Assembly: GCA_037481875.1 (NCBI GenBank) | Contig: JBBFKY010000001.1 | Coordinates: forward strand, 62,001 to 126,000 | From: Desulfosoma sp. | GTDB lineage: Bacteria; Desulfobacterota; Syntrophobacteria; Syntrophobacterales; DSM-9756 | DNA length: 64,000 nucleotides | Direction: 5' to 3' | Shown here: positions 1 to 64,000 of the stretch, piece after piece | Numbering within the stretch: the stretch's first letter is position 1 | How the letters are laid out: each line of letters starts with the position of its first letter | Made by a program: the position numbers and the translations under genes | The notes under the pieces: model-generated | Told to the model about the DNA's origin: nothing | The model's database searches: none | Seen by the model: only the letters and a program-made list of their open reading frames with translations

Positions 1-943
1 GAACTCCCTCGGCAATATCCTTGGTCGGGAAGGTGAACATGTGGACTGTGAACTCCGGAAGATCAAAGGCACCTTTCACGTAAGGCATTGCCACTCTTAT
101 CTTAGCCAGCACAGCTTCGATATCGCTCAAGGAGTTACGTGCGTAGCTACCGCCATATTGGTCGCCATCTTCGTCGGGGAAAACCCGAGACAATAGAGTG
201 GTGTCCCCCGCCGAAATGTACGCGCGGTTTTGATAATCAGCAAGCGTAGTCGCGTTTAAGCCAGAAATGTTGTACAGGTAGCCATAGGTAAGTTCCATCC
301 AACCGGCCAGAATGTTTTCAGGGCGTGCCTGGTCTCCTGTATACAGACTAAACTCGTTTTCGTTTTTCAAGTTTGTCTTGTCACTGTCTTCGAAACCGTA
401 GTACCAATCATAAATCTTAGCCTTTAGTATACCTGGCGCTCCTCCGAGCCTTTGTCGATCATCACCAGCACCGTCAGTATCGGTATCGGTAGCAGCGTTG
501 ATCACATAAACGTACCCTAGCCAATTAGTGTCGTCTTTGTCTGCAGGCTGCAGGTGAATTTTGACAGGGTTATCCGCAGAACCCCATCGGCCGTTTTCAT
601 CGTGCATACTATCGTCAAAACTGACAAGATAAACCGTCCCGCCTAAGCTCACAATGTAACCGGTCCACACATCCGCCGGGGACAGGTAAATCAAAAAATC
701 ACGAACTTCTTTACTCTTCGCCCAGGTCTTGATGACCACTTTGGCCACCGTGGATTTGGTCTCCGAGGTGTTGACAACCGTCAACTTGGTCGCGATGCCG
801 GAGTCATCCGTGTAATAGAAAGGAAAGATCAAAAGATCGCCAATGTTATTAGGGGCGATTTTCACATGGCCAGGGTCTTGGGCCAAGGCCGGAACGGCTG
901 CAAACAGAGCGGCAGCCATTAGAACTGCGATCAATCGTTTCAT
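1..943 (-). CDS. Exported protein of unknown function (C-terminus outside window)
   Basis: This frame stays open to the left edge, so at least 314 residues are visible and the C-terminus is missing. The ATG at 943 follows a strong GAGGAGG ribosome site. Residues 1-22 form a classic Sec signal peptide ending at an Ala-Leu-Ala/Gln cleavage site. The mature part is acidic and rich in Asp, Tyr, Thr and Trp, with short runs of Asp-Thr and Asp-Gly, and I see no catalytic motif. It suits a periplasmic or surface beta-rich protein. It is the last of four minus-strand genes for exported proteins, 67 nt after the preceding one. Codon use looks more AT-rich than its neighbours. I do not recognise the family. 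Confidence 0.7.
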   Translation of the reverse strand, partial: MKRLIAVLMAAALFAAVPALAQDPGHVKIAPNNIGDLLIFPFYYTDDSGIATKLTVVNTSETKSTVAKVVIKTWAKSKEVRDFLIYLSPADVWTGYIVSLGGTVYLVSFDDSMHDENGRWGSADNPVKIHLQPADKDDTNWLGYVYVINAATDTDTDGAGDDRQRLGGAPGILKAKIYDWYYGFEDSDKTNLKNENEFSLYTGDQARPENILAGWMELTYGYLYNISGLNATTLADYQNRAYISAGDTTLLSRVFPDEDGDQYGGSYARNSLSDIEAVLAKIRVAMPYVKGAFDLPEFTVHMFTFPTKDIAEGV

Positions 944-1010
944 GATTTCCTCCTCGATCAAAGTTTGAGCACATACCACATTCCAAAAAAACTATGCCGA
1001 AGTCTGCGTT

Positions 1011-1571
1011 TCAGTCAGTCTTTCCCACCTCCTTTCCTTCAGGAGTTGAGCCCGATTGCCCCGTCAAAGCGGAAGCAACCCCAAGCTCCGGAAACAAAAG
1101 ACTCGCCTTGATGGCATGGTACCACCCACTGTCCGTCTTGACCCAATAATCCATCCGTGTTGGAGAGGGCAGACCAGGTGTGGGCGTTGGGACAGCAGCC
1201 TTTAAGGGAATCTTGTAAAGGTAGGGGGACACGGCCTGAGGCTGGCCCACCTCAAAGGCCGTCACCTTTTTAGGGTCCATGGTGAATTCCATAAACTGGC
1301 CATATTTTTTTTGAATAACGAGTTGTCGCACGTAATCGGCTTCCCTTTGATAGCATTCTTCAAAGCGACCTTCCAGGGCGGCTTCCCAATACTTGGTAAA
1401 AGCCTGCCTTAACTGAGCATCAGGCCAGGCTTCCTTGTGTTTGGCTTGCTCCGAAAAGGTCAAACGATTTTTCGCTAAGGATGCCTTTCCCGGACTTGAT
1501 CCTGTGTCAGCGCATCCGTTCAAAACGAAAACACCCGCCAGCACAAACAATGCCAATCGACGACGTTTCAT
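1011..1571 (-). CDS. Putative lipoprotein of unknown function
   Basis: The protein is 186 residues. Positive residues at 2-5 are followed by a hydrophobic stretch and a lipobox (Val-Leu-Asn-Gly-Cys, Cys near residue 20), so it should be lipidated and membrane-anchored in the envelope. I prefer the ATG at 1571, preceded by AGGGTG with 9-nt spacing, over a GTG at 1583 that lacks a good ribosome site. The middle contains a compact region (WEAALEGRFEECYQ) and then a beta-rich C-terminal part that resembles small nuclear-transport-factor-like folds, but this is only an impression. It lies 13 nt downstream of the 1585-2229 gene and is probably co-transcribed with it. Confidence 0.6.
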   Translation of the reverse strand: MKRRRLALFVLAGVFVLNGCADTGSSPGKASLAKNRLTFSEQAKHKEAWPDAQLRQAFTKYWEAALEGRFEECYQREADYVRQLVIQKKYGQFMEFTMDPKKVTAFEVGQPQAVSPYLYKIPLKAAVPTPTPGLPSPTRMDYWVKTDSGWYHAIKASLLFPELGVASALTGQSGSTPEGKEVGKTD

Positions 1572-1584
1572 GAGACGCGTCACC

Positions 1585-2229
1585 CTATTTCATCGCTACT
1601 TGATAAGCAGACAGTAGGTCCTCATAAGCCCAAAGTTCCACGCGTTTCCGTAACTGCCCCCTGATAAAAGCTTCAATCTGCGGAGCCACTTGGTCAAAAG
1701 GCAAAAGGTCGGATTCTTCGATCAAGGGCCGAGGCTGCGTCTCCCATTTTTTATCCGTTGGATCCTTGAGGTAACGTTCAGGAAAGGCACGGTAGTAAGA
1801 CAGGACGGCCTCGGGTTCCAGCTTCAGGTTTTTCAATCGGTGTTCCAGATAGATATTGGCCAAAGCCAAACGCCTGGGCACAGGATCCTCAGGAAGTGCT
1901 TCAGTTTCGGAAACCAAACCGAGCCTTTCCGCTTCTTTGGCAAAAAGAAAGGTCTGCACCGTGTATCGACGGTATTCCTTTTCCGTAGTGTCAAAGATGG
2001 TGTAAGTCTTGAAAAAGTCGATAAGTTCTTGTACATCCTTTTCCGTGACACGAAAACCGTGCTTGCCTTCCGCTATGACCGTAGGTTCTGATGAAGAGCC
2101 CTGGGGTGAAGCCGTCGAAGGATCCGATGCCCATACAGAGACGGAAAAGCCCAAGCTTATAAGTATCACCACAGGTAACGCAACGAAGAGAGAATGTGGC
2201 ACGAAAGTGCGTGTCAGCCTTAGACTCAT
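1585..2229 (-). CDS. Exported protein with SurA-N-like helical region
   Basis: A 214-residue product with an N-terminal signal peptide (hydrophobic core about residues 14-33, cleavage near Val-Trp-Ala-Ser). After a Ser/Pro-rich linker the body is mostly helical and charged. The pattern GFRVTEKDVQELIDF, then FAKEAERLGL and later LPFDQVAPQIEAF, is like the chaperone part of periplasmic SurA/PpiC-type foldases. No parvulin isomerase domain follows, so it would be at most a chaperone-like remnant. An AGGA ribosome site precedes the ATG at 2229. It sits 45 nt downstream of the CAP-domain gene and 13 nt upstream of the lipoprotein gene, which argues for one operon of envelope proteins. Function is not known. 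Confidence 0.55.
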   Translation of the reverse strand: MSLRLTRTFVPHSLFVALPVVILISLGFSVSVWASDPSTASPQGSSSEPTVIAEGKHGFRVTEKDVQELIDFFKTYTIFDTTEKEYRRYTVQTFLFAKEAERLGLVSETEALPEDPVPRRLALANIYLEHRLKNLKLEPEAVLSYYRAFPERYLKDPTDKKWETQPRPLIEESDLLPFDQVAPQIEAFIRGQLRKRVELWAYEDLLSAYQVAMK

Positions 2230-2274
2230 GAAGTTTTTCCTAGCTCATTAAACGATCATAAAAGCAAAACTGTC

Positions 2275-3726
2275 CTATTCATCGGCTTGGTCTAATACCA
2301 CTTCCACAAAGCCACCGTCAAGTCCAAGGGGAAGCGGATATCTCAAAAGTTCGCGCCCCGCCGCATCCACCACAACCAGTTCATAAGGAGTAAAAGGGGG
2401 GTACAAAAATCCCTGGGTCAAGAGAGAAAATCCGCCGGTCACATCCACCAAGGCGGCAGCCTTCACTTCTTGCGAAGTCACGGAAACAAGACGGACTTCC
2501 TGAACATTCATATGAAGATCCTGCGAGACCCCGACAAGCGAAACACTTCCCGCAAGCCGGGATTCCATGGACCACATTTCGGGTCGGGAGGCCGTAAGAA
2601 GAACCGCATCGAGAAAGAGGGTACCATCCTGAGCGGTGTGAAGGAAAAGATGCAGAGCCCCTCCGATGGGCCAAGGCGAAAGGGCGTAGGGTCCGCCTTG
2701 GTTCACCCAGCGCTGCGCTTCTTCCGTAACAATGGCTTGCCAGAGGGCCGCTGTGAGATGCTCAAGTCCCATCGAAACATCCAGAGGGACCGAGACGTGA
2801 AAGGCGGGAAACTGGGGCAGCCAGGCCGATGATTCTGCTTCCGTCGGCCGAGGCACTGTGCCCTCGGAAGATTGTGTCCCCATGCCCAAGACCCATGCCG
2901 CTTCATACAGCTTGGAATCCCATACCAGGACAGGCACAGGTTCCAGATTCCACGGGGCCGAAGTGCCCGTGTAGGCCGAAAGCAGCACAGGGAAAAGCCC
3001 GGTTCCAGGATTTTGCCTCCAGCGGTTGAGTTCCTTGAAAAGGTGGAGCTCTAAAGAATGCAGCACATTGGCCCCGGAGACCATGACAAGAACGTAAGCG
3101 TTGTGCGTTACACCGTGCAGTGTGACCTTGGCGGCTCCACAGGACAGCCCCACTTCTCGCACGTGAGGGTTTAAAAGCACCGTGCGGCGAAGTTCCAGGG
3201 TTGAAAGTTCCCTGTTGAGAATATCTCGAAACAGAGCTTCCGCCGCCACTTCCGGCTGAACAAAATTGCGGAAGATCAAGGCCGTGACGATTTCTCCTTT
3301 TTCTACCGCCGCATAGCCGTGTTCGGCCAATCGATCCGAAAGGGGAGCGATTTCAAAGGACACCGCCCCGGCTTCCGCTTGAGAGACAAGCGCCTGAAGC
3401 GTGTCTTCAGCCGTGCGGGTCAGCGCCTCGTTCAGAACAAGCCTGGGGATACCGCGAACAGCCAAGGTCTGAAACACAGGTAAGGACTGGAGAGGAAAAG
3501 AAGTTTCCGGAAAAAGGGCCGCCAAAACCTGTGCCGGCTGAGATCGAAGCGCCTGGGTCAGTTCCAGAAACCGTGCTTCCAGTTCCGGGACGGAGCCGGC
3601 CTGTGCCGATGGTGAAGAAACCCAGAAGGCAAAGACCAGCAGCAGAAACGCAACGGAGCGCCGTTTCTTAGGGCGTCTCGCGCCTTGAGGGCCGGAGTGT
3701 GTAAGGGAATTGTGAAGGTGAATCAT
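2275..3726 (-). CDS. Exported protein with two CAP/SCP-like domains
   Basis: Translation from the ATG at 3726 (AAGGGAAG upstream) gives 483 residues; a longer open frame to 3897 runs back into repeat DNA and is unlikely. Residues 25-45 are a signal peptide ending at Ala-Gln-Ala. Two segments look like CAP (cysteine-rich secretory/SCP) domains. The first begins with a helix ending in Arg-Ser-Gln-Pro and later carries LNPHVREVGLSC, the usual CAP core strand. The second begins LNRWRQNPG, a typical bacterial CAP start. The canonical CAP His/Glu set is not complete. The last 120 residues are beta-rich and resemble a carboxypeptidase-regulatory-like fold. It heads a group of four exported-protein genes. 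The CAP assignment is moderate and the role unknown. Confidence 0.55.
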   Translation of the reverse strand: MIHLHNSLTHSGPQGARRPKKRRSVAFLLLVFAFWVSSPSAQAGSVPELEARFLELTQALRSQPAQVLAALFPETSFPLQSLPVFQTLAVRGIPRLVLNEALTRTAEDTLQALVSQAEAGAVSFEIAPLSDRLAEHGYAAVEKGEIVTALIFRNFVQPEVAAEALFRDILNRELSTLELRRTVLLNPHVREVGLSCGAAKVTLHGVTHNAYVLVMVSGANVLHSLELHLFKELNRWRQNPGTGLFPVLLSAYTGTSAPWNLEPVPVLVWDSKLYEAAWVLGMGTQSSEGTVPRPTEAESSAWLPQFPAFHVSVPLDVSMGLEHLTAALWQAIVTEEAQRWVNQGGPYALSPWPIGGALHLFLHTAQDGTLFLDAVLLTASRPEMWSMESRLAGSVSLVGVSQDLHMNVQEVRLVSVTSQEVKAAALVDVTGGFSLLTQGFLYPPFTPYELVVVDAAGRELLRYPLPLGLDGGFVEVVLDQADE

Positions 3727-3841
3727 GGTCTTCCCTTTATGAGTCCATAGGCATGCGTTGACATTCGGTGCCTTTTGACCGAGCCAAGCGTAGAATGTGA
3801 GAGCACAAATCGGGCCAAGGCGAGTGGAGCCCGGTTTCTTT

Positions 3842-4110
3842 GGGCGGACACACGGGTCCGTCCCTACGAGGTAATGACCGTAACCAGTCCGCCCCAACGA
3901 GGAAACGACCGCGCCTGGTGACTGGGCCGCAACATCGGTCGGCCCTTACGAGGAAACGACCGGTGGCGTTGGAGAGGCGACCGATGTGTCCGCCCTAAAA
4001 AAAAAGAATCGCGGGTGGAAGGGCGTTGGGGGCCGCAACATCGGTCGACTCCAACGAGGAAACCACCTGTAGAAGTGCAGGGGCGGGCTCATCTGTCCGC
4101 CCCTACGCGC
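3842..4110. repeat. Cluster of five to six imperfect GGGCGGACA palindromic repeats
   Basis: The gene-free stretch 3727-4364 is largely made of units whose core is a short inverted repeat, GGGCGGACA...TGTCCGCCC or degraded forms, followed by CTACGAGGAAACGACC. Units begin near 3842, 3881, 3924, 3970, 4029 and 4080. Several read GCAACATCGGTCG instead of the full palindrome, so copies have diverged. The same core recurs singly at 18543-18570, 40866-40891 and 40994-41015. No open frame here looks coding; 3946-4368 and its neighbours are repeat-derived. The cluster separates the exported-protein genes from the TPR/TonB operon. Confidence 0.75.
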
Positions 4111-4364
4111 GTCATGGACCGGGCAGGGATGGGGCCTGATACAAATTTCTCTTTTCGGGAAAAGGGGTTGGCCGCCTTTGGTCATATCTGACCAACCCAT
4201 GGTTACATGTGACCAAAGGCATGCCGCGAATGACCTCCACAGTGCCTTGCCGGCGAATGCAGGCTTTTCTACCCCCCCCCGCCCCGTAAAACTGGTCGGA
4301 AGGCCCGGGTTCCCGAGAAAGGCATCGGCCTGCGGCACCATTTCCCGGAAGCGAAAGGGCTCGT

Positions 4365-6473
4365 TCAAGGCGCTGCCGACAGACGTTTCCGTAGTGCCAA
4401 AGCCTCAGGGTTTTTGGGGGAAAGACGCAGCGCTTCTTCCAAAGCGGATCGTGCTGCATCGTAACGGCCGAGCCTTGACAAGAAATCCGCCTTGATCACC
4501 CACAAGGGTACGGAACGAGGCGTTCGCGCCAGCGCCGCTCCCACAACCTTCAGGGCTTCGTCGCCTCGATGGTTTTCCAAATGAATGAAAGCCAGATTAT
4601 AGACGGCATCCACGGCATTCGGGTGGGTTTCGATGTAGGATGAGAGAATCTTTACGGCTTGGTCCGGCTGTTTTTGTTCCACGAAAAGGTTGGCGAGATT
4701 GAGCGCCGCCTTTTCTAGGTCGGGATCGGCCTTCAGGGCCCGTTCGTAATAAGACTGAGCCGACTCGTACAGACGCATTTTGTGATACGCCAAGGCAATG
4801 TTGTAAAGGGACTTTGGGTTTTCGGGACGAAGCGCCAGGCTTTGCTGAAGGGCTGGAAGGGCTTCCCCCACCAGACCTTGACGTGCCAAAGCCAACCCTA
4901 AGTTAAGCTGAGCATCAAAGCTCATAGGGTTGAGCTGGAGGGCGACTTGAAAGGCCTTCCGGGCTTCCGCATGGTTTCCTGAATCCATGAAAGCTTTTCC
5001 GAGATTGTTATAAGCTCGGGCATTGGAAGGGTTACACCGCACAGCTTCGTGCCACAAGGCCACCGGGTTTTGCCAGACACGGTTTCTCAGATGGGTAGCC
5101 GTGCCAAGAGCCAGGATCACTGTCGCCGTAACGAGGATGCCGGTGGTTCGATGACGTTTCAGAATCCAGAAAAGCACCAGGGACACCACCCAGCCGAAAG
5201 CCACGGAAGGAAGATACAGCCGATGCTCAAAGAGGGCGTCTCGAATGGGAAAAAGGGTGGATTCCACAGACAAGGCGACGAAAAACCAACCTACGGCAAG
5301 ACTGAACAGAGGATTTCGGCGTAAGCTGAAAAATCCTGCGCCCATAAGGGTCAAAAGCGCCGCAGCGGCAAAGGGCGTCCATCCGGAGAAGAAAGAAGAC
5401 GTAAAAGGGTACGCATAGTCCAGACACTGGCGGACCGGAAGCATAAGCAACCCCAGGTAGATGCAGAGCACTCGAAGCTGTGTGACGGCATAGGTCCAAC
5501 GATCCACCACCTGGGTTTCCCGTGTGGCACGATCCACATCTTCCATAAGGGCTCCAAAATCACGCCACGTGGAGATCCCCCCTATGGCGTAAAGCACAAA
5601 GCCGGCAAAAAGCAGAAGAAGTGGAAGGGCCGTCAAGGCTTTTCGAGCCCATCCGCGCCAAGAACGGTCAAAGACCACATATTCCACAAGAAGCATCATC
5701 ACAGGAAGGCTGGCACTGTTTTGCTTGCTCAGGAAAGCCGACAGGGCGCAGAGGGCGCACAGACCGAACAATAGAAAGGAAACCGCAAATCGTGACTGGT
5801 GAAGTCGCGACGTGGTGACGTCGTGAAGCTGGAAAGAGGAAGGAGCGGCGTGGGATGGAAGGATGCCAGAAGAGCGTTGGAAAGGCGTGGGGGAAATTTG
5901 TGAGCCGGACCAAACCAGACGCCCCTGAAGGAAAAACAGAATGGAAGCCAGATAAAACATGGCGGCCATGGAGGTGTATCTCTGCGAAATATAGGTCACG
6001 GCCTGGGTTTGGATGGGATGACAGGCGAAAACAAGGGCCGTGACCAGAGCAAAGACTTCTGAAGGTAGGTTTTCCGTAGGAGTCCGGTTTCTTCGTTGTT
6101 TCAGGGCCGAAAGAAGGGTCAAGGTAAGAGCGTAGACCAGGAGCGCATTGACGGCATGCACGGCCGTGTTGATCAGATGATAGCCGAAGACGCTTTGTCC
6201 CCCTAGAGTATGGTTCAGGGCGAAGGTAAGATCCACGAGCACTCGAGGTTGGCGAAACGGGGCGTGTGAGAGCCAACGGAAGGGTTCTTGGATTCGAGGA
6301 TTGTCCACGATGGAATGGTAGTCGTCAAAAACGAAGGGTACATGAAAAGAATTGGCGTAACAAAGGAGTACAGCGGCGATGAGCAACGCCGGAAACATAA
6401 AGAGACGTCGCCATGGAAGAGCATCCTTGAAACGGGCTGCAGAGGTCGAAAGTTTGGTCTCACTGCGCGTCAT
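4365..6473 (-). CDS. TPR-repeat membrane protein, TMTC/GT-C glycosyltransferase-like
   Basis: A 702-residue polytopic membrane protein. After a short cytoplasmic tail, a first membrane segment (about 24-42) leads into NSFHVPFVFDD (41-51), the acidic motif in the first extracytoplasmic loop of GT-C enzymes of the TMTC/O-mannosyltransferase type. About ten further hydrophobic segments run to roughly residue 450. Residues 470-700 contain five or six TPR repeats with the Leu-Gly-Ala-Pro pattern, ending in Leu-Ser-Pro-Lys-Asn-Pro-Glu. Such proteins are thought to glycosylate or organise exported proteins; here this is inference. The ATG at 6473 overlaps the end region of the TonB receptor gene (stop at 6476); a GTG at 6482 is an alternative start. 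It is the last gene of the operon beginning at 12277. Confidence 0.75.
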   Translation of the reverse strand: MTRSETKLSTSAARFKDALPWRRLFMFPALLIAAVLLCYANSFHVPFVFDDYHSIVDNPRIQEPFRWLSHAPFRQPRVLVDLTFALNHTLGGQSVFGYHLINTAVHAVNALLVYALTLTLLSALKQRRNRTPTENLPSEVFALVTALVFACHPIQTQAVTYISQRYTSMAAMFYLASILFFLQGRLVWSGSQISPTPFQRSSGILPSHAAPSSFQLHDVTTSRLHQSRFAVSFLLFGLCALCALSAFLSKQNSASLPVMMLLVEYVVFDRSWRGWARKALTALPLLLLFAGFVLYAIGGISTWRDFGALMEDVDRATRETQVVDRWTYAVTQLRVLCIYLGLLMLPVRQCLDYAYPFTSSFFSGWTPFAAAALLTLMGAGFFSLRRNPLFSLAVGWFFVALSVESTLFPIRDALFEHRLYLPSVAFGWVVSLVLFWILKRHRTTGILVTATVILALGTATHLRNRVWQNPVALWHEAVRCNPSNARAYNNLGKAFMDSGNHAEARKAFQVALQLNPMSFDAQLNLGLALARQGLVGEALPALQQSLALRPENPKSLYNIALAYHKMRLYESAQSYYERALKADPDLEKAALNLANLFVEQKQPDQAVKILSSYIETHPNAVDAVYNLAFIHLENHRGDEALKVVGAALARTPRSVPLWVIKADFLSRLGRYDAARSALEEALRLSPKNPEALALRKRLSAAP

Positions 6474-6475
6474 AG

Positions 6476-8536
6476 CTACCACCGATAACGAAGTTGAAGG
6501 TGAAAGGTAAAGGGAGAACCATCGATCATGCTGTAAGTGCCTGGAATTTCGTAGTCTCGGTCCAAAGCGTTGGTGACCGCGGCTGTCAAATCCAGCTTGG
6601 GGAAAAGGCAGTCTTTGTAGACGGTGTCCAGATCCAGAAGCCAGACTTCAGGGGCCGTCTCCTTGACGAGACCTCTGGGGTAACTCAGGGAGGTTTCCGA
6701 AAAATACCTGAGCCGAATCCGCCCGAAGAGCCTTTTGGTAGGGGTCCATGAAAGTCCTATGTTTCCAAACGTCTTAGGGCCTGCATCAAAAGGATAAGTA
6801 AGGTCCACAACCGTTTCTTCCTGTTCACCGCCGGGGCCGAGAATCGTGAATTCCGTGTATCGGTAGGTTTCATCCGGTCCGTGATGGGTGAGAGCCGTCA
6901 GATGGCCGAAGACGGCGAGTGTCCTGGTCAGGTCCCAACGAGCGGAAGCTTCCAGCCCCCAAAATTCTTGTTCATTGGGCAGTGAAACCCCCGCGAAGGG
7001 ATCTTCCATAACGTGATCGGAAATTTTGGTATAAAATCCGGTCAGTTCCGCGCTGAATCGATCGTGAGGACGCCAGGCTGCGTTCACGGAAAAATGACGT
7101 GCTTTTTCCAACTTTTCCCTTGAAGGTTCTTGGGCGTATTGGCGACCGTAAGGGGCTCGAAACGCCGTTCCGTAAAGGAATTTCATGGTGAAAACATTCG
7201 AAGGATGCCACACCAGGCCGAAGCTCGTGTTCAGACTGTCTTCGTATTCGTTATGAAGGTCGAACCGCAGTCCCGCCACGGCATCCCACGAGCGGGTTTT
7301 GTGCAGGTATTGTACAAAGGCCGAGCCCATGGAATGTTCAAAGTCCTTGAAGGCGTAATCGGGAAGAAAGGCCGTATTTTCCGGCTTGAGAAAATCCGGA
7401 AAGTAATTTTTCCAGATAAGCGCGTCTTCCACTCGCGTGTTCTTGAAAGAAACGCCCGTTGTCATGAGCCCTCGGCCGGTCCATAGGGACCGTTCCAGCA
7501 GGGCTTCCGTGTAAAAGGTGTCTTCACGCTGAGAAAAACGCCGATCGATGATCCGTGTTTCGGGAGCCAGGTTCAGGTAGTAGGCGGAAGCCTTTACGGA
7601 AGTTTCCAAATTCAACGGTTTTTGATAGTCCGCTTGGATGCGGCCGATGTCGGTATGCCTTTCTTCCAGCCAGGAAAGGCCGCGATCGGAGCTGGACAGA
7701 AGGTACGGGGTGCGGCTTTGAGCCAACCTTCCCGAAAGGGTCAGGGCGTTTCCCAGGGTCATGTTCCCGGAAAAATCAAAGTTTTTCAGGGAATCCGAAG
7801 TTTCGGTCCCGTAACGTTCGAAAGGGGCTACAGGGGTGTCTTTTGGGCCGTCCCAAAACCGCACCACGGACGCTCGACCCTTTTGAACATCGCTTTCACC
7901 CACGGTCAAAGACCCGAAACCCGACCAGTTGGCACCGCATTCTCCCAGATTCACGTAAGCCTGTCGGCTTTCTTCTCCGGCACTGAAGAGAAGGCCCGTT
8001 TCCACGCCTTGAAAGTCTTTGCCCGTAAGGGGCACCAGGTTGACGACACCGGAAAAAGCATCAAGTCCCCACAAAACCGAGGCGGCTCCCCTTATAATTT
8101 CGATTCTTTTGACGCCCGCCAGGGAAAGGTCCTGGTCCAGCTGATGAAAATTTTTGGAAGCTTCCGAACGCAAAGGGACGGCATTTTCAAGAAAGAGCGT
8201 GCTTTCGGGAATGCCTCGAAGATACGGCCGGGTTCCGTATTCCTTGGAAGCCATGAAAAATCCAGGCTGGTAAGCCAGAACACGGCTAAGTGTGGTGTCT
8301 CCGCGGTCCCAGAAATCGTTTCGGGTCAAAACCTGAGCGACGGCGGGAGCCTTGGCGGCGCTTTCTTCTCGACGCGTAGCCAGCGTGAGCACGTCTGTGT
8401 CTTCACCCAGGAACAAAAGGCTTGTGCCGTCGTCCCATGGAGCCGAAAGCGTTTCGGCACCATAAGCCGAAGTCACTCCAAAGGCGGCCTGCCATAGCCA
8501 GCAGAGGAAGAGGAACCATCGGTATTTATGTTTCAT
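6476..8536 (-). CDS. TonB-dependent outer-membrane receptor
   Basis: A 686-residue protein with a signal peptide (about 1-26, cleavage after Ala-Tyr-Gly-Ala). It has a plug domain from about 55 to 175 (QVLTRNDFWDRGDTTLSRVL, then RIEIIRGAASVLWGLDAFSGVVNL, the conserved plug end) and a large beta-barrel to the C-terminal Tyr-Arg-Trp. The terminal aromatic residue is the usual outer-membrane insertion signal. The sequence LATRREESAAKAP near residue 52 may be a TonB-box-like or linker element. It overlaps the response regulator gene by 4 bp, so expression is probably coupled to the two-component system upstream. The substrate cannot be read from sequence; cobalamin, siderophore or a small organic ligand are all possible. 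No cobalamin riboswitch was seen nearby. Confidence 0.9.
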   Translation of the reverse strand: MKHKYRWFLFLCWLWQAAFGVTSAYGAETLSAPWDDGTSLLFLGEDTDVLTLATRREESAAKAPAVAQVLTRNDFWDRGDTTLSRVLAYQPGFFMASKEYGTRPYLRGIPESTLFLENAVPLRSEASKNFHQLDQDLSLAGVKRIEIIRGAASVLWGLDAFSGVVNLVPLTGKDFQGVETGLLFSAGEESRQAYVNLGECGANWSGFGSLTVGESDVQKGRASVVRFWDGPKDTPVAPFERYGTETSDSLKNFDFSGNMTLGNALTLSGRLAQSRTPYLLSSSDRGLSWLEERHTDIGRIQADYQKPLNLETSVKASAYYLNLAPETRIIDRRFSQREDTFYTEALLERSLWTGRGLMTTGVSFKNTRVEDALIWKNYFPDFLKPENTAFLPDYAFKDFEHSMGSAFVQYLHKTRSWDAVAGLRFDLHNEYEDSLNTSFGLVWHPSNVFTMKFLYGTAFRAPYGRQYAQEPSREKLEKARHFSVNAAWRPHDRFSAELTGFYTKISDHVMEDPFAGVSLPNEQEFWGLEASARWDLTRTLAVFGHLTALTHHGPDETYRYTEFTILGPGGEQEETVVDLTYPFDAGPKTFGNIGLSWTPTKRLFGRIRLRYFSETSLSYPRGLVKETAPEVWLLDLDTVYKDCLFPKLDLTAAVTNALDRDYEIPGTYSMIDGSPFTFHLQLRYRW

Positions 8537-9912
8537 GAGACCAGGCGCCTGTTGTTTCGAAGATAATCGATGTATTGACGGTACAGGACGCGAAACTTGG
8601 CCCGAGTGAGCCCCAAAAGCCGAGCGGCGGCACTCTGGTTGTTGTTGGCCAGGGCCAGAGCCTGTTCCACCAGTTCCATTTCCAGCAATTCCAGGTTGAT
8701 GCCTTGAGCGGGCAGTTTGAAAGAAGTACCCGCCGCCGTTTCCCCATCCCCACCCGGTTTGAGAAACATGACATGTTCCGCCGTGATGCGCCGGGTTTTC
8801 TTGGCTAGAATACAGGCCCTTTCCAGGACGTTGGCCAGTTCCCGCACATTGCCCGGCCAGGGGTAGTTCAGGAGAAGATCCATAGCTCCGGGGCTGATTT
8901 CCACGTCATCGGATTCGAAAAAGCGCTGAGCGAAATACTGCGCCAAGAGCGGCACATCCTCTTGACGGTTCCTCAGAGGCGGCAGTTCAATAGGAAACAC
9001 ATTGATGCGGTAAAAAAGATCCGACCGGAACCGACCTTCCTGCACCAGGGCTTCCAGATCCTGGTTGGTGGCGCACACGATTCGCACATCCACCGGAATT
9101 TCGACCTGGCCTCCGATGCGCTGTATCTTTTTTTCCTGTAGGACTCTTAAAAGTTTCGCCTGAGCCTCCAGGGGCATGTCACCGATTTCATCGAGAAACA
9201 GAGTGCCCTGAGAAGCCGTTTCAAACTTGCCGATACTGCGCCGATCCGCGCTGGTAAAAGCACCTTTTTCATGACCGAAAAGTTCCGATTCAATGAGCCC
9301 CTGAGGAATGGCGGCGCAGTTCAAAGGCACGAACCGTTTCTTGTGCCGAGGACTCAGATGATGAATGAAACGGGCTAAAAGTTCCTTACCTGTTCCCGAT
9401 TCTCCACGAATAAGCACCGTGGTGTCTTCTTCGGCCACGGCTTTGACGAGATTCACCACGCGTTTCATGGCTTCCGAACGATAGATGATCTCGTCGGAAC
9501 CGCTCATGCGGCGCAGTTCGTCCCGAAGATCCCGGTTTTCTTCCAGAATGCTCGAAAGCCTCAGAGTGCGTTCCACCGTGGCCAGAATGCGCTCTTCTTC
9601 AAAAGGCTTGGAGATGTAATCCACCACGCCTTCCTGCAGGGATTCCACGGCGGATTCCACCGTGGCAAAGGCCGTGATGAAAATGACGGGAATATCCAAC
9701 CCTTGGCTTTTCATGAGCCGAAACAGTTCCCGGCCGTCCACATGGGGCATACGAAGGTCCGTAATGACCAGATCGTATGGCTTTCGAGCCAAAAGATCCA
9801 GGGCTTCGCGGCCGTCCGCCGCCTGGTCCGCCGTATGGCCGCGGTTTTCCAGCATCATGCTCAGCAGATGCCGCATTTTCTTTTCATCATCGACCACAAG
9901 AATCCGTGCCAT
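8533..9912 (-). CDS. Sigma-54-dependent response regulator, NtrC family
   Basis: The 459-residue product has an N-terminal receiver domain (1-118) with phosphoacceptor Asp52 in ITDLRMP. A sigma-54-interacting AAA+ domain (about 140-370) carries Walker A GESGTGKE (170-177) and the GAFTSAD loop that contacts sigma-54. A Fis-type helix-turn-helix (about 420-455, NNNQSAAARLLGLTRAKFR) completes it. It should activate sigma-54 promoters when phosphorylated by the adjacent kinase. I place the start at the ATG 9912, after GAGG with 6-nt spacing, rather than the GTG at 9927. It lies 17 nt after the kinase stop and overlaps the TonB receptor gene by 4 bp. Targets may lie inside this operon or elsewhere; I found no convincing GG-N10-GC promoter in the window. 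Confidence 0.95.
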   Translation of the reverse strand: MARILVVDDEKKMRHLLSMMLENRGHTADQAADGREALDLLARKPYDLVITDLRMPHVDGRELFRLMKSQGLDIPVIFITAFATVESAVESLQEGVVDYISKPFEEERILATVERTLRLSSILEENRDLRDELRRMSGSDEIIYRSEAMKRVVNLVKAVAEEDTTVLIRGESGTGKELLARFIHHLSPRHKKRFVPLNCAAIPQGLIESELFGHEKGAFTSADRRSIGKFETASQGTLFLDEIGDMPLEAQAKLLRVLQEKKIQRIGGQVEIPVDVRIVCATNQDLEALVQEGRFRSDLFYRINVFPIELPPLRNRQEDVPLLAQYFAQRFFESDDVEISPGAMDLLLNYPWPGNVRELANVLERACILAKKTRRITAEHVMFLKPGGDGETAAGTSFKLPAQGINLELLEMELVEQALALANNNQSAAARLLGLTRAKFRVLYRQYIDYLRNNRRLVS

Positions 9913-9929
9913 ACGAAACCTCACCACTT

Positions 9930-11339
9930 CTAAACCGTCGATGCCGAAGCGGCTTCCTGCAGGGGAAGAGAGAGGCTGAAACGGGCTCCTTTCCCTTCCA
10001 GGTTCACAAAGGTCACCGAGCCCCCATGGCTTCGAGCCACCTGAGCCACAAAAGCCAAGCCGAGTCCTGTCCCTTTGGCTCGGGTGGTAAAAAAGGGATC
10101 AAAGATACGTGCTCCAAGTTCTTCCGGGATGCCGGGTCCTTGATCCATGACGTGAACGGTCCAAAAAGGCCCGCTTACTTCAGTGACCACGGTGACGATC
10201 CCTGCGCCGTCGTTGGCGTCTAAGGCGTTCTGAATAAGATTGGCCACGGCACGCATGACCAAATCCCGGTCAATGCGGGCTCGGGCCGTATTTTCGGAGA
10301 TCGCCGTCTCAATTGCAAGCTCGGGGCTTTCCACTTGAAGCCGATACCGATCCACGACATCCTCAACCACACGGTTCAAATCCAGAAGGCTGAAGTGGGG
10401 CTTGGCCGGTTTGGAAAAGAGAAGGAAATCTTCAATGAGTCGGTTGAGCCGTTGGATTTCGTCTTCCATGTACTGGACAAGCAGGTCGTCGTCGGAAAGA
10501 CCGCGTTGCCGTTTCATGAGGTCAAGAGAACTCTTGATGATGCCCAGAGGGTTTTTCACTTCGTGAGCGACCACCATGGCCACGCGTCCCATTTCCGCAA
10601 AGGATTTTTGCCGGATCATTTCCAGATAGGCTTCTTCCAAGGCCCGACGGTTTTCTTCCAAAGCGTCCAGCATGGCGTTGACGGCGTAAGCCAAAGTCCG
10701 TGCTTCCGGAACGTTGCTTAAAGGGGCTCGAACGGAAAAGTTTCCTGAAGCGACGTCTCGGGCTGTATCCGCCAAATGATGAATTGGGGTAAGGAGCGAC
10801 CTCGTAAAAAGGAAAAAGCACGAAAGGGCGAAGGCGACGATGACGAGGGAAATAAAAACAAAGGTAAGGGCAAGGTCCCGTGACAGAGCCTGAATGTGTG
10901 CCAGGCTAAAGGCGAGATGCACGGATCCCAAAACGGCGGTTTCGAATTCGGCGAGTGTGGATCCCGAGGAAACACCCATTTCCCCGATTTTTCGAAGACG
11001 TACGGAAGCAGCGCTGGCCGTTGTCGGGCCTTTGTTCGGCTTTTCGGCTCGGGCGACGATTTCACCTTGAGCATTCCGAATTTCCACCAGCACAAGGCTC
11101 TCTTCGGTCAAAAGGTTGTCCGCAAGACGTTGCAGCATCCGTCGATCCTCTATGATCAGCCCGAGTTCACAGTTACGGGCCAAGTTGTCGGCTATGAACT
11201 GATTCCGTTCTCGAAAGCGGGCTTCCGTAAAATCCCGGATCATTTTCAAGCCCATGTAGCCCAGAGCGGAAACGGCCCCACCGATCAGGAAAAACCCGAC
11301 CAAAAGAAGCCTCGCAAGAAATCCCAAGCGGCGTGTCAT
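9930..11339 (-). CDS. Membrane sensor histidine kinase
   Basis: A 469-residue kinase. Two membrane helices (about 9-30 and 157-178) frame a periplasmic sensor region of about 125 residues, followed by HAMP (180-232) and HisKA with phosphorylated His259 in VVAHEVKNPLG. The HATPase domain shows the N box (NLIQNALDAND), G1 (DQGPGIP) and G2 (GTGLGLAFV). The ATG start overlaps the stop of the binding-protein gene as ATGA, so the two are translationally coupled. The partner is the sigma-54 regulator 17 nt downstream. The operon order suggests the kinase reads a signal delivered by the periplasmic binding protein encoded just before it; this is inference from context. Confidence 0.93.
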   Translation of the reverse strand: MTRRLGFLARLLLVGFFLIGGAVSALGYMGLKMIRDFTEARFRERNQFIADNLARNCELGLIIEDRRMLQRLADNLLTEESLVLVEIRNAQGEIVARAEKPNKGPTTASAASVRLRKIGEMGVSSGSTLAEFETAVLGSVHLAFSLAHIQALSRDLALTFVFISLVIVAFALSCFFLFTRSLLTPIHHLADTARDVASGNFSVRAPLSNVPEARTLAYAVNAMLDALEENRRALEEAYLEMIRQKSFAEMGRVAMVVAHEVKNPLGIIKSSLDLMKRQRGLSDDDLLVQYMEDEIQRLNRLIEDFLLFSKPAKPHFSLLDLNRVVEDVVDRYRLQVESPELAIETAISENTARARIDRDLVMRAVANLIQNALDANDGAGIVTVVTEVSGPFWTVHVMDQGPGIPEELGARIFDPFFTTRAKGTGLGLAFVAQVARSHGGSVTFVNLEGKGARFSLSLPLQEAASASTV

Positions 11340-12277
11340 CTCTTTTCTTCCTTGGAGTGATCTAGGAGACGACGCATCACGTGTTCATTGACAAGAACAT
11401 CGTATGCCGGCACGGCCTCCGGGCATTGATTTGACCGAAGGTACAGATCGAGAAGCATGGCGGTGGCTGCGCCGATTTTTTCATAATCCAGGACGAAGGC
11501 CATGGCGGCCCCGGCTTCGAGAAAGTAACGATTGTACCCGATGGACGGAACCTTATGCAAAAGAGCCGTTTCCACAAGGTATTCCACGAGGGCTCGGGAA
11601 TCGATGGCCGGGTCGGGAATGATCCACAAAGCGTCCAGGTGAGGCAACGACCGGGAGAGCCGGTCGGGAACGTCCTTAGGCCCGGTGACCGTGACGGGGT
11701 GCAGAGTCAACCCCAGGTTTTCGGCATGCCTTTGCGCTTCTTGAAGAAAGTCCCGATTCGCCGCAGTGGAATAGAAGACACCAAGGTGTTTCTTCTGGGG
11801 AAAAGTTCGCGCGATAGCTTGAATCTGTTCGGCGGCCGGAAGAGAAAGAGAGACACCGCAAGGCGTTGAACCGGTTTGGGAAACGAGTTTGGTGGGATCC
11901 AGAACCATGGTATAGACCCAAGGAAGGTTTCGGGTTCTGGAGACGTTTTCCACGACTGGCAGGGCTTCCGGGCCGATGGAGATGAAGGCGTCGGCCGAAA
12001 GCCGAAGCAGTTCGGTTTGCACGGCGCGAAAGTCTCCTTGAGTGTCTTGTGGGAGAGTGATAGGCTGCGATGATTGAAAGCCGAGATGGGCAAGGGAAGC
12101 CGAAAGGCCTTTAAGGGCTTCCAGGTATGGGCGAAGTGGAGCCGAGACCACCACGGTCACCCGCCGTGAGGTGTACTCCCGACTCGAATCGGCAAAAGCG
12201 GAAGGCGTCCCAAGTCCTAAAAAGGTTGGCACGGTGAACAGGATCCAGAAGGAAAGGGCAAGCACGACCTTTTTCAT
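11336..12277 (-). CDS. Periplasmic ABC-type substrate-binding protein (ABC_sub_bind family)
   Basis: The 313-residue protein has a signal peptide (about 1-29, Ala-Phe-Ala-Asp). It has the two-lobed arrangement of the TrpX/ABC_sub_bind family: VTVVVSAPLRPYLEALKGL, then DAFISIGPEAL, GVFYSTAANRDFL, LDALWIIPDPAIDSRALVEYL and VPSIGYNRYFLEAGAAMAF. Members usually bind amino-acid-like or small organic ligands for an ABC importer. Here no permease or ATPase gene is adjacent; it instead leads an operon with a kinase, regulator and TonB receptor. It may act as a sensory ligand receptor or hand over substrate entering through the TonB porin. The ATG at 12277 has only a weak ribosome site. Confidence 0.85.
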   Translation of the reverse strand: MKKVVLALSFWILFTVPTFLGLGTPSAFADSSREYTSRRVTVVVSAPLRPYLEALKGLSASLAHLGFQSSQPITLPQDTQGDFRAVQTELLRLSADAFISIGPEALPVVENVSRTRNLPWVYTMVLDPTKLVSQTGSTPCGVSLSLPAAEQIQAIARTFPQKKHLGVFYSTAANRDFLQEAQRHAENLGLTLHPVTVTGPKDVPDRLSRSLPHLDALWIIPDPAIDSRALVEYLVETALLHKVPSIGYNRYFLEAGAAMAFVLDYEKIGAATAMLLDLYLRSNQCPEAVPAYDVLVNEHVMRRLLDHSKEEKR

Positions 12278-12483
12278 AAAAGTTTTGAGAAATCTTCAAA
12301 GTCGGAAAAGTCAAAACCCGCGGCGAATGTGCCCGAAAAGGAATCCAAACACAATGAAGAAGGCAAAAAACGCGCCGAGTTGAAGACTTTGCTGAATTCC
12401 TGTGTCAAGGCGTTTTGGGTTTTGAGGAGGACGCTGTATTGCAAGGAAGGTGCGCAATACTTGAACAAAGGGAGGTTTGAAAA

Positions 12484-13242
12484 ATGAGAAAGAGGCAAGG
12501 GTGGTTCTTGGTGATGGTTGTGAGCCTGTTGCTGTGGGTGGGGAACGTCTTCGGCGGATGGGCTCAAGCGGCGTCGGAGGAAAGCCAACCGCAGCCGCCC
12601 ATGGTGGTCAAGCATCTTCTGGTTCCCGAAAGTCATGTTTCGGATACCCCCAAATCCCAACCCAACACGGCGCGCGTGGTTTTTACGGGCCTCATGGGAA
12701 CGGCCGACGGGAAAAAAGCTCTTCTGGACACGGGAAGCTCCCCAAGAGAAGGAACCTCCTCGGCTGCTTGGTATAGGGAAGGGGACAGCGTGGGGCCTTA
12801 TATCCTGAAGGAAATCGGTACCAATACCATCGTTTTGGAAGGAGCGGGTGAAACGCTTCGACTGCCCCTTTATGGTCCGGACAAAGACAGACCGGAACCT
12901 CTGGAACTGGCGGCAGGCCCCTTGGATAAAGGCCAGATGCCTCAGAAAGGCGCTCCGGAAGGCACCGGGCAGGAACAAGCTCAAGGCCAAGGCCAGCCGG
13001 CCAGTCCTTTCGGTCCGAGCCCCAAGGCTGTGACACCGGATAAAGGTGCCACCCCGCCGGGACAAGCACAGCCTCAGGCCCAAGGCGGTGGATCAAACCC
13101 GTTCCAGGAAGCTATTGAAAAGGCCCGCCAGCGGCAAGGATCAGGACAAGGAACCGGCCAAGGACCTTTTCCGTCCCCCCAAGGTTCCAAATCGGGAAGC
13201 AATCCGTTTATGGACATGATCAAGAAACAGCAGCAGCAATAG
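12484..13242 (+). CDS. Exported Gln/Pro/Gly-rich protein with a GspC/PilP-like segment
   Basis: A 252-residue product starting at an ATG preceded by GGGAGG. Residues 1-30 are a signal peptide or anchor (cleavage near Ala-Gln-Ala-Ala). The centre (about 60-125) reads ARVVFTGLMG, then a spacer, then YREGDSVGPYILKEIGTNTIVLEG and LRLPLY. This matches the 'homology region' of type II secretion GspC and type IV pilus PilP proteins, where a small beta-sandwich ends in a Leu-Pro-Leu strand. The C-terminal half is low complexity, rich in Gln, Gly and Pro, and ends in a run of Gln. No other secretion genes are near, so it is an orphan. Divergently oriented to the binding-protein operon. Confidence 0.6.
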   Translation: MRKRQGWFLVMVVSLLLWVGNVFGGWAQAASEESQPQPPMVVKHLLVPESHVSDTPKSQPNTARVVFTGLMGTADGKKALLDTGSSPREGTSSAAWYREGDSVGPYILKEIGTNTIVLEGAGETLRLPLYGPDKDRPEPLELAAGPLDKGQMPQKGAPEGTGQEQAQGQGQPASPFGPSPKAVTPDKGATPPGQAQPQAQGGGSNPFQEAIEKARQRQGSGQGTGQGPFPSPQGSKSGSNPFMDMIKKQQQQ

Positions 13243-13333
13243 AATGTTTTGCTTTCCATATGGGAAACTGACAGAACAATTGCGGTCTGCCTAGACTGGG
13301 CGAAGGAAGGGAACCCGTGGAAGCAGGAGCGGC

Positions 13334-14263
13334 ATGGCACGTTCGGATCGACCCAGTGTGGCCGTTCTAATGGCAACATACAATGGAGAAAAGTATGTGG
13401 CCCAACAGGTCCAAAGCCTTGCGGCCCAGTCTTTCGACAACCTTCATCTTTATGTCCGGGACGATGGTTCTACAGATAGGACCGTATCTATCGTTTTGGA
13501 AACTCTGAATCGGGGGGGGCGACGCCTTCCTTTGGAACTCGAGGAAGGTGAGCACGTAGGTGTTCCCCATGCCTTTTTTCATCTCCTGCTCCACGCCCCT
13601 TCGTCCCACGACTACTACGCCTTTGCCGACCAAGACGATATCTGGTTTCCGACGAAAGTCCAGCACGCCTTAGAAACACTGCGGCCGTTGGAAGACGGTC
13701 TCCCGCTGCTTTACTTTTGCCGACAACGCTATGTGACGGAAGATTTGACCCCTGCGGGATACTCGCCTCTGGTGAAGAACCCCGGCTTAGCCAATGCTCT
13801 TGTGCAAAATCCCGCAAAGGGATGCACCCAGGTCTTTAATAGAGCCGCCTTTGAGCTTGTCCGAGAAAATCTTCCCTCAAGTGTTCCATGGCATGATTGG
13901 TGGGTGTATCTGACAGTTGCCGCAATGGGTAAAGTGGTCTTTGACCCGAGAATTGAAATCGACTATAGGTTGCACAAAAAGAGCACCATTGGGGAAGTCA
14001 TGAACCCTCTTGCGAAAACACTCAAGAGATTGGCAAGGCTCTTGCTATACGGAAACCTTCAGGCTCGATTCCAAGCCGAGGTTTTCCTTAAGACCCATGC
14101 GGGGAAACTGCCCATGCAAGCTGAACGAATGATCCGACGCTTTGTTGAGGGGCAGCGTCATTTCAAGGATCGTTTTCGCTACGCTTTCAGCATGGACGTT
14201 TGCAGGCTGGATCCCTGGGAAAATGTGGCTCTTCGCTTTCTTATCCTCATGAACCGATCGTGA
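13334..14263 (+). CDS. Family 2 glycosyltransferase (rhamnosyltransferase-like)
   Basis: A 309-residue cytoplasmic or membrane-associated enzyme. The N-terminal GT-A fold starts VAVLMATYNGEKYVAQQV and contains the nucleotide-binding DDGSTDRT (about 43-50). The FADQDDIWFPTKV motif near residues 97-109 is typical of family 2 transferases that add rhamnose or related sugars in O-antigen loci. The C-terminal region has basic and aromatic patches but no clear membrane helix. AGGAGC precedes the ATG with good spacing. It is the first gene of the plus-strand polysaccharide locus. The donor sugar is not determinable by eye. Confidence 0.85.
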   Translation: MARSDRPSVAVLMATYNGEKYVAQQVQSLAAQSFDNLHLYVRDDGSTDRTVSIVLETLNRGGRRLPLELEEGEHVGVPHAFFHLLLHAPSSHDYYAFADQDDIWFPTKVQHALETLRPLEDGLPLLYFCRQRYVTEDLTPAGYSPLVKNPGLANALVQNPAKGCTQVFNRAAFELVRENLPSSVPWHDWWVYLTVAAMGKVVFDPRIEIDYRLHKKSTIGEVMNPLAKTLKRLARLLLYGNLQARFQAEVFLKTHAGKLPMQAERMIRRFVEGQRHFKDRFRYAFSMDVCRLDPWENVALRFLILMNRS

Positions 14264-14306
14264 AGGGCATTTCATCGTTTAAGGAAGACGCCAAGGACGA
14301 CCGCCT

Positions 14307-15449
14307 GTGTGTTGCCAAACCATGCATCTTGTTTTTACCGTCAATGCCGACTGGGTTTTTCGTATCCACTTTCTTCCTTTTGCCCGACGGTTGAGGGATG
14401 AGGGCTTTCAGATCACCTTGATTGCTCGAGATACGGGGGACGCTTTCGCCATTCGCCAACAGGGCCTGAAGTTCATTCACTGGCCGGTATCACGATCCGG
14501 AAAGAACCCCGTTTTGGAAGCCTATTCTCTATGTGCTCTGTTCCGTCACTATCGTGCCTTGGGCCCTGACATCGTGCACCATATCGGTGTGAAGGCCGTG
14601 TCGTACGGTTCGGTTGTTTCCCGCATTTTTCATATTCCAGCCGTTCACATGTTTATTGGGTTAGGATTCACCTTTCGCAACGATCAAGGCCGATCTACTC
14701 GTCTCTTTCTTCAACCTTGGCTTCGACGGTTGCCGACGGATCGTCGCAGTGTTTTGGTTTTTCAAAATGAAGCGGACCGAGCCTACGCTTTGGGTCATGG
14801 TTGGGGGGTACGCGACCGCTCCTATGTCGTCGGGGGAGTGGGCGTAGATACCGGGTCTTTTTCTTTTGAGCCGGAGCCTGCTTTTCCTCCTTACCAGGTG
14901 CTTTTGGCTTCTCGAATGTTGTGGGACAAAGGTGTTGGAGAGTTCGTGGAAGCGGCAAGGATTTTGAGAAGGAAATGGGGGTCAAGAGTTCGATTTATCC
15001 TTGCCGGTGAATGTGATACAGGGAACCCGGCCGCGGTGCCGCGCAAGACTTTAGATGCGTGGAAGAGGGAAGGGATTGTGCAATGGTTGGGTTTTTGTTA
15101 TGGGATGCCGCAGCTGCTCAAGACGTCGCACCTGGTGGTCCTTCCGTCCTATTACGGAGAAGGGGTGCCGAAGATTCTTCTAGAAGCGGCCATGGCCGGC
15201 CGAGCGGCCGTCACGACCGATTGGCCGGGATGTCGTGATGCGGTTGTGGATCAGGAAACAGGTGTTTTGGTTCCCGTACGGAACGTGCGGGCCTTGGCTG
15301 AGGCCATCGATTTTCTTTTAGAAAATTCTGATGTGCGCCGGCGGATGGGAGAAAACGCCAGAAGGCGAGCGGAAGCGGAATTTACCGTGGAAGAATTTAC
15401 ACAAAAAATGCTGGCAGTTTACTCAAGGGTGCTCCATGGTGCCTCATAA
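14307..15449 (+). CDS. Family 4 glycosyltransferase, WbpH/PglA-like
   Basis: The 380-residue product probably starts at the GTG 14307 (AAGGA upstream); an ATG at 14322 is the alternative. The N-terminal half reads HLVFTVNADWVFRIHF and later DIVHHIGVKAVSYG and VHMFIGLGFTF. These are hallmarks of the WbpH/PglA-type GT4 enzymes that extend an undecaprenyl-diphosphate-linked first sugar. The C-terminal half has the GT-B donor site: LASRMLWDKGVGEFVEAA, then VVLPSYYGEGVPKILLEAAMAGRAAVTTDWPG (Glu-x7-Glu type). In this locus it most plausibly acts directly after the WecA-like initiating transferase encoded at 16574. The gap to the preceding transferase gene is 43 nt. Confidence 0.85.
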   Translation: MCCQTMHLVFTVNADWVFRIHFLPFARRLRDEGFQITLIARDTGDAFAIRQQGLKFIHWPVSRSGKNPVLEAYSLCALFRHYRALGPDIVHHIGVKAVSYGSVVSRIFHIPAVHMFIGLGFTFRNDQGRSTRLFLQPWLRRLPTDRRSVLVFQNEADRAYALGHGWGVRDRSYVVGGVGVDTGSFSFEPEPAFPPYQVLLASRMLWDKGVGEFVEAARILRRKWGSRVRFILAGECDTGNPAAVPRKTLDAWKREGIVQWLGFCYGMPQLLKTSHLVVLPSYYGEGVPKILLEAAMAGRAAVTTDWPGCRDAVVDQETGVLVPVRNVRALAEAIDFLLENSDVRRRMGENARRRAEAEFTVEEFTQKMLAVYSRVLHGAS

Positions 15450-15548
15450 TGGCCATGGTCTCCAATTCGATGGAGTTTGTGGAGTGCGGTTCTTGATGGG
15501 CCCCGAAGAGCGCGTGCGCAACTACTGGTGATCTCAGGTAACTCGGCC

Positions 15549-16556
15549 ATGGCTTACGGAAAAAGCGAATCACCTCGTGAACCGAAGAAAGTTTTGATCA
15601 CGGGAGGAGCCGGTTTTATCGGATCCCACCTCGTGGATCGTTTCCTGAACGAGGGGTGCATTGTCACGGCTGTGGATGATTTGTCCACGGGAAAGCTGGA
15701 AAACATTGCACATCAAAAAGGAAATGCAAACTTTCGGTTTGTTATCGATACCATTTTGAATGAAGCTGCCATGGACGCTTTGGTGGCTCAGTGTGATGAA
15801 GTTTACCATTTGGCGGCGGCTGTCGGGGTCAAGCTCATCATGAACCGCCCCGTGGAAACCCTGGAAACCAATGTGCGAGGGACCGAAGTGGTGTTGCGGT
15901 GCGCCAACCGGCACAAGAAGAAGGTGCTCATCACCTCCACATCGGAAGTGTACGGCAAGGCCATGGACGATAACGGGGGTGCGCCGCTCAAGGAAGACGG
16001 GGACAGCCTTATCGGGCCCACTTCACGACGTCGCTGGGCCTATGCCTGTTCCAAGGCCTTGGATGAATTTTTGGCTTTGGCTTACCATGAAGAAAAAAAG
16101 CTTCCGGTGATCATCGTACGCCTTTTCAACACGGTAGGGCCTCGACAAACAGGCCAGTACGGGATGGTGGTCCCCAATTTCGTCCAGAAGGCGCTCCTGA
16201 ACAAACCCATTATTGTTTATGGGGATGGATCCCAATCCCGATCCTTTACCCATGTTTCCGATGTGGTGGAAGCTTTGGTACGCCTTATGGCGGAACCCCG
16301 AGCCGTAGGACAGGTTGTCAACGTGGGAAACCCTCAGGAAATCACCATACGTGAGCTGGCCGAGCTGGTGAAAGAAATGACGGGAAGTCGTTCGGAAATC
16401 GAGTATATTCCGTATGACCGGGCTTACGGTCCGGGTTTTGAGGACATGCGACGACGCTGTCCGGACATTACAAAACTGAAGGAACTGACCGGTTTTACCC
16501 CTCAGGTGGACCTAAGGGGCATTATTCAAAGCGTGATTGCGTACTATCAGAGCTGA
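15549..16556 (+). CDS. SDR-family NAD-dependent sugar-nucleotide epimerase/dehydratase
   Basis: I take the ATG at 15549 (335 residues); the frame is open from 15477 but the Rossmann fold begins at residue 14. GGAGFIG (19-25) is the NAD-binding motif, and the TSTSEVYG strand and Tyr-Ala-Cys-Ser-Lys (YxxxK) are the extended-SDR catalytic elements. The substrate side has RLFNTVGPRQTGQYGMVVPNFV and a GDGSQSRSFTHV segment. This architecture covers UDP-glucose 4-epimerases, UDP-glucuronate decarboxylases and dTDP-sugar enzymes, and I cannot choose between them. It sits just before the WecA-like transferase, 17 nt upstream, so it probably prepares the sugar donor for that step. Confidence 0.85.
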   Translation: MAYGKSESPREPKKVLITGGAGFIGSHLVDRFLNEGCIVTAVDDLSTGKLENIAHQKGNANFRFVIDTILNEAAMDALVAQCDEVYHLAAAVGVKLIMNRPVETLETNVRGTEVVLRCANRHKKKVLITSTSEVYGKAMDDNGGAPLKEDGDSLIGPTSRRRWAYACSKALDEFLALAYHEEKKLPVIIVRLFNTVGPRQTGQYGMVVPNFVQKALLNKPIIVYGDGSQSRSFTHVSDVVEALVRLMAEPRAVGQVVNVGNPQEITIRELAELVKEMTGSRSEIEYIPYDRAYGPGFEDMRRRCPDITKLKELTGFTPQVDLRGIIQSVIAYYQS

Positions 16557-16573
16557 TCGAAGGGGGAATGAAC

Positions 16574-18532
16574 ATGGAGATCACCCTGTACTGGCTTCAG
16601 GCCGTGGTCTTGTTTTCGGCGGCTCTGGCCATCGGCTGGTGGGTGACGCCTCGTGTAGGATCCCTGGCTGTTCGGTACAAAAAGGTGGCTGTGCCTCGTG
16701 AAGACCGCTGGCACAAAAAAGAAACACCCCTTCTTGGGGGGATCGCCATCGCCGCGACCTTTTACGGGGTGACGATCCTTGGTGCCCTTTCCGGTGTGTT
16801 CGGCTCCGACCCCCGATCCCTTTGGCACCTGATGCCTTTGTTGCTTGGCGGTTTCGGCATGTTCCTGCTCGGACTCTGGGATGATTTTCGAAACCTTTCC
16901 CCTCAGACCAAGCTGGCAGGACAAATCGTTCTGGCTTCCGTGTTGGTTTTTTTCGGCTACAAGGTGGATTGGTTCGTGTCCAAGACGGCCAACACGTTTT
17001 TGAGTATTCTGTGGATCGTGGGCATCACCAACGCCTTCAATCTGTTGGACAATATGGACGGTTTGAGTGCCGGGGTGGCGGCCATCGCCGCTTTTTTTCT
17101 GCTTGCCTTTGAAACGGTGTCGGCTGGAGGTGTTCCGACGGAACCTCACATGCTGCTTCTGCCCATCTTCATGGGAGCCGTTTTGGGATTCCTGCGCCAT
17201 AACAGTCATCCGGCTTCCATTTTCATGGGGGATTGCGGCAGTCTTTTTCTGGGCTTTGTCTTGGCGGGCATCAGTACCCAAAATGAGCTGAGCCGGCATG
17301 GGCATCTAGTGCCCATTGTCATGGCGCCTCTTTTCGTCTTTTGCCTGCCTGTGGCGGACATGGCCCTGGTTTCCGTGATGCGGACCGTTTTCTGCCGTTC
17401 CGTGGCCTGCGGAGGCCGGGATCACACGTCGCACCGTCTGGTGGCCATCGGTTTGGATGAAAAGCGCACCGTACGGGTCCTTTACGGCTTTTCGGCCTTA
17501 GGGGGCGCCGTGGCTCTTTTGAGCGCCCTGGATATGGGACTTTTTTACGCCGCGGCTTTCCTTTTTGTGATCATGACGCTGGTTTTTCTGGTGCGTCTTG
17601 CCCAGGTGCGCGTCTACCCCATAGGAGAGAAAAGCCTTCTGGAAAAGAAGCCGGCCTTGACCGTCTTGTGGATTCAGTTCACCTACAAGAAACGCGTCTT
17701 TGAAGTCCTTTTTGACGTTTTCCTCGTCGCCTTCTGTTATTGGCTGGCCTACTACCTGCGTTACGAGCGCTGGTCCGATCCCAATGCTTTTCCATTGTTT
17801 CTCGGAAGTCTTCCTGTCATTGTGGTCTGCTCCCTGGCGGCCTACGTCACCTTCGGGATCTATAAGGGTGTGTGGCGGTACACCACCCTGTCGGATGTGA
17901 GCGTTCATTTTCTGGCGGTGAGTGCCGCCGTGTGCCTGAGTGTCGCGGTTCTGGTTTTCGCCTATAATTTCGAAGGGTTTTCTCGAACCGTCTTCAGTAT
18001 CTATTGGCTTTTGGCTTTCGTTTCCCTTACAGGATCCCGCCTTTCCTTTCGTTTCCTCTCTGAATTTCTTAACAGACTTGCCAAAAGAACGGGGCGTCCC
18101 ACGTTGATTTACGGGGCCAATCGCAGCGGCGGGTACGTGCTTCAGGAGCTTTTAGAAAACACCCAGTGGGGGTTGGTTCCGGTGGGTTTCATCGACGAAG
18201 ATGAAAGAACTCTAAGGCGTCGCGTGTTCGGCTACAAGGTTTTGGGAAGCCTGCGTCACCTGCGAAAGCTTATCCGTCGATATGGAGTCCAGGACATTGT
18301 GGTTGCTTCTCGGGACGTGTCCCAAGAGATCGCCCAACAACTGGAAAACGTATGTCGTGATATGGGTGTGGTCCTCAGACGGGCCGAACTCCATCTTTCG
18401 CCATGCCTTGAAGGCGTCCATCACGAACCTGAAGGTTTTTCCTCGTTGAACGAGAAAAATCCTTCCGGCCATCCGTCCGCACCTGGCGACCAAAACCCAC
18501 GGAATCTCCATTCCTCCCAGACCACCCAATAA
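16574..18532 (+). CDS. Hybrid WecA/MraY-type sugar-1-phosphate transferase fused to CapD N-terminal region
   Basis: The 652-residue protein combines two known halves. Residues 1-350 are a polytopic WecA/TagO-type phosphoglycosyl transferase (LLGGIAIAA, LGLWDDFRNLSPQTKL, NAFNLLDNMDGLSAG, FMGDCGSLFLG and GRDHTSHRL). These normally attach HexNAc-1-phosphate to undecaprenyl phosphate. From about 370 four more membrane helices and a Rossmann-like domain (LIYGANRSGGYVL, about 510) match the N-terminal region of CapD/PglF-type polysaccharide proteins, but the catalytic 4,6-dehydratase domain is absent. AGGGGG lies 7 nt before the ATG 16574, which is why I prefer it to the ATG 16568. It likely initiates repeat-unit assembly; the role of the C-terminal half is uncertain, perhaps ligand sensing. 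Confidence 0.88.
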   Translation: MEITLYWLQAVVLFSAALAIGWWVTPRVGSLAVRYKKVAVPREDRWHKKETPLLGGIAIAATFYGVTILGALSGVFGSDPRSLWHLMPLLLGGFGMFLLGLWDDFRNLSPQTKLAGQIVLASVLVFFGYKVDWFVSKTANTFLSILWIVGITNAFNLLDNMDGLSAGVAAIAAFFLLAFETVSAGGVPTEPHMLLLPIFMGAVLGFLRHNSHPASIFMGDCGSLFLGFVLAGISTQNELSRHGHLVPIVMAPLFVFCLPVADMALVSVMRTVFCRSVACGGRDHTSHRLVAIGLDEKRTVRVLYGFSALGGAVALLSALDMGLFYAAAFLFVIMTLVFLVRLAQVRVYPIGEKSLLEKKPALTVLWIQFTYKKRVFEVLFDVFLVAFCYWLAYYLRYERWSDPNAFPLFLGSLPVIVVCSLAAYVTFGIYKGVWRYTTLSDVSVHFLAVSAAVCLSVAVLVFAYNFEGFSRTVFSIYWLLAFVSLTGSRLSFRFLSEFLNRLAKRTGRPTLIYGANRSGGYVLQELLENTQWGLVPVGFIDEDERTLRRRVFGYKVLGSLRHLRKLIRRYGVQDIVVASRDVSQEIAQQLENVCRDMGVVLRRAELHLSPCLEGVHHEPEGFSSLNEKNPSGHPSAPGDQNPRNLHSSQTTQ

Positions 18533-18542
18533 CCAACACCCT

Positions 18543-18570
18543 GGGGGCGCGGACCTAGGTGTCCGCCCCC
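18543..18570. terminator. GGGGGCG palindrome between convergent genes, possible bidirectional terminator
   Basis: GGGGGCGCGGAC at 18543-18554 pairs with GTCCGCCCCC at 18561-18570, leaving a two-base bulge and a six-base loop. It lies 10 nt after the WecA-CapD hybrid stop and 20 nt from the end of the convergent DUF2304 gene. It is a member of the same repeat family as 3842-4110. There is no U-tract, so simple Rho-independent termination is doubtful. Confidence 0.5.
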
Positions 18571-18589
18571 ATGAAACCACCTTTCCTGT

Positions 18590-19000
18590 TCACGGCGGTT
18601 TTTCATCGGTTTCCGGCATGTTCAAGGGCTTCTCCTCTGTGTCCGCACACCTTTTCTTTTCCATGGCTTCCAGACGCGCTTCCAGGATAGCCAGACGTTG
18701 TGCGAGGCGTCTCATGTTCTGTTCCCGGCGGCATCGATCCATGTCTTGCGTCAGACTTTTCAGAAACAGCAACGCAGTAGCCGCAACGAGAACAAGAACC
18801 GGCGGATAATGCACTCCTAAAAGCCTGCCCACATCGTCCATAATCCACGGAAACATGCCCAATAAAAAAGCTGCGGCCGCGACACTGAGCCACCACAAGG
18901 CATAGCGGACCTGCAGGCGATCCCTTCGAAGAAGGGAGAGGATAATGACGCAGACCAGAATGCCGATGACGGACGATACCCATTGCGGGGACGGTTTCAT
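18590..19000 (-). CDS. DUF2304-family membrane protein
   Basis: A 136-residue protein with three hydrophobic helices (about 8-26, 36-54 and 65-85). A charged, coiled-coil-prone tail (about 86-120, rich in Arg, Glu and Leu) and an acidic Pro-rich end follow. The pattern of three helices with LLRRDRLQVRYALWWL between the first two is characteristic of DUF2304, which is commonly encoded next to a DPM1-like glycosyltransferase, as here. The ATG at 19000 overlaps the stop of that transferase gene (ATGA). It probably partners with the transferase at the membrane, but no activity is known for the family. Confidence 0.8.
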   Translation of the reverse strand: MKPSPQWVSSVIGILVCVIILSLLRRDRLQVRYALWWLSVAAAAFLLGMFPWIMDDVGRLLGVHYPPVLVLVAATALLFLKSLTQDMDRCRREQNMRRLAQRLAILEARLEAMEKKRCADTEEKPLNMPETDEKPP

Positions 19001-19728
19001 GATGTGTTTCCTGCCCGCCGATCGAAGGAGAGGGTGTCGACAATGCAGCCCAAGACGGGATAAGGTCGCTTGCTCACCGAAATGAGCCCGGAATAGAGAA
19101 GGTACCAGAGAACGGCCCGCCACGTGTGAAAGACTCGGCTGTGGCCGTTTTTTCGAGGATTCATGGTTACAGGCACTTCAGAAAAGCGAAGCCCGAAACG
19201 CTTCAAAAAAAGAAGAACTCCTACATCCTGATAATCCAGTAAGGTGGCTTCCCGACCGGCAAGGATTTCCAGGGCTTCACGATTGTAGGCACGAAAGCCG
19301 GAAGTGAGATCGCCCAAATCAAGACCTGTGATGCGCCGAAAAATATGCCAGGCGAACTTTCTAGCGGCGCTGCCGCGTTCCACACAGGACCCGATGACCA
19401 CGTCGGCTTCCCCCTCCAGCAAAGGGCGCAGAATGCGGGGAATATCTTGCGGGCGATGCTGGCCGTCCCCGTCCATGGTGACCAGATGACGGCATCCATG
19501 GGCTAAAGCGTATCGAATACCGGTTTGAGCCGAACACCATGCGCCTAGATGTATGGAAAGCGAAAGCACGATGGCACCGGCTTCCGAGGCATTTTGAGCT
19601 GTTTCATCGGTGCTCTGATCGTCGACCACCACCACCGTTGCCGGAAACAGCGCATGAATCCCGCGGACCAAATCCCCGATGGAAGCGGCCTCGTTATGTG
19701 CTGGAATCACCACCCAGAAATATTCCAT
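18997..19728 (-). CDS. Family 2 glycosyltransferase, dolichol-phosphate-mannose-synthase-like
   Basis: The 243-residue enzyme starts MEYFWVVIPAHNEAASIGDLV with VVDDQSTDET as donor-binding motif and VTMDGDGQHRPQDIP as the DxD region. ITGLDLGDLTSGFRAYNREALE is typical of polyprenyl-phosphate mannose/glucose synthases of the DPM1/Ppm1 group, and VPVTMNPRKNGHSR near the C-terminus completes the match. The enzyme should load a hexose onto undecaprenyl phosphate for extracytoplasmic transfer. The ATG at 19728 fits the family start; an upstream TTG at 19767 does not. Coupled by ATGA to the DUF2304 gene. The pair is oriented against the rest of the locus. Confidence 0.88.
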   Translation of the reverse strand: MEYFWVVIPAHNEAASIGDLVRGIHALFPATVVVVDDQSTDETAQNASEAGAIVLSLSIHLGAWCSAQTGIRYALAHGCRHLVTMDGDGQHRPQDIPRILRPLLEGEADVVIGSCVERGSAARKFAWHIFRRITGLDLGDLTSGFRAYNREALEILAGREATLLDYQDVGVLLFLKRFGLRFSEVPVTMNPRKNGHSRVFHTWRAVLWYLLYSGLISVSKRPYPVLGCIVDTLSFDRRAGNTS

Positions 19729-20107
19729 CTTTCTACCATCATAACCCTTACGCTCAATACCCCGCAATCAATCGCCTGCCGATGCAAGCATTCATAACGC
19801 ATGGTCTCGCGGCACACAAGGCCGAAGGCGTATGTGCCCTGCAGGAACTGCGAACAGTGGTGCTCCGAGAGGAACCATACGGTGAAGGAGGGTTCTGGGT
19901 TGCATCCGCGGCTGGTTTCTAGTAGAGCCGTGCTGGTATCGTTTGCAGCCGACACAGAGCTGCATCGCAACATCAATTCATCACAGGAGAATCCCGAAAC
20001 GCCGGTTTAGGTCTTCGGGCCGGATCCTGATCCGCATGGGCCGGATCAAGAACACTCGTAGACGTGGATCTTTGGATTTGCCTTCTGAACAGCATGGAAA
20101 GGCGACC
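19729..20107. other. Intergenic region between divergent glycosyltransferase genes
   Basis: About 380 nt separates the DPM1-like gene (minus) from the plus-strand glycosyltransferase. Open frames here (for example 19801-20010) have no recognisable protein pattern. Promoters for both directions are expected, but I could not identify a convincing -35/-10 pair. No repeats of the families described elsewhere in the window were seen. Confidence 0.4.
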
Positions 20108-21268
20108 ATGAGAATACTTGTTGACGCAATTCCACTTCTTGGCCTGATGACGGGTATCGGCCGTTACCTGAGAAGCCTCTATGGAGCCATGAAAACTGAT
20201 GAGGGTTGTCGCGACATTCAGGTGGATTTCTTCGATGGAAGGAAAATATACGATTCCATGCCGCAGGCCGCGGAACCATCAAGATGGGCCCGATACATAG
20301 GCACTCTGTGGAAGCTTCCGGACCCGGCGGTTTTCACCCTTCGTTGTCTTCATTGGCTTGGGTACGAAAATAGATTGCAGCGCCTCTGCCACAAGAAGCC
20401 CTACGACATCTATCATGAAGCTTCCTTTACCCCTGCGGCCTTATCGACCGTGCCCCAGGTGTTCAGCCTGTGCGATCTCTCCCTGCTTCGGTATCCAGAA
20501 ACACATCCAAGGGAACGAGTGTGGTTTTTCAAGCACTTTTGGCGACGAAAAATGGGATATGCAACACACATTATGACTCTTTCCGAATACACACGCAAAG
20601 AAACCTGCGAGATTTTGCGATGGCCAGAAAATCGAGTCACAGCCGTTCCACTGGCACCCGCGGAAGTTTTTCGGCCCAGACCTCGAGAACACGTGGCGGC
20701 CACATGCAGGGCTCTTGGCCTGCCCGAAGACTATCTGCTTTTCGTTGGTTCTTTGGAACCCCGGAAAAACATTGGTCTTGTGATTGAAGCTTTGGAACGA
20801 TGCCGATTCGCCATTCCGCTTGTGCTCGTCGGTTGGGAAGCATGGGGTGAGAAGCGTTGGCTGGAAGCGGCCCGATCTAAGGGGCTGGAAAAAAGAATCA
20901 TGATTGTGGGTTACGTGGATGACGAAACCTTGGCTCGCCTTTATTCGGGAGCCACCGCTCTTGTTTACCCCAGCTTGTATGAAGGCTTCGGTCTACCCAT
21001 TCTGGAAGCCATGGCGTGTGGATGCCCGGTCATTTGTTCCAATGTCTCCAGCATGCCTGAAGTAGCCGGGGATGCCGCGAGGTTGATTGACCCTTTCGAT
21101 GCTGAGGATTTAGCTGCCGCCATCGATGAAGTGACCGATTCTTCAGCGTACCGTGCTCATCTTTCTCAGAAGGGTCTTCGACGTGCCGCCGCGTTCAGTT
21201 GGACTCAAACAGCCCGGAAGACTCTTGCTGTTTTTCGCAAAGTGCTCGAAAAAAACCGCGTGTCTTAA
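20108..21268 (+). CDS. Family 4 glycosyltransferase (mannosyltransferase-like)
   Basis: I start at the ATG 20108, preceded by GGAAAGG, giving 386 residues; the open frame extends back to 19943 without homology. MRILVDAIPLLGLMTGIGRY is the usual beginning of the GT4 subgroup of O-antigen mannosyl/rhamnosyl transferases. The donor domain has LLFVGSLEPRKNIGLVIEA, then ALVYPSLYEGFGLPILEAMACGCPVICSNVSSMPEVAG, with the Glu-x7-Glu motif intact. The presence of gmd downstream (GDP-4-keto-6-deoxymannose) suggests GDP-mannose-derived donors, but this is inference. Separated from gmd by the wrecked region 21402-21805. Confidence 0.88.
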   Translation: MRILVDAIPLLGLMTGIGRYLRSLYGAMKTDEGCRDIQVDFFDGRKIYDSMPQAAEPSRWARYIGTLWKLPDPAVFTLRCLHWLGYENRLQRLCHKKPYDIYHEASFTPAALSTVPQVFSLCDLSLLRYPETHPRERVWFFKHFWRRKMGYATHIMTLSEYTRKETCEILRWPENRVTAVPLAPAEVFRPRPREHVAATCRALGLPEDYLLFVGSLEPRKNIGLVIEALERCRFAIPLVLVGWEAWGEKRWLEAARSKGLEKRIMIVGYVDDETLARLYSGATALVYPSLYEGFGLPILEAMACGCPVICSNVSSMPEVAGDAARLIDPFDAEDLAAAIDEVTDSSAYRAHLSQKGLRRAAAFSWTQTARKTLAVFRKVLEKNRVS

Positions 21269-21401
21269 CGGGCGGACCCCGGCAATCCAAGAGGTCTTGG
21301 CTCTTGAATGGGGGCTGACAGGTGGCTATAGAGCGAGTGCCATGTGACCATGGTGAAGGAACACGCCGTCGCACTCAAAGACTTCACCCAGGAGCAGCCT
21401 A

Positions 21402-21601
21402 ATGCGCGGAATGCTTTACGCCTTGTGGCGTTACCATCACTTTGTCTGGAGCTCCAATCATAACGAACAGGTCAGGCGTTTTGCCCGAAACAAGCTCGGC
21501 GGACTCCGGAGGCTTATCAATCCTTTAGCGCAAGTCCTCATCTACGCCCTCATACTGCCCAACGCTCCGAGGACAAAGTTGCCCGGCATCGACAACGGAC
21601 C
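21402..21601 (+). pseudogene. Remnant of an ABC-2 polysaccharide export permease (Wzm-like)
   Basis: The first roughly 66 residues after the ATG 21402 (AGGAGC, 7-nt spacing) are LYALWRYHHFVWSS, then RRFARNKLGGLRRLINPLAQVLIYALIL, then KLPGIDN. That is the unmistakable N-terminus of TagG/KpsM/Wzm-type ABC-2 permeases of about 260-280 residues. The family sequence stops there: the remaining helices are missing and the frame continues into unrelated residues until 21782. No ATP-binding partner (Wzt) is present. The start and ribosome site are still intact, which suggests a recent deletion or recombination. Confidence 0.75.
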
Positions 21602-21805
21602 TGCTTGGGCCATCTGTTGGGCGGTCGAAGAGACCCGGGGGCTGCATGCCATCAATTTCGACGCCAAGGATCATCATCGGGCGGGTTTAAGTGGAAAGCC
21701 AATTGGATCCCTGAAGACTGCTTTCGATTCAAAGATGTACTCAAGAAAAAAGGGTTTCGCTGCAGTCATTGGCTCAATTTAGGTGCTGATTTTTTAGTGG
21801 CTTGA
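21602..21805 (+). pseudogene. Second, unidentified gene fragment with a frameshift
   Basis: Directly after the permease remnant the same frame reads WAICWAVEETRGLHAINFD and AKDHHRAGLSGK. At about 21695 the plausible continuation switches to another frame (KANWIPEDCFRFKDVLKKKG and CSHWLNLGADF, ending at 21805). This looks like the tail of a different gene joined to the permease start and then frameshifted. I do not recognise the family. It ends 47 nt before gmd. Confidence 0.4.
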
Positions 21806-21852
21806 GATTGACTGTTTGTCATTGTTAAGAATCTGTCCTAGGAGGTTAACTG

Positions 21853-22896
21853 ATGACAAAACGGGCGTTTATCACGGGAATTACCGGTCAGGATGCGGCG
21901 TATCTGGCGGAACTGCTGCTGGAAAAAGGCTATGAGGTTTATGGGGCTTACAGAAGAAGCGCTTCCGTAAATCTTTGGCGGCTTCATGAATTAGGGCTGG
22001 ACGGAAAGGTTCAGTTGATCCCCATGGATCTTTTGGAACTCACAAACATCATGCGAACCATCCAGAAAGTTCAGCCGGATGAGATCTATAACCTGGCGGC
22101 CCAAAGCTTTGTGGGGGTTTCTTTCGACCAGCTGATTTACACAACCAATGTGAACGCCGTCGGCGTGGCCTACCTTCTGGAATCGGTACGCACTCTTCGA
22201 CCTGAGGCTCGCATTTATCAGGCTTCGACGTCCGAGATGTTCGGCAAGGCTCGAGAAGTTCCTCAAAACGAAAGAACCCCTTTCCATCCGAGAAGTCCTT
22301 ACGCCGTGGCCAAGCTTTACGGCCACTGGATCACGGTGAATTACCGGGAAGCCCACGGCATGCATGCTTCTTCGGGGATCCTTTTCAACCATGAATCACC
22401 GCTTCGAGGGCGGGAGTTCGTGACCCGAAAGATTACAGCGAGCCTTGCCAAGATCAAGCACAACCAGCAAGAGGTGCTGGAACTGGGGAACCTGGAAGCC
22501 AAGCGGGATTGGGGTTACGCAGGTGATTACGTCCAAGGGATGTGGCTCATGCTTCAGCAACGGGAACCGGACGATTACGTGCTGGCCACCGGAGAAAGCC
22601 ACTCGGTTCGAGAATTCGTGGAAAAGGCTGCGGAATGCCTCGGCTTTCAAATCGAATGGGAAGGCGAGGGCGTTGACACGCGTGGGATAGACAGAAACAG
22701 TGGTAAAGTCATTGTGCGTGTGAATCCGGCGTTCTATCGGCCGGCCGAGGTGGATTATCTGCTGGGTGATGCATCCAAAGCAAAGGAACGACTGGGTTGG
22801 GAACCCACAGTACACTTTGATGCCCTGGTGGAGATGATGGCTCGAGCCGACAACGACCGCGCAGCCCGAGGTGAACTTCAGTCTTTAAATTTCTAA
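21853..22896 (+). CDS. gmd: GDP-mannose 4,6-dehydratase
   Basis: The 347-residue SDR enzyme converts GDP-D-mannose to GDP-4-keto-6-deoxy-D-mannose, precursor of GDP-fucose, GDP-rhamnose and perosamine. GITGQDAAYLAELLLEKGYEVYG (9-31) is the NADP-binding signature of Gmd. QASTSEMFGKA and PYAVAKLYGHW supply the catalytic Thr/Ser-Glu and Tyr-x3-Lys, and ILFNHESPLRGREFVTRKI is diagnostic of Gmd rather than other dehydratases. RDWGYAGDYVQGMW follows as expected. AGGAGG lies 7 nt before the ATG. No reductase or epimerase (Rmd, WcaG) follows, so the end product is not decided by this window. Confidence 0.96.
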   Translation: MTKRAFITGITGQDAAYLAELLLEKGYEVYGAYRRSASVNLWRLHELGLDGKVQLIPMDLLELTNIMRTIQKVQPDEIYNLAAQSFVGVSFDQLIYTTNVNAVGVAYLLESVRTLRPEARIYQASTSEMFGKAREVPQNERTPFHPRSPYAVAKLYGHWITVNYREAHGMHASSGILFNHESPLRGREFVTRKITASLAKIKHNQQEVLELGNLEAKRDWGYAGDYVQGMWLMLQQREPDDYVLATGESHSVREFVEKAAECLGFQIEWEGEGVDTRGIDRNSGKVIVRVNPAFYRPAEVDYLLGDASKAKERLGWEPTVHFDALVEMMARADNDRAARGELQSLNF

Positions 22897-23106
22897 CAGC
22901 TCCAGCCGAAGTCCCCAGGAAAGACAGTCACTATGGGTTTGCCGCGTCACGTGATGGTGATTCCCTCGCTTTTGAAGATTTCGTAAACCAGTGACGTTGG
23001 CGACAGAGGACATACCCTTACCTGCACGAAAAGGTTGTTTAGGCAGCATCCGGGCTGAACCAAAATTCAAGAATCAAAATTTCACCGAGAGATTCACGAG
23101 GCTGGG

Positions 23107-24021
23107 ATGGAGAAAAATTCATACAAGTCGGGGTTTGTGGCGTTGGTGGGGGCGCCCAATGTGGGAAAATCCACGCTTATGAACCAGATCCTCAAGGAAA
23201 AGATATCCATTACATGCTCCAAGCCGCAGACCACTCGAAACCGAATCCTGGGGATTTACACCACACCTAGGTCGCAAATGGTGTTTGTGGACACTCCGGG
23301 GATTCATCGGGCCCGCGATACCTTTAACAAGATTCTGGTGGAAACGGCTCTGGGGGTCTTGAGTGACGTGGATGCTGTCGCCTTCATCGTGGATGTGACC
23401 GCCAAGGGCATGGATCTGGACCGGTTCGTGCTGCAATGCATGGAAAAACTGGCCACGCCGGTCATTCTTGTGCTGAACAAGGTGGATCTTGTCAAAGACA
23501 AGGCCATGCTTTTGCCTTTGATGCAGCGCTACACGGAAATGAGGTCTTTTGAAGCCGTGGTTCCCCTCTCCGCCCTGACAGGGGACGGTGTTTCGGAACT
23601 TCTGGACGAACTGGAAAAGCTGCTTCCTGAAGGACCTCGGTACTATCCGGAAGATATGGTCACGGATCAGCCCGAGAGATTTCTGGTGGCGGAGATCATT
23701 CGAGAGAAGGTGTTTCATTTGACGGAAGAGGAAATCCCTTATGCGACCGCGGTCACGGTGGATGTGTTCAAAGAGGAGCCGGAAAAGCCTTTGATTCGCA
23801 TTGAGGCGACCATCCATGTGGAGCGGGATTCGCAGAAGGGGATCATTATTGGCAAGGGCGGGGCGCGCTTGAAAGAAATCGGCCGGCAGGCTCGGGAGGA
23901 TGTGGAGCGGTTGCTGGGATGCAAGGTGTATCTGGGGTTGTATGTGCGGGTGCAGAAAAACTGGCGGCGGGATCGTCGTGTGTTGGGGGAGTTTGGGTAT
24001 CGACTGCCTCGGGGCGGGTGA
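23107..24021 (+). CDS. era: GTPase Era
   Basis: A 304-residue ribosome-assembly GTPase. The G domain shows G1 GAPNVGKST (15-23), G2 within the switch around KPQTTRNRI, G3 DTPGIHRA and G4 NKVD. The C-terminal KH domain contains GIIIGKGGARLKEIGRQAREDVERLLGCKVYLGLYVRV, typical of Era, which binds the 3' end of 16S rRNA. Length equals the family norm (about 300). The ATG 23107 begins MEKNSYKSGFVALVG; the ribosome site upstream (GGGATGG) is modest. The gene is followed by a G-rich stretch and then two repeat elements. Confidence 0.97.
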   Translation: MEKNSYKSGFVALVGAPNVGKSTLMNQILKEKISITCSKPQTTRNRILGIYTTPRSQMVFVDTPGIHRARDTFNKILVETALGVLSDVDAVAFIVDVTAKGMDLDRFVLQCMEKLATPVILVLNKVDLVKDKAMLLPLMQRYTEMRSFEAVVPLSALTGDGVSELLDELEKLLPEGPRYYPEDMVTDQPERFLVAEIIREKVFHLTEEEIPYATAVTVDVFKEEPEKPLIRIEATIHVERDSQKGIIIGKGGARLKEIGRQAREDVERLLGCKVYLGLYVRVQKNWRRDRRVLGEFGYRLPRGG

Positions 24022-24148
24022 GAGTGTGCATGAGGGAGGGAGCAGGGAGAGAGGGTGTGGAAGGGTGGAGTGGTTTGGGTGTGGAGAAAGGGGTTGGGTT
24101 GCGGATTGGCCTGGGTGATGGTAGGAGGGGGTGGGTGTGAGACAATGG
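24022..24148. other. G-rich intergenic segment with a quadruplex-type motif
   Basis: The plus strand after the era stop is strongly purine/G-biased, with many GGG runs. At 24034-24055 four GGG runs are separated by loops of 1, 4 and 5 bases, which satisfies the standard G3-N1-7 quadruplex rule. The segment ends where repeat element A begins at 24149. It might serve as an era terminator or stall site. No hairpin with a U-tract was seen. Confidence 0.55.
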
Positions 24149-24543
24149 CACCGCAGAGACGCAGAGGGCGCGGAGGCAAGGGCGCACTGCCGTGCGCCCC
24201 GGACTGTGGACTCTGGCGCTGAGACGCCGCCACAGCCCACGGGCCCGCGCCTTCGGCGCCGATCAGTTTTGCTTTTTCGGCCCTTGTAGAAAAGGGGTAG
24301 AGGTTCCTGTCGCTTGAAAGCCATCCCACGCAGGTGAAGTTCATGAGCCAGGGTCTCTTCATAAATGGATTCCAAAAGGCCGGGTCCTAAGTGCCGATGC
24401 CCTTCAATGGTCGCTCCGATCCCCTTGGATGTCTGTTCGTTCAGATCCATGGTGTGTTCTAGGCTATGGGCTGCGGCGCCGCGGCGCCGCGGCGCAAATA
24501 CCCGGCCGCCCGAAACCTCTGTGTTCTCTGTGCCTCTGCGGTT
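24149..24543. mobile_element. Repeat element A with CCGCAGAG-type inverted ends
   Basis: Left end CACCGCAGAGACGCAGAGG and right end CCTCTGTGTTCTCTGTGCCTCTGCGGTT are imperfect inverted repeats of each other. The 395-bp interior carries, on the minus strand, the start of a GxxExxY-family frame (ATG 24450), a long palindromic CGGCGCCGCGGCGCC block near 24475-24495, and a GC-rich segment with ACGCCGCCACAGCCCACGG. Elements B and C are nearly the same sequence throughout. No transposase is encoded. It is inferred to be a non-autonomous (MITE-like) element. Confidence 0.65.
24244..24450 (-). pseudogene. Truncated GxxExxY-family protein, copy A
   Basis: From the ATG 24450 the frame reads MDLNEQTSKGIGATIEGHR, then LGPGLLESIYEETLAHEL (the Gly-x2-Glu-x2-Tyr signature is changed to ESIYEE) and RGMAFKRQEPLPLFYKG. 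The match to the roughly 125-residue GxxExxY family ends about residue 60, exactly before the strands that carry the PD-(D/E)xK-like acidic residues. What follows (KSKTDRRRRRGPVGCGG) is repeat-derived; the frame then runs without a stop into the antisense of era. I regard it as non-functional as a nuclease. Confidence 0.65.
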
Positions 24544-24553
24544 TTTAAGAAAG

Positions 24554-24935
24554 CACCGCGAAGACGCGGAGGGTGCGGAGGCAAGGGCGCACTGCCGCGC
24601 CCCTGCGTGGGCTATGGCGCTGAGACGCCGCCACAGCCCACGGACCCGCGCCATCGGCGCCGATCAGTTTTGCTTTTTCGGCCCTTGTAGAAAAGGGGCA
24701 GAGGTTCCTGTCGCTTGAAAGCCATCCCACGCAGGTAAAGTTCATGGGCCAGGCACTCTTCATAGATGGATTCCAAAAGGCCGGGCCCTAAGTGCCGATG
24801 CCCTTCAATGGCCGCTCCGATCCCCTTGGATGGGAGTTCGTTCAGATCCATGGTATGTTCTGGCTATGGGCTACGGCGCCGCGGCGCAAGAACCCGGCCG
24901 CCCGAAACCTCTGCGTTCTCTGCGTTTTTGTGGTG
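24554..24935. mobile_element. Repeat element B with CCGCAGAG-type ends
   Basis: This copy starts CACCGCGAAGACGCGGAGG only 10 nt after element A ends, and closes with CTCTGCGTTCTCTGCG followed by a slightly decayed end (TTTTTGTGGTG). The interior matches A and C closely, including the truncated GxxExxY frame and the CGGCGCCGCGGCGC palindrome near 24875-24888. The bases just left of it (TTTTTAAGAAAG) are shared with the left flank of element C, so the true unit may include them. Confidence 0.65.
24612..24851 (-). pseudogene. Truncated GxxExxY-family protein, copy B
   Basis: A 79-residue frame starting MDLNELPSKGIGAAIEGHR and containing LGPGLLESIYEECLAHEL and RGMAFKRQEPLPLFYKG. Like copies A and C it leaves the family alignment near residue 60 and ends in Arg-rich, repeat-encoded residues before a stop at 24612. 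A full-length GxxExxY protein would continue with a YRLDLLV-like strand and a VELK-like strand. The shared breakpoint means the truncated form was itself copied. A peptide could be made, but no ribosome site was evident. Confidence 0.65.
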
Positions 24936-24983
24936 AAACAGCACGCCTCATCGGGAAGGGGTTTCACTCAAAGTGGCGGAACC

Positions 24984-26936
24984 TTACCGACGTTGCAGCA
25001 AACGGTCCACGGGAAGATAGACGGCGCCCATGCGGCGCGCGATTTCATACGAGCAGCCTCCGGCCATGGGATCCAGTTCCGTGTCCACAAAAATGGCTTG
25101 AATCCCCAGCCTTTTAATTTCCCGCGCATAATGAAAGGTTTCATCCACAGGATCGGCCCCGAAGGCGCTCATGTTCGGACGGCCGTCGGAAAAGAGAAGC
25201 ATCACGGGCACGGTTTCCGGATTTTTTCGTTTTTCTTGAAGAAGCAACCGAAGCCCGAGGTGAAGTCCCAGAGCAAGAGGCGTACGGCCTCCTACGGGCA
25301 AGGTATCCACAGCCGTAGCGGCATCTCGAATATTGTGGGTAAGCGGCAGCAAGACTTCGGCCGTGGTGTGCCGAAACGTGACGATGCCCAGTTTATCGCG
25401 ACGCAGGTAAAGATCCTGCAACAATGCGTCAATAACCCCTTTGGTGATGGACATGCGGTCATTGCTTCGCATGCTCGCGCTGGAATCCACCACCATCACC
25501 AGGGAAAGGCCTGTTTTTCGAGATCTTTTGCGAAGCCGAATATCGTGGGGGGCCAAAACAGGCCGGCCATTGGCCGTAGGATTTCCGTTGCGACGGCCGG
25601 CTTGATACGGAGCGGCGGCCCTCAAAGTGCCGAGAAGCGAGAGATCGACGGTGTGTTCCCCCGCTATGGGCCATCTCGACCCGTGGACGGTTCCTGAATG
25701 TTTCGCCAAGGGAAGCAGAAACCGTCTTCCCGGATGGGTGCCCGGCTGAAGGCGATGCCAAGGCATGTGAGCCAGAAGGGTGCGACTGGTCGGGCATAGA
25801 TGGGTGACACATTCCACGGGAGACATGGAATGCTTGGCTTTGGGGGAGGCCTTAGGGACATTGTGGTGCACAGGAACCCAAGGCTGCGGTTCTCCGGCTC
25901 CCGTGCCGGCTTCCGATTTCAGGAGCTCCTTCAGTTTTTCCTCATCCAGTTCGGCTTTTTCCAAAGGCGTTTTTTTCACGCGATGCGGCAGAGCCAGACG
26001 GGCCGCCAGATGAAGATCGTCCTCGGTCACACTGGTTCGACCTTCCAAAGCCGAGTGCGCTCGTGCCGCCTTGATCATGGCGATGTCGGCTCGATGCCCA
26101 TCGGTTCCCATGGCCACAGCGATTCGAGAAGCCAATTGCAGAAGATCCTCGGTGAGGGTGACGGTGTGGAGTCGTTGTCGAGCCGACTGAATCTTTTGAG
26201 CCAGAGCCTGATCCTGTTCAGCCCACCGAGACCGAAAACCTTCCGGATCCGCTTCAAACGCCAGCCGACGTTTGATGATTTCCACGCGTTCTTCCAAGGA
26301 TTCAATGCTTCGTATGGTCACCGAAAGCCCGAATCGATCCAAAAGCTGAGGCCGAAGGTCCCCTTCTTCCGGGTTCATGGTGCCCACCAGAATGAACCGG
26401 CTGGCATGACTGAAACTGATTCCTTCCCTTTCCACCACATTGCGACCTGAAGCGGCCGCATCCAGGAAAAGATCCACGATCTGATCGTTCAACAGGTTGA
26501 CCTCGTCCACATAAAGAATCCCGCGGTGAGCTTCGGCTAGAAGACCGGGTTCAAAGGCTTTGACGCCCGTTTTCAGGGCCTTTTCGATGTCGATGGTTCC
26601 TAAAAGTCGGTCTTCCGTTGTCCCGATAGGCAGATTGACCAGACGCACAGGTCTTTCCACGACGGGAAGGTTTTGCCCGGAAGCAACCTTTTCACGGCAC
26701 CAAGGGCACAAGTTTTCGACGATTTCAGGGTCACAGCGAAACGGGCAGTTTTCCACGACGCGAATGGTGGGCAAGAGATCCGCCAGAGCCCGCACCCCCG
26801 TGGATTTAGCCGTCCCTCGTTCCCCTTTGATGAGCACACCCCCCAGGGACGGATCCACCACGTTAAGAAGCAGGGCCTTTTTCATAAGGTCCTGCCCTAC
26901 GAGAGCCGAAAAAGGAAAGGTCCGTTCCGTTGCCAT
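24984..26936 (-). CDS. Single-chain ChlI/ChlD-like metal chelatase subunit (AAA+ plus VWA)
   Basis: From the ATG 26936 the protein has 650 residues; the frame is open further upstream without homology. Residues 1-340 are a ChlI/BchI AAA+ ATPase: LVGQDLMKKALLLNVVDPSLGGVLIKG, Walker A GERGTAKST (38-46), GTIDIEKAL, Walker B ILYVDEVNLLNDQ and GTMNPEEG. A variable Pro-rich linker leads to a ChlD-type VWA domain (480-650) with an intact MIDAS (Asp484-Ser486-Ser488 in VMVVDSSASM, later LLFSDGRPN). Such fusions partner with CobN-like subunits for cobalt or magnesium insertion. No large chelatase subunit is adjacent. Cobalamin synthesis would fit the B12-dependent mutase nearby, by inference. Confidence 0.88.
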   Translation of the reverse strand: MATERTFPFSALVGQDLMKKALLLNVVDPSLGGVLIKGERGTAKSTGVRALADLLPTIRVVENCPFRCDPEIVENLCPWCREKVASGQNLPVVERPVRLVNLPIGTTEDRLLGTIDIEKALKTGVKAFEPGLLAEAHRGILYVDEVNLLNDQIVDLFLDAAASGRNVVEREGISFSHASRFILVGTMNPEEGDLRPQLLDRFGLSVTIRSIESLEERVEIIKRRLAFEADPEGFRSRWAEQDQALAQKIQSARQRLHTVTLTEDLLQLASRIAVAMGTDGHRADIAMIKAARAHSALEGRTSVTEDDLHLAARLALPHRVKKTPLEKAELDEEKLKELLKSEAGTGAGEPQPWVPVHHNVPKASPKAKHSMSPVECVTHLCPTSRTLLAHMPWHRLQPGTHPGRRFLLPLAKHSGTVHGSRWPIAGEHTVDLSLLGTLRAAAPYQAGRRNGNPTANGRPVLAPHDIRLRKRSRKTGLSLVMVVDSSASMRSNDRMSITKGVIDALLQDLYLRRDKLGIVTFRHTTAEVLLPLTHNIRDAATAVDTLPVGGRTPLALGLHLGLRLLLQEKRKNPETVPVMLLFSDGRPNMSAFGADPVDETFHYAREIKRLGIQAIFVDTELDPMAGGCSYEIARRMGAVYLPVDRLLQRR

Positions 26937-27107
26937 GGCATCCACTTTTTGAATTCTTGAAAAGAATCCTCGTCTGCGAGTCGACGATGGGACACGTGCC
27001 GAAGACGCGGGCCCAAGGCCCGCTCTTGCGGCTAAACCATGGCGTGCTCCCACCGTATGACACACGCCTCAAAGTCGGTTTCAGGCATGGGCCCTTGTTG
27101 GCTCCCT

Positions 27108-27518
27108 CTAATGATCTTTGCGTTCACACAGTTCTACGAGAACGCCGTAAGTGGACTTGGGATGCAAAAAGGCGATACGGGCCCCTCCAGCACCCTTTCT
27201 CGGCGTTTGATCAATCAACTGAACCCCCTGGGCTTTCAGTTCTTCCAGGGCCGCCTCGATGTTGTCCACTCGAAACGCGATATGGTGCACGCCTTCACCT
27301 TTTTTTTCAATGAATTTGGCTACAGGCCCGTCCGGAGCCGTGGATTCCAGAAGTTCCACTTCCGTGTCTCCAACGGGGAAAAAGGCCGTGGTGACCTTTT
27401 GTTCTTCCACGGTTTCCCGGCCGTGATCGGGCAGGCCCAGAAGCTGGTGGTAGAGTTTTTGGGCTTCGTCGATGGATTTGACGGCTATGCCGATGTGGTC
27501 CACTTTGAGTACTTTCAT
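27108..27518 (-). CDS. mce: Methylmalonyl-CoA epimerase
   Basis: A 136-residue VOC-fold enzyme that interconverts (R)- and (S)-methylmalonyl-CoA. It starts MKVLKVDHIGIAVKSIDEA after AGGAGG. The metal ligands of the family are visible: His8 in the first strand, His in GEGVHHIAFRVDN, and the C-terminal Glu in YGVLVELCE. LLESTAPDGPVAKFIEKKGEG is the typical epimerase segment. Length matches the family (about 135). It is part of a broken methylmalonyl cluster: the mutase and MeaB genes lie just upstream on the same strand, separated from it by repeat element C. Confidence 0.95.
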   Translation of the reverse strand: MKVLKVDHIGIAVKSIDEAQKLYHQLLGLPDHGRETVEEQKVTTAFFPVGDTEVELLESTAPDGPVAKFIEKKGEGVHHIAFRVDNIEAALEELKAQGVQLIDQTPRKGAGGARIAFLHPKSTYGVLVELCERKDH

Positions 27519-27595
27519 GGGAGTCCTCCTTTGATGTGGGTGCATTGGGGTTGGTTTGTTCGTTTGCTTGGGTTTTGGGTTGTCGATGATTGTTT

Positions 27596-27943
27596 TTAAG
27601 AAGGCACCGCAGAGACGCGGAGGGCGCGGAGGCAGGGGCGCCCTGCCGTGCGCCCCTGCGTGGGCTGTGGCGCTGAGACGCCGCCACAGCCCACGGGCCG
27701 GCGCCTTCGGCGCCGATCAGTTTTGCTTTTTCGGCCCTTGGAGAAAAGGGGTAAAGGTTCCTGTCGCTTGAAAGCCATCCCACGTAGGTGAAGTTCATAG
27801 ACCAGGCACTCTTCGTAGACGGATTCCAAAAGGCCTGGCCCTAGGTGCCGATGCACTTCAATGGCCGCTCCGATCCCCTTGGATGTGAGTTCGTTCAGAT
27901 CCATGGTGCGTTCTAGGCTATGGGCTGCGGCGCCGCGGCGCAA
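27596..27943 (-). pseudogene. Truncated GxxExxY-family protein, copy C
   Basis: The 115-residue frame has an N-terminal portion MDLNELTSKGIGAAIEVHR, LGPGLLESVYEECLVYEL, RGMAFKRQEPLPLF, closest of the three to intact family members (Glu-Val-His-Arg and Val-Tyr-Glu-Glu preserved). Again the family match stops near residue 58 and is followed by KSKTDRRRRR and repeat-encoded residues (LRALRVSAVPS is simply the translated element end). The upstream in-frame MRRGAAAHSLERT is also element sequence. The nuclease core strands are missing. Confidence 0.65.
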
Positions 27944-27989
27944 GAACCCGGCCGCCCGAAACTTCTGTGTTCTCTGTGCCTCTGCGGTG
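27605..27989. mobile_element. Repeat element C with CCGCAGAG-type inverted ends, between mce and meaB
   Basis: The copy begins CACCGCAGAGACGCGGAGG and ends CTTCTGTGTTCTCTGTGCCTCTGCGGTG, 3 nt short of the meaB stop codon. At 385 bp it is the same unit as A and B, carrying the truncated GxxExxY frame and a CGGCGCCGCGGCGC block near 27929-27942. It splits what is elsewhere commonly a contiguous mutase-MeaB-epimerase group. Its left flank (27519-27604) is G/T-rich and ends TTTTTAAGAAGG, as before element B. Confidence 0.68.
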
Positions 27990-27992
27990 CAA

Positions 27993-28943
27993 TCACTCCT
28001 TCAACCATCGCGAAACCACTTCGCGCATGATCCGATAAGGGCTGCGCCTCTTGGACGCGATTTCTTCCACCAGGCTGTCCAGTTGACCGTCACTGCTTAG
28101 GCGACGCAGAAGGCGTCGGTAAAGTTCTCCGTGAATCATCTGAAGGGTTTGTTCCCGAGCGCGTCGAAGACGCTTTTCCACAAGGGTTCCGGAGGATTCC
28201 AGAAAACGCCGATGTTCTTCGATGGCCTGCACCAGCGTGTCCACACCTTGGTCTTCCACGGCCACCGTTTTCACGACCGGCGGTTTCCACAGGCGTTCCT
28301 TGATATGGGCATCCTGTTCCACGCGGGATGTGACCTCCGCGTAGAGTTGGTTGGTTCCGGGCCGATCCGCCTTATTGATCACAAAAATGTCGGCGATTTC
28401 CATCACCCCGGCCTTCATGCTTTGGATAGTGTCCCCAAGTCCGGGTACCAGCACAAGGCAGGTGGTGTCGGCCAATCGAATGATGTCCACTTCGTCTTGG
28501 CCGACTCCGACGGTTTCGATAAGGATCACATCCTTCCCGGAAGCATCCAGAACCTTAGCCACTTCCCCCGTCGCCTTGGCAAGCCCTCCCAGGTATCCTC
28601 GTGAGGCCATGCTGCGAATGAACACACCAGGATCCGTGGACAGACGGCTCATCCGCACACGATCCCCCAGAACCGCTCCGCCCGTAAAAGGACTGCTGGG
28701 ATCCACGGCGATAATACCCACCGTGAGATCTTTTTTTCGCAAGGCGAAGGCGAGTTTGTCCGTCAGGGTACTCTTGCCGGCTCCTGGAGATCCCGTAATC
28801 CCCACCGTGTAGGCTCGACCCGTGTGCGGGTAGAGTTGTTCCATGACATCCAAGGCGCGCTCATCCTCGTCTTCCAGCCAACTGATCAGCCGCGCCACAG
28901 CCCTCGGGGAACCTTCCAGAATCTGTTGAGCGTAATCCTGCAT
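27993..28943 (-). CDS. meaB: Methylmalonyl-CoA mutase-associated GTPase MeaB
   Basis: A 316-residue G3E-family GTPase (ArgK/MeaB) that protects and reloads B12-dependent methylmalonyl-CoA mutase. The ATG 28943 follows GCGGAGG. Walker A GSPGAGKST is at 51-59, the Mg-binding switch includes IAVDPSSPFTGGAVLGDRVRM, ETVGVGQDE is the switch II motif, and NKAD gives guanine specificity. The C-terminal dimerisation helices are present. It lies 10 nt downstream of the mutase small-subunit gene and is expected to be co-transcribed with both mutase genes. Confidence 0.96.
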   Translation of the reverse strand: MQDYAQQILEGSPRAVARLISWLEDEDERALDVMEQLYPHTGRAYTVGITGSPGAGKSTLTDKLAFALRKKDLTVGIIAVDPSSPFTGGAVLGDRVRMSRLSTDPGVFIRSMASRGYLGGLAKATGEVAKVLDASGKDVILIETVGVGQDEVDIIRLADTTCLVLVPGLGDTIQSMKAGVMEIADIFVINKADRPGTNQLYAEVTSRVEQDAHIKERLWKPPVVKTVAVEDQGVDTLVQAIEEHRRFLESSGTLVEKRLRRAREQTLQMIHGELYRRLLRRLSSDGQLDSLVEEIASKRRSPYRIMREVVSRWLKE

Positions 28944-28953
28944 GCATCCTCCG

Positions 28954-29361
28954 CTAATCGCGGCGGCGAACATTTTGTTTGATAAATTCCACAATCTTGG
29001 CCGTGGGGGTTCCCGGACCGAAGATTTCGGCCACTCCCGCCTTTTTCAGTTCCGGCACATCTTCCGACGGGATAATGCCGCCGCCGACCACCAGAACATC
29101 GTCGAGACCTTTTTCCTTGAGAAGCTGGACCACTCGAGGGAAGAAATACATGTGCACGCCTGAAAGGCTGGAAAGTCCTACCACGTCGGCGTCTTCCTGC
29201 AAAGCGGTTTCCACGATCATTTCCGGAGTTTGCCGAAGCCCCGTGTACACCACTTCCATACCGGCTTCCGCAAAAATGCGGGCCAAGAGCTTAGCGCCGC
29301 GATCATGGCCGTCCAGGCCGGGTTTAGCCACGATGATCTTGATCTTGCGTTCCTGTGCCAT
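28954..29361 (-). CDS. mcmA2: Methylmalonyl-CoA mutase, cobalamin-binding subunit
   Basis: A 135-residue stand-alone B12-binding domain. [16 protein letters not shown] (13-28) contains the DxHxxG motif, with His19 as the lower cobalt ligand. [11 protein letters not shown] and [17 protein letters not shown] supply the Ser and Gly-Gly loops that hold the nucleotide tail. The ATG 29361 is preceded by GAAGGAG. It pairs with the catalytic subunit encoded at 29412-31091, as in archaea and many Desulfobacterota where the mutase is split. The 50-nt gap to that gene contains one arm of the CCGCAGAG repeat. Confidence 0.95.
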
Positions 29362-29374
29362 GGCTGTGACTCCT

Positions 29375-29402
29375 TCTCTGCGCTCTCTGCACCTCTGCGG
29401 TG
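29375..29402. repeat. Solo CCGCAGAG-type repeat arm between the mutase genes
   Basis: CTCTGCGCTCTCTGCACCTCTGCGGTG matches the right end of elements A and C with few differences, but no interior or second arm is present. It fills most of the 50-nt gap between the mutase subunit genes and ends about 3 nt from the ribosome site of the small subunit gene. It may be a relic left by excision or recombination. Confidence 0.6.
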
Positions 29403-29411
29403 AAATTTTCC

Positions 29412-31091
29412 CTACACGAATTCCTTCGGCCGGTATTCCCCGAAGATTTCCCGCCATACATCGCAGATTTCGCCGATGGTGGCTCGGGCTTTCACAGCTT
29501 CAATCACGGCCGGCATAACATTTTCATCCGACTGGGACACTTCACGCAGCTTGTCCAGAGCCGCTTTCCATTTAGCCTGGTCTCTTTCGGCGCGTAACTT
29601 TTGAAGCTTGGCCGCTTCAATTTCCCCGACTTTCATGTCCACCTTGAGCAGGTTTGTGGGTTCAGGTTCTTCCATGGTGTATTTATTGATTCCCACATAA
29701 ACCCTCTCTCCTGACTCGATTTCCTTCTGAAATCGGTAGGCGCTGTCTTGAATTTCCTTCTGGATATAGCCTTGTTCGATGGCGGCAAGGGTCCCGCCCA
29801 TGGCATCGATCTTTTTGATGTATTCTTCGATTTCCGCTTCGATTTTATCCGTCATGGCTTCTACGAAGTAAGATCCGGCCAAAGGATCGATGGTATCCGT
29901 AGCGCCGCTTTCTTCGGCCACGATCTGCTGGGTGCGCAGGGCGACCGTCACCGCTTCCTGTGTGGGCAGACACAGGGCTTCATCATAGGAATTGGTGTGC
30001 AGGGACTGGCATCCTCCCAGGGCCGCCGCATAAGCCTGCAAGGCCACGCGAACGATATTGTTCAGAGGCTGCTGAGCCGTCAGGGTGACTCCGCCCGTCT
30101 GCACATGGTAACGCATCATCATGGACCGTGGGTCTTTGGCTCCGAAGCGTTCCTTCATGATACGAGCCCACACTCGCCGACCTGCTCGGAACTTGGCCAC
30201 TTCTTCCAAAACGTTGGTGAACGCGTTGAAGAAGAAGCTTAGGCGCGGGGCGAAACTGTCCACGGCAAGTCCTCGATCCACACAAGCCTGCACATAAGCG
30301 ATACCGTCGGCGATGGTAAAAGCCATTTCCTGCGCCGCTGTGGATCCCGCTTCGCGAATGTGGTAGCCGCTGATGGAAATGGTGTTCCATTTGGGAACGT
30401 TTTTGAAGCAGTAATCGATAAGATCCACCGTGAGGCGCATGCTGGGTTTGGGCGGAAAGATGTACTGGCCGCGGCAGATAATTTCTTTGAGGATATCGTT
30501 CTGGACCGTCCCGCCCACCTTGTCAAAAGGAACCCCCTGTTCTTCGGCGATGGCCAGATACATGGCCAGAAGCACCGTAGCCGGAGCGTTGATGGTCATA
30601 GATGTCGTGACCTTATCGAGCGGGATACCGTCGAAAAGGATTTTCATATCGTCCAGGGAATCGATGGCGACACCCACTTTACCCACTTCCCCCATGGACA
30701 GAGGATGATCGCTGTCATAGCCGGCCTGGGTGGGAAGATCGAACGCGACGCTTAAGCCCGTCTGACCTTGTTCCAAAAGGTAGCGATACCGAGCGTTGCT
30801 TTCTCGAGCGTTTCCGAACCCGGCATACTGGCGCATGGTCCAGAAGCGGCCTCGATACATCGTGGGCTGGACCCCTCGGGTAAAAGGGTACTGGCCCGGA
30901 TAGCCCAAATCCCGCTCATAGTCCATGCCCGACACATCCAAAGGCGTATAGAGCCTTTCTACGGGTGTTCCCGAAATGCTGGTAAAAACCTGTTTGCGTT
31001 CGGGTGCCTTGGGCAGGGTTTTGGCCAAAGTGGTTTTTTCCCAGTTGTCTTTTCCTGCCCGAATACGTTCCAGTGCCTTGTCGTCAAACAT
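29412..31091 (-). CDS. mcmA1: Methylmalonyl-CoA mutase, catalytic subunit
   Basis: The 559-residue TIM-barrel subunit catalyses the succinyl-CoA/(R)-methylmalonyl-CoA rearrangement. ATG 31091 follows [32 protein letters not shown] (about 60-85) and [17 protein letters not shown] are the substrate-tunnel motifs of methylmalonyl-CoA mutase. [40 protein letters not shown] and [18 protein letters not shown] complete the family pattern. The B12 domain is absent because it is encoded separately by the next gene. In a sulfate reducer or syntroph this step serves propionate oxidation or its reverse. Confidence 0.97.
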
Positions 31092-31506
31092 GATGACCCT
31101 CCTCAATCGCTTTCCGCGTTGGCCCAAAAACGCTCGAGGCTTGCTGGAGCCACCGCTCCTTAAAGCCTTCAAGCGTCGAAAAAATTTTGTCGTGCACAAA
31201 GGATTGACAAAAACCGGAAACACTGGCAGGGACAATAGACATCGGCAAGCCCGCTCGACGAGGCATTTCGTTGAAGCATGCGATGTGCTGGCGGATTCGG
31301 CCTCGGGCCGATGCGGGTCTTGAGCCCGTCACGGTTCCTGTCCCGTTTGATACGTCCGAATGGGAATCGACCGATGGATAAGCCGCGTGAATTTTCACAA
31401 GGACCAATGACTTATACCTTGAGGGGTAAAGGGATGCAAGAGGGATGGTGAACAGGGCACATGTGTTTTTCCTGAAGCGACACCTGGAAAGGTAAAGGAC
31501 AAGACT
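31092..31506. other. Divergent intergenic region between mutase operon and moaE-like gene
   Basis: The 415-nt gap must hold the promoter of the mutase operon (minus) and of the MoaE gene (plus). A TTGACA at 31203 is present, but no -10 hexamer at suitable spacing follows, so I make no promoter call. No repeats or structured RNA, and no cobalamin riboswitch pattern, were recognised. The small frames here lack homology-like features. Confidence 0.35.
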
Positions 31507-31866
31507 ATGGTGACATTGCAAGGAATGATCGACGATTTGAAAAAGAAGCTGGATCCTGCCAAGGTCGGTATGTATGCCTGCCATAACGGCGTGGTGCGTG
31601 GCACCAGCCGGGATGGAGCTCCCGCGGTGGCTCTGGACATCGATTGCGATTGGGAAGCCTGGACCCGAGTGCTTTCCGAGGTTCGGTCTCGGCCGGGAAT
31701 TGCCGCCGTGGAAGCCTACCTGTACACGGGACGACGCCAGGTGGGTGATGATGTGTTGTTGATCGTGGTGGCCGGCGATATTCGAGAAAATGTCTTCCCC
31801 GTCCTGGAAGAGACGCTCAACAGGCTGAAAAAGGAAGCCGTCAAGAAGCGCGAGTGGCTGGCGTAG
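31507..31866 (+). CDS. MoaE-family molybdopterin synthase catalytic-subunit-like protein
   Basis: A short 119-residue protein. VGMYACHNGVVRGTSRDGAPA, then VEAYLYTGRRQVGDDVLLIVVAGDIRENVFPVLEETLNRLKKEAVKKREWL, follows the MoaE fold order: first strand with Gly-Val-Val-Arg, the V-x3-TG-x2-VGD segment, and the C-terminal Lys-Lys-Glu helix that carries the active Lys. It is shorter than E. coli MoaE (about 150) and lacks the long N-terminal excursion, a form common in Desulfobacterota. MoaD is not adjacent. It is a lone plus-strand gene with an AAGGAC ribosome site. Confidence 0.72.
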   Translation: MVTLQGMIDDLKKKLDPAKVGMYACHNGVVRGTSRDGAPAVALDIDCDWEAWTRVLSEVRSRPGIAAVEAYLYTGRRQVGDDVLLIVVAGDIRENVFPVLEETLNRLKKEAVKKREWLA

Positions 31867-32158
31867 AAGTTTGGAGAGAATCTAAGCAGGCGACGGTTTT
31901 CCAAGGGACCGGAGGACCTGCCGGTGAAACCAAGGACTCCTACTTCATTGGCTGTCAAACCGCCAATCTTGACGCTCTCAGAGCCTGCCCGAGAACCCAC
32001 TTGTCCCTGGGAGCTCGGGCGTCCGGCCAGAAAATAAGCCGGCCGAACGCCTTGTGCTTCAAGAGCGCAGTTTCGGGTTTACATGGGCGAGGCCCCGCCT
32101 CGTCCCTACCTTAAAAGGCATGGGATGCAGCGGTCGTTGTGCGTTCTTGGGCAAGCTC
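31867..32158. repeat. Intergenic region with a GGGCGAGGC palindrome
   Basis: GGGCGAGGC at 32085-32093 pairs with GCCTCGTCCC at 32097-32106 over a three-base loop, and is followed by CTACC as in the GGGCGGACA family. It lies between the convergent MoaE and coiled-coil genes and could terminate either transcript, though no U-tract is seen. The rest of the 292 nt shows nothing recognisable. Confidence 0.45.
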
Positions 32159-32983
32159 CTAGGCCACCCTGCGCTTAAGTTCAGCAAGATCGTATTCCAG
32201 CTTTAAAACCCGAGTCTCAAGCTCATGATATTCCTCCCGGCGCACTGTGACCTCATAGAGCCTTCCGTAGACACCTTCGATCTGGTGTAGGAGCTCTTCC
32301 CTAAGTGAAGCAATGCGCTCGTTAGTTTTATCGATGCGTTGTGTGAGGTCCATTCGGACAGCGTCGACGCGTGAGGTGAGTTCTTCTCTAAGGGTGTCAA
32401 TGCGCTGGTTGGATTCATCAATGCGTTCATTGGTCTTATCAATGCGTTCGTTGGTTTTATCAATGCGATGTGTAAGATCAACCCGGACATCATCGATGCG
32501 TTGTGTAAGTTCCGCTCGGACAGCATCGATGCGTTGTGTGAGGTCCATGCGGACACCCTCAATGCGTTGGGTGAGTTCTTCCCGGACAGCATCAATGCGT
32601 TGTGTGAGGTCCATGCGGACACCCTCAATGCGTTGGGTGAGTTCTTCCCGGACAGCATCAATGCGTTGTGTGAGGTCTACCCGGACAGCGTCGATACGCT
32701 CCGTGAGCTCTTCCCGGAGGGCGTCAATGCGCTCGTTGGTTTTATCAATGCGCTCGTTGGTTTTATCAATACGCTCGTTGGTCTTATCAATGCGATGTAT
32801 AAGCTCTTCCCGAATAGCATCGATGCGTCGGCTTTGATCCACCAGATGTGCATTGAGATCATCGAGGCGCCTGTGAACTGCGGCCAAATGTGTTTTCACC
32901 TCGGACTGCTCCTGCCGGATGTGGTCCAGTTCAGGAACAATCAATTCTTGCAAAGCCGCGCGAATGGCTTCTTTGATCTCCAT
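32159..32983 (-). CDS. Coiled-coil protein built of 7- and 11-residue tandem repeats
   Basis: The 274-residue protein starts at ATG 32983 (GGAAGGTG, 6-nt spacing; an in-frame GTG at 32992 is unlikely). No signal peptide or membrane helix. The N-terminus is helical; from about residue 55 it consists of repeats: heptads of the type Arg-Ile-Asp-Lys-Thr-Asn-Glu, then 11-residue units alternating REELTQRIDAV and RMDLTQRIEGV, then heptads again. The C-terminal YHELETRVLKLEYDLAELKRRVA is a more conventional coiled coil, probably for oligomerisation. A long parallel rod is predicted. Family unknown; similar proteins with variable repeat numbers are common in related bacteria as hypotheticals. Confidence 0.8.
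   Translation of the reverse strand: MEIKEAIRAALQELIVPELDHIRQEQSEVKTHLAAVHRRLDDLNAHLVDQSRRIDAIREELIHRIDKTNERIDKTNERIDKTNERIDALREELTERIDAVRVDLTQRIDAVREELTQRIEGVRMDLTQRIDAVREELTQRIEGVRMDLTQRIDAVRAELTQRIDDVRVDLTHRIDKTNERIDKTNERIDESNQRIDTLREELTSRVDAVRMDLTQRIDKTNERIASLREELLHQIEGVYGRLYEVTVRREEYHELETRVLKLEYDLAELKRRVA
32411..32791. repeat. In-frame tandem DNA repeats (21-, 33- and 66-bp)
   Basis: Within the coiled-coil gene, 32531-32596 and 32597-32662 are an exact 66-bp duplication, each made of two related 33-bp units. 32729-32749, 32750-32770 and 32771-32791 are three 21-bp units (first two identical, third differing at two bases). A further 21-bp array lies about 32411-32473. All periods are multiples of three, so the frame is kept when units are gained or lost. 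Confidence 0.85.
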
Positions 32984-33217
32984 AAGTTTCACCTTCCGTA
33001 GAGCGAATGGAGGCCAAGCTGAAATGCGCCGATTTATTTCCCTTTCCTCTTCTTTTTGTCACTACCTTTATCCTAAAGCCGATACCTTTGAAGGGTCAAG
33101 CAGCCTCTTTTTCCTCAACCCTCTTTGGGTGCATGGCTTTCATGAGGTGGTGAAATCTGTGGCCTTGACGACCTGGACGGGCTCACGAGGGAGTTTCACA
33201 ACAGGCTGAAAAAGAAA

Positions 33218-33241
33218 GGGGCACGGCCCACGCCGTGCCCC
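33218..33241 (-). terminator. Rho-independent terminator of the mdh operon
   Basis: Read on the minus strand, GGGGCACGGC, a four-base loop and GCCGTGCCCC form a 10-bp stem followed by TTTCTTTTT. It lies 22 nt beyond the malate dehydrogenase stop at 33263. Confidence 0.85.
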
Positions 33242-33262
33242 TCCACGCCAGTCCCACAACCT

Positions 33263-34213
<951 letters not shown>

Positions 34214-36250
34214 TCAACCGATCACGGCCAGGACATCGCCCTTTTGAACGCTATCGCCGTCCTTGTAGTTGATTTTGAGAACGGTTCCCGCCACAGGAGT
34301 GGTGATGGAGTTTTCCATCTTCATGGCTTCCAGAATAAGAACCACGTCCCCTTCCTTGACTGTGTCGCCTTCTTTCTTTTCATAGCGAATAATCATGCCC
34401 GGCATGGGAGCTTCAATGTTGGTGCCGCCCTTGACAGGAGCCGCCGCGGGTTTCGGAGCCGGTGCCGGGGCGGCCGGTTGCGGTGTCGGGGCGGGTGCGG
34501 GTCGAGGCGGAGGTGGAGGCACCATGGGTTGAGGGCCCATCGGTTGCGGTGCCACAGGCTGCACAGGCGCGGATGGGGCCGCCGGTTGAGCCATGGGCGT
34601 AATCTGGGTCACAAGAGGCATTCCGCCCACCTGTTCCACTTCCACTTGGAAGTATTCCCCATCCACGAACACGTTGAAGGTGCACACTCCGGGACCTTTC
34701 GGTGGAGCTTCCTTCTGAGGCTTTTCCACCAACAGGCCTGCCTTCGCCTTTTTCATAAGCTCCTCCTCCGCTTTGACCTGTTCCAATGTTTTGGGCTTGA
34801 CCTCGTCCGGGATGGGTTCCAGGCCGTATTTCCAGCGCAGAAACCTCTTGCCCGTCGTGGGGTACAGGGCGTAGATGAGCACATCGTCAATGTCTTTGGC
34901 CAAGCCTTCCACATCCTTCTTGGCCTTTTCCAGTTCAGGCTCCAACACATCCGCGGGACGCACCGTGATGGGTGTTTCCCCGCGTGGATAGCCTTTAAGA
35001 GCTTTCTTTTGCACTTCGGGATCGATGGGCACCGGGGTTTTGCCGTAGAGGCCGTAACAGAGGTCTTTCACCTGAGCCGTGATCATCTTGTAACGTTCAT
35101 CCTTGGTGTCGAACAGCACGTTGTTAACCGTCTGAATTCCCACAATCTGGCTCGTCGGTGTCACCAAGGGTACCTGGCCCAATTCACGCCTTACAATGGG
35201 CAACTGCCTAAACACGTCGTCCAGTTTGTCCAGAGCATCCATTTCCCGCAGTTGGTTCACCAGGTTGGACAACATGCCGCCCGGAGTTTGATGCAGCAAC
35301 ACATTGATGTCGATGATGGACATGCGATCATCCAGCAGATGCCGATACTTGGGAGAAATCTTTTCCATGTATTCGCTGCACTTGGCCAGAAGCTTGAGAT
35401 CCATGCCCGTGTCGCGGTTGGTGCCTTTCAGGGCCACGACCAAAGGTTCCACGGCCGGATGCGAGGTGCGGTAGGCCCACGGGGACAAACAGGTGTCCAC
35501 GATGTCCACGCCCGCTTCGATGGCCTTCAGCAGGGACATATCCGCCATGCCCGACGTGAAATGGCTATGGAGATGAATGGGAACTTTCACGTTTTCCTTG
35601 AGGGTCTTGATGAGAATGTACGCGTCATAAGGAGCGATGAGGCCGGCCATGTCCTTGATACAAATGGTGTCGGCGCCCATGTCTTCCAATTGCTTCGCCT
35701 TGGAAACATAGTATTCCAGGTTGTACACTTCACCGCCCATACGGGATTCGGTGAGCGAATAACAGATGGCGCCCTGAAAATGTTTGCCGTGCTTTTTGAT
35801 GACCTTGACGGCCGTGTCGAAGTTACGAAAATCGTTCAGAGCATCAAAGACTCGAAAAATATCCATGCCGTTTTCACAGGCTCTTTCCACAAAGGCTTCC
35901 GCCACATCGTCGGGATAATTGCGGTAGCCCACCAGGTTCTGGCCGCGCAGCAACATGGAAAAAGGCGTGTTTTTAATATACTTTTTCAGAGTGCGAATGC
36001 GTTCCCAAGGGTCTTCACCCAAAAAACGGTGCATGGTGTCAAAAGTGGCTCCACCCCACACTTCCATGGAATAGAAGCCCACTTTATCCATATCTTCGGC
36101 GATGGGAAGAAAATCTTCCGTACGGCCTCGAGTGGCGAACAGAGACTGGTGTCCGTCTCGAAAGGTCAGATCCTGTATCTTTACGGGGTTCGTCACGGGA
36201 ATGGGTTCATCCACGAGTCCGGCTGTCAACACGCCATGCTGTTCCGCCAT
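34214..36250 (-). CDS. Biotin-dependent pyruvate/oxaloacetate carboxyltransferase (PycB/OadA-type)
   Basis: The 678-residue protein has a DRE-TIM-type carboxyltransferase domain (about 22-300; QDLTFRDGHQSLFATR, GGATFDTMHRFL, CIKDMAGLIAP, HLHSHFTSGMA with metal-binding His). It continues with a PYC/OADA conserved domain (about 300-480; LLHQTPGGMLSNL), a Pro/Ala-rich flexible linker (about 560-610) and a C-terminal biotinyl domain with Lys644 in EAMKMENS. This is the layout of pyruvate carboxylase subunit B, oxaloacetate decarboxylase alpha, and fused 5S-1.3S transcarboxylase; the sequence alone does not decide. The neighbouring mdh and small OadG-like gene point to oxaloacetate chemistry linked to the methylmalonyl pathway. 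AAAGGAG precedes the ATG. Confidence 0.93.
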   Translation of the reverse strand: MAEQHGVLTAGLVDEPIPVTNPVKIQDLTFRDGHQSLFATRGRTEDFLPIAEDMDKVGFYSMEVWGGATFDTMHRFLGEDPWERIRTLKKYIKNTPFSMLLRGQNLVGYRNYPDDVAEAFVERACENGMDIFRVFDALNDFRNFDTAVKVIKKHGKHFQGAICYSLTESRMGGEVYNLEYYVSKAKQLEDMGADTICIKDMAGLIAPYDAYILIKTLKENVKVPIHLHSHFTSGMADMSLLKAIEAGVDIVDTCLSPWAYRTSHPAVEPLVVALKGTNRDTGMDLKLLAKCSEYMEKISPKYRHLLDDRMSIIDINVLLHQTPGGMLSNLVNQLREMDALDKLDDVFRQLPIVRRELGQVPLVTPTSQIVGIQTVNNVLFDTKDERYKMITAQVKDLCYGLYGKTPVPIDPEVQKKALKGYPRGETPITVRPADVLEPELEKAKKDVEGLAKDIDDVLIYALYPTTGKRFLRWKYGLEPIPDEVKPKTLEQVKAEEELMKKAKAGLLVEKPQKEAPPKGPGVCTFNVFVDGEYFQVEVEQVGGMPLVTQITPMAQPAAPSAPVQPVAPQPMGPQPMVPPPPPRPAPAPTPQPAAPAPAPKPAAAPVKGGTNIEAPMPGMIIRYEKKEGDTVKEGDVVLILEAMKMENSITTPVAGTVLKINYKDGDSVQKGDVLAVIG

Positions 36251-36296
36251 TGTGTGTCTCCTTTTGATGTGGGAAGGGATCGAGAGAGGACAGCCA

Positions 36297-36506
36297 TTAT
36301 CGAGCGAGGCGCATCTGCCACAGACGCCTCATTTCCATCATGGATTGGCGACCCGAAAGCACCCAAGCACTGAACGGCGCGGCGGGTTTTGCAGGTTCCG
36401 GTGCGCGCATTGCCGGGGCTTGCGCGGCGGTCTGCGCCGCTTGGGCCTGCATATAAAACGCGACAGCCGCCGTGATGGCGGCAACGATTTTAGGCTCCAC
36501 CTTCAT
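36297..36506 (-). CDS. Small OadG-like membrane-associated protein
   Basis: A 69-residue product from ATG 36506 (GAAGGAG upstream). MKVEPKIVAAITAAVAFYMQ resembles the Ile-Ala-Ala-Ile-x-Ala-Ala-Val-x-x-Tyr segment found in gamma subunits of sodium-pumping decarboxylases and in small accessory proteins of biotin carboxylases. An Ala/Gln/Pro-rich linker and a C-terminal SAWVLSGRQSMMEMRRLWQ follow, as in such accessory proteins. It lies 46 nt upstream of the carboxyltransferase gene. I infer an assembly or scaffold role for the biotin enzyme; no full membrane pump (beta subunit) is in the window. Confidence 0.6.
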   Translation of the reverse strand: MKVEPKIVAAITAAVAFYMQAQAAQTAAQAPAMRAPEPAKPAAPFSAWVLSGRQSMMEMRRLWQMRLAR

Positions 36507-36617
36507 GAGCACTCCTTCGTCGCGGCTTAGGCCGCTGTGACGGCCGGTTCCTTGTATGCAAGCCGGCGGTTCGCCGATGGCCACGCCACTGCGCCGGCTC
36601 CCTACAAATGCTGTTCC

Positions 36618-37172
36618 TTACAGCCCCAATTCCGAGGCCATGCCCGCCATGGCCTTAAGGCTCAAGGCAATGAAGTCATCCAGGGGCACATCAATCTTTT
36701 CGCATAACCGAATGTGATCCCGATTGACGGATCTGGCAAAATCCTTGCTCTTCATCCGTTTCTTGACGGACTTCACTTCCACGGCGGCGATCTTCTTTTC
36801 AGGATGCACCAGAGCCGCAGCCACCAGAAGCCCCGTGATGGTTTCCGCACAGGTGAGAGCGTAATCCAGGCGGGTGATTCTCTCGAGACCCAAGGCTTCG
36901 GCATTGTGACGCACGATCGCGTCCTTGACGGCCTGAGAAAGATCCGTGCCGTCCAACAGTTCCAATGTTTTCTTGCCGTGTTCGGCAGGGGTGTCTTTGG
37001 TGAGTTCGTAGTCCAGATCGTGCAAAAGTCCGGCAATGGCCCAGGATTCTTCGTCTTCTTGAAATCGCCGGGCCATTTCCCGCATGATCGCCTGGGTTGC
37101 CAGACAATGCTTCTTGAGGGTGTCTGTATGGATGTGTTTGTCGAGGATTTCTAGGGCATCTTCGTAGGTCAT
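36618..37172 (-). CDS. HD-domain phosphohydrolase family protein
   Basis: A 184-residue cytoplasmic protein. HCLATQAIMREMA (about 22-34) and GLLHDLDYE (about 49-57) give the His...His-Asp metal site of the HD superfamily, followed by AEHGKKTLELL and later ALTCAETITGLLVAAALVHPEK with the final Asp/Glu position altered. The C-terminal part (KKRMKSKDFARSVNRDHIRLCEKIDVPLDDFIALSLKAM) is typical of the small HDIG proteins found singly in anaerobes. Substrate unknown; nucleotides are likely. The ribosome site before ATG 37172 is weak. Confidence 0.82.
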   Translation of the reverse strand: MTYEDALEILDKHIHTDTLKKHCLATQAIMREMARRFQEDEESWAIAGLLHDLDYELTKDTPAEHGKKTLELLDGTDLSQAVKDAIVRHNAEALGLERITRLDYALTCAETITGLLVAAALVHPEKKIAAVEVKSVKKRMKSKDFARSVNRDHIRLCEKIDVPLDDFIALSLKAMAGMASELGL

Positions 37173-37197
37173 GAGTTTGTTCGAGACCCTCCCCGAG

Positions 37198-37527
37198 TTA
37201 GGCTGCCCGGCGTGTTTTTTTCTTGAGGTTGCTGATACGGCGACGGAATGCGTCCGCCAACTTGGTGTTTCCCGCTTCCTTGGCTTCGTCGCGTTTTCGA
37301 CGCAGTTCTCGAATCTTGACCTTTAAGGCTCGCACATCCACCGCCTTCTGTTTGGTGCTTTCATCCGCAATGCCCTTGGCTTGCTTGATGGCGGCGATGA
37401 GTTCCGCCTTGTTCATGGCGTGAACCCCTACGATGCCTTCCAGCTTAAGGGCCAACTCACGCAATTCCTTGGCGGTCATTTTGTCTAAAGGTTTTTCCTT
37501 GACCTGCTTTTCCTTCTTCTTACCCAT
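37198..37527 (-). CDS. Small basic protein with Rho-N/SAP-like motif
   Basis: A 109-residue, Lys/Arg-rich protein. Residues 14-48 ([36 protein letters not shown]) form the helix-extended loop-helix of the Rho N-terminal/SAP class that binds nucleic acid ends. The C-terminal half ([23 protein letters not shown], then [17 protein letters not shown]) is a basic coiled coil. The ATG 37527 overlaps the slipin stop by 8 bp. The nucleic-acid role is inferred from the fold and charge; partner unknown. Confidence 0.7.
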
Positions 37528-38308
37528 TGTCCGACTCCTTCTTCGCTTTCGCCGTCGTCACACCCACATCCGAAAGAAAAGGCCTAATGAGATCAATCGG
37601 CACCGGAAAGATGGTGGTGGAATTGTTTTCCGAGGCAATCTCCCTTAAGGTCTGCAAATACCGAAGCTGCATGGCCATGGGATTTTCCTGGATGATCTGC
37701 GCTGCTTCGCGGAGTCGATCGGCGGCCTGGAATTCTCCTTCCGCATGGATCACCTTGGCTCGCCTTTCCCGTTCCGCTTCCGCCTGACGCGCCATGGCCC
37801 GCTGCATTTCCTGCGGTAAATCGATATGTTTCAGTTCCACAACCGTGATCTTGATACCCCAGGGGTCCGTGTGGCGATCCAAAATGTCCTGAAGATGCGC
37901 GTTGATCTTTTCCCGTTCCGCCAACAATTCGTCCAGTTCCGCCTGCCCGCAGACACTGCGCAGCGTGGTTTGGGCAAGCTGACTTGTGGCGTAAAGATAA
38001 TTTTCCACGCTGATCACAGCTTTCACCGGATCCACCACGCGAAAGTAAATGACCGCATTGACTTTGACGGACACATTATCCCGCGTAATCACATCCTGTG
38101 GAGGCACATCCGCCGCCACGAGACGTAAACTTACCTTTTGCATTCGATCAATGAGGGGAATTAGAATAATGAGGCCCGGACCTTTAGCCGCTATCACACG
38201 CCCCAAACGAAACACCACACCCCGTTCGTACTCATTGAGCACGCGAATGGCGTTGGCCAGAAACAACACCACCAGGACGACAACCGTCGCCAGGCCGTAA
38301 AGGGACAT
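37520..38308 (-). CDS. Slipin (stomatin/SPFH family) membrane protein
   Basis: A 262-residue band-7 protein. One N-terminal membrane helix (about 3-24), then [18 protein letters not shown] and [20 protein letters not shown] start the SPFH domain. [32 protein letters not shown] and [21 protein letters not shown] follow. The C-terminal coiled coil ([25 protein letters not shown]) drives oligomerisation. AGGTTTTT precedes ATG 38308. Slipins are typically paired with NfeD proteases, and the NfeD gene lies 53 nt upstream on the same strand, so the two probably act together in membrane microdomain quality control. Confidence 0.95.
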
Positions 38309-38361
38309 AAAAACCTCCGATATTTCAAGGAAAATCAAATCCATTTCTGAGGCAACGCCCC

Positions 38362-39711
38362 CTATTTATCATTGATTCTGGTGACGTGCAACTTCAAATT
38401 CCGAACGGAAACCACACGCACGCGGGCTCCTTCCGGAACAGGCTGATCGCTTTCGGCGTTCCAGAGTTCCCCTTCCACGAAAACCTTTCCTTCTGGATTC
38501 AAGGCCTGGGTCACCGTGCCTTCAGCCCCGATGAGGGCTTCGACACCTACCTGAGGCCGTCGCATTTGGGCTCGAAAAGCCAAGGCGGCCACGGCGGCGA
38601 AGAAGGCCGACACCGTGAGCACCGTCGGTATAAAAACGGACATGGCCACTCGAAACGGTTGTCCCGGCACGTGAAAGAGCATGAGGGATCCCAAGATCAG
38701 GGATAGGGTTCCGGCTAGGCTGAGCATGCCGTAACTGGCTACTTTGATTTCCAGGATGAAAAAGATCACAGCCAGAACAATCAAAATGAAGCCTGCATAA
38801 TTAACGGGTATGGTCTGCATGGCGTAGAAAGCCAGCACCAGACTGATGGCTCCAATGACACCGGGAAGAATCACACCGGGTTGGGACAGTTCGAAGTACA
38901 GGCCGGCCAGACCGATCATGAGCAAAATGTAAGCGATGTTGGGGTTACTGATGGCTCGAAGCACCTTGTGGCGCCATCCGGGTTCGATGGGCACGATCTC
39001 TTTGCCGTGCGTATGCAATGTGCGTTGGTATCCTTTGCGCTGCACCTGCCAGCCGTCCAGTTGCTTGACAAGATCCGGAATATCCTGAGCCACCAGATCG
39101 ATGACATTTTTAGCAAAAGCTTCTTCCGCCGTAGCGGATACACTCTTTCGCACGGCTTCTTCAAGCCACTGCGCGTTTCGACCCCGTTCTTCAGCGATAC
39201 TTTTCACGAAAGCCACCAGGTCGTTGACGACCTTTTCATTCATGGTTTCCGGAACATCCCCTCCCGTGGCCGTGACCGGATGCGCCGCGCCGATGTTGGT
39301 TCCCGGAGCCATGGCCGCCACATCCGCCGCCGCCGTGATAAAGACACCCGCCGACGCAGCCTGAGCCCCTCTCGGCGACACATAGACCACCACAGGAATC
39401 TTGGCGTTCATCATGGCTTTGACGATCCCTCGCATGGCGCTGACCAAACCGCCGGGGGTGTCCAGTTCCACGATAAGGCACTCGGCGCTTGCCTCTTCAG
39501 CCGTCTCAATGGCATGTTCAATGAAATCTTGAAGCCCTGGGTTAATGGTATCGTGCACGTGAATGATGTAGATGGGACGTTTGTCTTCGGCGGCCTGTGC
39601 GGAACATGGGACGAACCGCATGGTCCAGAGCAGCAACGCTAGGCACACCATGCCGAGGGGTGCGAGCCATCCGATGCGGTGCCTTTTCATGAAGCGGGAA
39701 AACTTGGGCAT
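38362..39711 (-). CDS. NfeD-family membrane-bound serine protease (STOPP type)
   Basis: The 449-residue protein starts at ATG 39711 (AGGAGGG). Signal-anchor at about 13-40, then a ClpP/crotonase-like protease domain ([43 protein letters not shown]) with nucleophile Ser120 in AASAGVFI, and [20 protein letters not shown]. Four to five membrane helices (about 235-360) precede the NfeD OB-fold domain at the C-terminus ([30 protein letters not shown]). Archaeal members cleave stomatin tails; the slipin encoded next is the likely substrate or partner. Confidence 0.93.
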
Positions 39712-39746
39712 GGAAGCCCTCCTGTGCATCGATATCATGGGTTTCC

Positions 39747-40664
39747 CTAGGTTCTTTCTGTTTGAAGCAGTTCCATCACACCTTGAAGATCCTTCCAGGT
39801 GTCCGCTTTTTTCGATGCGTTACGCAAAAGATAAGCGGGGTGATAAGTGGCGATGAGCGGAATCCCTCGCCACAGGTGAATCTTACGCCGAAGATTTGAA
39901 ATGAAGGCCGTGCTTCCCAGCAGTGTCTGACTGGCACATGCTCCCAAGGTACAAATAACCTGAGGTCGAATGGCTTCCAACTGCCGAATGAGAAAAGGAA
40001 CACACTGGCGGATTTCTTCGGCCAAAGGGACACGGTTTCCCGGAGGACGGCACTTGACCACGTTACAGATGTAGACCTCTTGACGACGCAACCCCATGGC
40101 ATGAATCATCTTGTTCAGCAACTGTCCTGCCTGACCGACGAAAGGTCTTCCCTGTTGATCCTCATCGGCTCCGGGACCTTCTCCGACAAAAACCAATCGT
40201 GCCGCCGCATCGCCTTCTCCGAAAACGATATGGGTGCGCCCTCGATGCAAAGGGCACCGGCGGCAATCCCCAAGGTCCGAGCGAATTTCTTCCAAAAGAC
40301 GCCTTTTGGCTTCACGTTCCGCTTCGGGCAACGCCTCGTCGCTTGGCCGGGGACTTAGGCCCTTGTGTGAAAACGTTTGATTCCCTGGGAGCGCAAGTGT
40401 CCCGCCCGCATCATGCCCAGGCCGGAGGCTCGAGCTCCCAGGAAAACCGCCGCCTTTCATCGTTGTCAGACAGGGTCCTTGCAAAGCCGTAGGTTTCTCT
40501 TGACGGTCTTCCACGGTTTTTTCTTGGTCCTGCAGGATGGTGGTGTTTTCCTGTTGTGGCGCCGTGGAAGGAGTGGTAACGGGCAAAAGGACTTCACGCA
40601 ACCCCCAGAGCCTCAGGCTGGAAAGTGTCGCTTGAAGGCTTCGTCGTTCCTGGTCGTGATCCAA
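39747..40664 (-). CDS. Family 4 uracil-DNA glycosylase
   Basis: A 305-residue Fe-S uracil-DNA glycosylase. Cys134 and Cys137 (CRRCPLHRGR), with Cys221 and Cys238, fit the 4Fe-4S ligand spacing of family 4. VFVGEGPGADEDQQGRPFVGQAG is the uracil-recognition motif and TYHPAYLLR carries the catalytic His loop. The most likely start is a TTG at 40664, placed 6 nt after AAAAGGAG; the upstream ATG 40706 has no ribosome site. Residues 1-120 are a low-complexity, Gln/Thr-rich extension of a kind common in delta-proteobacterial homologues. It lies 35 nt downstream... on the same strand, upstream of the NfeD gene, and repairs deaminated cytosine. Confidence 0.92.
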   Translation of the reverse strand: MDHDQERRSLQATLSSLRLWGLREVLLPVTTPSTAPQQENTTILQDQEKTVEDRQEKPTALQGPCLTTMKGGGFPGSSSLRPGHDAGGTLALPGNQTFSHKGLSPRPSDEALPEAEREAKRRLLEEIRSDLGDCRRCPLHRGRTHIVFGEGDAAARLVFVGEGPGADEDQQGRPFVGQAGQLLNKMIHAMGLRRQEVYICNVVKCRPPGNRVPLAEEIRQCVPFLIRQLEAIRPQVICTLGACASQTLLGSTAFISNLRRKIHLWRGIPLIATYHPAYLLRNASKKADTWKDLQGVMELLQTERT

Positions 40665-41048
40665 TGGTTTCTCCTTTTGCGACGTTGCGGATGCATCTGG
40701 AAACATATCAGGACACGTCCTTTAAAGTATAGACGTGTTTTCACCTCTTTGAAGGGGCGGGATTCATGGGCGTGCGTCGGTTTCGAACACGCCGGAATAT
40801 TCTCTTGCGGTAAAAATGGTCCGGATAGCATGAAGAACTTGGGTTCTCCGCTAGCCATGGTGCCCAGGGGCGGACACGTCGGTCCGCCCCTCCAGATTCT
40901 TGGTGAAGGGCGCGGTGCATGATGTGCCCCTTTGGGGCTTTGCGGGGTGCGAGGCGGCCCCGTGGCTGCATGACGACAGGGTGTAGGGATTCTGGGCGGA
41001 CACGTTGGTCCGCCCCAACAGATTGTTGGTCGATGTGTGCGGGGTGTT
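40665..41048. repeat. Intergenic region with two GGGCGGACA palindromes
   Basis: AGGGGCGGAC (40866-40875) pairs with GTCCGCCCCT (40882-40891), and GGGCGGAC (40994-41001) pairs with GTCCGCCC (41008-41015). Both belong to the family clustered at 3842-4110, and each is followed by a similar CAGATTCTTGG/CAGATTGTTGG sequence. They lie between coaBC and the glycosylase gene, both on the minus strand. No coding frame is credible here. Confidence 0.75.
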
Positions 41049-42260
41049 TTACGACAGCCACAGGGTTTCGATGCGGTCCAGAATGCGCCGTGCGGTTTCT
41101 TCCTTGGACAAACAGGGCAGCTCTTCCACTCCCCCGGTACGATCCAGGATTTTGACCACGTTGGTGTCGGTTCGAAAGCCTGCGCCGGGTTGTGTCAGAT
41201 CATTGGCCACGATAAGGTCCAGGTTCTTTCTCTGAAGTTTTTCCGTGGCGTTTCGAATCAGCTGTTCCGTTTCGGCCGCGAACCCCACGAGGATTTGACC
41301 GGCTTTTTTTTCTTTGCCAAGGCTTGCCAAAATATCCGGGTTGCGCACCAGTCGAATCACCAAGTCCTTCTCATCTTTCTTGATCTTTTGTAGGGCGGTT
41401 TCTTCCGGTCTGTAGTCGCTGACGGCGGCGGCCATGATGACCAGATGAGCGTCCTGAGCCAAGGCTCGTACAGCCCCATCCATTTCTCGAGCCGTGGTGA
41501 TTCGATGCGTGGGGACCCCGGGGGGATCGGGCAGGGAGGTGGGTCCGGTGACCAGGTCCACATGGGCGCCGCGTCGGGCTGCTTCCAAGGCCAGAGCAAA
41601 GCCCATTTTGCCTGAGGATGGATTGGTGATGAAGCGTACCGGATCAAAAGGTTCCCAGGTGGGTCCGGCAGTGACAAGAACCCTCTTGCCTTTGAGGGTC
41701 TGGGGGGTGAGAGCCCGGCATGTAGTTTCCAAAATGATGGAAAGATCCGCCAAACGTCCTGGACCTTCCTCACCGCAGGCCAAAGCCCCGGATTCCGGCT
41801 CCACAACCCAGACACCACGGCGCCGCAAGACGGCTAGGTTGTCTTGGGTGGCCGGATGAGTGTACATCTTGTGATTCATGGCGGGGCAGACGATCACGGG
41901 GGCTTCCGTGGCCAAGAGCACGGTGGTGAGGTAATCATCTGCGATGCCGCAGGCCATCTTAGCCAAGATATTGGCTGTGGCGGGGGCTAGAAGCACCACG
42001 TCTGCGGAGCGCGCTGCATGAATATGGCCGATTTCGGATTCCATGCCCAGGTCAAAGAGGTCTGTGAGAACCGGCCGACCTGAAAGCACCTGCAGGGTCA
42101 AAGGCGTGATAAACTGTTGCGCCGCCCGAGTCATGACCACTTGAACGGCGGCCCCCTCTTTGACCAGAAGGCGTCCCAGCTCCGCAGCCTTGTAGGCCGC
42201 GATGCCGCCCGTGACCCCAAGCAGAACGGTTTTGCCTCGAATTCTTTCCATGGAATTCAT
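41049..42260 (-). CDS. coaBC: Bifunctional phosphopantothenoylcysteine decarboxylase/synthetase
   Basis: A 403-residue coenzyme A biosynthesis enzyme. The N-terminal flavoprotein CoaC half has [18 protein letters not shown], the active His79 region ([25 protein letters not shown]) and PAMN (127-130). The CoaB half begins about 190 ([41 protein letters not shown]) and includes [11 protein letters not shown] and the KIKK-type Lys segment. ATG 42260 overlaps the upstream lipoprotein stop as ATGA. Length equals the family norm. Confidence 0.96.
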
Positions 42261-42802
42261 TGAATATTCTTACTTTTGATGGTGGAAGTTTCAGCCGGGG
42301 ACGCATCGCTTGTGGGTTTCATGGTTCCGGATCGATGCTCTGCCATCGTGGGCACCACATAGACTTCCACGTAGGTGTTGTAGGTGCTTTCACGGATATT
42401 GATGATGCAAAACCGGTCCGGTTTTTCAAAAAGCAACACGGACTTTCGGTATCGAACATCGCCGCGGTGCTTCCAGTTTTCTCGAGCCATGGCTACCATG
42501 AAGAAATTGACGACAGAACCGGGTTCCACACGGCCCTTCAGGGTGAGCATGCCTCCTTTGACACCGCCCCCTTGAAAGACGGTGGATTCTTTGGTGACCA
42601 GCGAGAGTTCACTGGGAATAGGAATATCTGGAAAGTCGTAATAGCTGGGTGTGACCGTCGGTGCCGAGGCCGTAGTGGCAGGCGTGGATCCAGGCGTGGG
42701 AGACGAAGATGTCTGAGTGTTGAACCAAGCACAGCCACCCAGAGAAAGAACCAGAACGACGAGTCCCAGGAGTCCCGAAATTTTTCGAGCTTTTCGCTGC
42801 AT
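42257..42802 (-). CDS. Putative lipoprotein encoded upstream of coaBC
   Basis: A 181-residue lipoprotein: signal sequence ending in Ser-Leu-Gly-Gly-Cys (Cys near 24), a Ser/Thr/Pro/Ala-rich tether, and a compact domain (DIPIPSELSLVTKESTVFQ, then KGGMLTLKGRVEPGSVVNFFMVAMARENWKHRG, then SVLLFEKPDRFCIINIRES). The domain is a known unnamed family seen mainly in Desulfobacterota upstream of coaBC. GGAGGCGG precedes the ATG. ATGA overlap couples it to coaBC, but no functional link is apparent. Confidence 0.78.
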   Translation of the reverse strand: MQRKARKISGLLGLVVLVLSLGGCAWFNTQTSSSPTPGSTPATTASAPTVTPSYYDFPDIPIPSELSLVTKESTVFQGGGVKGGMLTLKGRVEPGSVVNFFMVAMARENWKHRGDVRYRKSVLLFEKPDRFCIINIRESTYNTYVEVYVVPTMAEHRSGTMKPTSDASPAETSTIKSKNIQ

Positions 42803-42822
42803 GAACCGCCTCCTTTGATGGA

Positions 42823-43452
42823 TCAGAAGAAAGGATTAAACCGTTTTTCTTGACCCACGGTCGTTTCCGGTCCGTGGCCCGGCAACACCCGTGTGGAATC
42901 GTCCAGAGGAAAGATCTTGCTTTTGACGGACTGAATGAGTTCCGTATAAGAGCCCCCGGGAAAATCGGTACGCCCTATGGACCCAGCAAACAGGGTGTCC
43001 CCCACGAAGAGAATCTTCGCTTCCGGCAGGTGAAAAGCGACATGCCCAGGCGTGTGCCCAGGGGTTTCCAGGACCCTGAGTTGAAGTTTTCCGAAACACA
43101 GCTCTTCACCTTCTTCAAGCCATTCATCCACTTTGCCTCGAGGCGAGCGAGCCGATGCTGTAAAGATAGCCCCCAAACCCACCTTATGGTCCATAAGCAA
43201 AGGTTCATCTTTGGGATGCAAAAAGATAAGGCCGCCCAGCTTTTCCTTCAGGGTCCAAGCGTCCAGCACATGATCGAAATGGCCGTGAGTGTTTAAAACG
43301 GCCGCCAGATTTAATCCAAGCTGCTCCAGACGCCCGATGATTCTCGGCGCGTCGCCTCCGGGGTCGATTACCACAGCTTGCCGGGTTTCTTCATCAGCGA
43401 GCAAGTAGCAGTTAGTTTGCAGCATTCCCACAACAAGTCGTTCCAGGATCAT
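42823..43452 (-). CDS. MBL-fold metallo-hydrolase (glyoxalase II-like)
   Basis: A 209-residue beta-lactamase-fold hydrolase. Metal ligands: NTHGHFDH (54-61), HTPGHVAFHL (about 132), FVGDTLFAGSIGRTDFPGG with the bridging Asp, and the terminal His in LPGHGPETT. The spacing is that of glyoxalase-II-like and persulfide-dioxygenase-like hydrolases of about 205-215 residues. GAGGAGCC precedes the ATG. It lies 20 nt upstream of the lipoprotein gene. Substrate likely a thioester, not provable here. Confidence 0.9.
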   Translation of the reverse strand: MILERLVVGMLQTNCYLLADEETRQAVVIDPGGDAPRIIGRLEQLGLNLAAVLNTHGHFDHVLDAWTLKEKLGGLIFLHPKDEPLLMDHKVGLGAIFTASARSPRGKVDEWLEEGEELCFGKLQLRVLETPGHTPGHVAFHLPEAKILFVGDTLFAGSIGRTDFPGGSYTELIQSVKSKIFPLDDSTRVLPGHGPETTVGQEKRFNPFF

Positions 43453-43538
43453 GAAGGCTCCTCTCCAGGTATCGGGCTGGCGGCGGAAACCAGCGATCCG
43501 GGGTTTTCAACCGGCGAAATGACCTTTCATGGCGGCTT

Positions 43539-44063
43539 TTAGCGTTCCAACACAATGAGTTCTTCCAAAGGTCGACGATGGGACTTTTGTTGTCGATGGG
43601 CCGGATGGCCCAAAGCGATCACCGCCATGAGCTCCAGACGGTCCGGAAGACCCAGTCTTTCTCGAACAGCTTCTTTATTCTTGAGAATTTCTCCGATCCA
43701 GACGGCTCCAAGCCCGTACGCATGAGCCGCCAACAAAAAATTCTGAATAGCCGCTCCTACGGCCTGACAGTCCTTCACATAGTCGTAGGATCCTTCCTTA
43801 TCGAGAAAAACGGGCACAAGCACCGCCGCCGCCTTCAGGGTCGCACTGTAACGAGTCAGCCCGGCGAGCTTTTCTTTCCATGCCGGATCCCAGATGAGAG
43901 CGAAACGCCACGGTTGATTGTTCAAGCCTGAAGGAGCCCAGGATGCGGCTCGCAATAATTCCAGCACCGTTTTTCGATCCACCGGAGCGTCACTGAAGTG
44001 GCGCACACTGCGCCTTTCGTAAATGGCCGTTAAAACATCGGGAAAAGAAGTATTTGTGTCCAT
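43539..44063 (-). CDS. Nitroreductase-family flavoprotein
   Basis: A 174-residue FMN enzyme from ATG 44063 (GAGGAG). IYERRSVRHFSDAPVDRKTVLELLRAASWAPSGLNNQPWRF holds the FMN phosphate Arg-Arg-Ser and the Ala-Pro-Ser-Gly-x-Asn-x-Gln-Pro-Trp motif. DCQAVGAAIQNFLLAAHAYGLGAVWIG is the second conserved block, and LMAVIALGHP the third. It reduces nitro, quinone or flavin substrates with NAD(P)H; the specific substrate is unknown. It is 86 nt upstream of the MBL gene on the same strand. Confidence 0.92.
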   Translation of the reverse strand: MDTNTSFPDVLTAIYERRSVRHFSDAPVDRKTVLELLRAASWAPSGLNNQPWRFALIWDPAWKEKLAGLTRYSATLKAAAVLVPVFLDKEGSYDYVKDCQAVGAAIQNFLLAAHAYGLGAVWIGEILKNKEAVRERLGLPDRLELMAVIALGHPAHRQQKSHRRPLEELIVLER

Positions 44064-44234
44064 GAAAACTCCTCGATGCCTTTGATGCCTTGAATCATGC
44101 CGACTTAATGGCTTGCGTTTTCCATAACGAGGCATCAATATATTCGCACTGTACGGGAAGGGTCAAGGAAAGCTCAGAGCATTCTTCATGGATTTGTAGC
44201 CCGGCGTTCTATGGCTCGGCAGTAAGGAGGAACG

Positions 44235-44564
44235 GTGGCGTTTTCCGTAACATGGGAACAGGACGGAACGGGTCGGATTGTTTTGGACGGAATCTTGGAT
44301 CGAGATACGGTGCCGGAAGTGCGTCGCCGCCTTTTTCGAGCCGTTTTAAGTAAGCGTCCCAGGCGTCTTTTCTTGAATCTTTCTACCGTCGAACGCATGG
44401 ATACAGCCGGGTTGGCGCTTCTTGTGGAATTAAGAAATGCAGCCACACGGCAGGGAGGAGCATTTTACTTGGAAGAGGTCCCTGAAAGTGTTCAAAGGCT
44501 CATCGGCTTGGCTCGATTGGAAAACCTTCTGGCGTCACCGAACCAAGGACCTTCAGGACAATAA
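44235..44564 (+). CDS. STAS-domain protein, MlaB-like
   Basis: A 109-residue protein beginning at a GTG after AAGGAGG. It is a single STAS domain: GTGRIVLDGILDRDTVPEVRRRLF, then LFLNLSTVERMDTAGLALLVELRNAATRQGG (the conserved Asp-Thr-Ala-Gly with a Thr where anti-sigma antagonists are phosphorylated), then VQRLIGLARLE. Placed directly before the ABC ATPase and permease of an Mla transporter, with 2 nt between them, it fits MlaB, the cytoplasmic stabiliser of the MlaFE core, better than a sigma-factor antagonist. Confidence 0.82.
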   Translation: MAFSVTWEQDGTGRIVLDGILDRDTVPEVRRRLFRAVLSKRPRRLFLNLSTVERMDTAGLALLVELRNAATRQGGAFYLEEVPESVQRLIGLARLENLLASPNQGPSGQ

Positions 44565-44566
44565 GG

Positions 44567-45394
44567 ATGGCACAGGGCGACACAGGTCTTACCGATTCCA
44601 TCATTCAAGTTCGAAACCTCAGCAGCAGCTATGGCGGCCGCAGCGTGCTTCATGAGGTCAGTTTCAGTATTCCCAAGGGCAAAGTGACGGTCATTATGGG
44701 AGTGAGCGGCTGTGGCAAAAGCACGCTCCTGCGCCACCTTATCGGCCTTAAACCTTCTTCTCCTGAATCTCTTTTCGTGGATGGCGCCGATGCAGGCCTT
44801 TTCACCCCCGCTCAGTGGAACGCATACCGAAAGCGCATCGGGGTCCTGTTTCAAGGGGGTGCCTTGTTCAGTTCCCTGTCGGTCCGGGACAATTTGGCGG
44901 TGCCTCTGCGCGTGCACACACGGCTTGCCGAAAGCACCATTCGCATCATTACGGACATAAAACTGCACCAGGTAGGGCTCACGGAGTTCGGCGAGTTTAT
45001 GCCGTCCCAATTGAGTGGAGGTATGCGCAAGCGTGCCGGGTTGGCTCGAGCCATGGTTATGGACCCGGAGATTCTTTTCGTGGATGAACCCTCGTCGGGT
45101 TTGGATCCCATCACGGCGGCGGGGCTGGATGATCTTCTGGTGGAGCTTAAACATGCCATGGGCATGACCCTGGTGGTGGTCACCCATGAATTGGAAAGCG
45201 CCTTTCGCATTGCCGACCAGATCGTGGTGATGGATGCCGGAAAAGTCTTGGTGGCTGGAACTCCCGAGGCGGTTCGGTCCAGTGAGGATATTCGAGTGCG
45301 CCAGTTTTTGGAACGACGTCCCGATGCAAGGGCCGTGGATCAGGAACGCTATGAGAAGAGACTGGCGACCATGGGCGCCAAAAAGAGGGCATAG
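44567..45394 (+). CDS. mlaF: Mla-type ABC transporter ATP-binding protein
   Basis: A 275-residue ATPase. Walker A GVSGCGKST (45-53), FQGGALFSSLSVRDN (Q loop), LSGGMRKRAGLARAM (signature), LFVDEPSSGLDPI (Walker B) and VVVTHELES (switch His) are intact. The Gly-Gly-Ala-Leu-Phe-Ser-Ser-Leu-Ser-Val Q-loop and the Gly-Gly-Met-Arg-Lys-Arg signature are those of the MlaF/MkL family of lipid transporters. It powers phospholipid traffic between outer and inner membranes. It lies 9 nt from the permease gene. Confidence 0.95.
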   Translation: MAQGDTGLTDSIIQVRNLSSSYGGRSVLHEVSFSIPKGKVTVIMGVSGCGKSTLLRHLIGLKPSSPESLFVDGADAGLFTPAQWNAYRKRIGVLFQGGALFSSLSVRDNLAVPLRVHTRLAESTIRIITDIKLHQVGLTEFGEFMPSQLSGGMRKRAGLARAMVMDPEILFVDEPSSGLDPITAAGLDDLLVELKHAMGMTLVVVTHELESAFRIADQIVVMDAGKVLVAGTPEAVRSSEDIRVRQFLERRPDARAVDQERYEKRLATMGAKKRA

Positions 45395-45403
45395 GAGTCG
45401 AAC

Positions 45404-46198
45404 GTGTCCCAGGTGATTTATTTTCTTGATCAATTAGGCCGATGGGGTTTGAATCATGCTCAAAAGACAGGCCGTGCCGGTCTTTTTCTCTTTGACGCGC
45501 TGCGAGGTGTTTTTCGTCCCCCCCAGAAATTTCATAGCATCGTCCGTCATGTGTATTTCATCGGAACCAAATCCTTTTTCGTGATCGGGTTTACCGCGGC
45601 CTTTACGGGAATGGTTCTGGGACTGCAGGGCTATTACACTCTGTCCAAATTCGGTTCCGAAGGACTTTTGGGAGCAGCCGTGGCCTTGAGCCTCATTCGG
45701 GAATTGGGTCCGGTTCTTTCCGCTCTGATGGTGACCGGACGGGCTGGATCGGCCATTTGCGCCGAAATTGGTATCATGCGTATTGAGGAGCAGATCGACG
45801 CTCTGGAGTGCATGGCCATTGATCCTCATGCCTATTTGGTGTCTCCGCGTTTTGTCGCTTCACTCATAGCGCTGCCTTTGCTGACCGCGTTCTTTGATGT
45901 CGTGGGTATTATCGGCGGTTACTTGGTGGGGGTTTCCCTTTTGGGGGTGAATCCCGGAGCCTACCTGGATGGGATGCAAAAGTCTGTGGAATGGGTGGAT
46001 GTGTCCATGGGCATCGTTAAATCCTTTCTTTTTGCGGTGCTTTTCATATGGGTTTGCACCTATAAGGGATTTTACGCCGGCGTGGATGAGGGACGTTTCG
46101 GCCCCGAAGATGTGAGCCGGGCCACGACAGACGCGGTGGTCATTTCTTCTGTAGCCATTTTGGTGAGTGATTACGTCGCTACATCTTTGCTGCTTTAG
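45404..46198 (+). CDS. mlaE: Mla-type ABC transporter permease
   Basis: A 264-residue permease beginning at GTG 45404 (AGGAG, good spacing). Five to six membrane helices; GFTAAFTGMVLGLQGYYTL, then LSLIRELGPVLSALMVTGRAGSAICAEIGIMRIEEQIDALECMAIDP is the diagnostic MlaE domain. VDVSMGIVKSFLFAVLFIWVCTYKGFYAG and a helical C-terminus follow. It forms the inner-membrane channel with MlaF. The gap to MlaD is 119 nt. Confidence 0.95.
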   Translation: MSQVIYFLDQLGRWGLNHAQKTGRAGLFLFDALRGVFRPPQKFHSIVRHVYFIGTKSFFVIGFTAAFTGMVLGLQGYYTLSKFGSEGLLGAAVALSLIRELGPVLSALMVTGRAGSAICAEIGIMRIEEQIDALECMAIDPHAYLVSPRFVASLIALPLLTAFFDVVGIIGGYLVGVSLLGVNPGAYLDGMQKSVEWVDVSMGIVKSFLFAVLFIWVCTYKGFYAGVDEGRFGPEDVSRATTDAVVISSVAILVSDYVATSLLL

Positions 46199-46317
46199 CC
46201 ATCTCAAAAAGGGCATGAGGAGCGGCCGGCGGGAAAGATCGAGACTTTTTGTGCAGAGGTGAACACCAAGGTAAAAATCGTCAAGAGATGCGCTGAATAG
46301 ACTTGGGAGAAGTGCTG

Positions 46318-46773
46318 ATGAATCGCCAATCGTGGACCGTGGAGACAGGCGTAGGGCTCTTTATTCTTATCGGTTTGGTCTGTGTCGCCTATTTATCGTT
46401 TAACCTGGGAGATGTGCGTCTTTGGGGAGGGGGGGACTACACCGTCTATGCGCGCTTTTCCAATGTCTCAGGCCTGAAAAAGAAGGCTGCTGTAACCATG
46501 GCCGGTGTGGAAATCGGTCGTGTGGAAGATATTAAGCTTCAAGACGGGGCCGCCGTGGTGACGCTGCGCATTCAAAGGGATGTGCAATTGGAAGAGGACG
46601 TCATTGCCAGCATCAAAACCATGGGCATTATCGGGGATAAGTACATTGCTGTTTCCGCAGGGGCCTCCGACGAAGTCATTCACCCCTACGGGTGGATTCG
46701 AGAAACACAACCGCCTTTAGATGTGGAGGAGTTGGTGGGCAAATTCGTTTTCGGCACCATGGATAAAAAGTGA
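46318..46773 (+). CDS. mlaD: Mla-type MCE-domain protein
   Basis: A 151-residue protein with one N-terminal membrane helix (about 9-29). The MCE domain follows: YTVYARFSNVSGLKKKAAVTMAGVEIGRVEDIKLQDGAAVVTLRIQRDVQLEEDVIASIKTMGIIGDKYIAVSAG, the canonical GVxVGxV and gly-rich elements. It should form the periplasmic hexameric ring on MlaFE. ATG 46318 follows GGGAGAAG; an earlier TTG at 46303 is unlikely. No MlaC periplasmic carrier gene follows; the operon ends at the terminator 46781-46811. Confidence 0.95.
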   Translation: MNRQSWTVETGVGLFILIGLVCVAYLSFNLGDVRLWGGGDYTVYARFSNVSGLKKKAAVTMAGVEIGRVEDIKLQDGAAVVTLRIQRDVQLEEDVIASIKTMGIIGDKYIAVSAGASDEVIHPYGWIRETQPPLDVEELVGKFVFGTMDKK

Positions 46774-46780
46774 TTCAGAG

Positions 46781-46811
46781 AAAAAAGCCGGCACGCAGCG
46801 CCGGCTTTTTT
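46781..46811. terminator. Bidirectional Rho-independent terminator
   Basis: AAAAAAGCCGGC (46781-46792) and GCCGGCTTTTTT (46800-46811) form a perfect 12-bp inverted repeat over a 7-base loop, with A/T tracts on both sides. It stands between the convergent mlaD and Lpp-like genes and should stop transcription in both directions. Confidence 0.95.
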
Positions 46812-46841
46812 CTTTGTAGGAAACGGATAAATACAGCGTTG

Positions 46842-47102
46842 TTACTTCTTCATGTGTTTCATGAAAATCGATTCGCACTTGTTGGCCATCTTTTCTGCGC
46901 GATCGGCGGCCGCTTCGGCGCGACGAGCGGCGTTTTCACAGGCCTGAACATTGCCGACTTGCGCCTTTTCCAAGGCATCCAGTCTTTGCATCATCTGGTC
47001 CTGTTGCGCCTGAAGCTGCTTGACGGCGCTTTGGCTGGCGCAGCCACCAAGAACCGATGTGCACAATGCGAGAACAAAGACAACCGCTAGGACCCTTTTC
47101 AT
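46842..47102 (-). CDS. Lpp-like small lipoprotein
   Basis: An 86-residue lipoprotein: signal peptide with lipobox Val-Leu-Gly-Gly-Cys (Cys at 21), then a helix of heptads (VKQLQAQQDQMMQRLDALEKAQ) and an Ala/Glu/Arg zipper (ENAARRAEAAADRAEKMANKCESIF) ending in Lys-Lys. Length and layout match the Lpp/OprI alanine-zipper lipoproteins of outer membranes. The C-terminal Lys could serve peptidoglycan linkage, which would fit the L,D-transpeptidase encoded just upstream. GGAGGAAAG precedes the ATG. Confidence 0.85.
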   Translation of the reverse strand: MKRVLAVVFVLALCTSVLGGCASQSAVKQLQAQQDQMMQRLDALEKAQVGNVQACENAARRAEAAADRAEKMANKCESIFMKHMKK

Positions 47103-47171
47103 GACTCTTTCCTCCTGTTAAGTATGTTGGAACACCCAAAACCAACTCCTCGCACTCTCCAGCGCTGAATT

Positions 47172-48194
47172 CTAGAAGGCGTTTCTGCCGAAATCAAGGG
47201 GATTTTTGCTGCTGCGTAAGTCTTCCACCAAAATGGTGAAAATCGGAGGTTCCAGTGTACTCACGTCCGTAGGGACTCCGTTTTGAAGACGCACGGCCAA
47301 AGCGAATCGCCTCCGATCCACTTTGGAAGCCCATGGGGAGCGATCCAATTTTTCCATGGCATAGCGTTGGTAGTCGGGGATTTTTTTATAAACATCCGGA
47401 TGGGCTTCCACGTAAACACGACCGTTTTTGATTCCAAGTTTTACAGGTTCATAAATAATTTCTAAACGAGTGCCCACGGCCACCTGAGGGTAGAGAATAC
47501 GGATGTGCTCCGGATAGCACCGAATACAGCCGTGACTCACGAGCCGTCCCACGCCCCAGGGCATATGAGTTCCATGAATGCCGTAAGGGCCTATGGACAA
47601 TTTCATCATGTATTCTCCAAGGGGATTTTCCGGTCCGGGCGGCATCACTTTCATTCCGTATTTGGCTTGCAAGGATTCCGGTATATACCACGCAGGGTTG
47701 GGTCTCTTTTCCGCAATATAGCCTTCCTTGATGGGTGTTTCCCATCCTTCATCGCCGATACCGATGGGATAGGTCTGGACGGTTTTGGAGCTTTTGTCAA
47801 AGAAGTAGAGTCGCAGTTCGGGAATGTTGATGACCAAGGCTTCCAGCCGAGTGGGAGGAAGCACCCAGAGAGTGGGAATCATGAGTCTCGTTTGTTTTGG
47901 TGGAAGCCAAGGATCCATGAGGGGATAGAGCAGAGCCATTTCATTGTAGCCCAAGCCGTGGGCTCGAGCGATGTCCAAAAGGGATTCCCCTTGTTTGACC
48001 AAATGAAGGCGTGGTTTCCCTACGACAGTTTCCGATTCAAAATTGTAAGGGTACTTGATCACTTGAGCCGTATACTTGGTTCCGTCTGCAAAGGTCACCA
48101 CCGGAAAGACCTGAGTCAGAAGAAAGATGCCGACCGTGAGCATCCACAGCCTTTGAAATTGTTTCAGGAATCCCAGGTGTTTTAAGGAATTCAT
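47172..48194 (-). CDS. L,D-transpeptidase with LysM domain (ErfK/YkuD family)
   Basis: A 340-residue periplasmic enzyme. Signal peptide about 1-36; LysM domain about 62-108 (RLHLVKQGESLLDIARAHGLGYNEMALLYP, then PKQTRLMIP). The YkuD catalytic domain (about 118-250) has IHGTH (206-210) and Cys223 in LVSHGCIRCYPEHI. It cross-links peptidoglycan or attaches lipoproteins to it. The neighbouring Lpp-like lipoprotein with C-terminal Lys is a plausible partner. The C-terminal 80 residues form a basic extension common in ErfK-type proteins. Confidence 0.95.
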   Translation of the reverse strand: MNSLKHLGFLKQFQRLWMLTVGIFLLTQVFPVVTFADGTKYTAQVIKYPYNFESETVVGKPRLHLVKQGESLLDIARAHGLGYNEMALLYPLMDPWLPPKQTRLMIPTLWVLPPTRLEALVINIPELRLYFFDKSSKTVQTYPIGIGDEGWETPIKEGYIAEKRPNPAWYIPESLQAKYGMKVMPPGPENPLGEYMMKLSIGPYGIHGTHMPWGVGRLVSHGCIRCYPEHIRILYPQVAVGTRLEIIYEPVKLGIKNGRVYVEAHPDVYKKIPDYQRYAMEKLDRSPWASKVDRRRFALAVRLQNGVPTDVSTLEPPIFTILVEDLRSSKNPLDFGRNAF

Positions 48195-48268
48195 GGCGTC
48201 TCAACATCCTCTTTGGCATCGGAAGTTTGAAACCCTGCGGACATATCGATCCGCTCCCATAAACGAAC

Positions 48269-49009
48269 TTACGGAAATCTGCAAGGAAAAGACGTGTCTT
48301 TCCCTCCTTTTAGAAAAAAAAGAACATCGTTTCGACGAATGGATTTTTTATCCAATAACGTCCATAAAATAGGCACACGTGCGTTTTCATGCCAGGTGGT
48401 TTGAAGGATTCTCCTTTCCGTGACGATCCAGTGAAGGGGGGCATCGTTGGATTTCATGGGTATGGTTTCCAGAACACGGGTGTCGGGGGCGACTCCCACC
48501 ACAACCGTGCCGGCATGAAGCCATTCCAGAGCACCCAAACATGCCACCTGTAAATCCATCAGTCCCGATCCGTCTCCGAGGCGGCCACCGTCATGGGACG
48601 CCGCAAGACAGGGCATGACCACAACATCCAATCGGACTTTTTCTCCTAGGCGATAACGAACGTTGCGAGCCCATGGATTGGGCGATCGAAAGGAAGCGGC
48701 GGCGCCTCTTTGAGGGCGAGGAATCTTTTGGGGATTCACAAGATAAAAGCCCTGATGCATTTTGGGAGAGGAAAAGATCAGGTTTTTTCCGTCCAAAAGG
48801 ATATTCAAGGCGGTCTGTCGAAAGAAAGCCGTAGGCGGTACGAGAATGCAGGAAGCCTTTTGATAGACCGTCCATCGGCGCAGTCTTTCGGCGATCTTGC
48901 CTGAACTGGAGTCCAAAAAGGTGTTGAAAATCGACGTTTCCGTCTCGGACTGCAAACGTGCTCGAAGAGCGTTCTTCAAAGCCGAGATCTCTTGATCGTC
49001 CACGGGCAT
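48269..49009 (-). CDS. 5-formyltetrahydrofolate cyclo-ligase-like protein
   Basis: A 246-residue protein with the MTHFS fold order: helical N-terminus ISALKNALRARLQ, ASCILVPPTAFFRQTALNILLDGKNLIFSSPKM (ATP/folate region), then LDVVVMPCLAASHDGGRLGDGSGLMD (the ligase hallmark Gly-x-Arg-Leu-Gly-x-Gly) and VVVGVAPDTRVLETIPMKSNDAPLHWIVTERRIL. The usual Tyr-Asp-Arg after the hallmark is replaced by Leu-Met-Asp, and length exceeds the norm of about 190. It may be a diverged folate enzyme of the group found in methylotroph-like C1 metabolism. Divergent from the aldolase gene. Confidence 0.72.
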   Translation of the reverse strand: MPVDDQEISALKNALRARLQSETETSIFNTFLDSSSGKIAERLRRWTVYQKASCILVPPTAFFRQTALNILLDGKNLIFSSPKMHQGFYLVNPQKIPRPQRGAAASFRSPNPWARNVRYRLGEKVRLDVVVMPCLAASHDGGRLGDGSGLMDLQVACLGALEWLHAGTVVVGVAPDTRVLETIPMKSNDAPLHWIVTERRILQTTWHENARVPILWTLLDKKSIRRNDVLFFLKGGKDTSFPCRFP

Positions 49010-49030
49010 TCAGTCTCCTTTCGGCAAAAC

Positions 49031-49059
49031 TTGCGCTTTTTTCGAGGATTATCTATAGA
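49031..49059 (+). promoter_or_regulatory. Possible sigma-70-type promoter of the aldolase gene
   Basis: TTGCGC at 49031 and TATAGA at 49054 are spaced by exactly 17 bases, 47 nt before the aldolase ATG. The -35 matches consensus at only three positions and the -10 at four, so this is tentative. Confidence 0.35.
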
Positions 49060-49105
49060 GGAAACAACCTTCTTGAGACAACTTACGAGAAAAGGAGCAT
49101 CCCCT

Positions 49106-50236
49106 ATGGCATGGAAAGATTATCGCCCTGAAAACGTCAAGAAACGATTCCCTCACTCCATCGTGCCTCTAGTGAACGGCAAGGCATTGCTTCGAGCCGC
49201 CAAAAAACACAAGGGCATGATCATGGCCACCAACATTCGCTGTCGTCTGCCGGTGGAAGGCATCATTCGGGCTTCCATGGCGACTCAGGCACCGGTCATG
49301 TACGAAATCGCCAAATCGGAACTGACCTACACCGAATTCACTCCCGCTTCCTTTGTGGACTTCATCGTCAAGGAAAATGAAAGACTGGGCAATACCCAGG
49401 TACCCTTTGCCGTTCACGGGGACCATATCACCGTGAAGAAAATGGAAGACAAGGATTCCGTTCGCGACCTTATCGCCGCCGAGATGGAAGCGGGTTACAC
49501 GTCTTTTGCCATTGATGCTTCCCATATGGAAAACGAAAAGAACCTGGAGGCCACCACTGAATTGGCTCGGCCAATCATCGAGGCGGGCTTGAGTCTGGAA
49601 GTGGAATTGGGAGAAATCGGCGCCAAAAGCGGCAGTGCCGAAGGATTTACACGTCCCGATGAGGCCGAGTGGTTCATCAGCAATTTGGTGAAAAACGGAG
49701 TCCATCCGGATCTTTTGGCCATCAATAACGGTTCTATTCACGGCACCTATTTCGGAACGGCTCAGGAAGGCATTCAGCTGGATCTTACCCTGGAGATCTG
49801 GAACGCCATTCAACCCTGGGACGTGGATATCGCTCAACATGGCATCACAGGCACATCGCTGGAAAAGATCACTTCCTTTATCAACTACGGTATCCGTAAA
49901 GGCAATGTGGGAACACTCTGGCAAAACGTATCCTTTGGTTTTGCCATGAATCAGAACGGGAACGCCATCACCACGCCGGAAAAAGGCTACGTGAAACGCC
50001 CGTATCGGGGCATTCCTGATGAGCTTTGGCAGGAAATGTGGGCTTGGGCTGTGGAGACGGGAAATGTCGGCGGAAACATCAAGAACGCCAACAAGGTGTT
50101 CGCGGCCAAGCTCAACGCCATTCCTGCCGAGTACAAGGAACGCATCACAGCGCATGCCTACGAAGAAGCCGTACGCCTTTTCGAAGCCACCCATTCCATA
50201 GGGTTGGCCGACGCCGTGTGGAAAGAACTGGCATGA
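49106..50236 (+). CDS. Class II (metal-dependent) fructose-bisphosphate aldolase family
   Basis: A 376-residue TIM-barrel aldolase from ATG 49106 (AAAAGGAG). VPFAVHGDHITVKK carries Asp106 and the zinc-binding His107; LEVELGEIGAKSG, NNGSIHGTYF and DIAQHGITGTSLEKI supply the other zinc and phosphate-binding residues. This long-form class II protein, with the N-terminal ENVKKRFPHSIVPLVNGKALLRAAKK, is the version found in Desulfobacterota and Chloroflexi. It works in glycolysis/gluconeogenesis. It is a single plus-strand gene between divergent and convergent neighbours. Confidence 0.92.
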   Translation: MAWKDYRPENVKKRFPHSIVPLVNGKALLRAAKKHKGMIMATNIRCRLPVEGIIRASMATQAPVMYEIAKSELTYTEFTPASFVDFIVKENERLGNTQVPFAVHGDHITVKKMEDKDSVRDLIAAEMEAGYTSFAIDASHMENEKNLEATTELARPIIEAGLSLEVELGEIGAKSGSAEGFTRPDEAEWFISNLVKNGVHPDLLAINNGSIHGTYFGTAQEGIQLDLTLEIWNAIQPWDVDIAQHGITGTSLEKITSFINYGIRKGNVGTLWQNVSFGFAMNQNGNAITTPEKGYVKRPYRGIPDELWQEMWAWAVETGNVGGNIKNANKVFAAKLNAIPAEYKERITAHAYEEAVRLFEATHSIGLADAVWKELA

Positions 50237-50240
50237 GTAC

Positions 50241-50355
50241 GTAAAGTCGTGAAGTCGTGAAATCGCGGTACCTTTTCCCCCACTCACAAATCACAATTTA
50301 CGACTTCACGATTTACCAATCACCATTGACGATTTACGGTTCACGATTTCACGAG
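50241..50355. repeat. GTGAAGTCGTGAAATCG repeat cluster overlapping the sulfotransferase stop
   Basis: Between the convergent aldolase and sulfotransferase genes, GTAAAGTCGTGAAGTCGTGA (50241 onward) is an inverted copy of TTTACGACTTCACGATTT (50298-50315), with further CACGATTT units at 50331-50350. The last units overlap the sulfotransferase 3' end, so its final residues Leu-Val-Lys-Ser and stop are repeat-encoded. A long hairpin is possible. Confidence 0.7.
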
Positions 50356-51009
50356 ATCGTCAAAGTGGTAGCCGAAAAGTTCGATGTCCTTTTGGAAGTG
50401 TCGAGCGACTAGCTCGGCTGTTTCGTCCGTGTAATAAGCCCTGTAATCTCGTCGGTCTGCAGCTCTTCGTTTATGAGGTAGACGAGGGGTTTGAATGCCG
50501 ATTCTTTGACAGGCTTCATGAAAATCTTGCTCGAAGCGTTCGTAGCGTCCCACAAAATCCACGATAAGACTTCCGTCCAGATCCACGAGATAATCCGACT
50601 GACGTTCAATGGACACGTCAAAATGGAAAACATAAGGCCGATCCGGGTCCAATTTGTACTTAAGAAAGTCCTCGAAAGTGCTGAATCCTTGCATCAAGTG
50701 GGGGCGTTCCCGTCGAATATGGTGAAAGGAGCTGACCTGCAAGTCCCAAGGATTTCGAACGAAGGCGAACTTAAAAAGGCTGTCGAAAAATTCACGGGGA
50801 AGCATTTCCTTGGCGGCGATGGCCTTGGCGTGTCGTGGCAGTTTGCAGGCCAATCGATGCCCGAACAGAGCGCTTAACCGGCTGCAAAGGGAAAGGGGAA
50901 TTCGGTAAGGGTCCCGCCATTTATAGCCCCGCAAGGCCACGCGAATGCTGGTACCTCCCGTTTTGGGAATGTGCACGAAGAGAAACTTGTATTTCGGCGA
51001 AAGCAACAA
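50341..51009 (-). CDS. PAPS-dependent carbohydrate sulfotransferase-like protein
   Basis: A 222-residue enzyme. FLFVHIPKTGGTSIR (10-23) is the 5'-phosphosulfate-binding loop of the heparan-sulfate 2-O/Stf0-like family, and FAFVRNPWDLQVSSF (81-95) the 3'-phosphate-binding motif. GRYERFEQDFHEACQRIGI and RDYRAYYTDETAELVARHFQKDIELFGY complete the family tail. It should transfer sulfate from PAPS to a sugar hydroxyl of the LPS. Start is a TTG at 51009 after AAGGAG. The extreme C-terminus is encoded in repeat DNA. It is the last gene of the LPS operon. Confidence 0.88.
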   Translation of the reverse strand: MLLSPKYKFLFVHIPKTGGTSIRVALRGYKWRDPYRIPLSLCSRLSALFGHRLACKLPRHAKAIAAKEMLPREFFDSLFKFAFVRNPWDLQVSSFHHIRRERPHLMQGFSTFEDFLKYKLDPDRPYVFHFDVSIERQSDYLVDLDGSLIVDFVGRYERFEQDFHEACQRIGIQTPRLPHKRRAADRRDYRAYYTDETAELVARHFQKDIELFGYHFDDLVKS

Positions 51010-51042
51010 GGGTGAACTTCTCCTTTTTTTATCGCTGAGAAA

Positions 51043-52170
51043 TTATCGGTCATTCCCCAAAAGAACTTTCAAGTACATGCGGGCGCTGTTTTCCACTGTA
51101 TAAGGCGCTACGGCCCGCCGCAGACGCTCTTTATCAGGTGGGTGGTCCAACATGTCAAGAATGGCCGCAGCCATGGCATCGGGATTTCCCATGGGAACCA
51201 AGGGGGCTATGGTTCCGCCCTGAAGGATTTCTCGTGGGCCGCTGGGGCAATCGGTCGCCACCACCGGTGCGCCCAAAGCCATGGCTTCCGTCAGAGCATT
51301 GGGAGACCCTTCCCATAGGGACGAGAGCACAAAGACGGACGCCTTTCTGAGATATGGATAGGGATTCGTCACAAACCCCGCCAGGAAAACATCTTGGGCG
51401 ATACCAAGTTCGTGCGCCAATGTTTCAAGTTTTCGCCGATGGGATCCTTCTCCAAGCAGGATGAGCCGGCACGGTCTGGAAGATCGAACCCTTTGAAAGG
51501 CTCGCAGTAATGTGGGGAAATCTTTTTGAGTGGTCAGCCTGCCCATACCGACCAATACCGGAGTCGAGGGGTCGTCGAACCAGGAATGACTGAGCGGTTC
51601 GTTTGCTTGAAGGCCAAGGCGTGGTGTGATCACCGGGTTAGGAATAACGACAAGGGAATTTAGAGGACGCCCCAAAATGTTCAAAAGGTCTTGCGCCACA
51701 CCTTGGGAAACGGCCACCACAGCATCCGCTTTGGGATAAAGGAGCCGGATGGGGAAAGCCCAGGCCGCTTTGTGAAGCCGCGATTTATGTTCGATGGCAG
51801 CGGAAATGGTTGTTCCGAGACGCAAAACGATTCGAGTGGACGTTTTGGCAAGGGCTCGAGCCATTACGGCGACTTGGTTGGCTCGGTCCTTGGCGGCAAG
51901 AAGCGCGATCGGACGGGTTTTTCTTAAGTAAAGAGCCAGTTGTGGAAGGCTTTGAAATGTATGACGCACGCCCAAGGATCGCAGCGGAACCGTTAGGTGT
52001 TTATTTTGAAGAAACAAGCTTCGCTTTTTGACGGCCACAATTTCAACCGAGCCATAGAGGTGCTGGAGTCCTTCCGCAAGATGCAGCATCATGCGTTCCA
52101 CACCGCCTTGACCGGAAAAGTTTAGAAAAAGTGTCACGGGCCTTCGAGAAACCAAGGTGTCTTCCTTCAT
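51043..52170 (-). CDS. Family 4 glycosyltransferase, tandem paralogue 1
   Basis: A 375-residue GT-B enzyme. The acceptor half has VTLFLNFSGQGGVERMMLHLAEG and RIVLRLGTTISAA; the donor half has VLVGMGRLTTQKDFPTLLRAF, FVLSSLWEGSPNALTEAMALGAPVVATDCPSGPREIL. The Ser-Pro-Asn-x-Leu-Thr-Glu and DCPSGPREIL stretches are shared with the next two transferases, marking them as duplicates. They resemble lipopolysaccharide GalNAc/hexose transferases that begin with Gly-Gly-Val-Glu-Arg. ATGA overlap with the preceding gene. Confidence 0.9.
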   Translation of the reverse strand: MKEDTLVSRRPVTLFLNFSGQGGVERMMLHLAEGLQHLYGSVEIVAVKKRSLFLQNKHLTVPLRSLGVRHTFQSLPQLALYLRKTRPIALLAAKDRANQVAVMARALAKTSTRIVLRLGTTISAAIEHKSRLHKAAWAFPIRLLYPKADAVVAVSQGVAQDLLNILGRPLNSLVVIPNPVITPRLGLQANEPLSHSWFDDPSTPVLVGMGRLTTQKDFPTLLRAFQRVRSSRPCRLILLGEGSHRRKLETLAHELGIAQDVFLAGFVTNPYPYLRKASVFVLSSLWEGSPNALTEAMALGAPVVATDCPSGPREILQGGTIAPLVPMGNPDAMAAAILDMLDHPPDKERLRRAVAPYTVENSARMYLKVLLGNDR

Positions 52171-53303
52171 GAGTCAGTCCGAGGAACGTCTTCGTTCCCC
52201 AAGACTTGCAAGTAAGCGTTTGTGGCTTCTGAAACACGGTAGCGAGACACGGCGGCCTTGAGAGCTTCGCTGTCAGGGGGATGGTCCATCAGGAAGGTGA
52301 TGGCTTCGGCCAGCTTTTCCCAGGATTTCACAGGAACCAAGGGGCCGAGCCTTCCCTGATCCAGAATTTCTCGAGGACCGCTGGGACAGTCTGTAGAAGC
52401 TACGGGAATTCCTAAAGCCATGGCTTCCATGAGCACGACGGGAAGACCTTCACAAGTGGAAGAAAGGACAAAAACACGGGATCTGGCCATGTAAGCGTAA
52501 GGATTCTTCACAAATCCAGGAAAAGCGACGCGATCGGCAACGCCCAGAGCTTTCGCTAATTTTTCCAGAGGTTCCCGCTTTTTGCCTTTACCCAGAATCA
52601 CCAAGCGATAAGGGTTCTGAGCGGGCAGCGCGGCGAAGGCTCGAATGAGGGTCGCAAAGTCTTTTCGTTCGCAAAGCTCCCCAGCTCCCAGAATGACCGA
52701 ATAGGCCTCTGAAGCAAACCACGGATGATGCACAGGTTCTCTTCCCAGGGTTTCAAGATCTTTCGTGACCACGGGAGAAGGCAGAACGCGAACCAGTCCG
52801 GGGGGCAAGGACGCGATCGAACACAAATCTTTCGCAGCCCCTTGAGAAGGCACCACCACCGCATGAGCCTTGCCGTACAAATGCCGAATGCTCCAGTATT
52901 GCAAAAAACGATGACCGAAGCCGCGTCCTTCGAGATTCTTGGAGACCGTGGTTCCTATGCGCACCACCAGGCGCCCTTTGAATCCGGCCATGGACGCAGC
53001 AAGCAGGGCTGTTCGGTTCACTCGATCCTTATCGCACAAGAGCGCGTCCGGACGTTCGGTCCGCAAGTAATGCGCCAACCTCAAAAGACTCGATTGCACA
53101 TGTCGGGTTCCCAAAGGAACAAGTCGAACGTTTTCGGGCACCTTCTCCAGAAAAGGCCCATGCCCCTGGACCTGAAGAAGATCCACGGCGATGGGTCTTG
53201 TGCCCAGCTCAACGATAAAGTTTTTCATGATTCGGTCCACACCGCTGTGACCCGATGTGGCTAGGAAAAGGGCAAGCCGCCATGGGGCATGAGTGATCTT
53301 CAC
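52167..53303 (-). CDS. Family 4 glycosyltransferase, tandem paralogue 2
   Basis: A 378-residue GT-B enzyme with the same block order as its neighbours: LALFLATSGHSGVDRIMKNFI, RLVVRIGTTVSKNLEG, VILGAGELCERKDFATLIRAF, FVLSSTCEGLPVVLMEAMALGIPVASTDCPSGPREIL. The paralogue differs in the donor loop (CEGLPVVLME for WEGSPNALTE), so its sugar donor may differ. The start is a GTG overlapping the upstream stop (GTGA). Both flanking genes are coupled, implying stoichiometric expression. Confidence 0.9.
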   Translation of the reverse strand: MKITHAPWRLALFLATSGHSGVDRIMKNFIVELGTRPIAVDLLQVQGHGPFLEKVPENVRLVPLGTRHVQSSLLRLAHYLRTERPDALLCDKDRVNRTALLAASMAGFKGRLVVRIGTTVSKNLEGRGFGHRFLQYWSIRHLYGKAHAVVVPSQGAAKDLCSIASLPPGLVRVLPSPVVTKDLETLGREPVHHPWFASEAYSVILGAGELCERKDFATLIRAFAALPAQNPYRLVILGKGKKREPLEKLAKALGVADRVAFPGFVKNPYAYMARSRVFVLSSTCEGLPVVLMEAMALGIPVASTDCPSGPREILDQGRLGPLVPVKSWEKLAEAITFLMDHPPDSEALKAAVSRYRVSEATNAYLQVLGNEDVPRTDS

Positions 53304-54487
53304 GGGTTGGGCTCCTGGTATCGAGGTGAGCGGCTAGGTGCATCAGGCATTCGGTTTGTTTCCGTGGAAAGGAATCCGAAGGCTCTGAGATGTTCACGAG
53401 TGCTGGCAGTGAGCGTGTAGTTGGTGACGGCTTCTTTGAGAAAGGAAGGGTCAGGACGCTTTTCCAGAATCTCCAGCATAGCTCGAGCCATGGCCTGAGG
53501 ATCTCGGACCGGCACGAGGCGGCCGTAGCGACCGTCCTGCAAAATTTCTCGTGGACCACTCGGGCAATCCGTGGAGACTACAGGTGTTCCCATGGCCAAA
53601 GCTTCCGTCAGCACATTGGGGGAACCTTCCCACAAGGATGACAAAACAAAAAGGTCGGCATGGGCGAGATAGCCATAAGGATTTTCCACAAAGCCGGGAA
53701 AATCCGTCCACGAAGCAATGTTCAGGGATCGGCTTAGAGCTTCAAGCTTTTTTTTGAGGTGGCCCTGACCCAGAATGATAAGCCGAGCTGGCTTTGTGTG
53801 GACCATGATGGCAAAGGCTTGGAGAAGTGTGGGAAAATCCTTGGCTTTACGAAGACCTCCCATACCGACCACGATGGGAACTTGGCGTGGGGACACGTAA
53901 AAAGGATGAAGCGGGACTGAGGGAGGGGTCGAAAGCATTTCCGGAGTGACCACAGGATTGGGCACCACATGAATCTTTTCAATAGGAACCCTGAAAAGGC
54001 GCATCACATCCTGGGCGACGCCTCGAGAGACGGCAAGGATCCCGTCCGCCTGAGGAAAAAGACGGCGAAGACGCCGCAACCGCCACCAGCTTGTCAGTTT
54101 CCAGCGGTTTTCGTAGCGAGCCGAAAAGGTTGTCCCGACCCGAAAGAAGACTCGAGTGTCCGTCTTCGCCATGCGTACCGCCGCAAGTGCTTCCTCATCG
54201 CTTCTTTTTCCGGAAAGAAGGACATCGGGTCGAGCTTCAGACACGTGGTGGGCAAGGAACTCCGTAAGATTTCTTGAAGACTTTTCGTTGACAATGATCA
54301 GACGCACACGGGAAGGAAGTTTATCCAGATAGGGAGCCTCTCCTGAACGTGTCATGAAGTCCACTGTACAGCCGTGTTCGGACAGTCCTCGAGCCAGATG
54401 CACGAGCATCTTGTCATTGCCACCGTCTCCGGCCGAAAAGGTCACCAGCGTCATGTGAGGCGGTTTTGTTATGGACTTTGGGCTCAT
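53300..54487 (-). CDS. Family 4 glycosyltransferase, tandem paralogue 3
   Basis: The preferred ATG 54487 (395 residues) overlaps the O-antigen-ligase stop as ATGA and has AAGGA 8 nt upstream. Blocks: MTLVTFSAGDGGNDKMLVHLARG, RVFFRVGTTFSARYENR, IVVGMGGLRKAKDFPTLLQAF, FVLSSLWEGSPNVLTEALAMGTPVVSTDCPSGPREIL. The Gly-Gly-Asn-Asp-Lys acceptor motif replaces the Gly-Val-Glu-Arg/Gly-Val-Asp-Arg of its two paralogues. The C-terminal tail (TREHLRAFGFLSTETNRMPDAPS) is a unique extension. Confidence 0.9.
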   Translation of the reverse strand: MSPKSITKPPHMTLVTFSAGDGGNDKMLVHLARGLSEHGCTVDFMTRSGEAPYLDKLPSRVRLIIVNEKSSRNLTEFLAHHVSEARPDVLLSGKRSDEEALAAVRMAKTDTRVFFRVGTTFSARYENRWKLTSWWRLRRLRRLFPQADGILAVSRGVAQDVMRLFRVPIEKIHVVPNPVVTPEMLSTPPSVPLHPFYVSPRQVPIVVGMGGLRKAKDFPTLLQAFAIMVHTKPARLIILGQGHLKKKLEALSRSLNIASWTDFPGFVENPYGYLAHADLFVLSSLWEGSPNVLTEALAMGTPVVSTDCPSGPREILQDGRYGRLVPVRDPQAMARAMLEILEKRPDPSFLKEAVTNYTLTASTREHLRAFGFLSTETNRMPDAPSRSPRYQEPNP

Positions 54488-55818
54488 GGACTGGATTCCT
54501 TGATGTCTCGAGGTAAGTGCGGAAAAAGAGGGGTTGCCGCGATGATGCCTGCAAGATAGTTCCAGAAGAAACGCCAATCCGGATGTAGGCTTCGAAAATC
54601 AAAAATAGCCCAAAGGAAGAGATAGATCAGGGAAGCCAGGGAGAAGAGCCACATGGAGGTGTTCAGCGCCCCTTCTTTCCAGGAACGATGGGCACCCCAG
54701 AACAGGGCCCCATACATCCAGAGCCACAACAGACCTCCAACCGCCCCGAAATGATAAAGAATTTCCAATTGCGTGCTGTGCAGGTGATCCCACCATTGCA
54801 TTTGCCCTTTCCAGTTGGGGGCTTGCAGGGTCTTTCGGCCGCTTTCCTGAATGAATCGCTTGGATGTGGCCGGACCTAAGCCCCACAAAGGGTTTTGGGA
54901 AATGCCTTCCAGTGCGAACCGGTAAAGATGGGCTCGGTAACCCGTTGAATCATGTGCCGGCTGCGTGAAATCAAAGGATTTTAGTTGAAACAGGGTGTGG
55001 CTTTCCTCTTTCCACCTTTTTTCAAAAAGGTGCCAATTAAACATCGCAATGATCCCAAGGAGGACCCAAAAGACAAGAAGAGCCCTTTTAAGGGGTCGCA
55101 GAAAATTTTGAGATGGGACCCTTGTCTTGGACAGAAACAAAATCCCTGTGACAATAAAAGCCGTCACCCCAAAACCTAAAAAGACACCTCGTGATTGTGT
55201 GAAAAAAAGCGATTGTCCGAGAAGGACGAGAAGTCCGGCCCAGAGCAAGATCCAGAGACCTTTGTAACGACGAGCCTGAAAGAAAGACGGTGCAAAGCAC
55301 ACCAAGGCCCACAAGAATGACCCTGCGTAAAGGCCAAAGGCTACGATACGCAAGTGAAAACCGGTGCGCATGCCTTGATAGGCGCCTTGCAAAGTATCCA
55401 GATCCAACACGCGCAGCATGCCCACCACAAGCCCTGCCAGGCCGACTCCAAGCAGCCGGCGGCATACCTTTTCATCCCCCTGGCACCACCAAGCCACCAC
55501 CGGAAAGAGCATAAGCCTGGCCCATCCCCAAAATCCTTCCCAATGATAACCGGCCCACTCCGGTCTCTGGAACAGTGCTGCGAGGGTTCTCCAGATGAGG
55601 TAACCGAAAAGCGCTGCCCACGGACGAAACAACCATCGAGCGTGATGAAAGCCGTTGGAAGGAGCTTTTAAAAGATAAAGGCCCACGAGGGTCCACAGCG
55701 CCACCGTAGCCACGGTGGTGCTCAGCAAGGCGGTGAAAGCAAATAGATAGAGGGCTCCAGCGGCCGCTTTGTCCAACATTTCAGTATGTCTTAGAGATGG
55801 AAGTCTCACGAGTGTCAT
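54484..55818 (-). CDS. O-antigen ligase-like membrane protein (WaaL/Wzy family)
   Basis: A 444-residue polytopic protein with about ten to twelve membrane helices. The Wzy_C-type region includes FFTQSRGVFLGFGVTAFIVTG (helix-start Arg), then a large periplasmic loop with YRAHLYRFALEGISQNPLWGLGPATSKRFIQE and HLHSTQLEILYHFGAVGGLLWLWMYG. The His and Arg in this loop correspond to the residues needed by WaaL ligases and Wzy polymerases. In an LPS operon it could do either; ligase is more likely because core-type transferases surround it. Ribosome site before ATG 55818 is poor. Confidence 0.88.
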   Translation of the reverse strand: MTLVRLPSLRHTEMLDKAAAGALYLFAFTALLSTTVATVALWTLVGLYLLKAPSNGFHHARWLFRPWAALFGYLIWRTLAALFQRPEWAGYHWEGFWGWARLMLFPVVAWWCQGDEKVCRRLLGVGLAGLVVGMLRVLDLDTLQGAYQGMRTGFHLRIVAFGLYAGSFLWALVCFAPSFFQARRYKGLWILLWAGLLVLLGQSLFFTQSRGVFLGFGVTAFIVTGILFLSKTRVPSQNFLRPLKRALLVFWVLLGIIAMFNWHLFEKRWKEESHTLFQLKSFDFTQPAHDSTGYRAHLYRFALEGISQNPLWGLGPATSKRFIQESGRKTLQAPNWKGQMQWWDHLHSTQLEILYHFGAVGGLLWLWMYGALFWGAHRSWKEGALNTSMWLFSLASLIYLFLWAIFDFRSLHPDWRFFWNYLAGIIAATPLFPHLPRDIKESSP

Positions 55819-55837
55819 CCGTTTTTTAAACGCGTCA

Positions 55838-56527
55838 TCAGCGCTTCACCCACCGTTTGGGACCTCTTGCAAGCCGGTGGAGTATGTTGGGAATCGCTTT
55901 ATAACCGATTTTAAGCTCAGGGGGCCGCAGCCTTTCATTAAGGATACTTTCGGAAAAATGTTCCTTCCAGCGTTCGGGATGTTTCGAGCCTACACCAAAG
56001 ATGTAGACAGAGCTCATCCGATCATCGTTCCATGACACATAAAGCATCGCAAGCCCGTTTTCATGGTAAAGCCGCTTCAGGGACAGAGGAGTAAACCGCC
56101 AATAGTCCCCGTATTCGGTATGGTAGGGCTGCAGGAAGGGAACACACACGATGACGATGTCGCGAGACAGCAAACACAGATTTTTGAAAGCCTGCTGGAC
56201 ATGATAAACGTGTTCCAAAGTAGTGTGATTAAACACCACATCAAATCGGCCTATGAGTTCTTGCGGCAGTTCGTTTTCCAAATCTAAAAAGATTTCATTG
56301 GGAATATCTTGAAAACCACGGGCTTCGCTTTTCCAGTTGGTCAACCAGTAACTTGCTGCATTGGGAAAATAGTCTCGGTAGTGTCCACCCTCCTTGTCCT
56401 CATCTTTCCAGGCACTAACGTTGACGATGTCTCCGTGAAACAGAGACGAGATTTTTTTCAGTTCCTTGTTGGACCAGAGGCGTGGCAGACGAAACCATCG
56501 ATCGATACCGAAAAGTTTCCTATTCAT
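55838..56527 (-). CDS. Class I SAM-dependent methyltransferase
   Basis: A 229-residue protein. DIVNVSAWKDEDKEGG and GRFDVVFNHTTLEHVYHVQQAFKNL fit the type-11 methyltransferase core, where the Asp-Val-Val...Leu-Glu-His strand is motif IV. The usual glycine-rich motif I is degenerate. VPFLQPYHTEYGDYWRFTPLSLKRLY is typical of LPS-locus methyltransferases. It probably methylates a sugar hydroxyl or amine. ATG overlaps the upstream glycosyltransferase stop by 8 bp. Confidence 0.8.
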   Translation of the reverse strand: MNRKLFGIDRWFRLPRLWSNKELKKISSLFHGDIVNVSAWKDEDKEGGHYRDYFPNAASYWLTNWKSEARGFQDIPNEIFLDLENELPQELIGRFDVVFNHTTLEHVYHVQQAFKNLCLLSRDIVIVCVPFLQPYHTEYGDYWRFTPLSLKRLYHENGLAMLYVSWNDDRMSSVYIFGVGSKHPERWKEHFSESILNERLRPPELKIGYKAIPNILHRLARGPKRWVKR

Positions 56528-57653
56528 GAAGTGGCTCCGGATTCTCGAGCAAGAGGGTCTGCTTCAAGATTTGAGCTCGATTTTCCCAACGGTAACGAAA
56601 GGCGTCCCTTTTCGCCTGATCGGCCATTTCTTGAGCCCGCTGCGGATGTTCTTGAAGAAACTTAAGGGCGTCCACCCACGCCTTTTCATTGTCAGGGGGC
56701 ACACAAAGGCCGTTTTCCTGATGGCGTATGATTTCTCGAATGGGTTTGAGGTCGCTGACGATGATAGGCCTTCCGGCCGCCATGGCTTCAAACAGTTTCA
56801 TAGGGCTGATGGATCCCGCATGGGGAAGATGTTCCTGGTAAGGCATCACCAGAATATCCGCCTGTTCCAGGTAGCGGGGAATCATCTGATGGGGCACAAA
56901 AGGAACTATTTGAATGCGATCTGTAAGGGGGCGATCTTCCAGAAGCCCTACCACCGTGACGCGACACGCCCCGTGGAGAGCGAGTTTTTCCAGAATACCG
57001 AGTCCGCGATCCCGACTGATGCGTCCCACGTACATGACATGAGGTTCCTTGAGACCGGCCGGATTCCATGGCGCTATGTTTTCAAAAAGAGAAAGATCCG
57101 CGCCGCAAGGACAGACGTGAAGGCACATGGCCGACACTCCATATTCCAAAAGACCCTGAGCGGCGGCCTCACTAATGGGAAAGAAACGTCGAATAAGGCC
57201 CTTGGCGTGTGCCGCCACGAGTTGACCCAGAACCCCTTGTCGACGTAGGTCGTCTACGTCGTGCACCTCAAAGCTGTGAGGAACACCGTAACGGATCAAG
57301 GCTAGACTGAGATCGGCGGATCGTGTGTACACCGCGCAGGAGTGTCGAAGTTTGTCAGCATATTTCCAGAAAAAAGGGGCAAAAGAGACGGGTTTCCACA
57401 GAGAACGCAAACCACCGTGGGCATAGACTTCAAGAGAATTGGTGACCCCGAGTTGTGTGAGAATGTCCTGGAGAGAGGCATTTCCTTTCCAGGGCGGTAG
57501 GTGCAGTTGCACGTGAACCCCGATACGCACGAGGCCTTCCACGGTTTTCACGGTCTGAATGACGTTGGCTCGAGGCCGGTGCAGGCGAGCTCTGGAAAGA
57601 TAAACCACTTCAACAGAGGGGTGAAACGGCTTTCGGTCCTCGGACATGCTCAT
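56520..57653 (-). CDS. Family 4 glycosyltransferase
   Basis: A 377-residue GT-B enzyme. N-terminal VEVVYLSRARLHRPRANVIQTVKTVEGLVRIG; the donor half has MYVGRISRDRGLGILEKLAL and ADILVMPYQEHLPHAGSISPMKLFEAMAAGRPIIVSDLKPIREII. The Ser-Pro-Met-Lys-Leu-Phe-Glu donor motif and His-Ala-Gly preceding it are typical of the subgroup that uses UDP- or GDP-sugars in LPS outer core. ATG overlaps the upstream stop (ATGA). Not one of the tandem paralogues. Confidence 0.88.
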   Translation of the reverse strand: MSMSEDRKPFHPSVEVVYLSRARLHRPRANVIQTVKTVEGLVRIGVHVQLHLPPWKGNASLQDILTQLGVTNSLEVYAHGGLRSLWKPVSFAPFFWKYADKLRHSCAVYTRSADLSLALIRYGVPHSFEVHDVDDLRRQGVLGQLVAAHAKGLIRRFFPISEAAAQGLLEYGVSAMCLHVCPCGADLSLFENIAPWNPAGLKEPHVMYVGRISRDRGLGILEKLALHGACRVTVVGLLEDRPLTDRIQIVPFVPHQMIPRYLEQADILVMPYQEHLPHAGSISPMKLFEAMAAGRPIIVSDLKPIREIIRHQENGLCVPPDNEKAWVDALKFLQEHPQRAQEMADQAKRDAFRYRWENRAQILKQTLLLENPEPLHE

Positions 57654-58783
57654 GAAACCTCGAGGATTTCTTCATAGACGGCGAGATTGCCCTGAATCAT
57701 GATTTCAGGGGAAAAGTGCGCCCTTATGAGGTGTCGTCCCTGAGCACCCATACGGCGAGCTTCGTTAGGAGAATGCAGCATATGAAGAATCGCTGCTTGG
57801 AGTTCATGGCCCTTTTCAGGGTTCACAAGAAGCCCGTTAATGCCGTGATGAACCACTTCGGGGACGCCTCCGGCTCTAAAGGCCACGATGGGCACACCGG
57901 CAGCGGCTGCTTCCAAAAGGCACACGCCTAAACCTTCCATCAGGGCCGGATGCACCACAAGATCCAGGCACGGAAAGATCCTGTCCATGTCCTTTCGAAA
58001 CCCTAAAAAATGGACATGCCGGGTCACCTTTTTTTCGATTGCACGTCGACGGAGCGTTTCCAGGAGCGGACCTTGTCCGAAAAAGCAAAAATGCGCATTG
58101 GAATAGTGTGCCGTGACGGCAGGAACAACGTCCATGAGCCGAGCATGCCCTTTGCGAGGAATAAGTTGCGCTACGGTGCCGATGAGAAGGCTGTCTTTTG
58201 GAAGTCCCAGATCCTGAAGCAGTTTTTCTCGAGGGTATGGGGTGTTAAACCTTTGGGGTTCTATGCAGCTCTTGACGATACGGATTTTTGCCGCCTCGAT
58301 TCCCTGGTGTTTCAAAATCTCGGCAATAGCCTCAGAAATGGCGATAATGCGTTGGTACGGACGATATTTGATGCGAGCCGGAAGGGGGTTTTCCGGATTA
58401 TCTACGCGGCGCGTGATGAGAGGCGGTACATGCCGCGCTCGAGCGATCCATCCGCTCCACCAATCGGCCCCTCGTCGGCTGTGAGCGTGCACAAGATGAG
58501 GACGCCATCGAGTCACTGCTTGCCACAGGCTCCGAGGAAACCTCGGGTCCATTTCACCGTGCATCTCCACTGGAACCAACCGGGCATACGGGGCCGCGGC
58601 CCGGGCTATCGCACTGTTTTTGGGAGCGCATAAAATATTTTCAACGCCTAAAGACGCCAGTCCTCGAAGGAGCAGGAGCACCTGGTAAGCCCCTCCGTAA
58701 AGATGACGTCCTGTTTCCACGTGTAACACACGTAACGGCTCTTGGGTCATGGCGAAAGCAGGTTTCCGTGAAAGAGGCTTCAT
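57650..58783 (-). CDS. Family 4 glycosyltransferase
   Basis: A GT-B enzyme of about 377 residues if the ATG 58783 is used; ATG 58750 (begins MTQEPLRVLHVETGRHL) is equally possible and no start has a good ribosome site. LYGGAYQVLLLLRGLASLG is the acceptor loop, HAHSRRGADWWSGWIARA follows, and the donor half has LIGTVAQLIPRKGHARLMDV and LVVHPALMEGLGVCLLEAAAAGVPIVAFRAGGVPEVV. This subgroup acts in LPS core synthesis. The 5' end may overlap the GT9 gene at 58824. Confidence 0.85.
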   Translation of the reverse strand: MKPLSRKPAFAMTQEPLRVLHVETGRHLYGGAYQVLLLLRGLASLGVENILCAPKNSAIARAAAPYARLVPVEMHGEMDPRFPRSLWQAVTRWRPHLVHAHSRRGADWWSGWIARARHVPPLITRRVDNPENPLPARIKYRPYQRIIAISEAIAEILKHQGIEAAKIRIVKSCIEPQRFNTPYPREKLLQDLGLPKDSLLIGTVAQLIPRKGHARLMDVVPAVTAHYSNAHFCFFGQGPLLETLRRRAIEKKVTRHVHFLGFRKDMDRIFPCLDLVVHPALMEGLGVCLLEAAAAGVPIVAFRAGGVPEVVHHGINGLLVNPEKGHELQAAILHMLHSPNEARRMGAQGRHLIRAHFSPEIMIQGNLAVYEEILEVS

Positions 58784-58823
58784 AGGCATAGGAAAAATGC
58801 AATGCAAGGCTTTCGCACAGATC

Positions 58824-59888
58824 TCATCCTTTTGAAGAGTCCAAAACACGATGTGCCGCGGTCAAGACATCGTCTTCACGGATGGCTGCCATGCATGGGA
58901 AGGCCTGGCCGCAAGTGGGACGACGGCGGCACGGGGAACATGGCATGCGTTTGTAGAGAACCACGGCGTGATTCGAACCCGTGTGAAGATACGGGCATGT
59001 GGCCCCGAAAAGGGCGATTGCGGGGCGGTTCTGAACCATAGCCATGTGGGTGAGACCTGTATCGACGCCGATGGTCAAGGAAGCTCCCGTGACAACAGCA
59101 AAGCTTTCCAAAAGGTTGGTTTGGCCACACAGGACATGAACGTGTTCGGAGCTGTGGCTTCGTATGCGCTGCGCCGCATGGCGATCTTGCGAAGCGCCGA
59201 GAAGGATCGGTTTTAGAGCGAATTCCTTTTTCAACCTATCAGCCACTCGAGCCCATCGGTCTTCGAGCCAGTGTTTTTGAGGTCTGGTGGTAAAGGGAGC
59301 CAGAACAGCGTAGGGGCCATCGATTCCTTCCCTTTGCAGAAGAGCACTCACGCTTTGCATGGTGTTTTCAGCAATGGGAAACGTCCAACCGGGTTGGAGC
59401 GGAGCCACGCCAAGGACATCTAAGATGTAGTGGTACTCAGACCCGATCCGTTTGGTGGAAGGACCTTTGTCGATCACATGCGTCATGAGCCCCAGATGGG
59501 GTTCCTTGGATCTGAAACCCACACGAAGAGGAGCTCCGGTAAGCCATGCAAGAAAACGGCTTCGAAGGAGTCCCTGAACGTCCAGCACGAGATCCGGCTT
59601 TTTGGCGGTGAGGTTTGCTCGGAAAGCTTTGATCTCACGTGCCAGAGCCCCCAAATGTCCTGTTTTGATCAAATGAGTCCATTCTCGTTTCGGCCAACAA
59701 ATCACCTCGTCCAGATCAGGATGCTGTCTGAGAAGTGGAGCCATGGCCGGTTCTGCCATCCAGTAGAGACGTGCCTGAGGAAAGGTTCTTCGAAGGCGGG
59801 GAAGCATGGCAGAAGCCATAATGATATCCCCGATGGCGCTCGGGCGAATCACGACAATACTCTCAGGTTGTCCACAGGAAATTCTCAA
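58824..59888 (-). CDS. Family 9 glycosyltransferase, heptosyltransferase-like
   Basis: A 354-residue enzyme of the WaaC/WaaF family that adds ADP-heptose to LPS core. IVVIRPSAIGDIIMASAMLPRLRRTFP is the signature N-terminus with the Asp-Ile acceptor residue. DVQGLLRSRFLAWLTGA, YAVLAPFTTRPQKHWLEDRWARVADRL, and GVDTGLTHMAMVQNRPAIALFGATCP (donor Asp-Thr-Gly-Leu-x-His) follow. Cys pairs near the end (MPCSPCRRRPTCGQAFPCM) are typical of this subgroup. A TTG start overlaps the upstream stop (TTGA). Its presence marks the cluster as LPS core assembly. Confidence 0.93.
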   Translation of the reverse strand: MRISCGQPESIVVIRPSAIGDIIMASAMLPRLRRTFPQARLYWMAEPAMAPLLRQHPDLDEVICWPKREWTHLIKTGHLGALAREIKAFRANLTAKKPDLVLDVQGLLRSRFLAWLTGAPLRVGFRSKEPHLGLMTHVIDKGPSTKRIGSEYHYILDVLGVAPLQPGWTFPIAENTMQSVSALLQREGIDGPYAVLAPFTTRPQKHWLEDRWARVADRLKKEFALKPILLGASQDRHAAQRIRSHSSEHVHVLCGQTNLLESFAVVTGASLTIGVDTGLTHMAMVQNRPAIALFGATCPYLHTGSNHAVVLYKRMPCSPCRRRPTCGQAFPCMAAIREDDVLTAAHRVLDSSKG

Positions 59889-61018
59889 GGCAAAAGACCC
59901 CGGGATGCCGACAGTTGTTCGTAAAGGGATTCGTAAGCTTCCACAATGGCCTGCTCACTGTAACGTTCTTCAACCACTTTCATGCCCTGAACCCCGATTT
60001 TTCGAAGGTCTTCCTGAGGAAAGTCAGCGACCTTTGCCATGAAGGAAGCCCACTGCTCGGGCTTTTCCACATCAACAAGAAAACCGTTTTCGTTGGGTTC
60101 AATCAGTTCGAGTGCTCCAGCGGTTCGTGTGGAGAGCACCGGAACACCATAGCTCCACGCTTCCAAAATGACGTTTCCCAGGGGTTCATGACGTGACGGG
60201 CATATCAAAAGATCTGCCAGGTTGTAGACAACCGCTGGGTCATTCTGCCAGCCCACAAAGCGAATGAAAGATTGTATGCCCAGCTGTACGGCCGTTTCTT
60301 CCAGTTGGTTTCTCATGGGGCCGTCTCCCGCAAGGATCCATACCACCGGGCGATCTTTGCATGGGTTGGGACGTAGAGAGATGGCCTGAAGAAGATCCTG
60401 AAAACCTTTCTTGGGAACAAATCGACCCAAGGCCAGAATCACGAAGGCTTCTCGAGGTATTTTCCATTGTTGTCTGTACAGGGACAGTTCGTCTTCGGTC
60501 ATGGTCCTGGGTGTTTCCACAAAATTGCCTACAAAGAAGACTCTGGTTGCAGGAAGTCCTTCTTTCACGAGGTAGTCACATATTCCTTTCGTATTTCCTA
60601 CCCAGGCATGCGCATGGCGATAGTAGCCATTGATCTTGTAATAGCCTCCTAACCTGGCTATATGGACCACAGGCAGCCCTTTTGGGATTCTGGTAAGCCG
60701 AGTCGCTCGTCCCATGTAGGTTTGCACGATGGGATACCGGCTCTTTTGAATAAGGCGCCTGATTTGCCACATGGAATACACGTCAAGGCCGTTCATCATT
60801 CTGAAGCACCTTTGAGGCACAACGTTTTCCAGGGCTTTGTTCACAGGACTTCCCGGCCTGTTGACGGCCAAAACCGGGTGCCCTCGAGAGGCAAGAGCCT
60901 TAACGAGCCGTACGTAGAATCTGTCAGCTCCACCGTACTGTCGACTTCCGAGGATATGGATTGACCCGAGGGATCTTCGAACGGAATCTCTTACGTCTAT
61001 GTCATATGGTTTTTCCAT
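59885..61018 (-). CDS. Family 4 glycosyltransferase, first gene of the LPS operon
   Basis: A 377-residue GT-B enzyme from ATG 61018 (AGGG, 6-nt spacing). IHILGSRQYGGADRFYVRLVKALASRGH, VHIARLGGYYKINGYYRHAHAWVGNTKGICDYLVKEGL and VILALGRFVPKKGFQDLLQAI mark the subgroup of LPS core transferases. LLICPSRHEPLGNVILEAWSYGVPVLSTRTAGALELI is the Glu-x7-Glu donor motif. Long helices in the acceptor domain suggest membrane association. It begins a run of ten same-strand genes to 50341. Confidence 0.9.
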   Translation of the reverse strand: MEKPYDIDVRDSVRRSLGSIHILGSRQYGGADRFYVRLVKALASRGHPVLAVNRPGSPVNKALENVVPQRCFRMMNGLDVYSMWQIRRLIQKSRYPIVQTYMGRATRLTRIPKGLPVVHIARLGGYYKINGYYRHAHAWVGNTKGICDYLVKEGLPATRVFFVGNFVETPRTMTEDELSLYRQQWKIPREAFVILALGRFVPKKGFQDLLQAISLRPNPCKDRPVVWILAGDGPMRNQLEETAVQLGIQSFIRFVGWQNDPAVVYNLADLLICPSRHEPLGNVILEAWSYGVPVLSTRTAGALELIEPNENGFLVDVEKPEQWASFMAKVADFPQEDLRKIGVQGMKVVEERYSEQAIVEAYESLYEQLSASRGLLP

Positions 61019-61085
61019 AAAGAACCCTGGACCACACCTTTCAGCCAGGTCGTATGGCTGAGGAAAGGTCGCACATGACAAAAAG

Positions 61086-61108
61086 TCGCCCGGTGGAAGA
61101 CCGGGCGA
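61086..61108 (-). terminator. Rho-independent terminator after the LivK-type gene
   Basis: TCGCCCGGT (61086-61094) and ACCGGGCGA (61100-61108) form a perfect 9-bp stem over a 5-base loop. On the minus strand it is followed by CTTTTTG. It ends the binding-protein transcript 52 nt past its stop and insulates the LPS operon. Confidence 0.88.
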
Positions 61109-61159
61109 GAAAAACACCGATGGGATGGACCATGAGTCTAGAAAGACGCCTTGTAAAAG

Positions 61160-62347
61160 TCATGGCTGGATCAGCTTCCAACCTCCATCGACCACCTGAA
61201 CGATCACCAGCGAGTCGGTGTCTAAACCATTGTGGTCTTCGGGTGTCAAGTTGTAAATACCGCTGATTCCCACGTAGCCTCGCGTCTGCTCGATGGCCGT
61301 CCGAAGTGCGGCCCGATCCGTACCGGCTTGTCGCATGGCATTGGCCAGAATCATGATGGCGTCCCAAGCATACCCGCTGTGAGTGTTGATGGGATATTGT
61401 TTGTCGTAATGGTAGACGTCCTTGTAAAAGTGAAGGAATTCGCCGATGACCGCCTTTTGAGGATCGGAGTCGGGAAGTTGATCCGCGACCATGAGTTTGG
61501 TGGAAGGCATGTAGGTTCCGTCGGCGGAGGATCCGGCCAATTCCACGTACTTGGGATCGGGCTGTCCGTGGCATTGAAAGAGAGGTGTGGTGATCCCCAA
61601 CTGTTTCACGTTCTTGGCGACACGGGCTCCGGCCGGCCCGATGGTCCAGCAGATGATCACTTGAGCCGGTGTGGCCTTGATTTTCACAAGCTGTGTGGTC
61701 ATATCCGCATCGTTCACGTCAAAAGCTTCATTGGCCACGACTTCCATCTTGTGGTCCGGGGCCAGCCGAAGGAGCCACTCCAAGCCGTCTTTTCCGAACC
61801 CATCCGTTGCCGTGAGCAGAGCCACTTTGGTCCATCCCTTGGCTTTGAGAAACTCATAGACCTTAGTTACGGCGGTGGATGTTCTCTGGGGTGTCTTGAA
61901 CGTCCAAGTAAAAGGCCCGTATTTACCTCCGGCGATCACCGGGTCTCCCCCGACGGTCATGATCACTGGAATTTCAGCCTTTTCCGTATAAGCTTTGACG
62001 GCCATGCCGGTTCCTGTGCGGGTAGGGCCGATAAGCGCAATGACCTGATCCTTTTCCACGAGACGTTTGGCTACTAAAAGAGCTTTGGTAGGATCGCCTT
62101 CGGTATCACCGATGATCAGTTCCAAAGGTCGCCCGTTGATGCCTCCTTCCTGGTTGATTTTGTGGACAACCATTTCAGCCACCAGCTTCGTGGGTGTCCC
62201 GATGGAAGACGCCGGACCGGATAGGTCGAAAAAGGCGCCGATCTTGATGGAATCCGCGCTCCAGCCGGGATAAACGCCGAAAAGGGCGATAACGCCGACG
62301 AGGACCGTTGCCATAGTTGTCTTGAAAATGTTGGGATGCGTCTTCAT
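61160..62347 (-). CDS. Branched-chain amino-acid/aromatic-type ABC substrate-binding protein (LivK family)
   Basis: A 395-residue periplasmic protein with signal peptide (about 1-31, Trp-Ser-Ala/Asp). IKIGAFFDLSGPASSIGTPTKLVAEMVVHKINQEGGINGRPLELIIGDTEGDPTKAL is the Peripla_BP_6 start; ALIGPTRTGTGMAVKAY and WTFKTPQRTSTAVTKVYEF follow, and the second lobe has DVNDADMTTQLVKIKATPAQVIICWTIGPAG. Ligands range from Leu/Ile/Val to aromatic acids. The adjacent CoA ligases favour an aromatic acid here, by inference. AAAGGAGG precedes ATG 62347. Transport genes for the rest of the importer are not in the window. Confidence 0.9.
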   Translation of the reverse strand: MKTHPNIFKTTMATVLVGVIALFGVYPGWSADSIKIGAFFDLSGPASSIGTPTKLVAEMVVHKINQEGGINGRPLELIIGDTEGDPTKALLVAKRLVEKDQVIALIGPTRTGTGMAVKAYTEKAEIPVIMTVGGDPVIAGGKYGPFTWTFKTPQRTSTAVTKVYEFLKAKGWTKVALLTATDGFGKDGLEWLLRLAPDHKMEVVANEAFDVNDADMTTQLVKIKATPAQVIICWTIGPAGARVAKNVKQLGITTPLFQCHGQPDPKYVELAGSSADGTYMPSTKLMVADQLPDSDPQKAVIGEFLHFYKDVYHYDKQYPINTHSGYAWDAIMILANAMRQAGTDRAALRTAIEQTRGYVGISGIYNLTPEDHNGLDTDSLVIVQVVDGGWKLIQP

Positions 62348-62442
62348 GGGCTGCCTCCTTTGGGGTTCCAAGTCAAAACATTCAACCTTTCCTGAGCCGG
62401 CCTGTTTTGAGGCTGGCTCAGGGGTTTCCAGGCAGGCTCCGT

Positions 62443-63741
62443 TCAGTCTTCCCGAACACGGTGGTCAAAGACTCGCTTGCTTTTCCGATCCGTTCTTGGA
62501 AGCGTTCCGTAATCCACCAGGTCCACGGTGCACCGCACGAGGATCTTTTTTCTGATTTCGGAAGAGATTTTTTCTTTGAGTGCCTCGTCTTCATGGGAAG
62601 ACGTTCCCATAGCCCGTTCCACTTTAAGAATCATCATGTCCCGGCCGTCTTCTCGATGATACAGATGCACCTGGTATTCGCTGCCGGCTCCGGGGATCTG
62701 GGAAAGCACATGGTCGATCTGTCCAGGATAAATGTTGACGGCTCGATAGATGAACATATCGTCCGATCGGCCCAGGAGATGATCGTGGCGAGGTAAAGGA
62801 TTGCCGCACGGGCAGGGTTCCGGAATCAGGCGGGTCAGGTCACGGGTTCGATAGCGAATCAAAGGAGCGGCTTCCTTGCGCAGCGTCGTTACCACCATTT
62901 CTCCAAGCTCACCTGGAGGCACAGGTTCCAATGTTTCCGGATGAAGGAGTTCCAAAATGTAATAATCCGCCCAGTAATGAATGCCTTGATGCGCCATGCA
63001 TTCCAAGCCGGTGCCCGGGCCGTAGAGTTCTGTCAAGCCTGGAATGTCAAACATGTGCTCCACACCCGTGCTGGCCTGAATACGGCGGCGCATGCTGCGG
63101 CTGTGGCGTTCCGCGCCGAAGATGATCTTTTTCAGGGCGATTTGGTTACGAAGACCGCGTCTTTCAATTTCTTCGGCCATAAGCAAGGCCATGGAAGCCG
63201 TGGCACAAAAAACCGTGGATTGAAGATCTACAAGCATCTGGCAATGGATTTCCGTGTTGGCCGGCCCTACCGGCACGGCCATGGCTCCGAAACGTTCGCA
63301 TCCCAGCTGAAAACCGACGCCTGCGGTCCACAGTCCATAACCTACCGCAATCTGGACTCGATCTTGGCGCGTCAAACCGGCCATTTCGAAACACCGAGCG
63401 AACATGTCAGCCCAGTCGTCAATGTCTTTTTGGGTGTAGCACAAAACCTTGCGTTTGCCTGTGGTCCCCGAGGAAGCATGAATACGAACGATTTTTTCAA
63501 AAGGAACGGATCGAAGCGGAAAAGGGTAGCCAGCCTGAAGATCATCGGCCGTGGTGAAAGGAAGACGTCGCAAATCATCCAAGGATCGAATCTGATCCGG
63601 TGTCACCCCTGCAGCGTCCAGCCGTTGCCGATAAAACGATGAATTGTGATAAGCGTGCTGCACCGTCCAGCGAAGCCCTTGAAGTTGTAGTTCTTGAAGA
63701 TCCTCTCGGCTGGAACGTACCGGCATGAAACTCAAGGTCAT
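62443..63741 (-). CDS. Phenylacetate-CoA ligase family enzyme
   Basis: A 432-residue adenylate-forming ligase activating an aryl-acid to its CoA thioester. SSGTTGKRKVLCYTQKDIDDW (P-loop 90-96), GYGLWTAGVGFQLGCERFGAM, IFGAERHSRSMRRRIQ, DIPGLTELYGPGTGLECMAHQGIHYWADYYILEL and RYRTRDLTRLI are the PaaK blocks. A C-terminal AMP-ligase domain with YPGQIDHVLSQIPGAGSEYQVHLYHREDGRDMMILKVE follows. AAAGGAG supports ATG 63741, though an ATG at 63759 overlaps the preceding gene stop. It follows the partial ligase gene and precedes the LivK-type gene by 95 nt. Confidence 0.93.
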   Translation of the reverse strand: MTLSFMPVRSSREDLQELQLQGLRWTVQHAYHNSSFYRQRLDAAGVTPDQIRSLDDLRRLPFTTADDLQAGYPFPLRSVPFEKIVRIHASSGTTGKRKVLCYTQKDIDDWADMFARCFEMAGLTRQDRVQIAVGYGLWTAGVGFQLGCERFGAMAVPVGPANTEIHCQMLVDLQSTVFCATASMALLMAEEIERRGLRNQIALKKIIFGAERHSRSMRRRIQASTGVEHMFDIPGLTELYGPGTGLECMAHQGIHYWADYYILELLHPETLEPVPPGELGEMVVTTLRKEAAPLIRYRTRDLTRLIPEPCPCGNPLPRHDHLLGRSDDMFIYRAVNIYPGQIDHVLSQIPGAGSEYQVHLYHREDGRDMMILKVERAMGTSSHEDEALKEKISSEIRKKILVRCTVDLVDYGTLPRTDRKSKRVFDHRVRED

Positions 63742-63755
63742 GGAACAAACTCCTT

Positions 63756-64000
63756 TCATGATTCTTCTCTTTCTCTAAAAACCGTCTTGTATGTCAACCC
63801 TTCTTGAGGCAGCCTTTCCGCCGGAACATCCACGACGCGCACTCCAAGGCCCAACTCCCGTCGAAGGCGGCTGCGGATTTTTTCAAGGCGTGCGGTTTTG
63901 CTTCCATTGGGCAAGGCCTTGAAGGCCACCCACACTTCCAGGCTGTCTCCAAGACCATAGCGGGTCCAGACCATCAACCGAAAATCTTCGATATTCGGGT
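63756..64000 (-). CDS. Second phenylacetate-CoA-ligase-type enzyme, C-terminal part only
   Basis: The frame is open to the right edge, so only about 80 C-terminal residues are seen. NIEDFRLMVWTRYGLGDSLEVWVAFKALPNGSK, then LEKIRSRLRRELGLGVRVVDVPAERLPQEGLTYKTVF, is the C-terminal domain of PaaK-type ligases (receptor-type beta strands followed by the Leu-Gly-Val and Leu-Pro elements). Its stop overlaps a possible start of the next ligase (ATGA). It shows the aryl-acid module continues to the right. Confidence 0.75.
   Translation of the reverse strand, partial: PNIEDFRLMVWTRYGLGDSLEVWVAFKALPNGSKTARLEKIRSRLRRELGLGVRVVDVPAERLPQEGLTYKTVFREREES

Follow-up and report, generated by a model that had tools for sequence, protein, structure and literature searches.

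Why should 4 kb of a Desulfosoma genome hold three copies of one short repeat, each carrying the same first half of a GxxExxY gene? The copies, here called elements A, B and C, lie in the stretch of 64,000 nucleotides that was analysed as a whole and that is referred to as the window. The original prediction saw in them a non-autonomous, MITE-like element derived from a GxxExxY gene and mobilised in trans, possibly by an intact relative elsewhere in the genome. With a probability of roughly 0.7, we read A, B and C as decayed, internally deleted and non-autonomous copies of a GxxExxY element with inverted iterated ends, the mobilisation of which would be due to the nuclease. The features on which the argument builds are, in window coordinates, the following.

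24150–24542, minus strand: element A, running from ACC to GGT, an internally deleted GxxExxY element after an Era-like GTPase gene (KH_2 and MMR_HSR1)
24149–24175, plus strand: iterated end of A, pointing inward, three 7-bp units (end model R1)
24517–24543, minus strand: iterated end of A, reverse complement (end model R1)
24265–24432, minus strand: truncated GxxExxY frame of A, TIGR04256 positions 3–58
24555–24934, minus strand: element B, running from ACC to GGT, with the deletion of A and 12 bp away from it; right-hand end degenerate (TTTTTGTGGT)
24554–24580, plus strand: iterated end of B, weak (end model R1, E 0.12)
24909–24936, minus strand: iterated end of B, reverse complement (end model R1)
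24666–24824, minus strand: truncated GxxExxY frame of B, TIGR04256 positions 6–58
27606–27988, minus strand: element C, running from ACC to GGT, with the deletion of A and B, between a Glyoxalase_4 epimerase-like gene and meaB; its orthologues in genomes G004 and G007 are full-length
27605–27631, plus strand: iterated end of C (end model R1)
27964–27989, minus strand: iterated end of C, reverse complement (end model R1)
27719–27889, minus strand: truncated GxxExxY frame of C, TIGR04256 positions 2–58
29376–29403, minus strand: solo end (L223) of the kind seen in A, B and C (end model R1, E 0.007), near methylmalonyl-CoA mutase genes, with no partner end found nearby

The three elements measure 380–393 bp each and are 87–92% identical to one another over 282 bp. 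Their inverted ends are iterated—ACC-CGCAGAG-A-CGCRGAG-GG-CGCGGAG on one side and its reverse complement on the other—and all of them contain a CGGCGCCGCGGCGC palindrome, which is present twice in A. In a folding computation, element C reaches a z of −5.4. The minus-strand frames match positions 2–58 of 116 in TIGR04256 and 2–59 of 117 in PF13366 (E 2e-16 to 8e-14), scoring 52–60 bits against curated cut-offs of 35 and 22, with the first half of the family only. All three frames depart from the family at residue 58 (...KGRKSKTD), and the breakpoint is fused in each to the same sequence, GGCGCCGA(A/T)GGCGC; it follows from the common residue and the common joined sequence that a single deletion was inherited by A, B and C. 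The missing half would have held D63, E73, K75, Q87 and Y91, which are invariant among 27 relatives, so that the frames are devoid of the D / ExK / QxxxY core of a complete protein. Among the truncated frames, dN/dS lies between 0.33 and 0.44, values that stem from just 58 codons and 11–18 changes per pair. The repeat and profile matches hence agree with the original prediction on the places of the three copies, on the ends, the palindrome and the frame common to them, on the loss of the PD-(D/E)xK-like core and on the copying of an already truncated form.

Its view of how the copies came about fares differently. A whole-genome search returned no fourth copy of the complete element, and no further GxxExxY match is present in the assembly, which is 99.6% complete. 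The intact relative put forward as a possible mobiliser from elsewhere in the genome, as well as the additional copies that were looked for, did not turn up, and within the limits of the assembly a mobiliser active today can be excluded for this genome. The same genome contains, in another place, a hairpin of two ends without a gene (G000:C12:54180–54236; L221, approximately 1472–1528), its units being of the CACAGAG type and not the CGCAGAG found in A, B and C.

What happened at these sites can be followed in related genomes. At the C site, two genomes of a sister genus (G004 and G007) carry a full-length GxxExxY gene within like ends, a genome of the same genus (G001) bears a full-length but decayed remnant and G006 a shorter one; nothing was found in G003 and G005, and nothing clear in G002. 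At the A site, G004 and G007 retain the left half of an element and G001 a possible remnant, with no element in G006. Since the sister-genus genomes carry the family at both sites, both can be taken as old, now bearing one identical internally deleted form. By the same comparison, the element at the C site is ancestral, as two sister-genus genomes retain it intact and that of the window has it in decayed form; C itself is an old insertion that lost half of its gene, a deletion that A and B have too. The regions of G004 and G007 are 88–99% identical and offer no clean empty site; most elements are common to both, from which a low or past activity follows. At one pair of loci in these genomes (L153/L152), the flanks are approximately 97% identical and the interior between the conserved ends is almost wholly different, as if interiors had been exchanged.

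The simplest account of how A, B and C multiplied, and a probable one, is local duplication, or else gene conversion between the two old sites. Approximately 12 bp outside the end of B equal the flank of C (TTTTTAAGAA(A/G)GC before ACC), a match for which either process is at least as good an explanation as transposition. The window's own copies could even stem from ordinary duplication: a simple local event, tandem or segmental, would have multiplied one ancient insertion, no nuclease being involved. For this explanation, which concerns the window copies only, the odds stand about even; the confidences that we attach to the alternatives here and below overlap and do not sum to one. It is in line with the presence of three copies only, all within 4 kb, with the C flank beside B and with the lack of an intact gene in the genome. 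However, A occupies another site, behind era, at which half an element is found in G004 and G007; this makes two independent old sites, and to homogenise the A and C sites requires recombination at least.

Beyond the window, the gene that was truncated in A, B and C is found in full. A scan of 84,980 species genomes yielded 80 loci from 19 named phyla, including Methanothrix, and both flanks are testable in 75 of them. Full-length copies with a conserved GxxExxY gene, which had been anticipated in related genomes, thereby exist on a far larger scale than proposed, and as they hold the gene inside like ends, the derivation of the window elements by internal deletion is borne out. The ends follow one design: ACC and three iterated 7-bp units (CRCRRAG) with spacers of 1–3 bp, and the reverse complement opposite. 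In the 27 usable loci from relatives, the gene flanks form such three-unit inverted repeats, whereby the unit varies by locus (CGCAGAG, CACGAAG, CACGGAG, CACAAAG, ACAGGATT and others). Both ends are present in 52 of the 75 testable loci, an inward end being found upstream in 57 and downstream in 63; the density of ends amounts to 2.5 per kb near the gene, 0.14 per kb in the rest of those loci and 0.002 per kb in Markov shuffles. Gene and ends together span approximately 420–650 bp, with a median near 450 bp. PIN-domain genes of equal size, 30 in all and drawn from the identical set of 59 relatives, served as a control: none of the 30 bears both ends and none reaches an inverted-repeat score of 30, compared with 12/27 and 20/27, respectively, for GxxExxY in those relatives.

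The ends are not only placed around the gene but are also matched to each other. Within an element, the two sides are alike at 7.09 of 9 variable positions (permuted 4.96, z 9.5), and both spacer lengths agree between left and right in 85% of cases, compared with 28% upon permutation. Paralogues within one genome (G047, G023 and G029) use different units, each with its left and right sides matched. Between protein and end distances, the correlation is weak and significant (Mantel rho 0.17, p 0.0075), and nearest protein neighbours have an identical spacer class in 47% of cases versus 27% (p 0.004). Together with the presence or absence of the unit at syntenic sites and the dispersed gene-less pairs described below, this covariation shows, by genome comparison, that gene and ends form one unit that is inherited and inserted as such. 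A divergent branch of the family (L048, L052 and L055; GFLE.VYQ and relatives) displays no convincing matched ends, and its members may be domesticated or using other ends. The protein tree of the loci contains 35 phylum changes, where 18 would be the minimum, with too few alignment columns to resolve horizontal transfer. The gene is carried by 8 of 72,556 plasmids and by none of the phages searched.

Sites with and without the unit can be compared directly. In G020, an element lies between a nuoCD-like (PF00346) and a nuoH-like (PF00146) gene and widens the intergene gap to 513 bp; in the six congeners in which this junction was read it measures about 15–85 bp, and in one more congener it is short by spacing. 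G024, with flanks 85–89% identical, keeps a decayed remnant of a gene tail and one end at this site. A second case comes from another genus: after the SRP RNA, G044 carries the full element, G052 a solo end, and G040, G042, G047, G050, G051 and G054 no end at all. Further examples are a unit between fabD and fabG in a Sphingomonas record and one between radA and an FAD-dependent gene in a Bacteroides record. The nuoCD–nuoH, SRP RNA and other examples show, as far as genome comparison goes, a unit that appears to have been gained at new sites, with flanks 70–76% identical and thus too divergent for exact junctions; the same holds for G013 versus G015, where the intergenic sequence is too divergent for a clean junction. 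Sites without the element in relatives, as the original prediction had expected, accordingly occur at the C site (G003, G005), at the A site (G006) and among the nuoCD–nuoH congeners. Target-site duplications, which had been expected too, do not: direct repeats outside 111 end pairs are not in excess, and the consensus just outside ACC is TTC. Of the MITE-like label, the anatomy stands—380–393 bp, truncated, with inverted ends—and the target-site duplication does not. After the SRP RNA, different palindromic repeats were also seen by species within the one genus (L188–L194), an apparent hotspot of small repeats.

The family, TIGR04256 or PF13366, is that of the GxxExxY protein, PDDEXK_3; the window frames represent its first half, and the end-flanked genes are full members. 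Within the unit, PF13366 is the only domain; a DDE transposase is absent, as is a target duplication, so that the unit does not qualify as a DDE insertion sequence. An AF2 model from 74 sequences has a mean pLDDT of 91, and the top ranks in Foldseek are LHK-Exo, the Cas4-family structure 4ic1 and lambda exonuclease. In VIA-align, 4ic1 is the best solved match (Z 9.9, rmsd 4.4, 100 residues aligned), ahead of the following rows at 7. Cas4 also appears, weakly, among the defence profiles, and a sequence search for solved relatives gave none that is convincing. Based on the fold matches and the conservation of D, ExK and QxxxY, full-length GxxExxY fits a solo predicted nuclease of the PD-(D/E)XK type with a RecB/Cas4/lambda-exonuclease fold, the fold alone being no proof of activity. 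The Rpn proteins, 'recombination-promoting nucleases', are also small nucleases of the PD-(D/E)XK kind that may take part in recombination; profile scans gave no sequence match to them, and we know of no iterated ends in Rpn.

Many ends occur without a gene. Modelled as DNA, they were sought in genomes with a sequence model of 28 positions, which returned up to at least 127 matches per genome, with a median of 31 in gene-bearing genomes and of 1 in those without the gene. Gene count and end count correlate with a rho of 0.64, also within one family, a figure confounded by assembly quality and kinship. Many of the ends are inward pairs 40–300 bp apart that enclose no gene, and some genomes bear more than 100 such hairpins. 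In G015, one hairpin family repeats an identical CACCACGGAGACACGGAGGGCACGGAG end chromosome-wide, its unit type being that of the G015 gene ends. The short gene-less hairpins fold with z values of −1.4 to −2.4, weaker than window element C. Internal deletion recurs, as L162 in G015 retains residues 1–64 and both ends. Two incomplete MAGs (G049 and G050) have many ends and no detected gene. Composites were noted in G015 at L161 (8300–9300) and L162 (9700–10350), each consisting of a GxxExxY element joined to the C-terminal half of another GxxExxY gene plus a further end; the outer flanks are similar at both loci, and in L162 the first gene breaks off at residue 64. The same genome also has an unrelated-looking repeat of approximately 115 bp with AGAACCTATCC...GGATAG inverted ends (L164, 5954–6069), in about 50 near-identical copies.

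How might such a unit move? The nuclease would recognise its cognate ends, probably as a hairpin of the inverted ends in single-stranded DNA, and cut there; host recombination or repair would then copy the unit. We know of no strand-transfer chemistry for a RecB-type nuclease, and help by the host is hence expected. Gene-less derivatives would be copied in trans as well, as RAYT does for REPINs. In the genome of the window, the gene is lost, and the three copies probably go back to the local duplication or gene conversion described above. In its most general form, the proposal is that GxxExxY genes are an undescribed class of selfish mobile elements of bacteria and archaea, in which a solo nuclease of RecB/Cas4 fold recognises its own ends of iterated 7-bp units, moves an approximately 450-bp unit to new sites, leaves no target duplication and disperses gene-less hairpins in trans; to this we give slightly less than an even chance. 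Counted against our main reading of A, B and C are the target duplication missing from 111 end pairs, the low or past activity in G004 and G007, G049 and G050 with many ends and no detected gene, L052 and L055 with a gene and no ends, and the ordinary duplication that could account for the window copies.

A different use of the same nuclease is conceivable. It might start recombination at the end motifs in a Chi-like or homing-like manner, and gene and ends would then pass between copies already in place, through homologous recombination and gene conversion, instead of being inserted at new sites. The relation of the fold to RecB, Cas4 and lambda exonuclease speaks for this, as do the absent target duplication, the strongly different interiors between nearly identical flanks in G004 versus G007, the breakpoint that A, B and C have in common, and the presence of the C flank on B. 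Nevertheless, new sites are occupied where relatives lack any copy, between nuoCD and nuoH and after the SRP RNA, and we consider this alternative rather unlikely. Improbable altogether is a role of the iterated ends as terminators or as regulatory elements, i.e. sites of a host or encoded regulator, that flank the gene by chance and do not delimit a mobile unit: they are indeed inverted pairs near genes, mostly intergenic and hairpin-forming, with a precedent for the regulator-site reading in Geobacter metallireducens (PMC2700814), but the whole unit is present or absent in the operons of relatives, paralogues in one genome have different matched ends, gene-less pairs exceed 100 in some genomes and the spread over 19 phyla is beyond any single regulator.

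Among known systems, the mobile-unit reading comes closest to the REPIN/RAYT pairs. RAYT (TnpA-REP) is an HUH tyrosine transposase, and REPINs are palindromes tagged by GTAG or CGTC (PMC3116915, PMC8266576). As in these REPtrons, one to few chromosomal nuclease genes per genome are flanked by their own cognate inverted repeats, gene-less inverted pairs that form hairpins are dispersed, protein and repeat co-diverge, a target duplication is not seen, and phages and plasmids are nearly devoid of the system. Unlike RAYT, GxxExxY has a predicted PD-(D/E)XK fold of RecB/Cas4 type with D/ExK/QxxxY motifs, and its ends are made of three iterated 7-bp units instead of a GTAG- or CGTC-tagged palindrome. 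Because the protein superfamily and the end design differ, GxxExxY elements are REPIN-like in their working and not members of that system. They resemble MITEs in having short derivatives, gene-less or with a truncated gene, that were made by internal deletion and keep conserved inverted ends (A, B and C; L162; the G015 hairpins), and an autonomous partner with such ends exists in other genomes, including the C site of G004 and G007, and not in that of the window; they differ by the lack of a DDE transposase relative and of a target-site duplication.

In the open-access literature searched, GxxExxY is named, never in connection with repeats; no description of iterated inverted ends or of mobility was found for GxxExxY, PDDEXK_3 or PF13366, and the iterated strings occur in no relevant paper, although an earlier description is possible. 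The nearest case is again G. metallireducens, where inverted pairs of iterated heptamers or octamers are annotated as 'global regulator binding sites' (PMC2700814). They resemble the ends described here in being inverted pairs of tandem 7–8-bp units at variable distance and in many copies per genome, and differ in their unit sequences, in being regulator sites by description and in a main text without a link to GxxExxY (PMC2700814).

Judged by genome comparison, the element appears to be a form of mobile DNA that has gone unrecognised in many bacterial phyla and an archaeon—a nuclease-based counterpart to RAYT/REPIN. A family of unknown function, located in most tested cases within matched iterated ends across 19 phyla, thereby gains a likely substrate, and widespread dispersed intergenic repeats gain a likely source gene. 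If true, the reading as selfish elements would explain the very common dispersed repeats of the 'ACCACAGAG-CACAGAG-CACAGAG' type. For annotation, a warning arises from N-terminal starts of the 'HRDTETQR' type, which are translated element ends; they were seen at L079, L114 and L130 as N-termini such as MNHRDTETQRD, and many GxxExxY gene starts may be misassigned.
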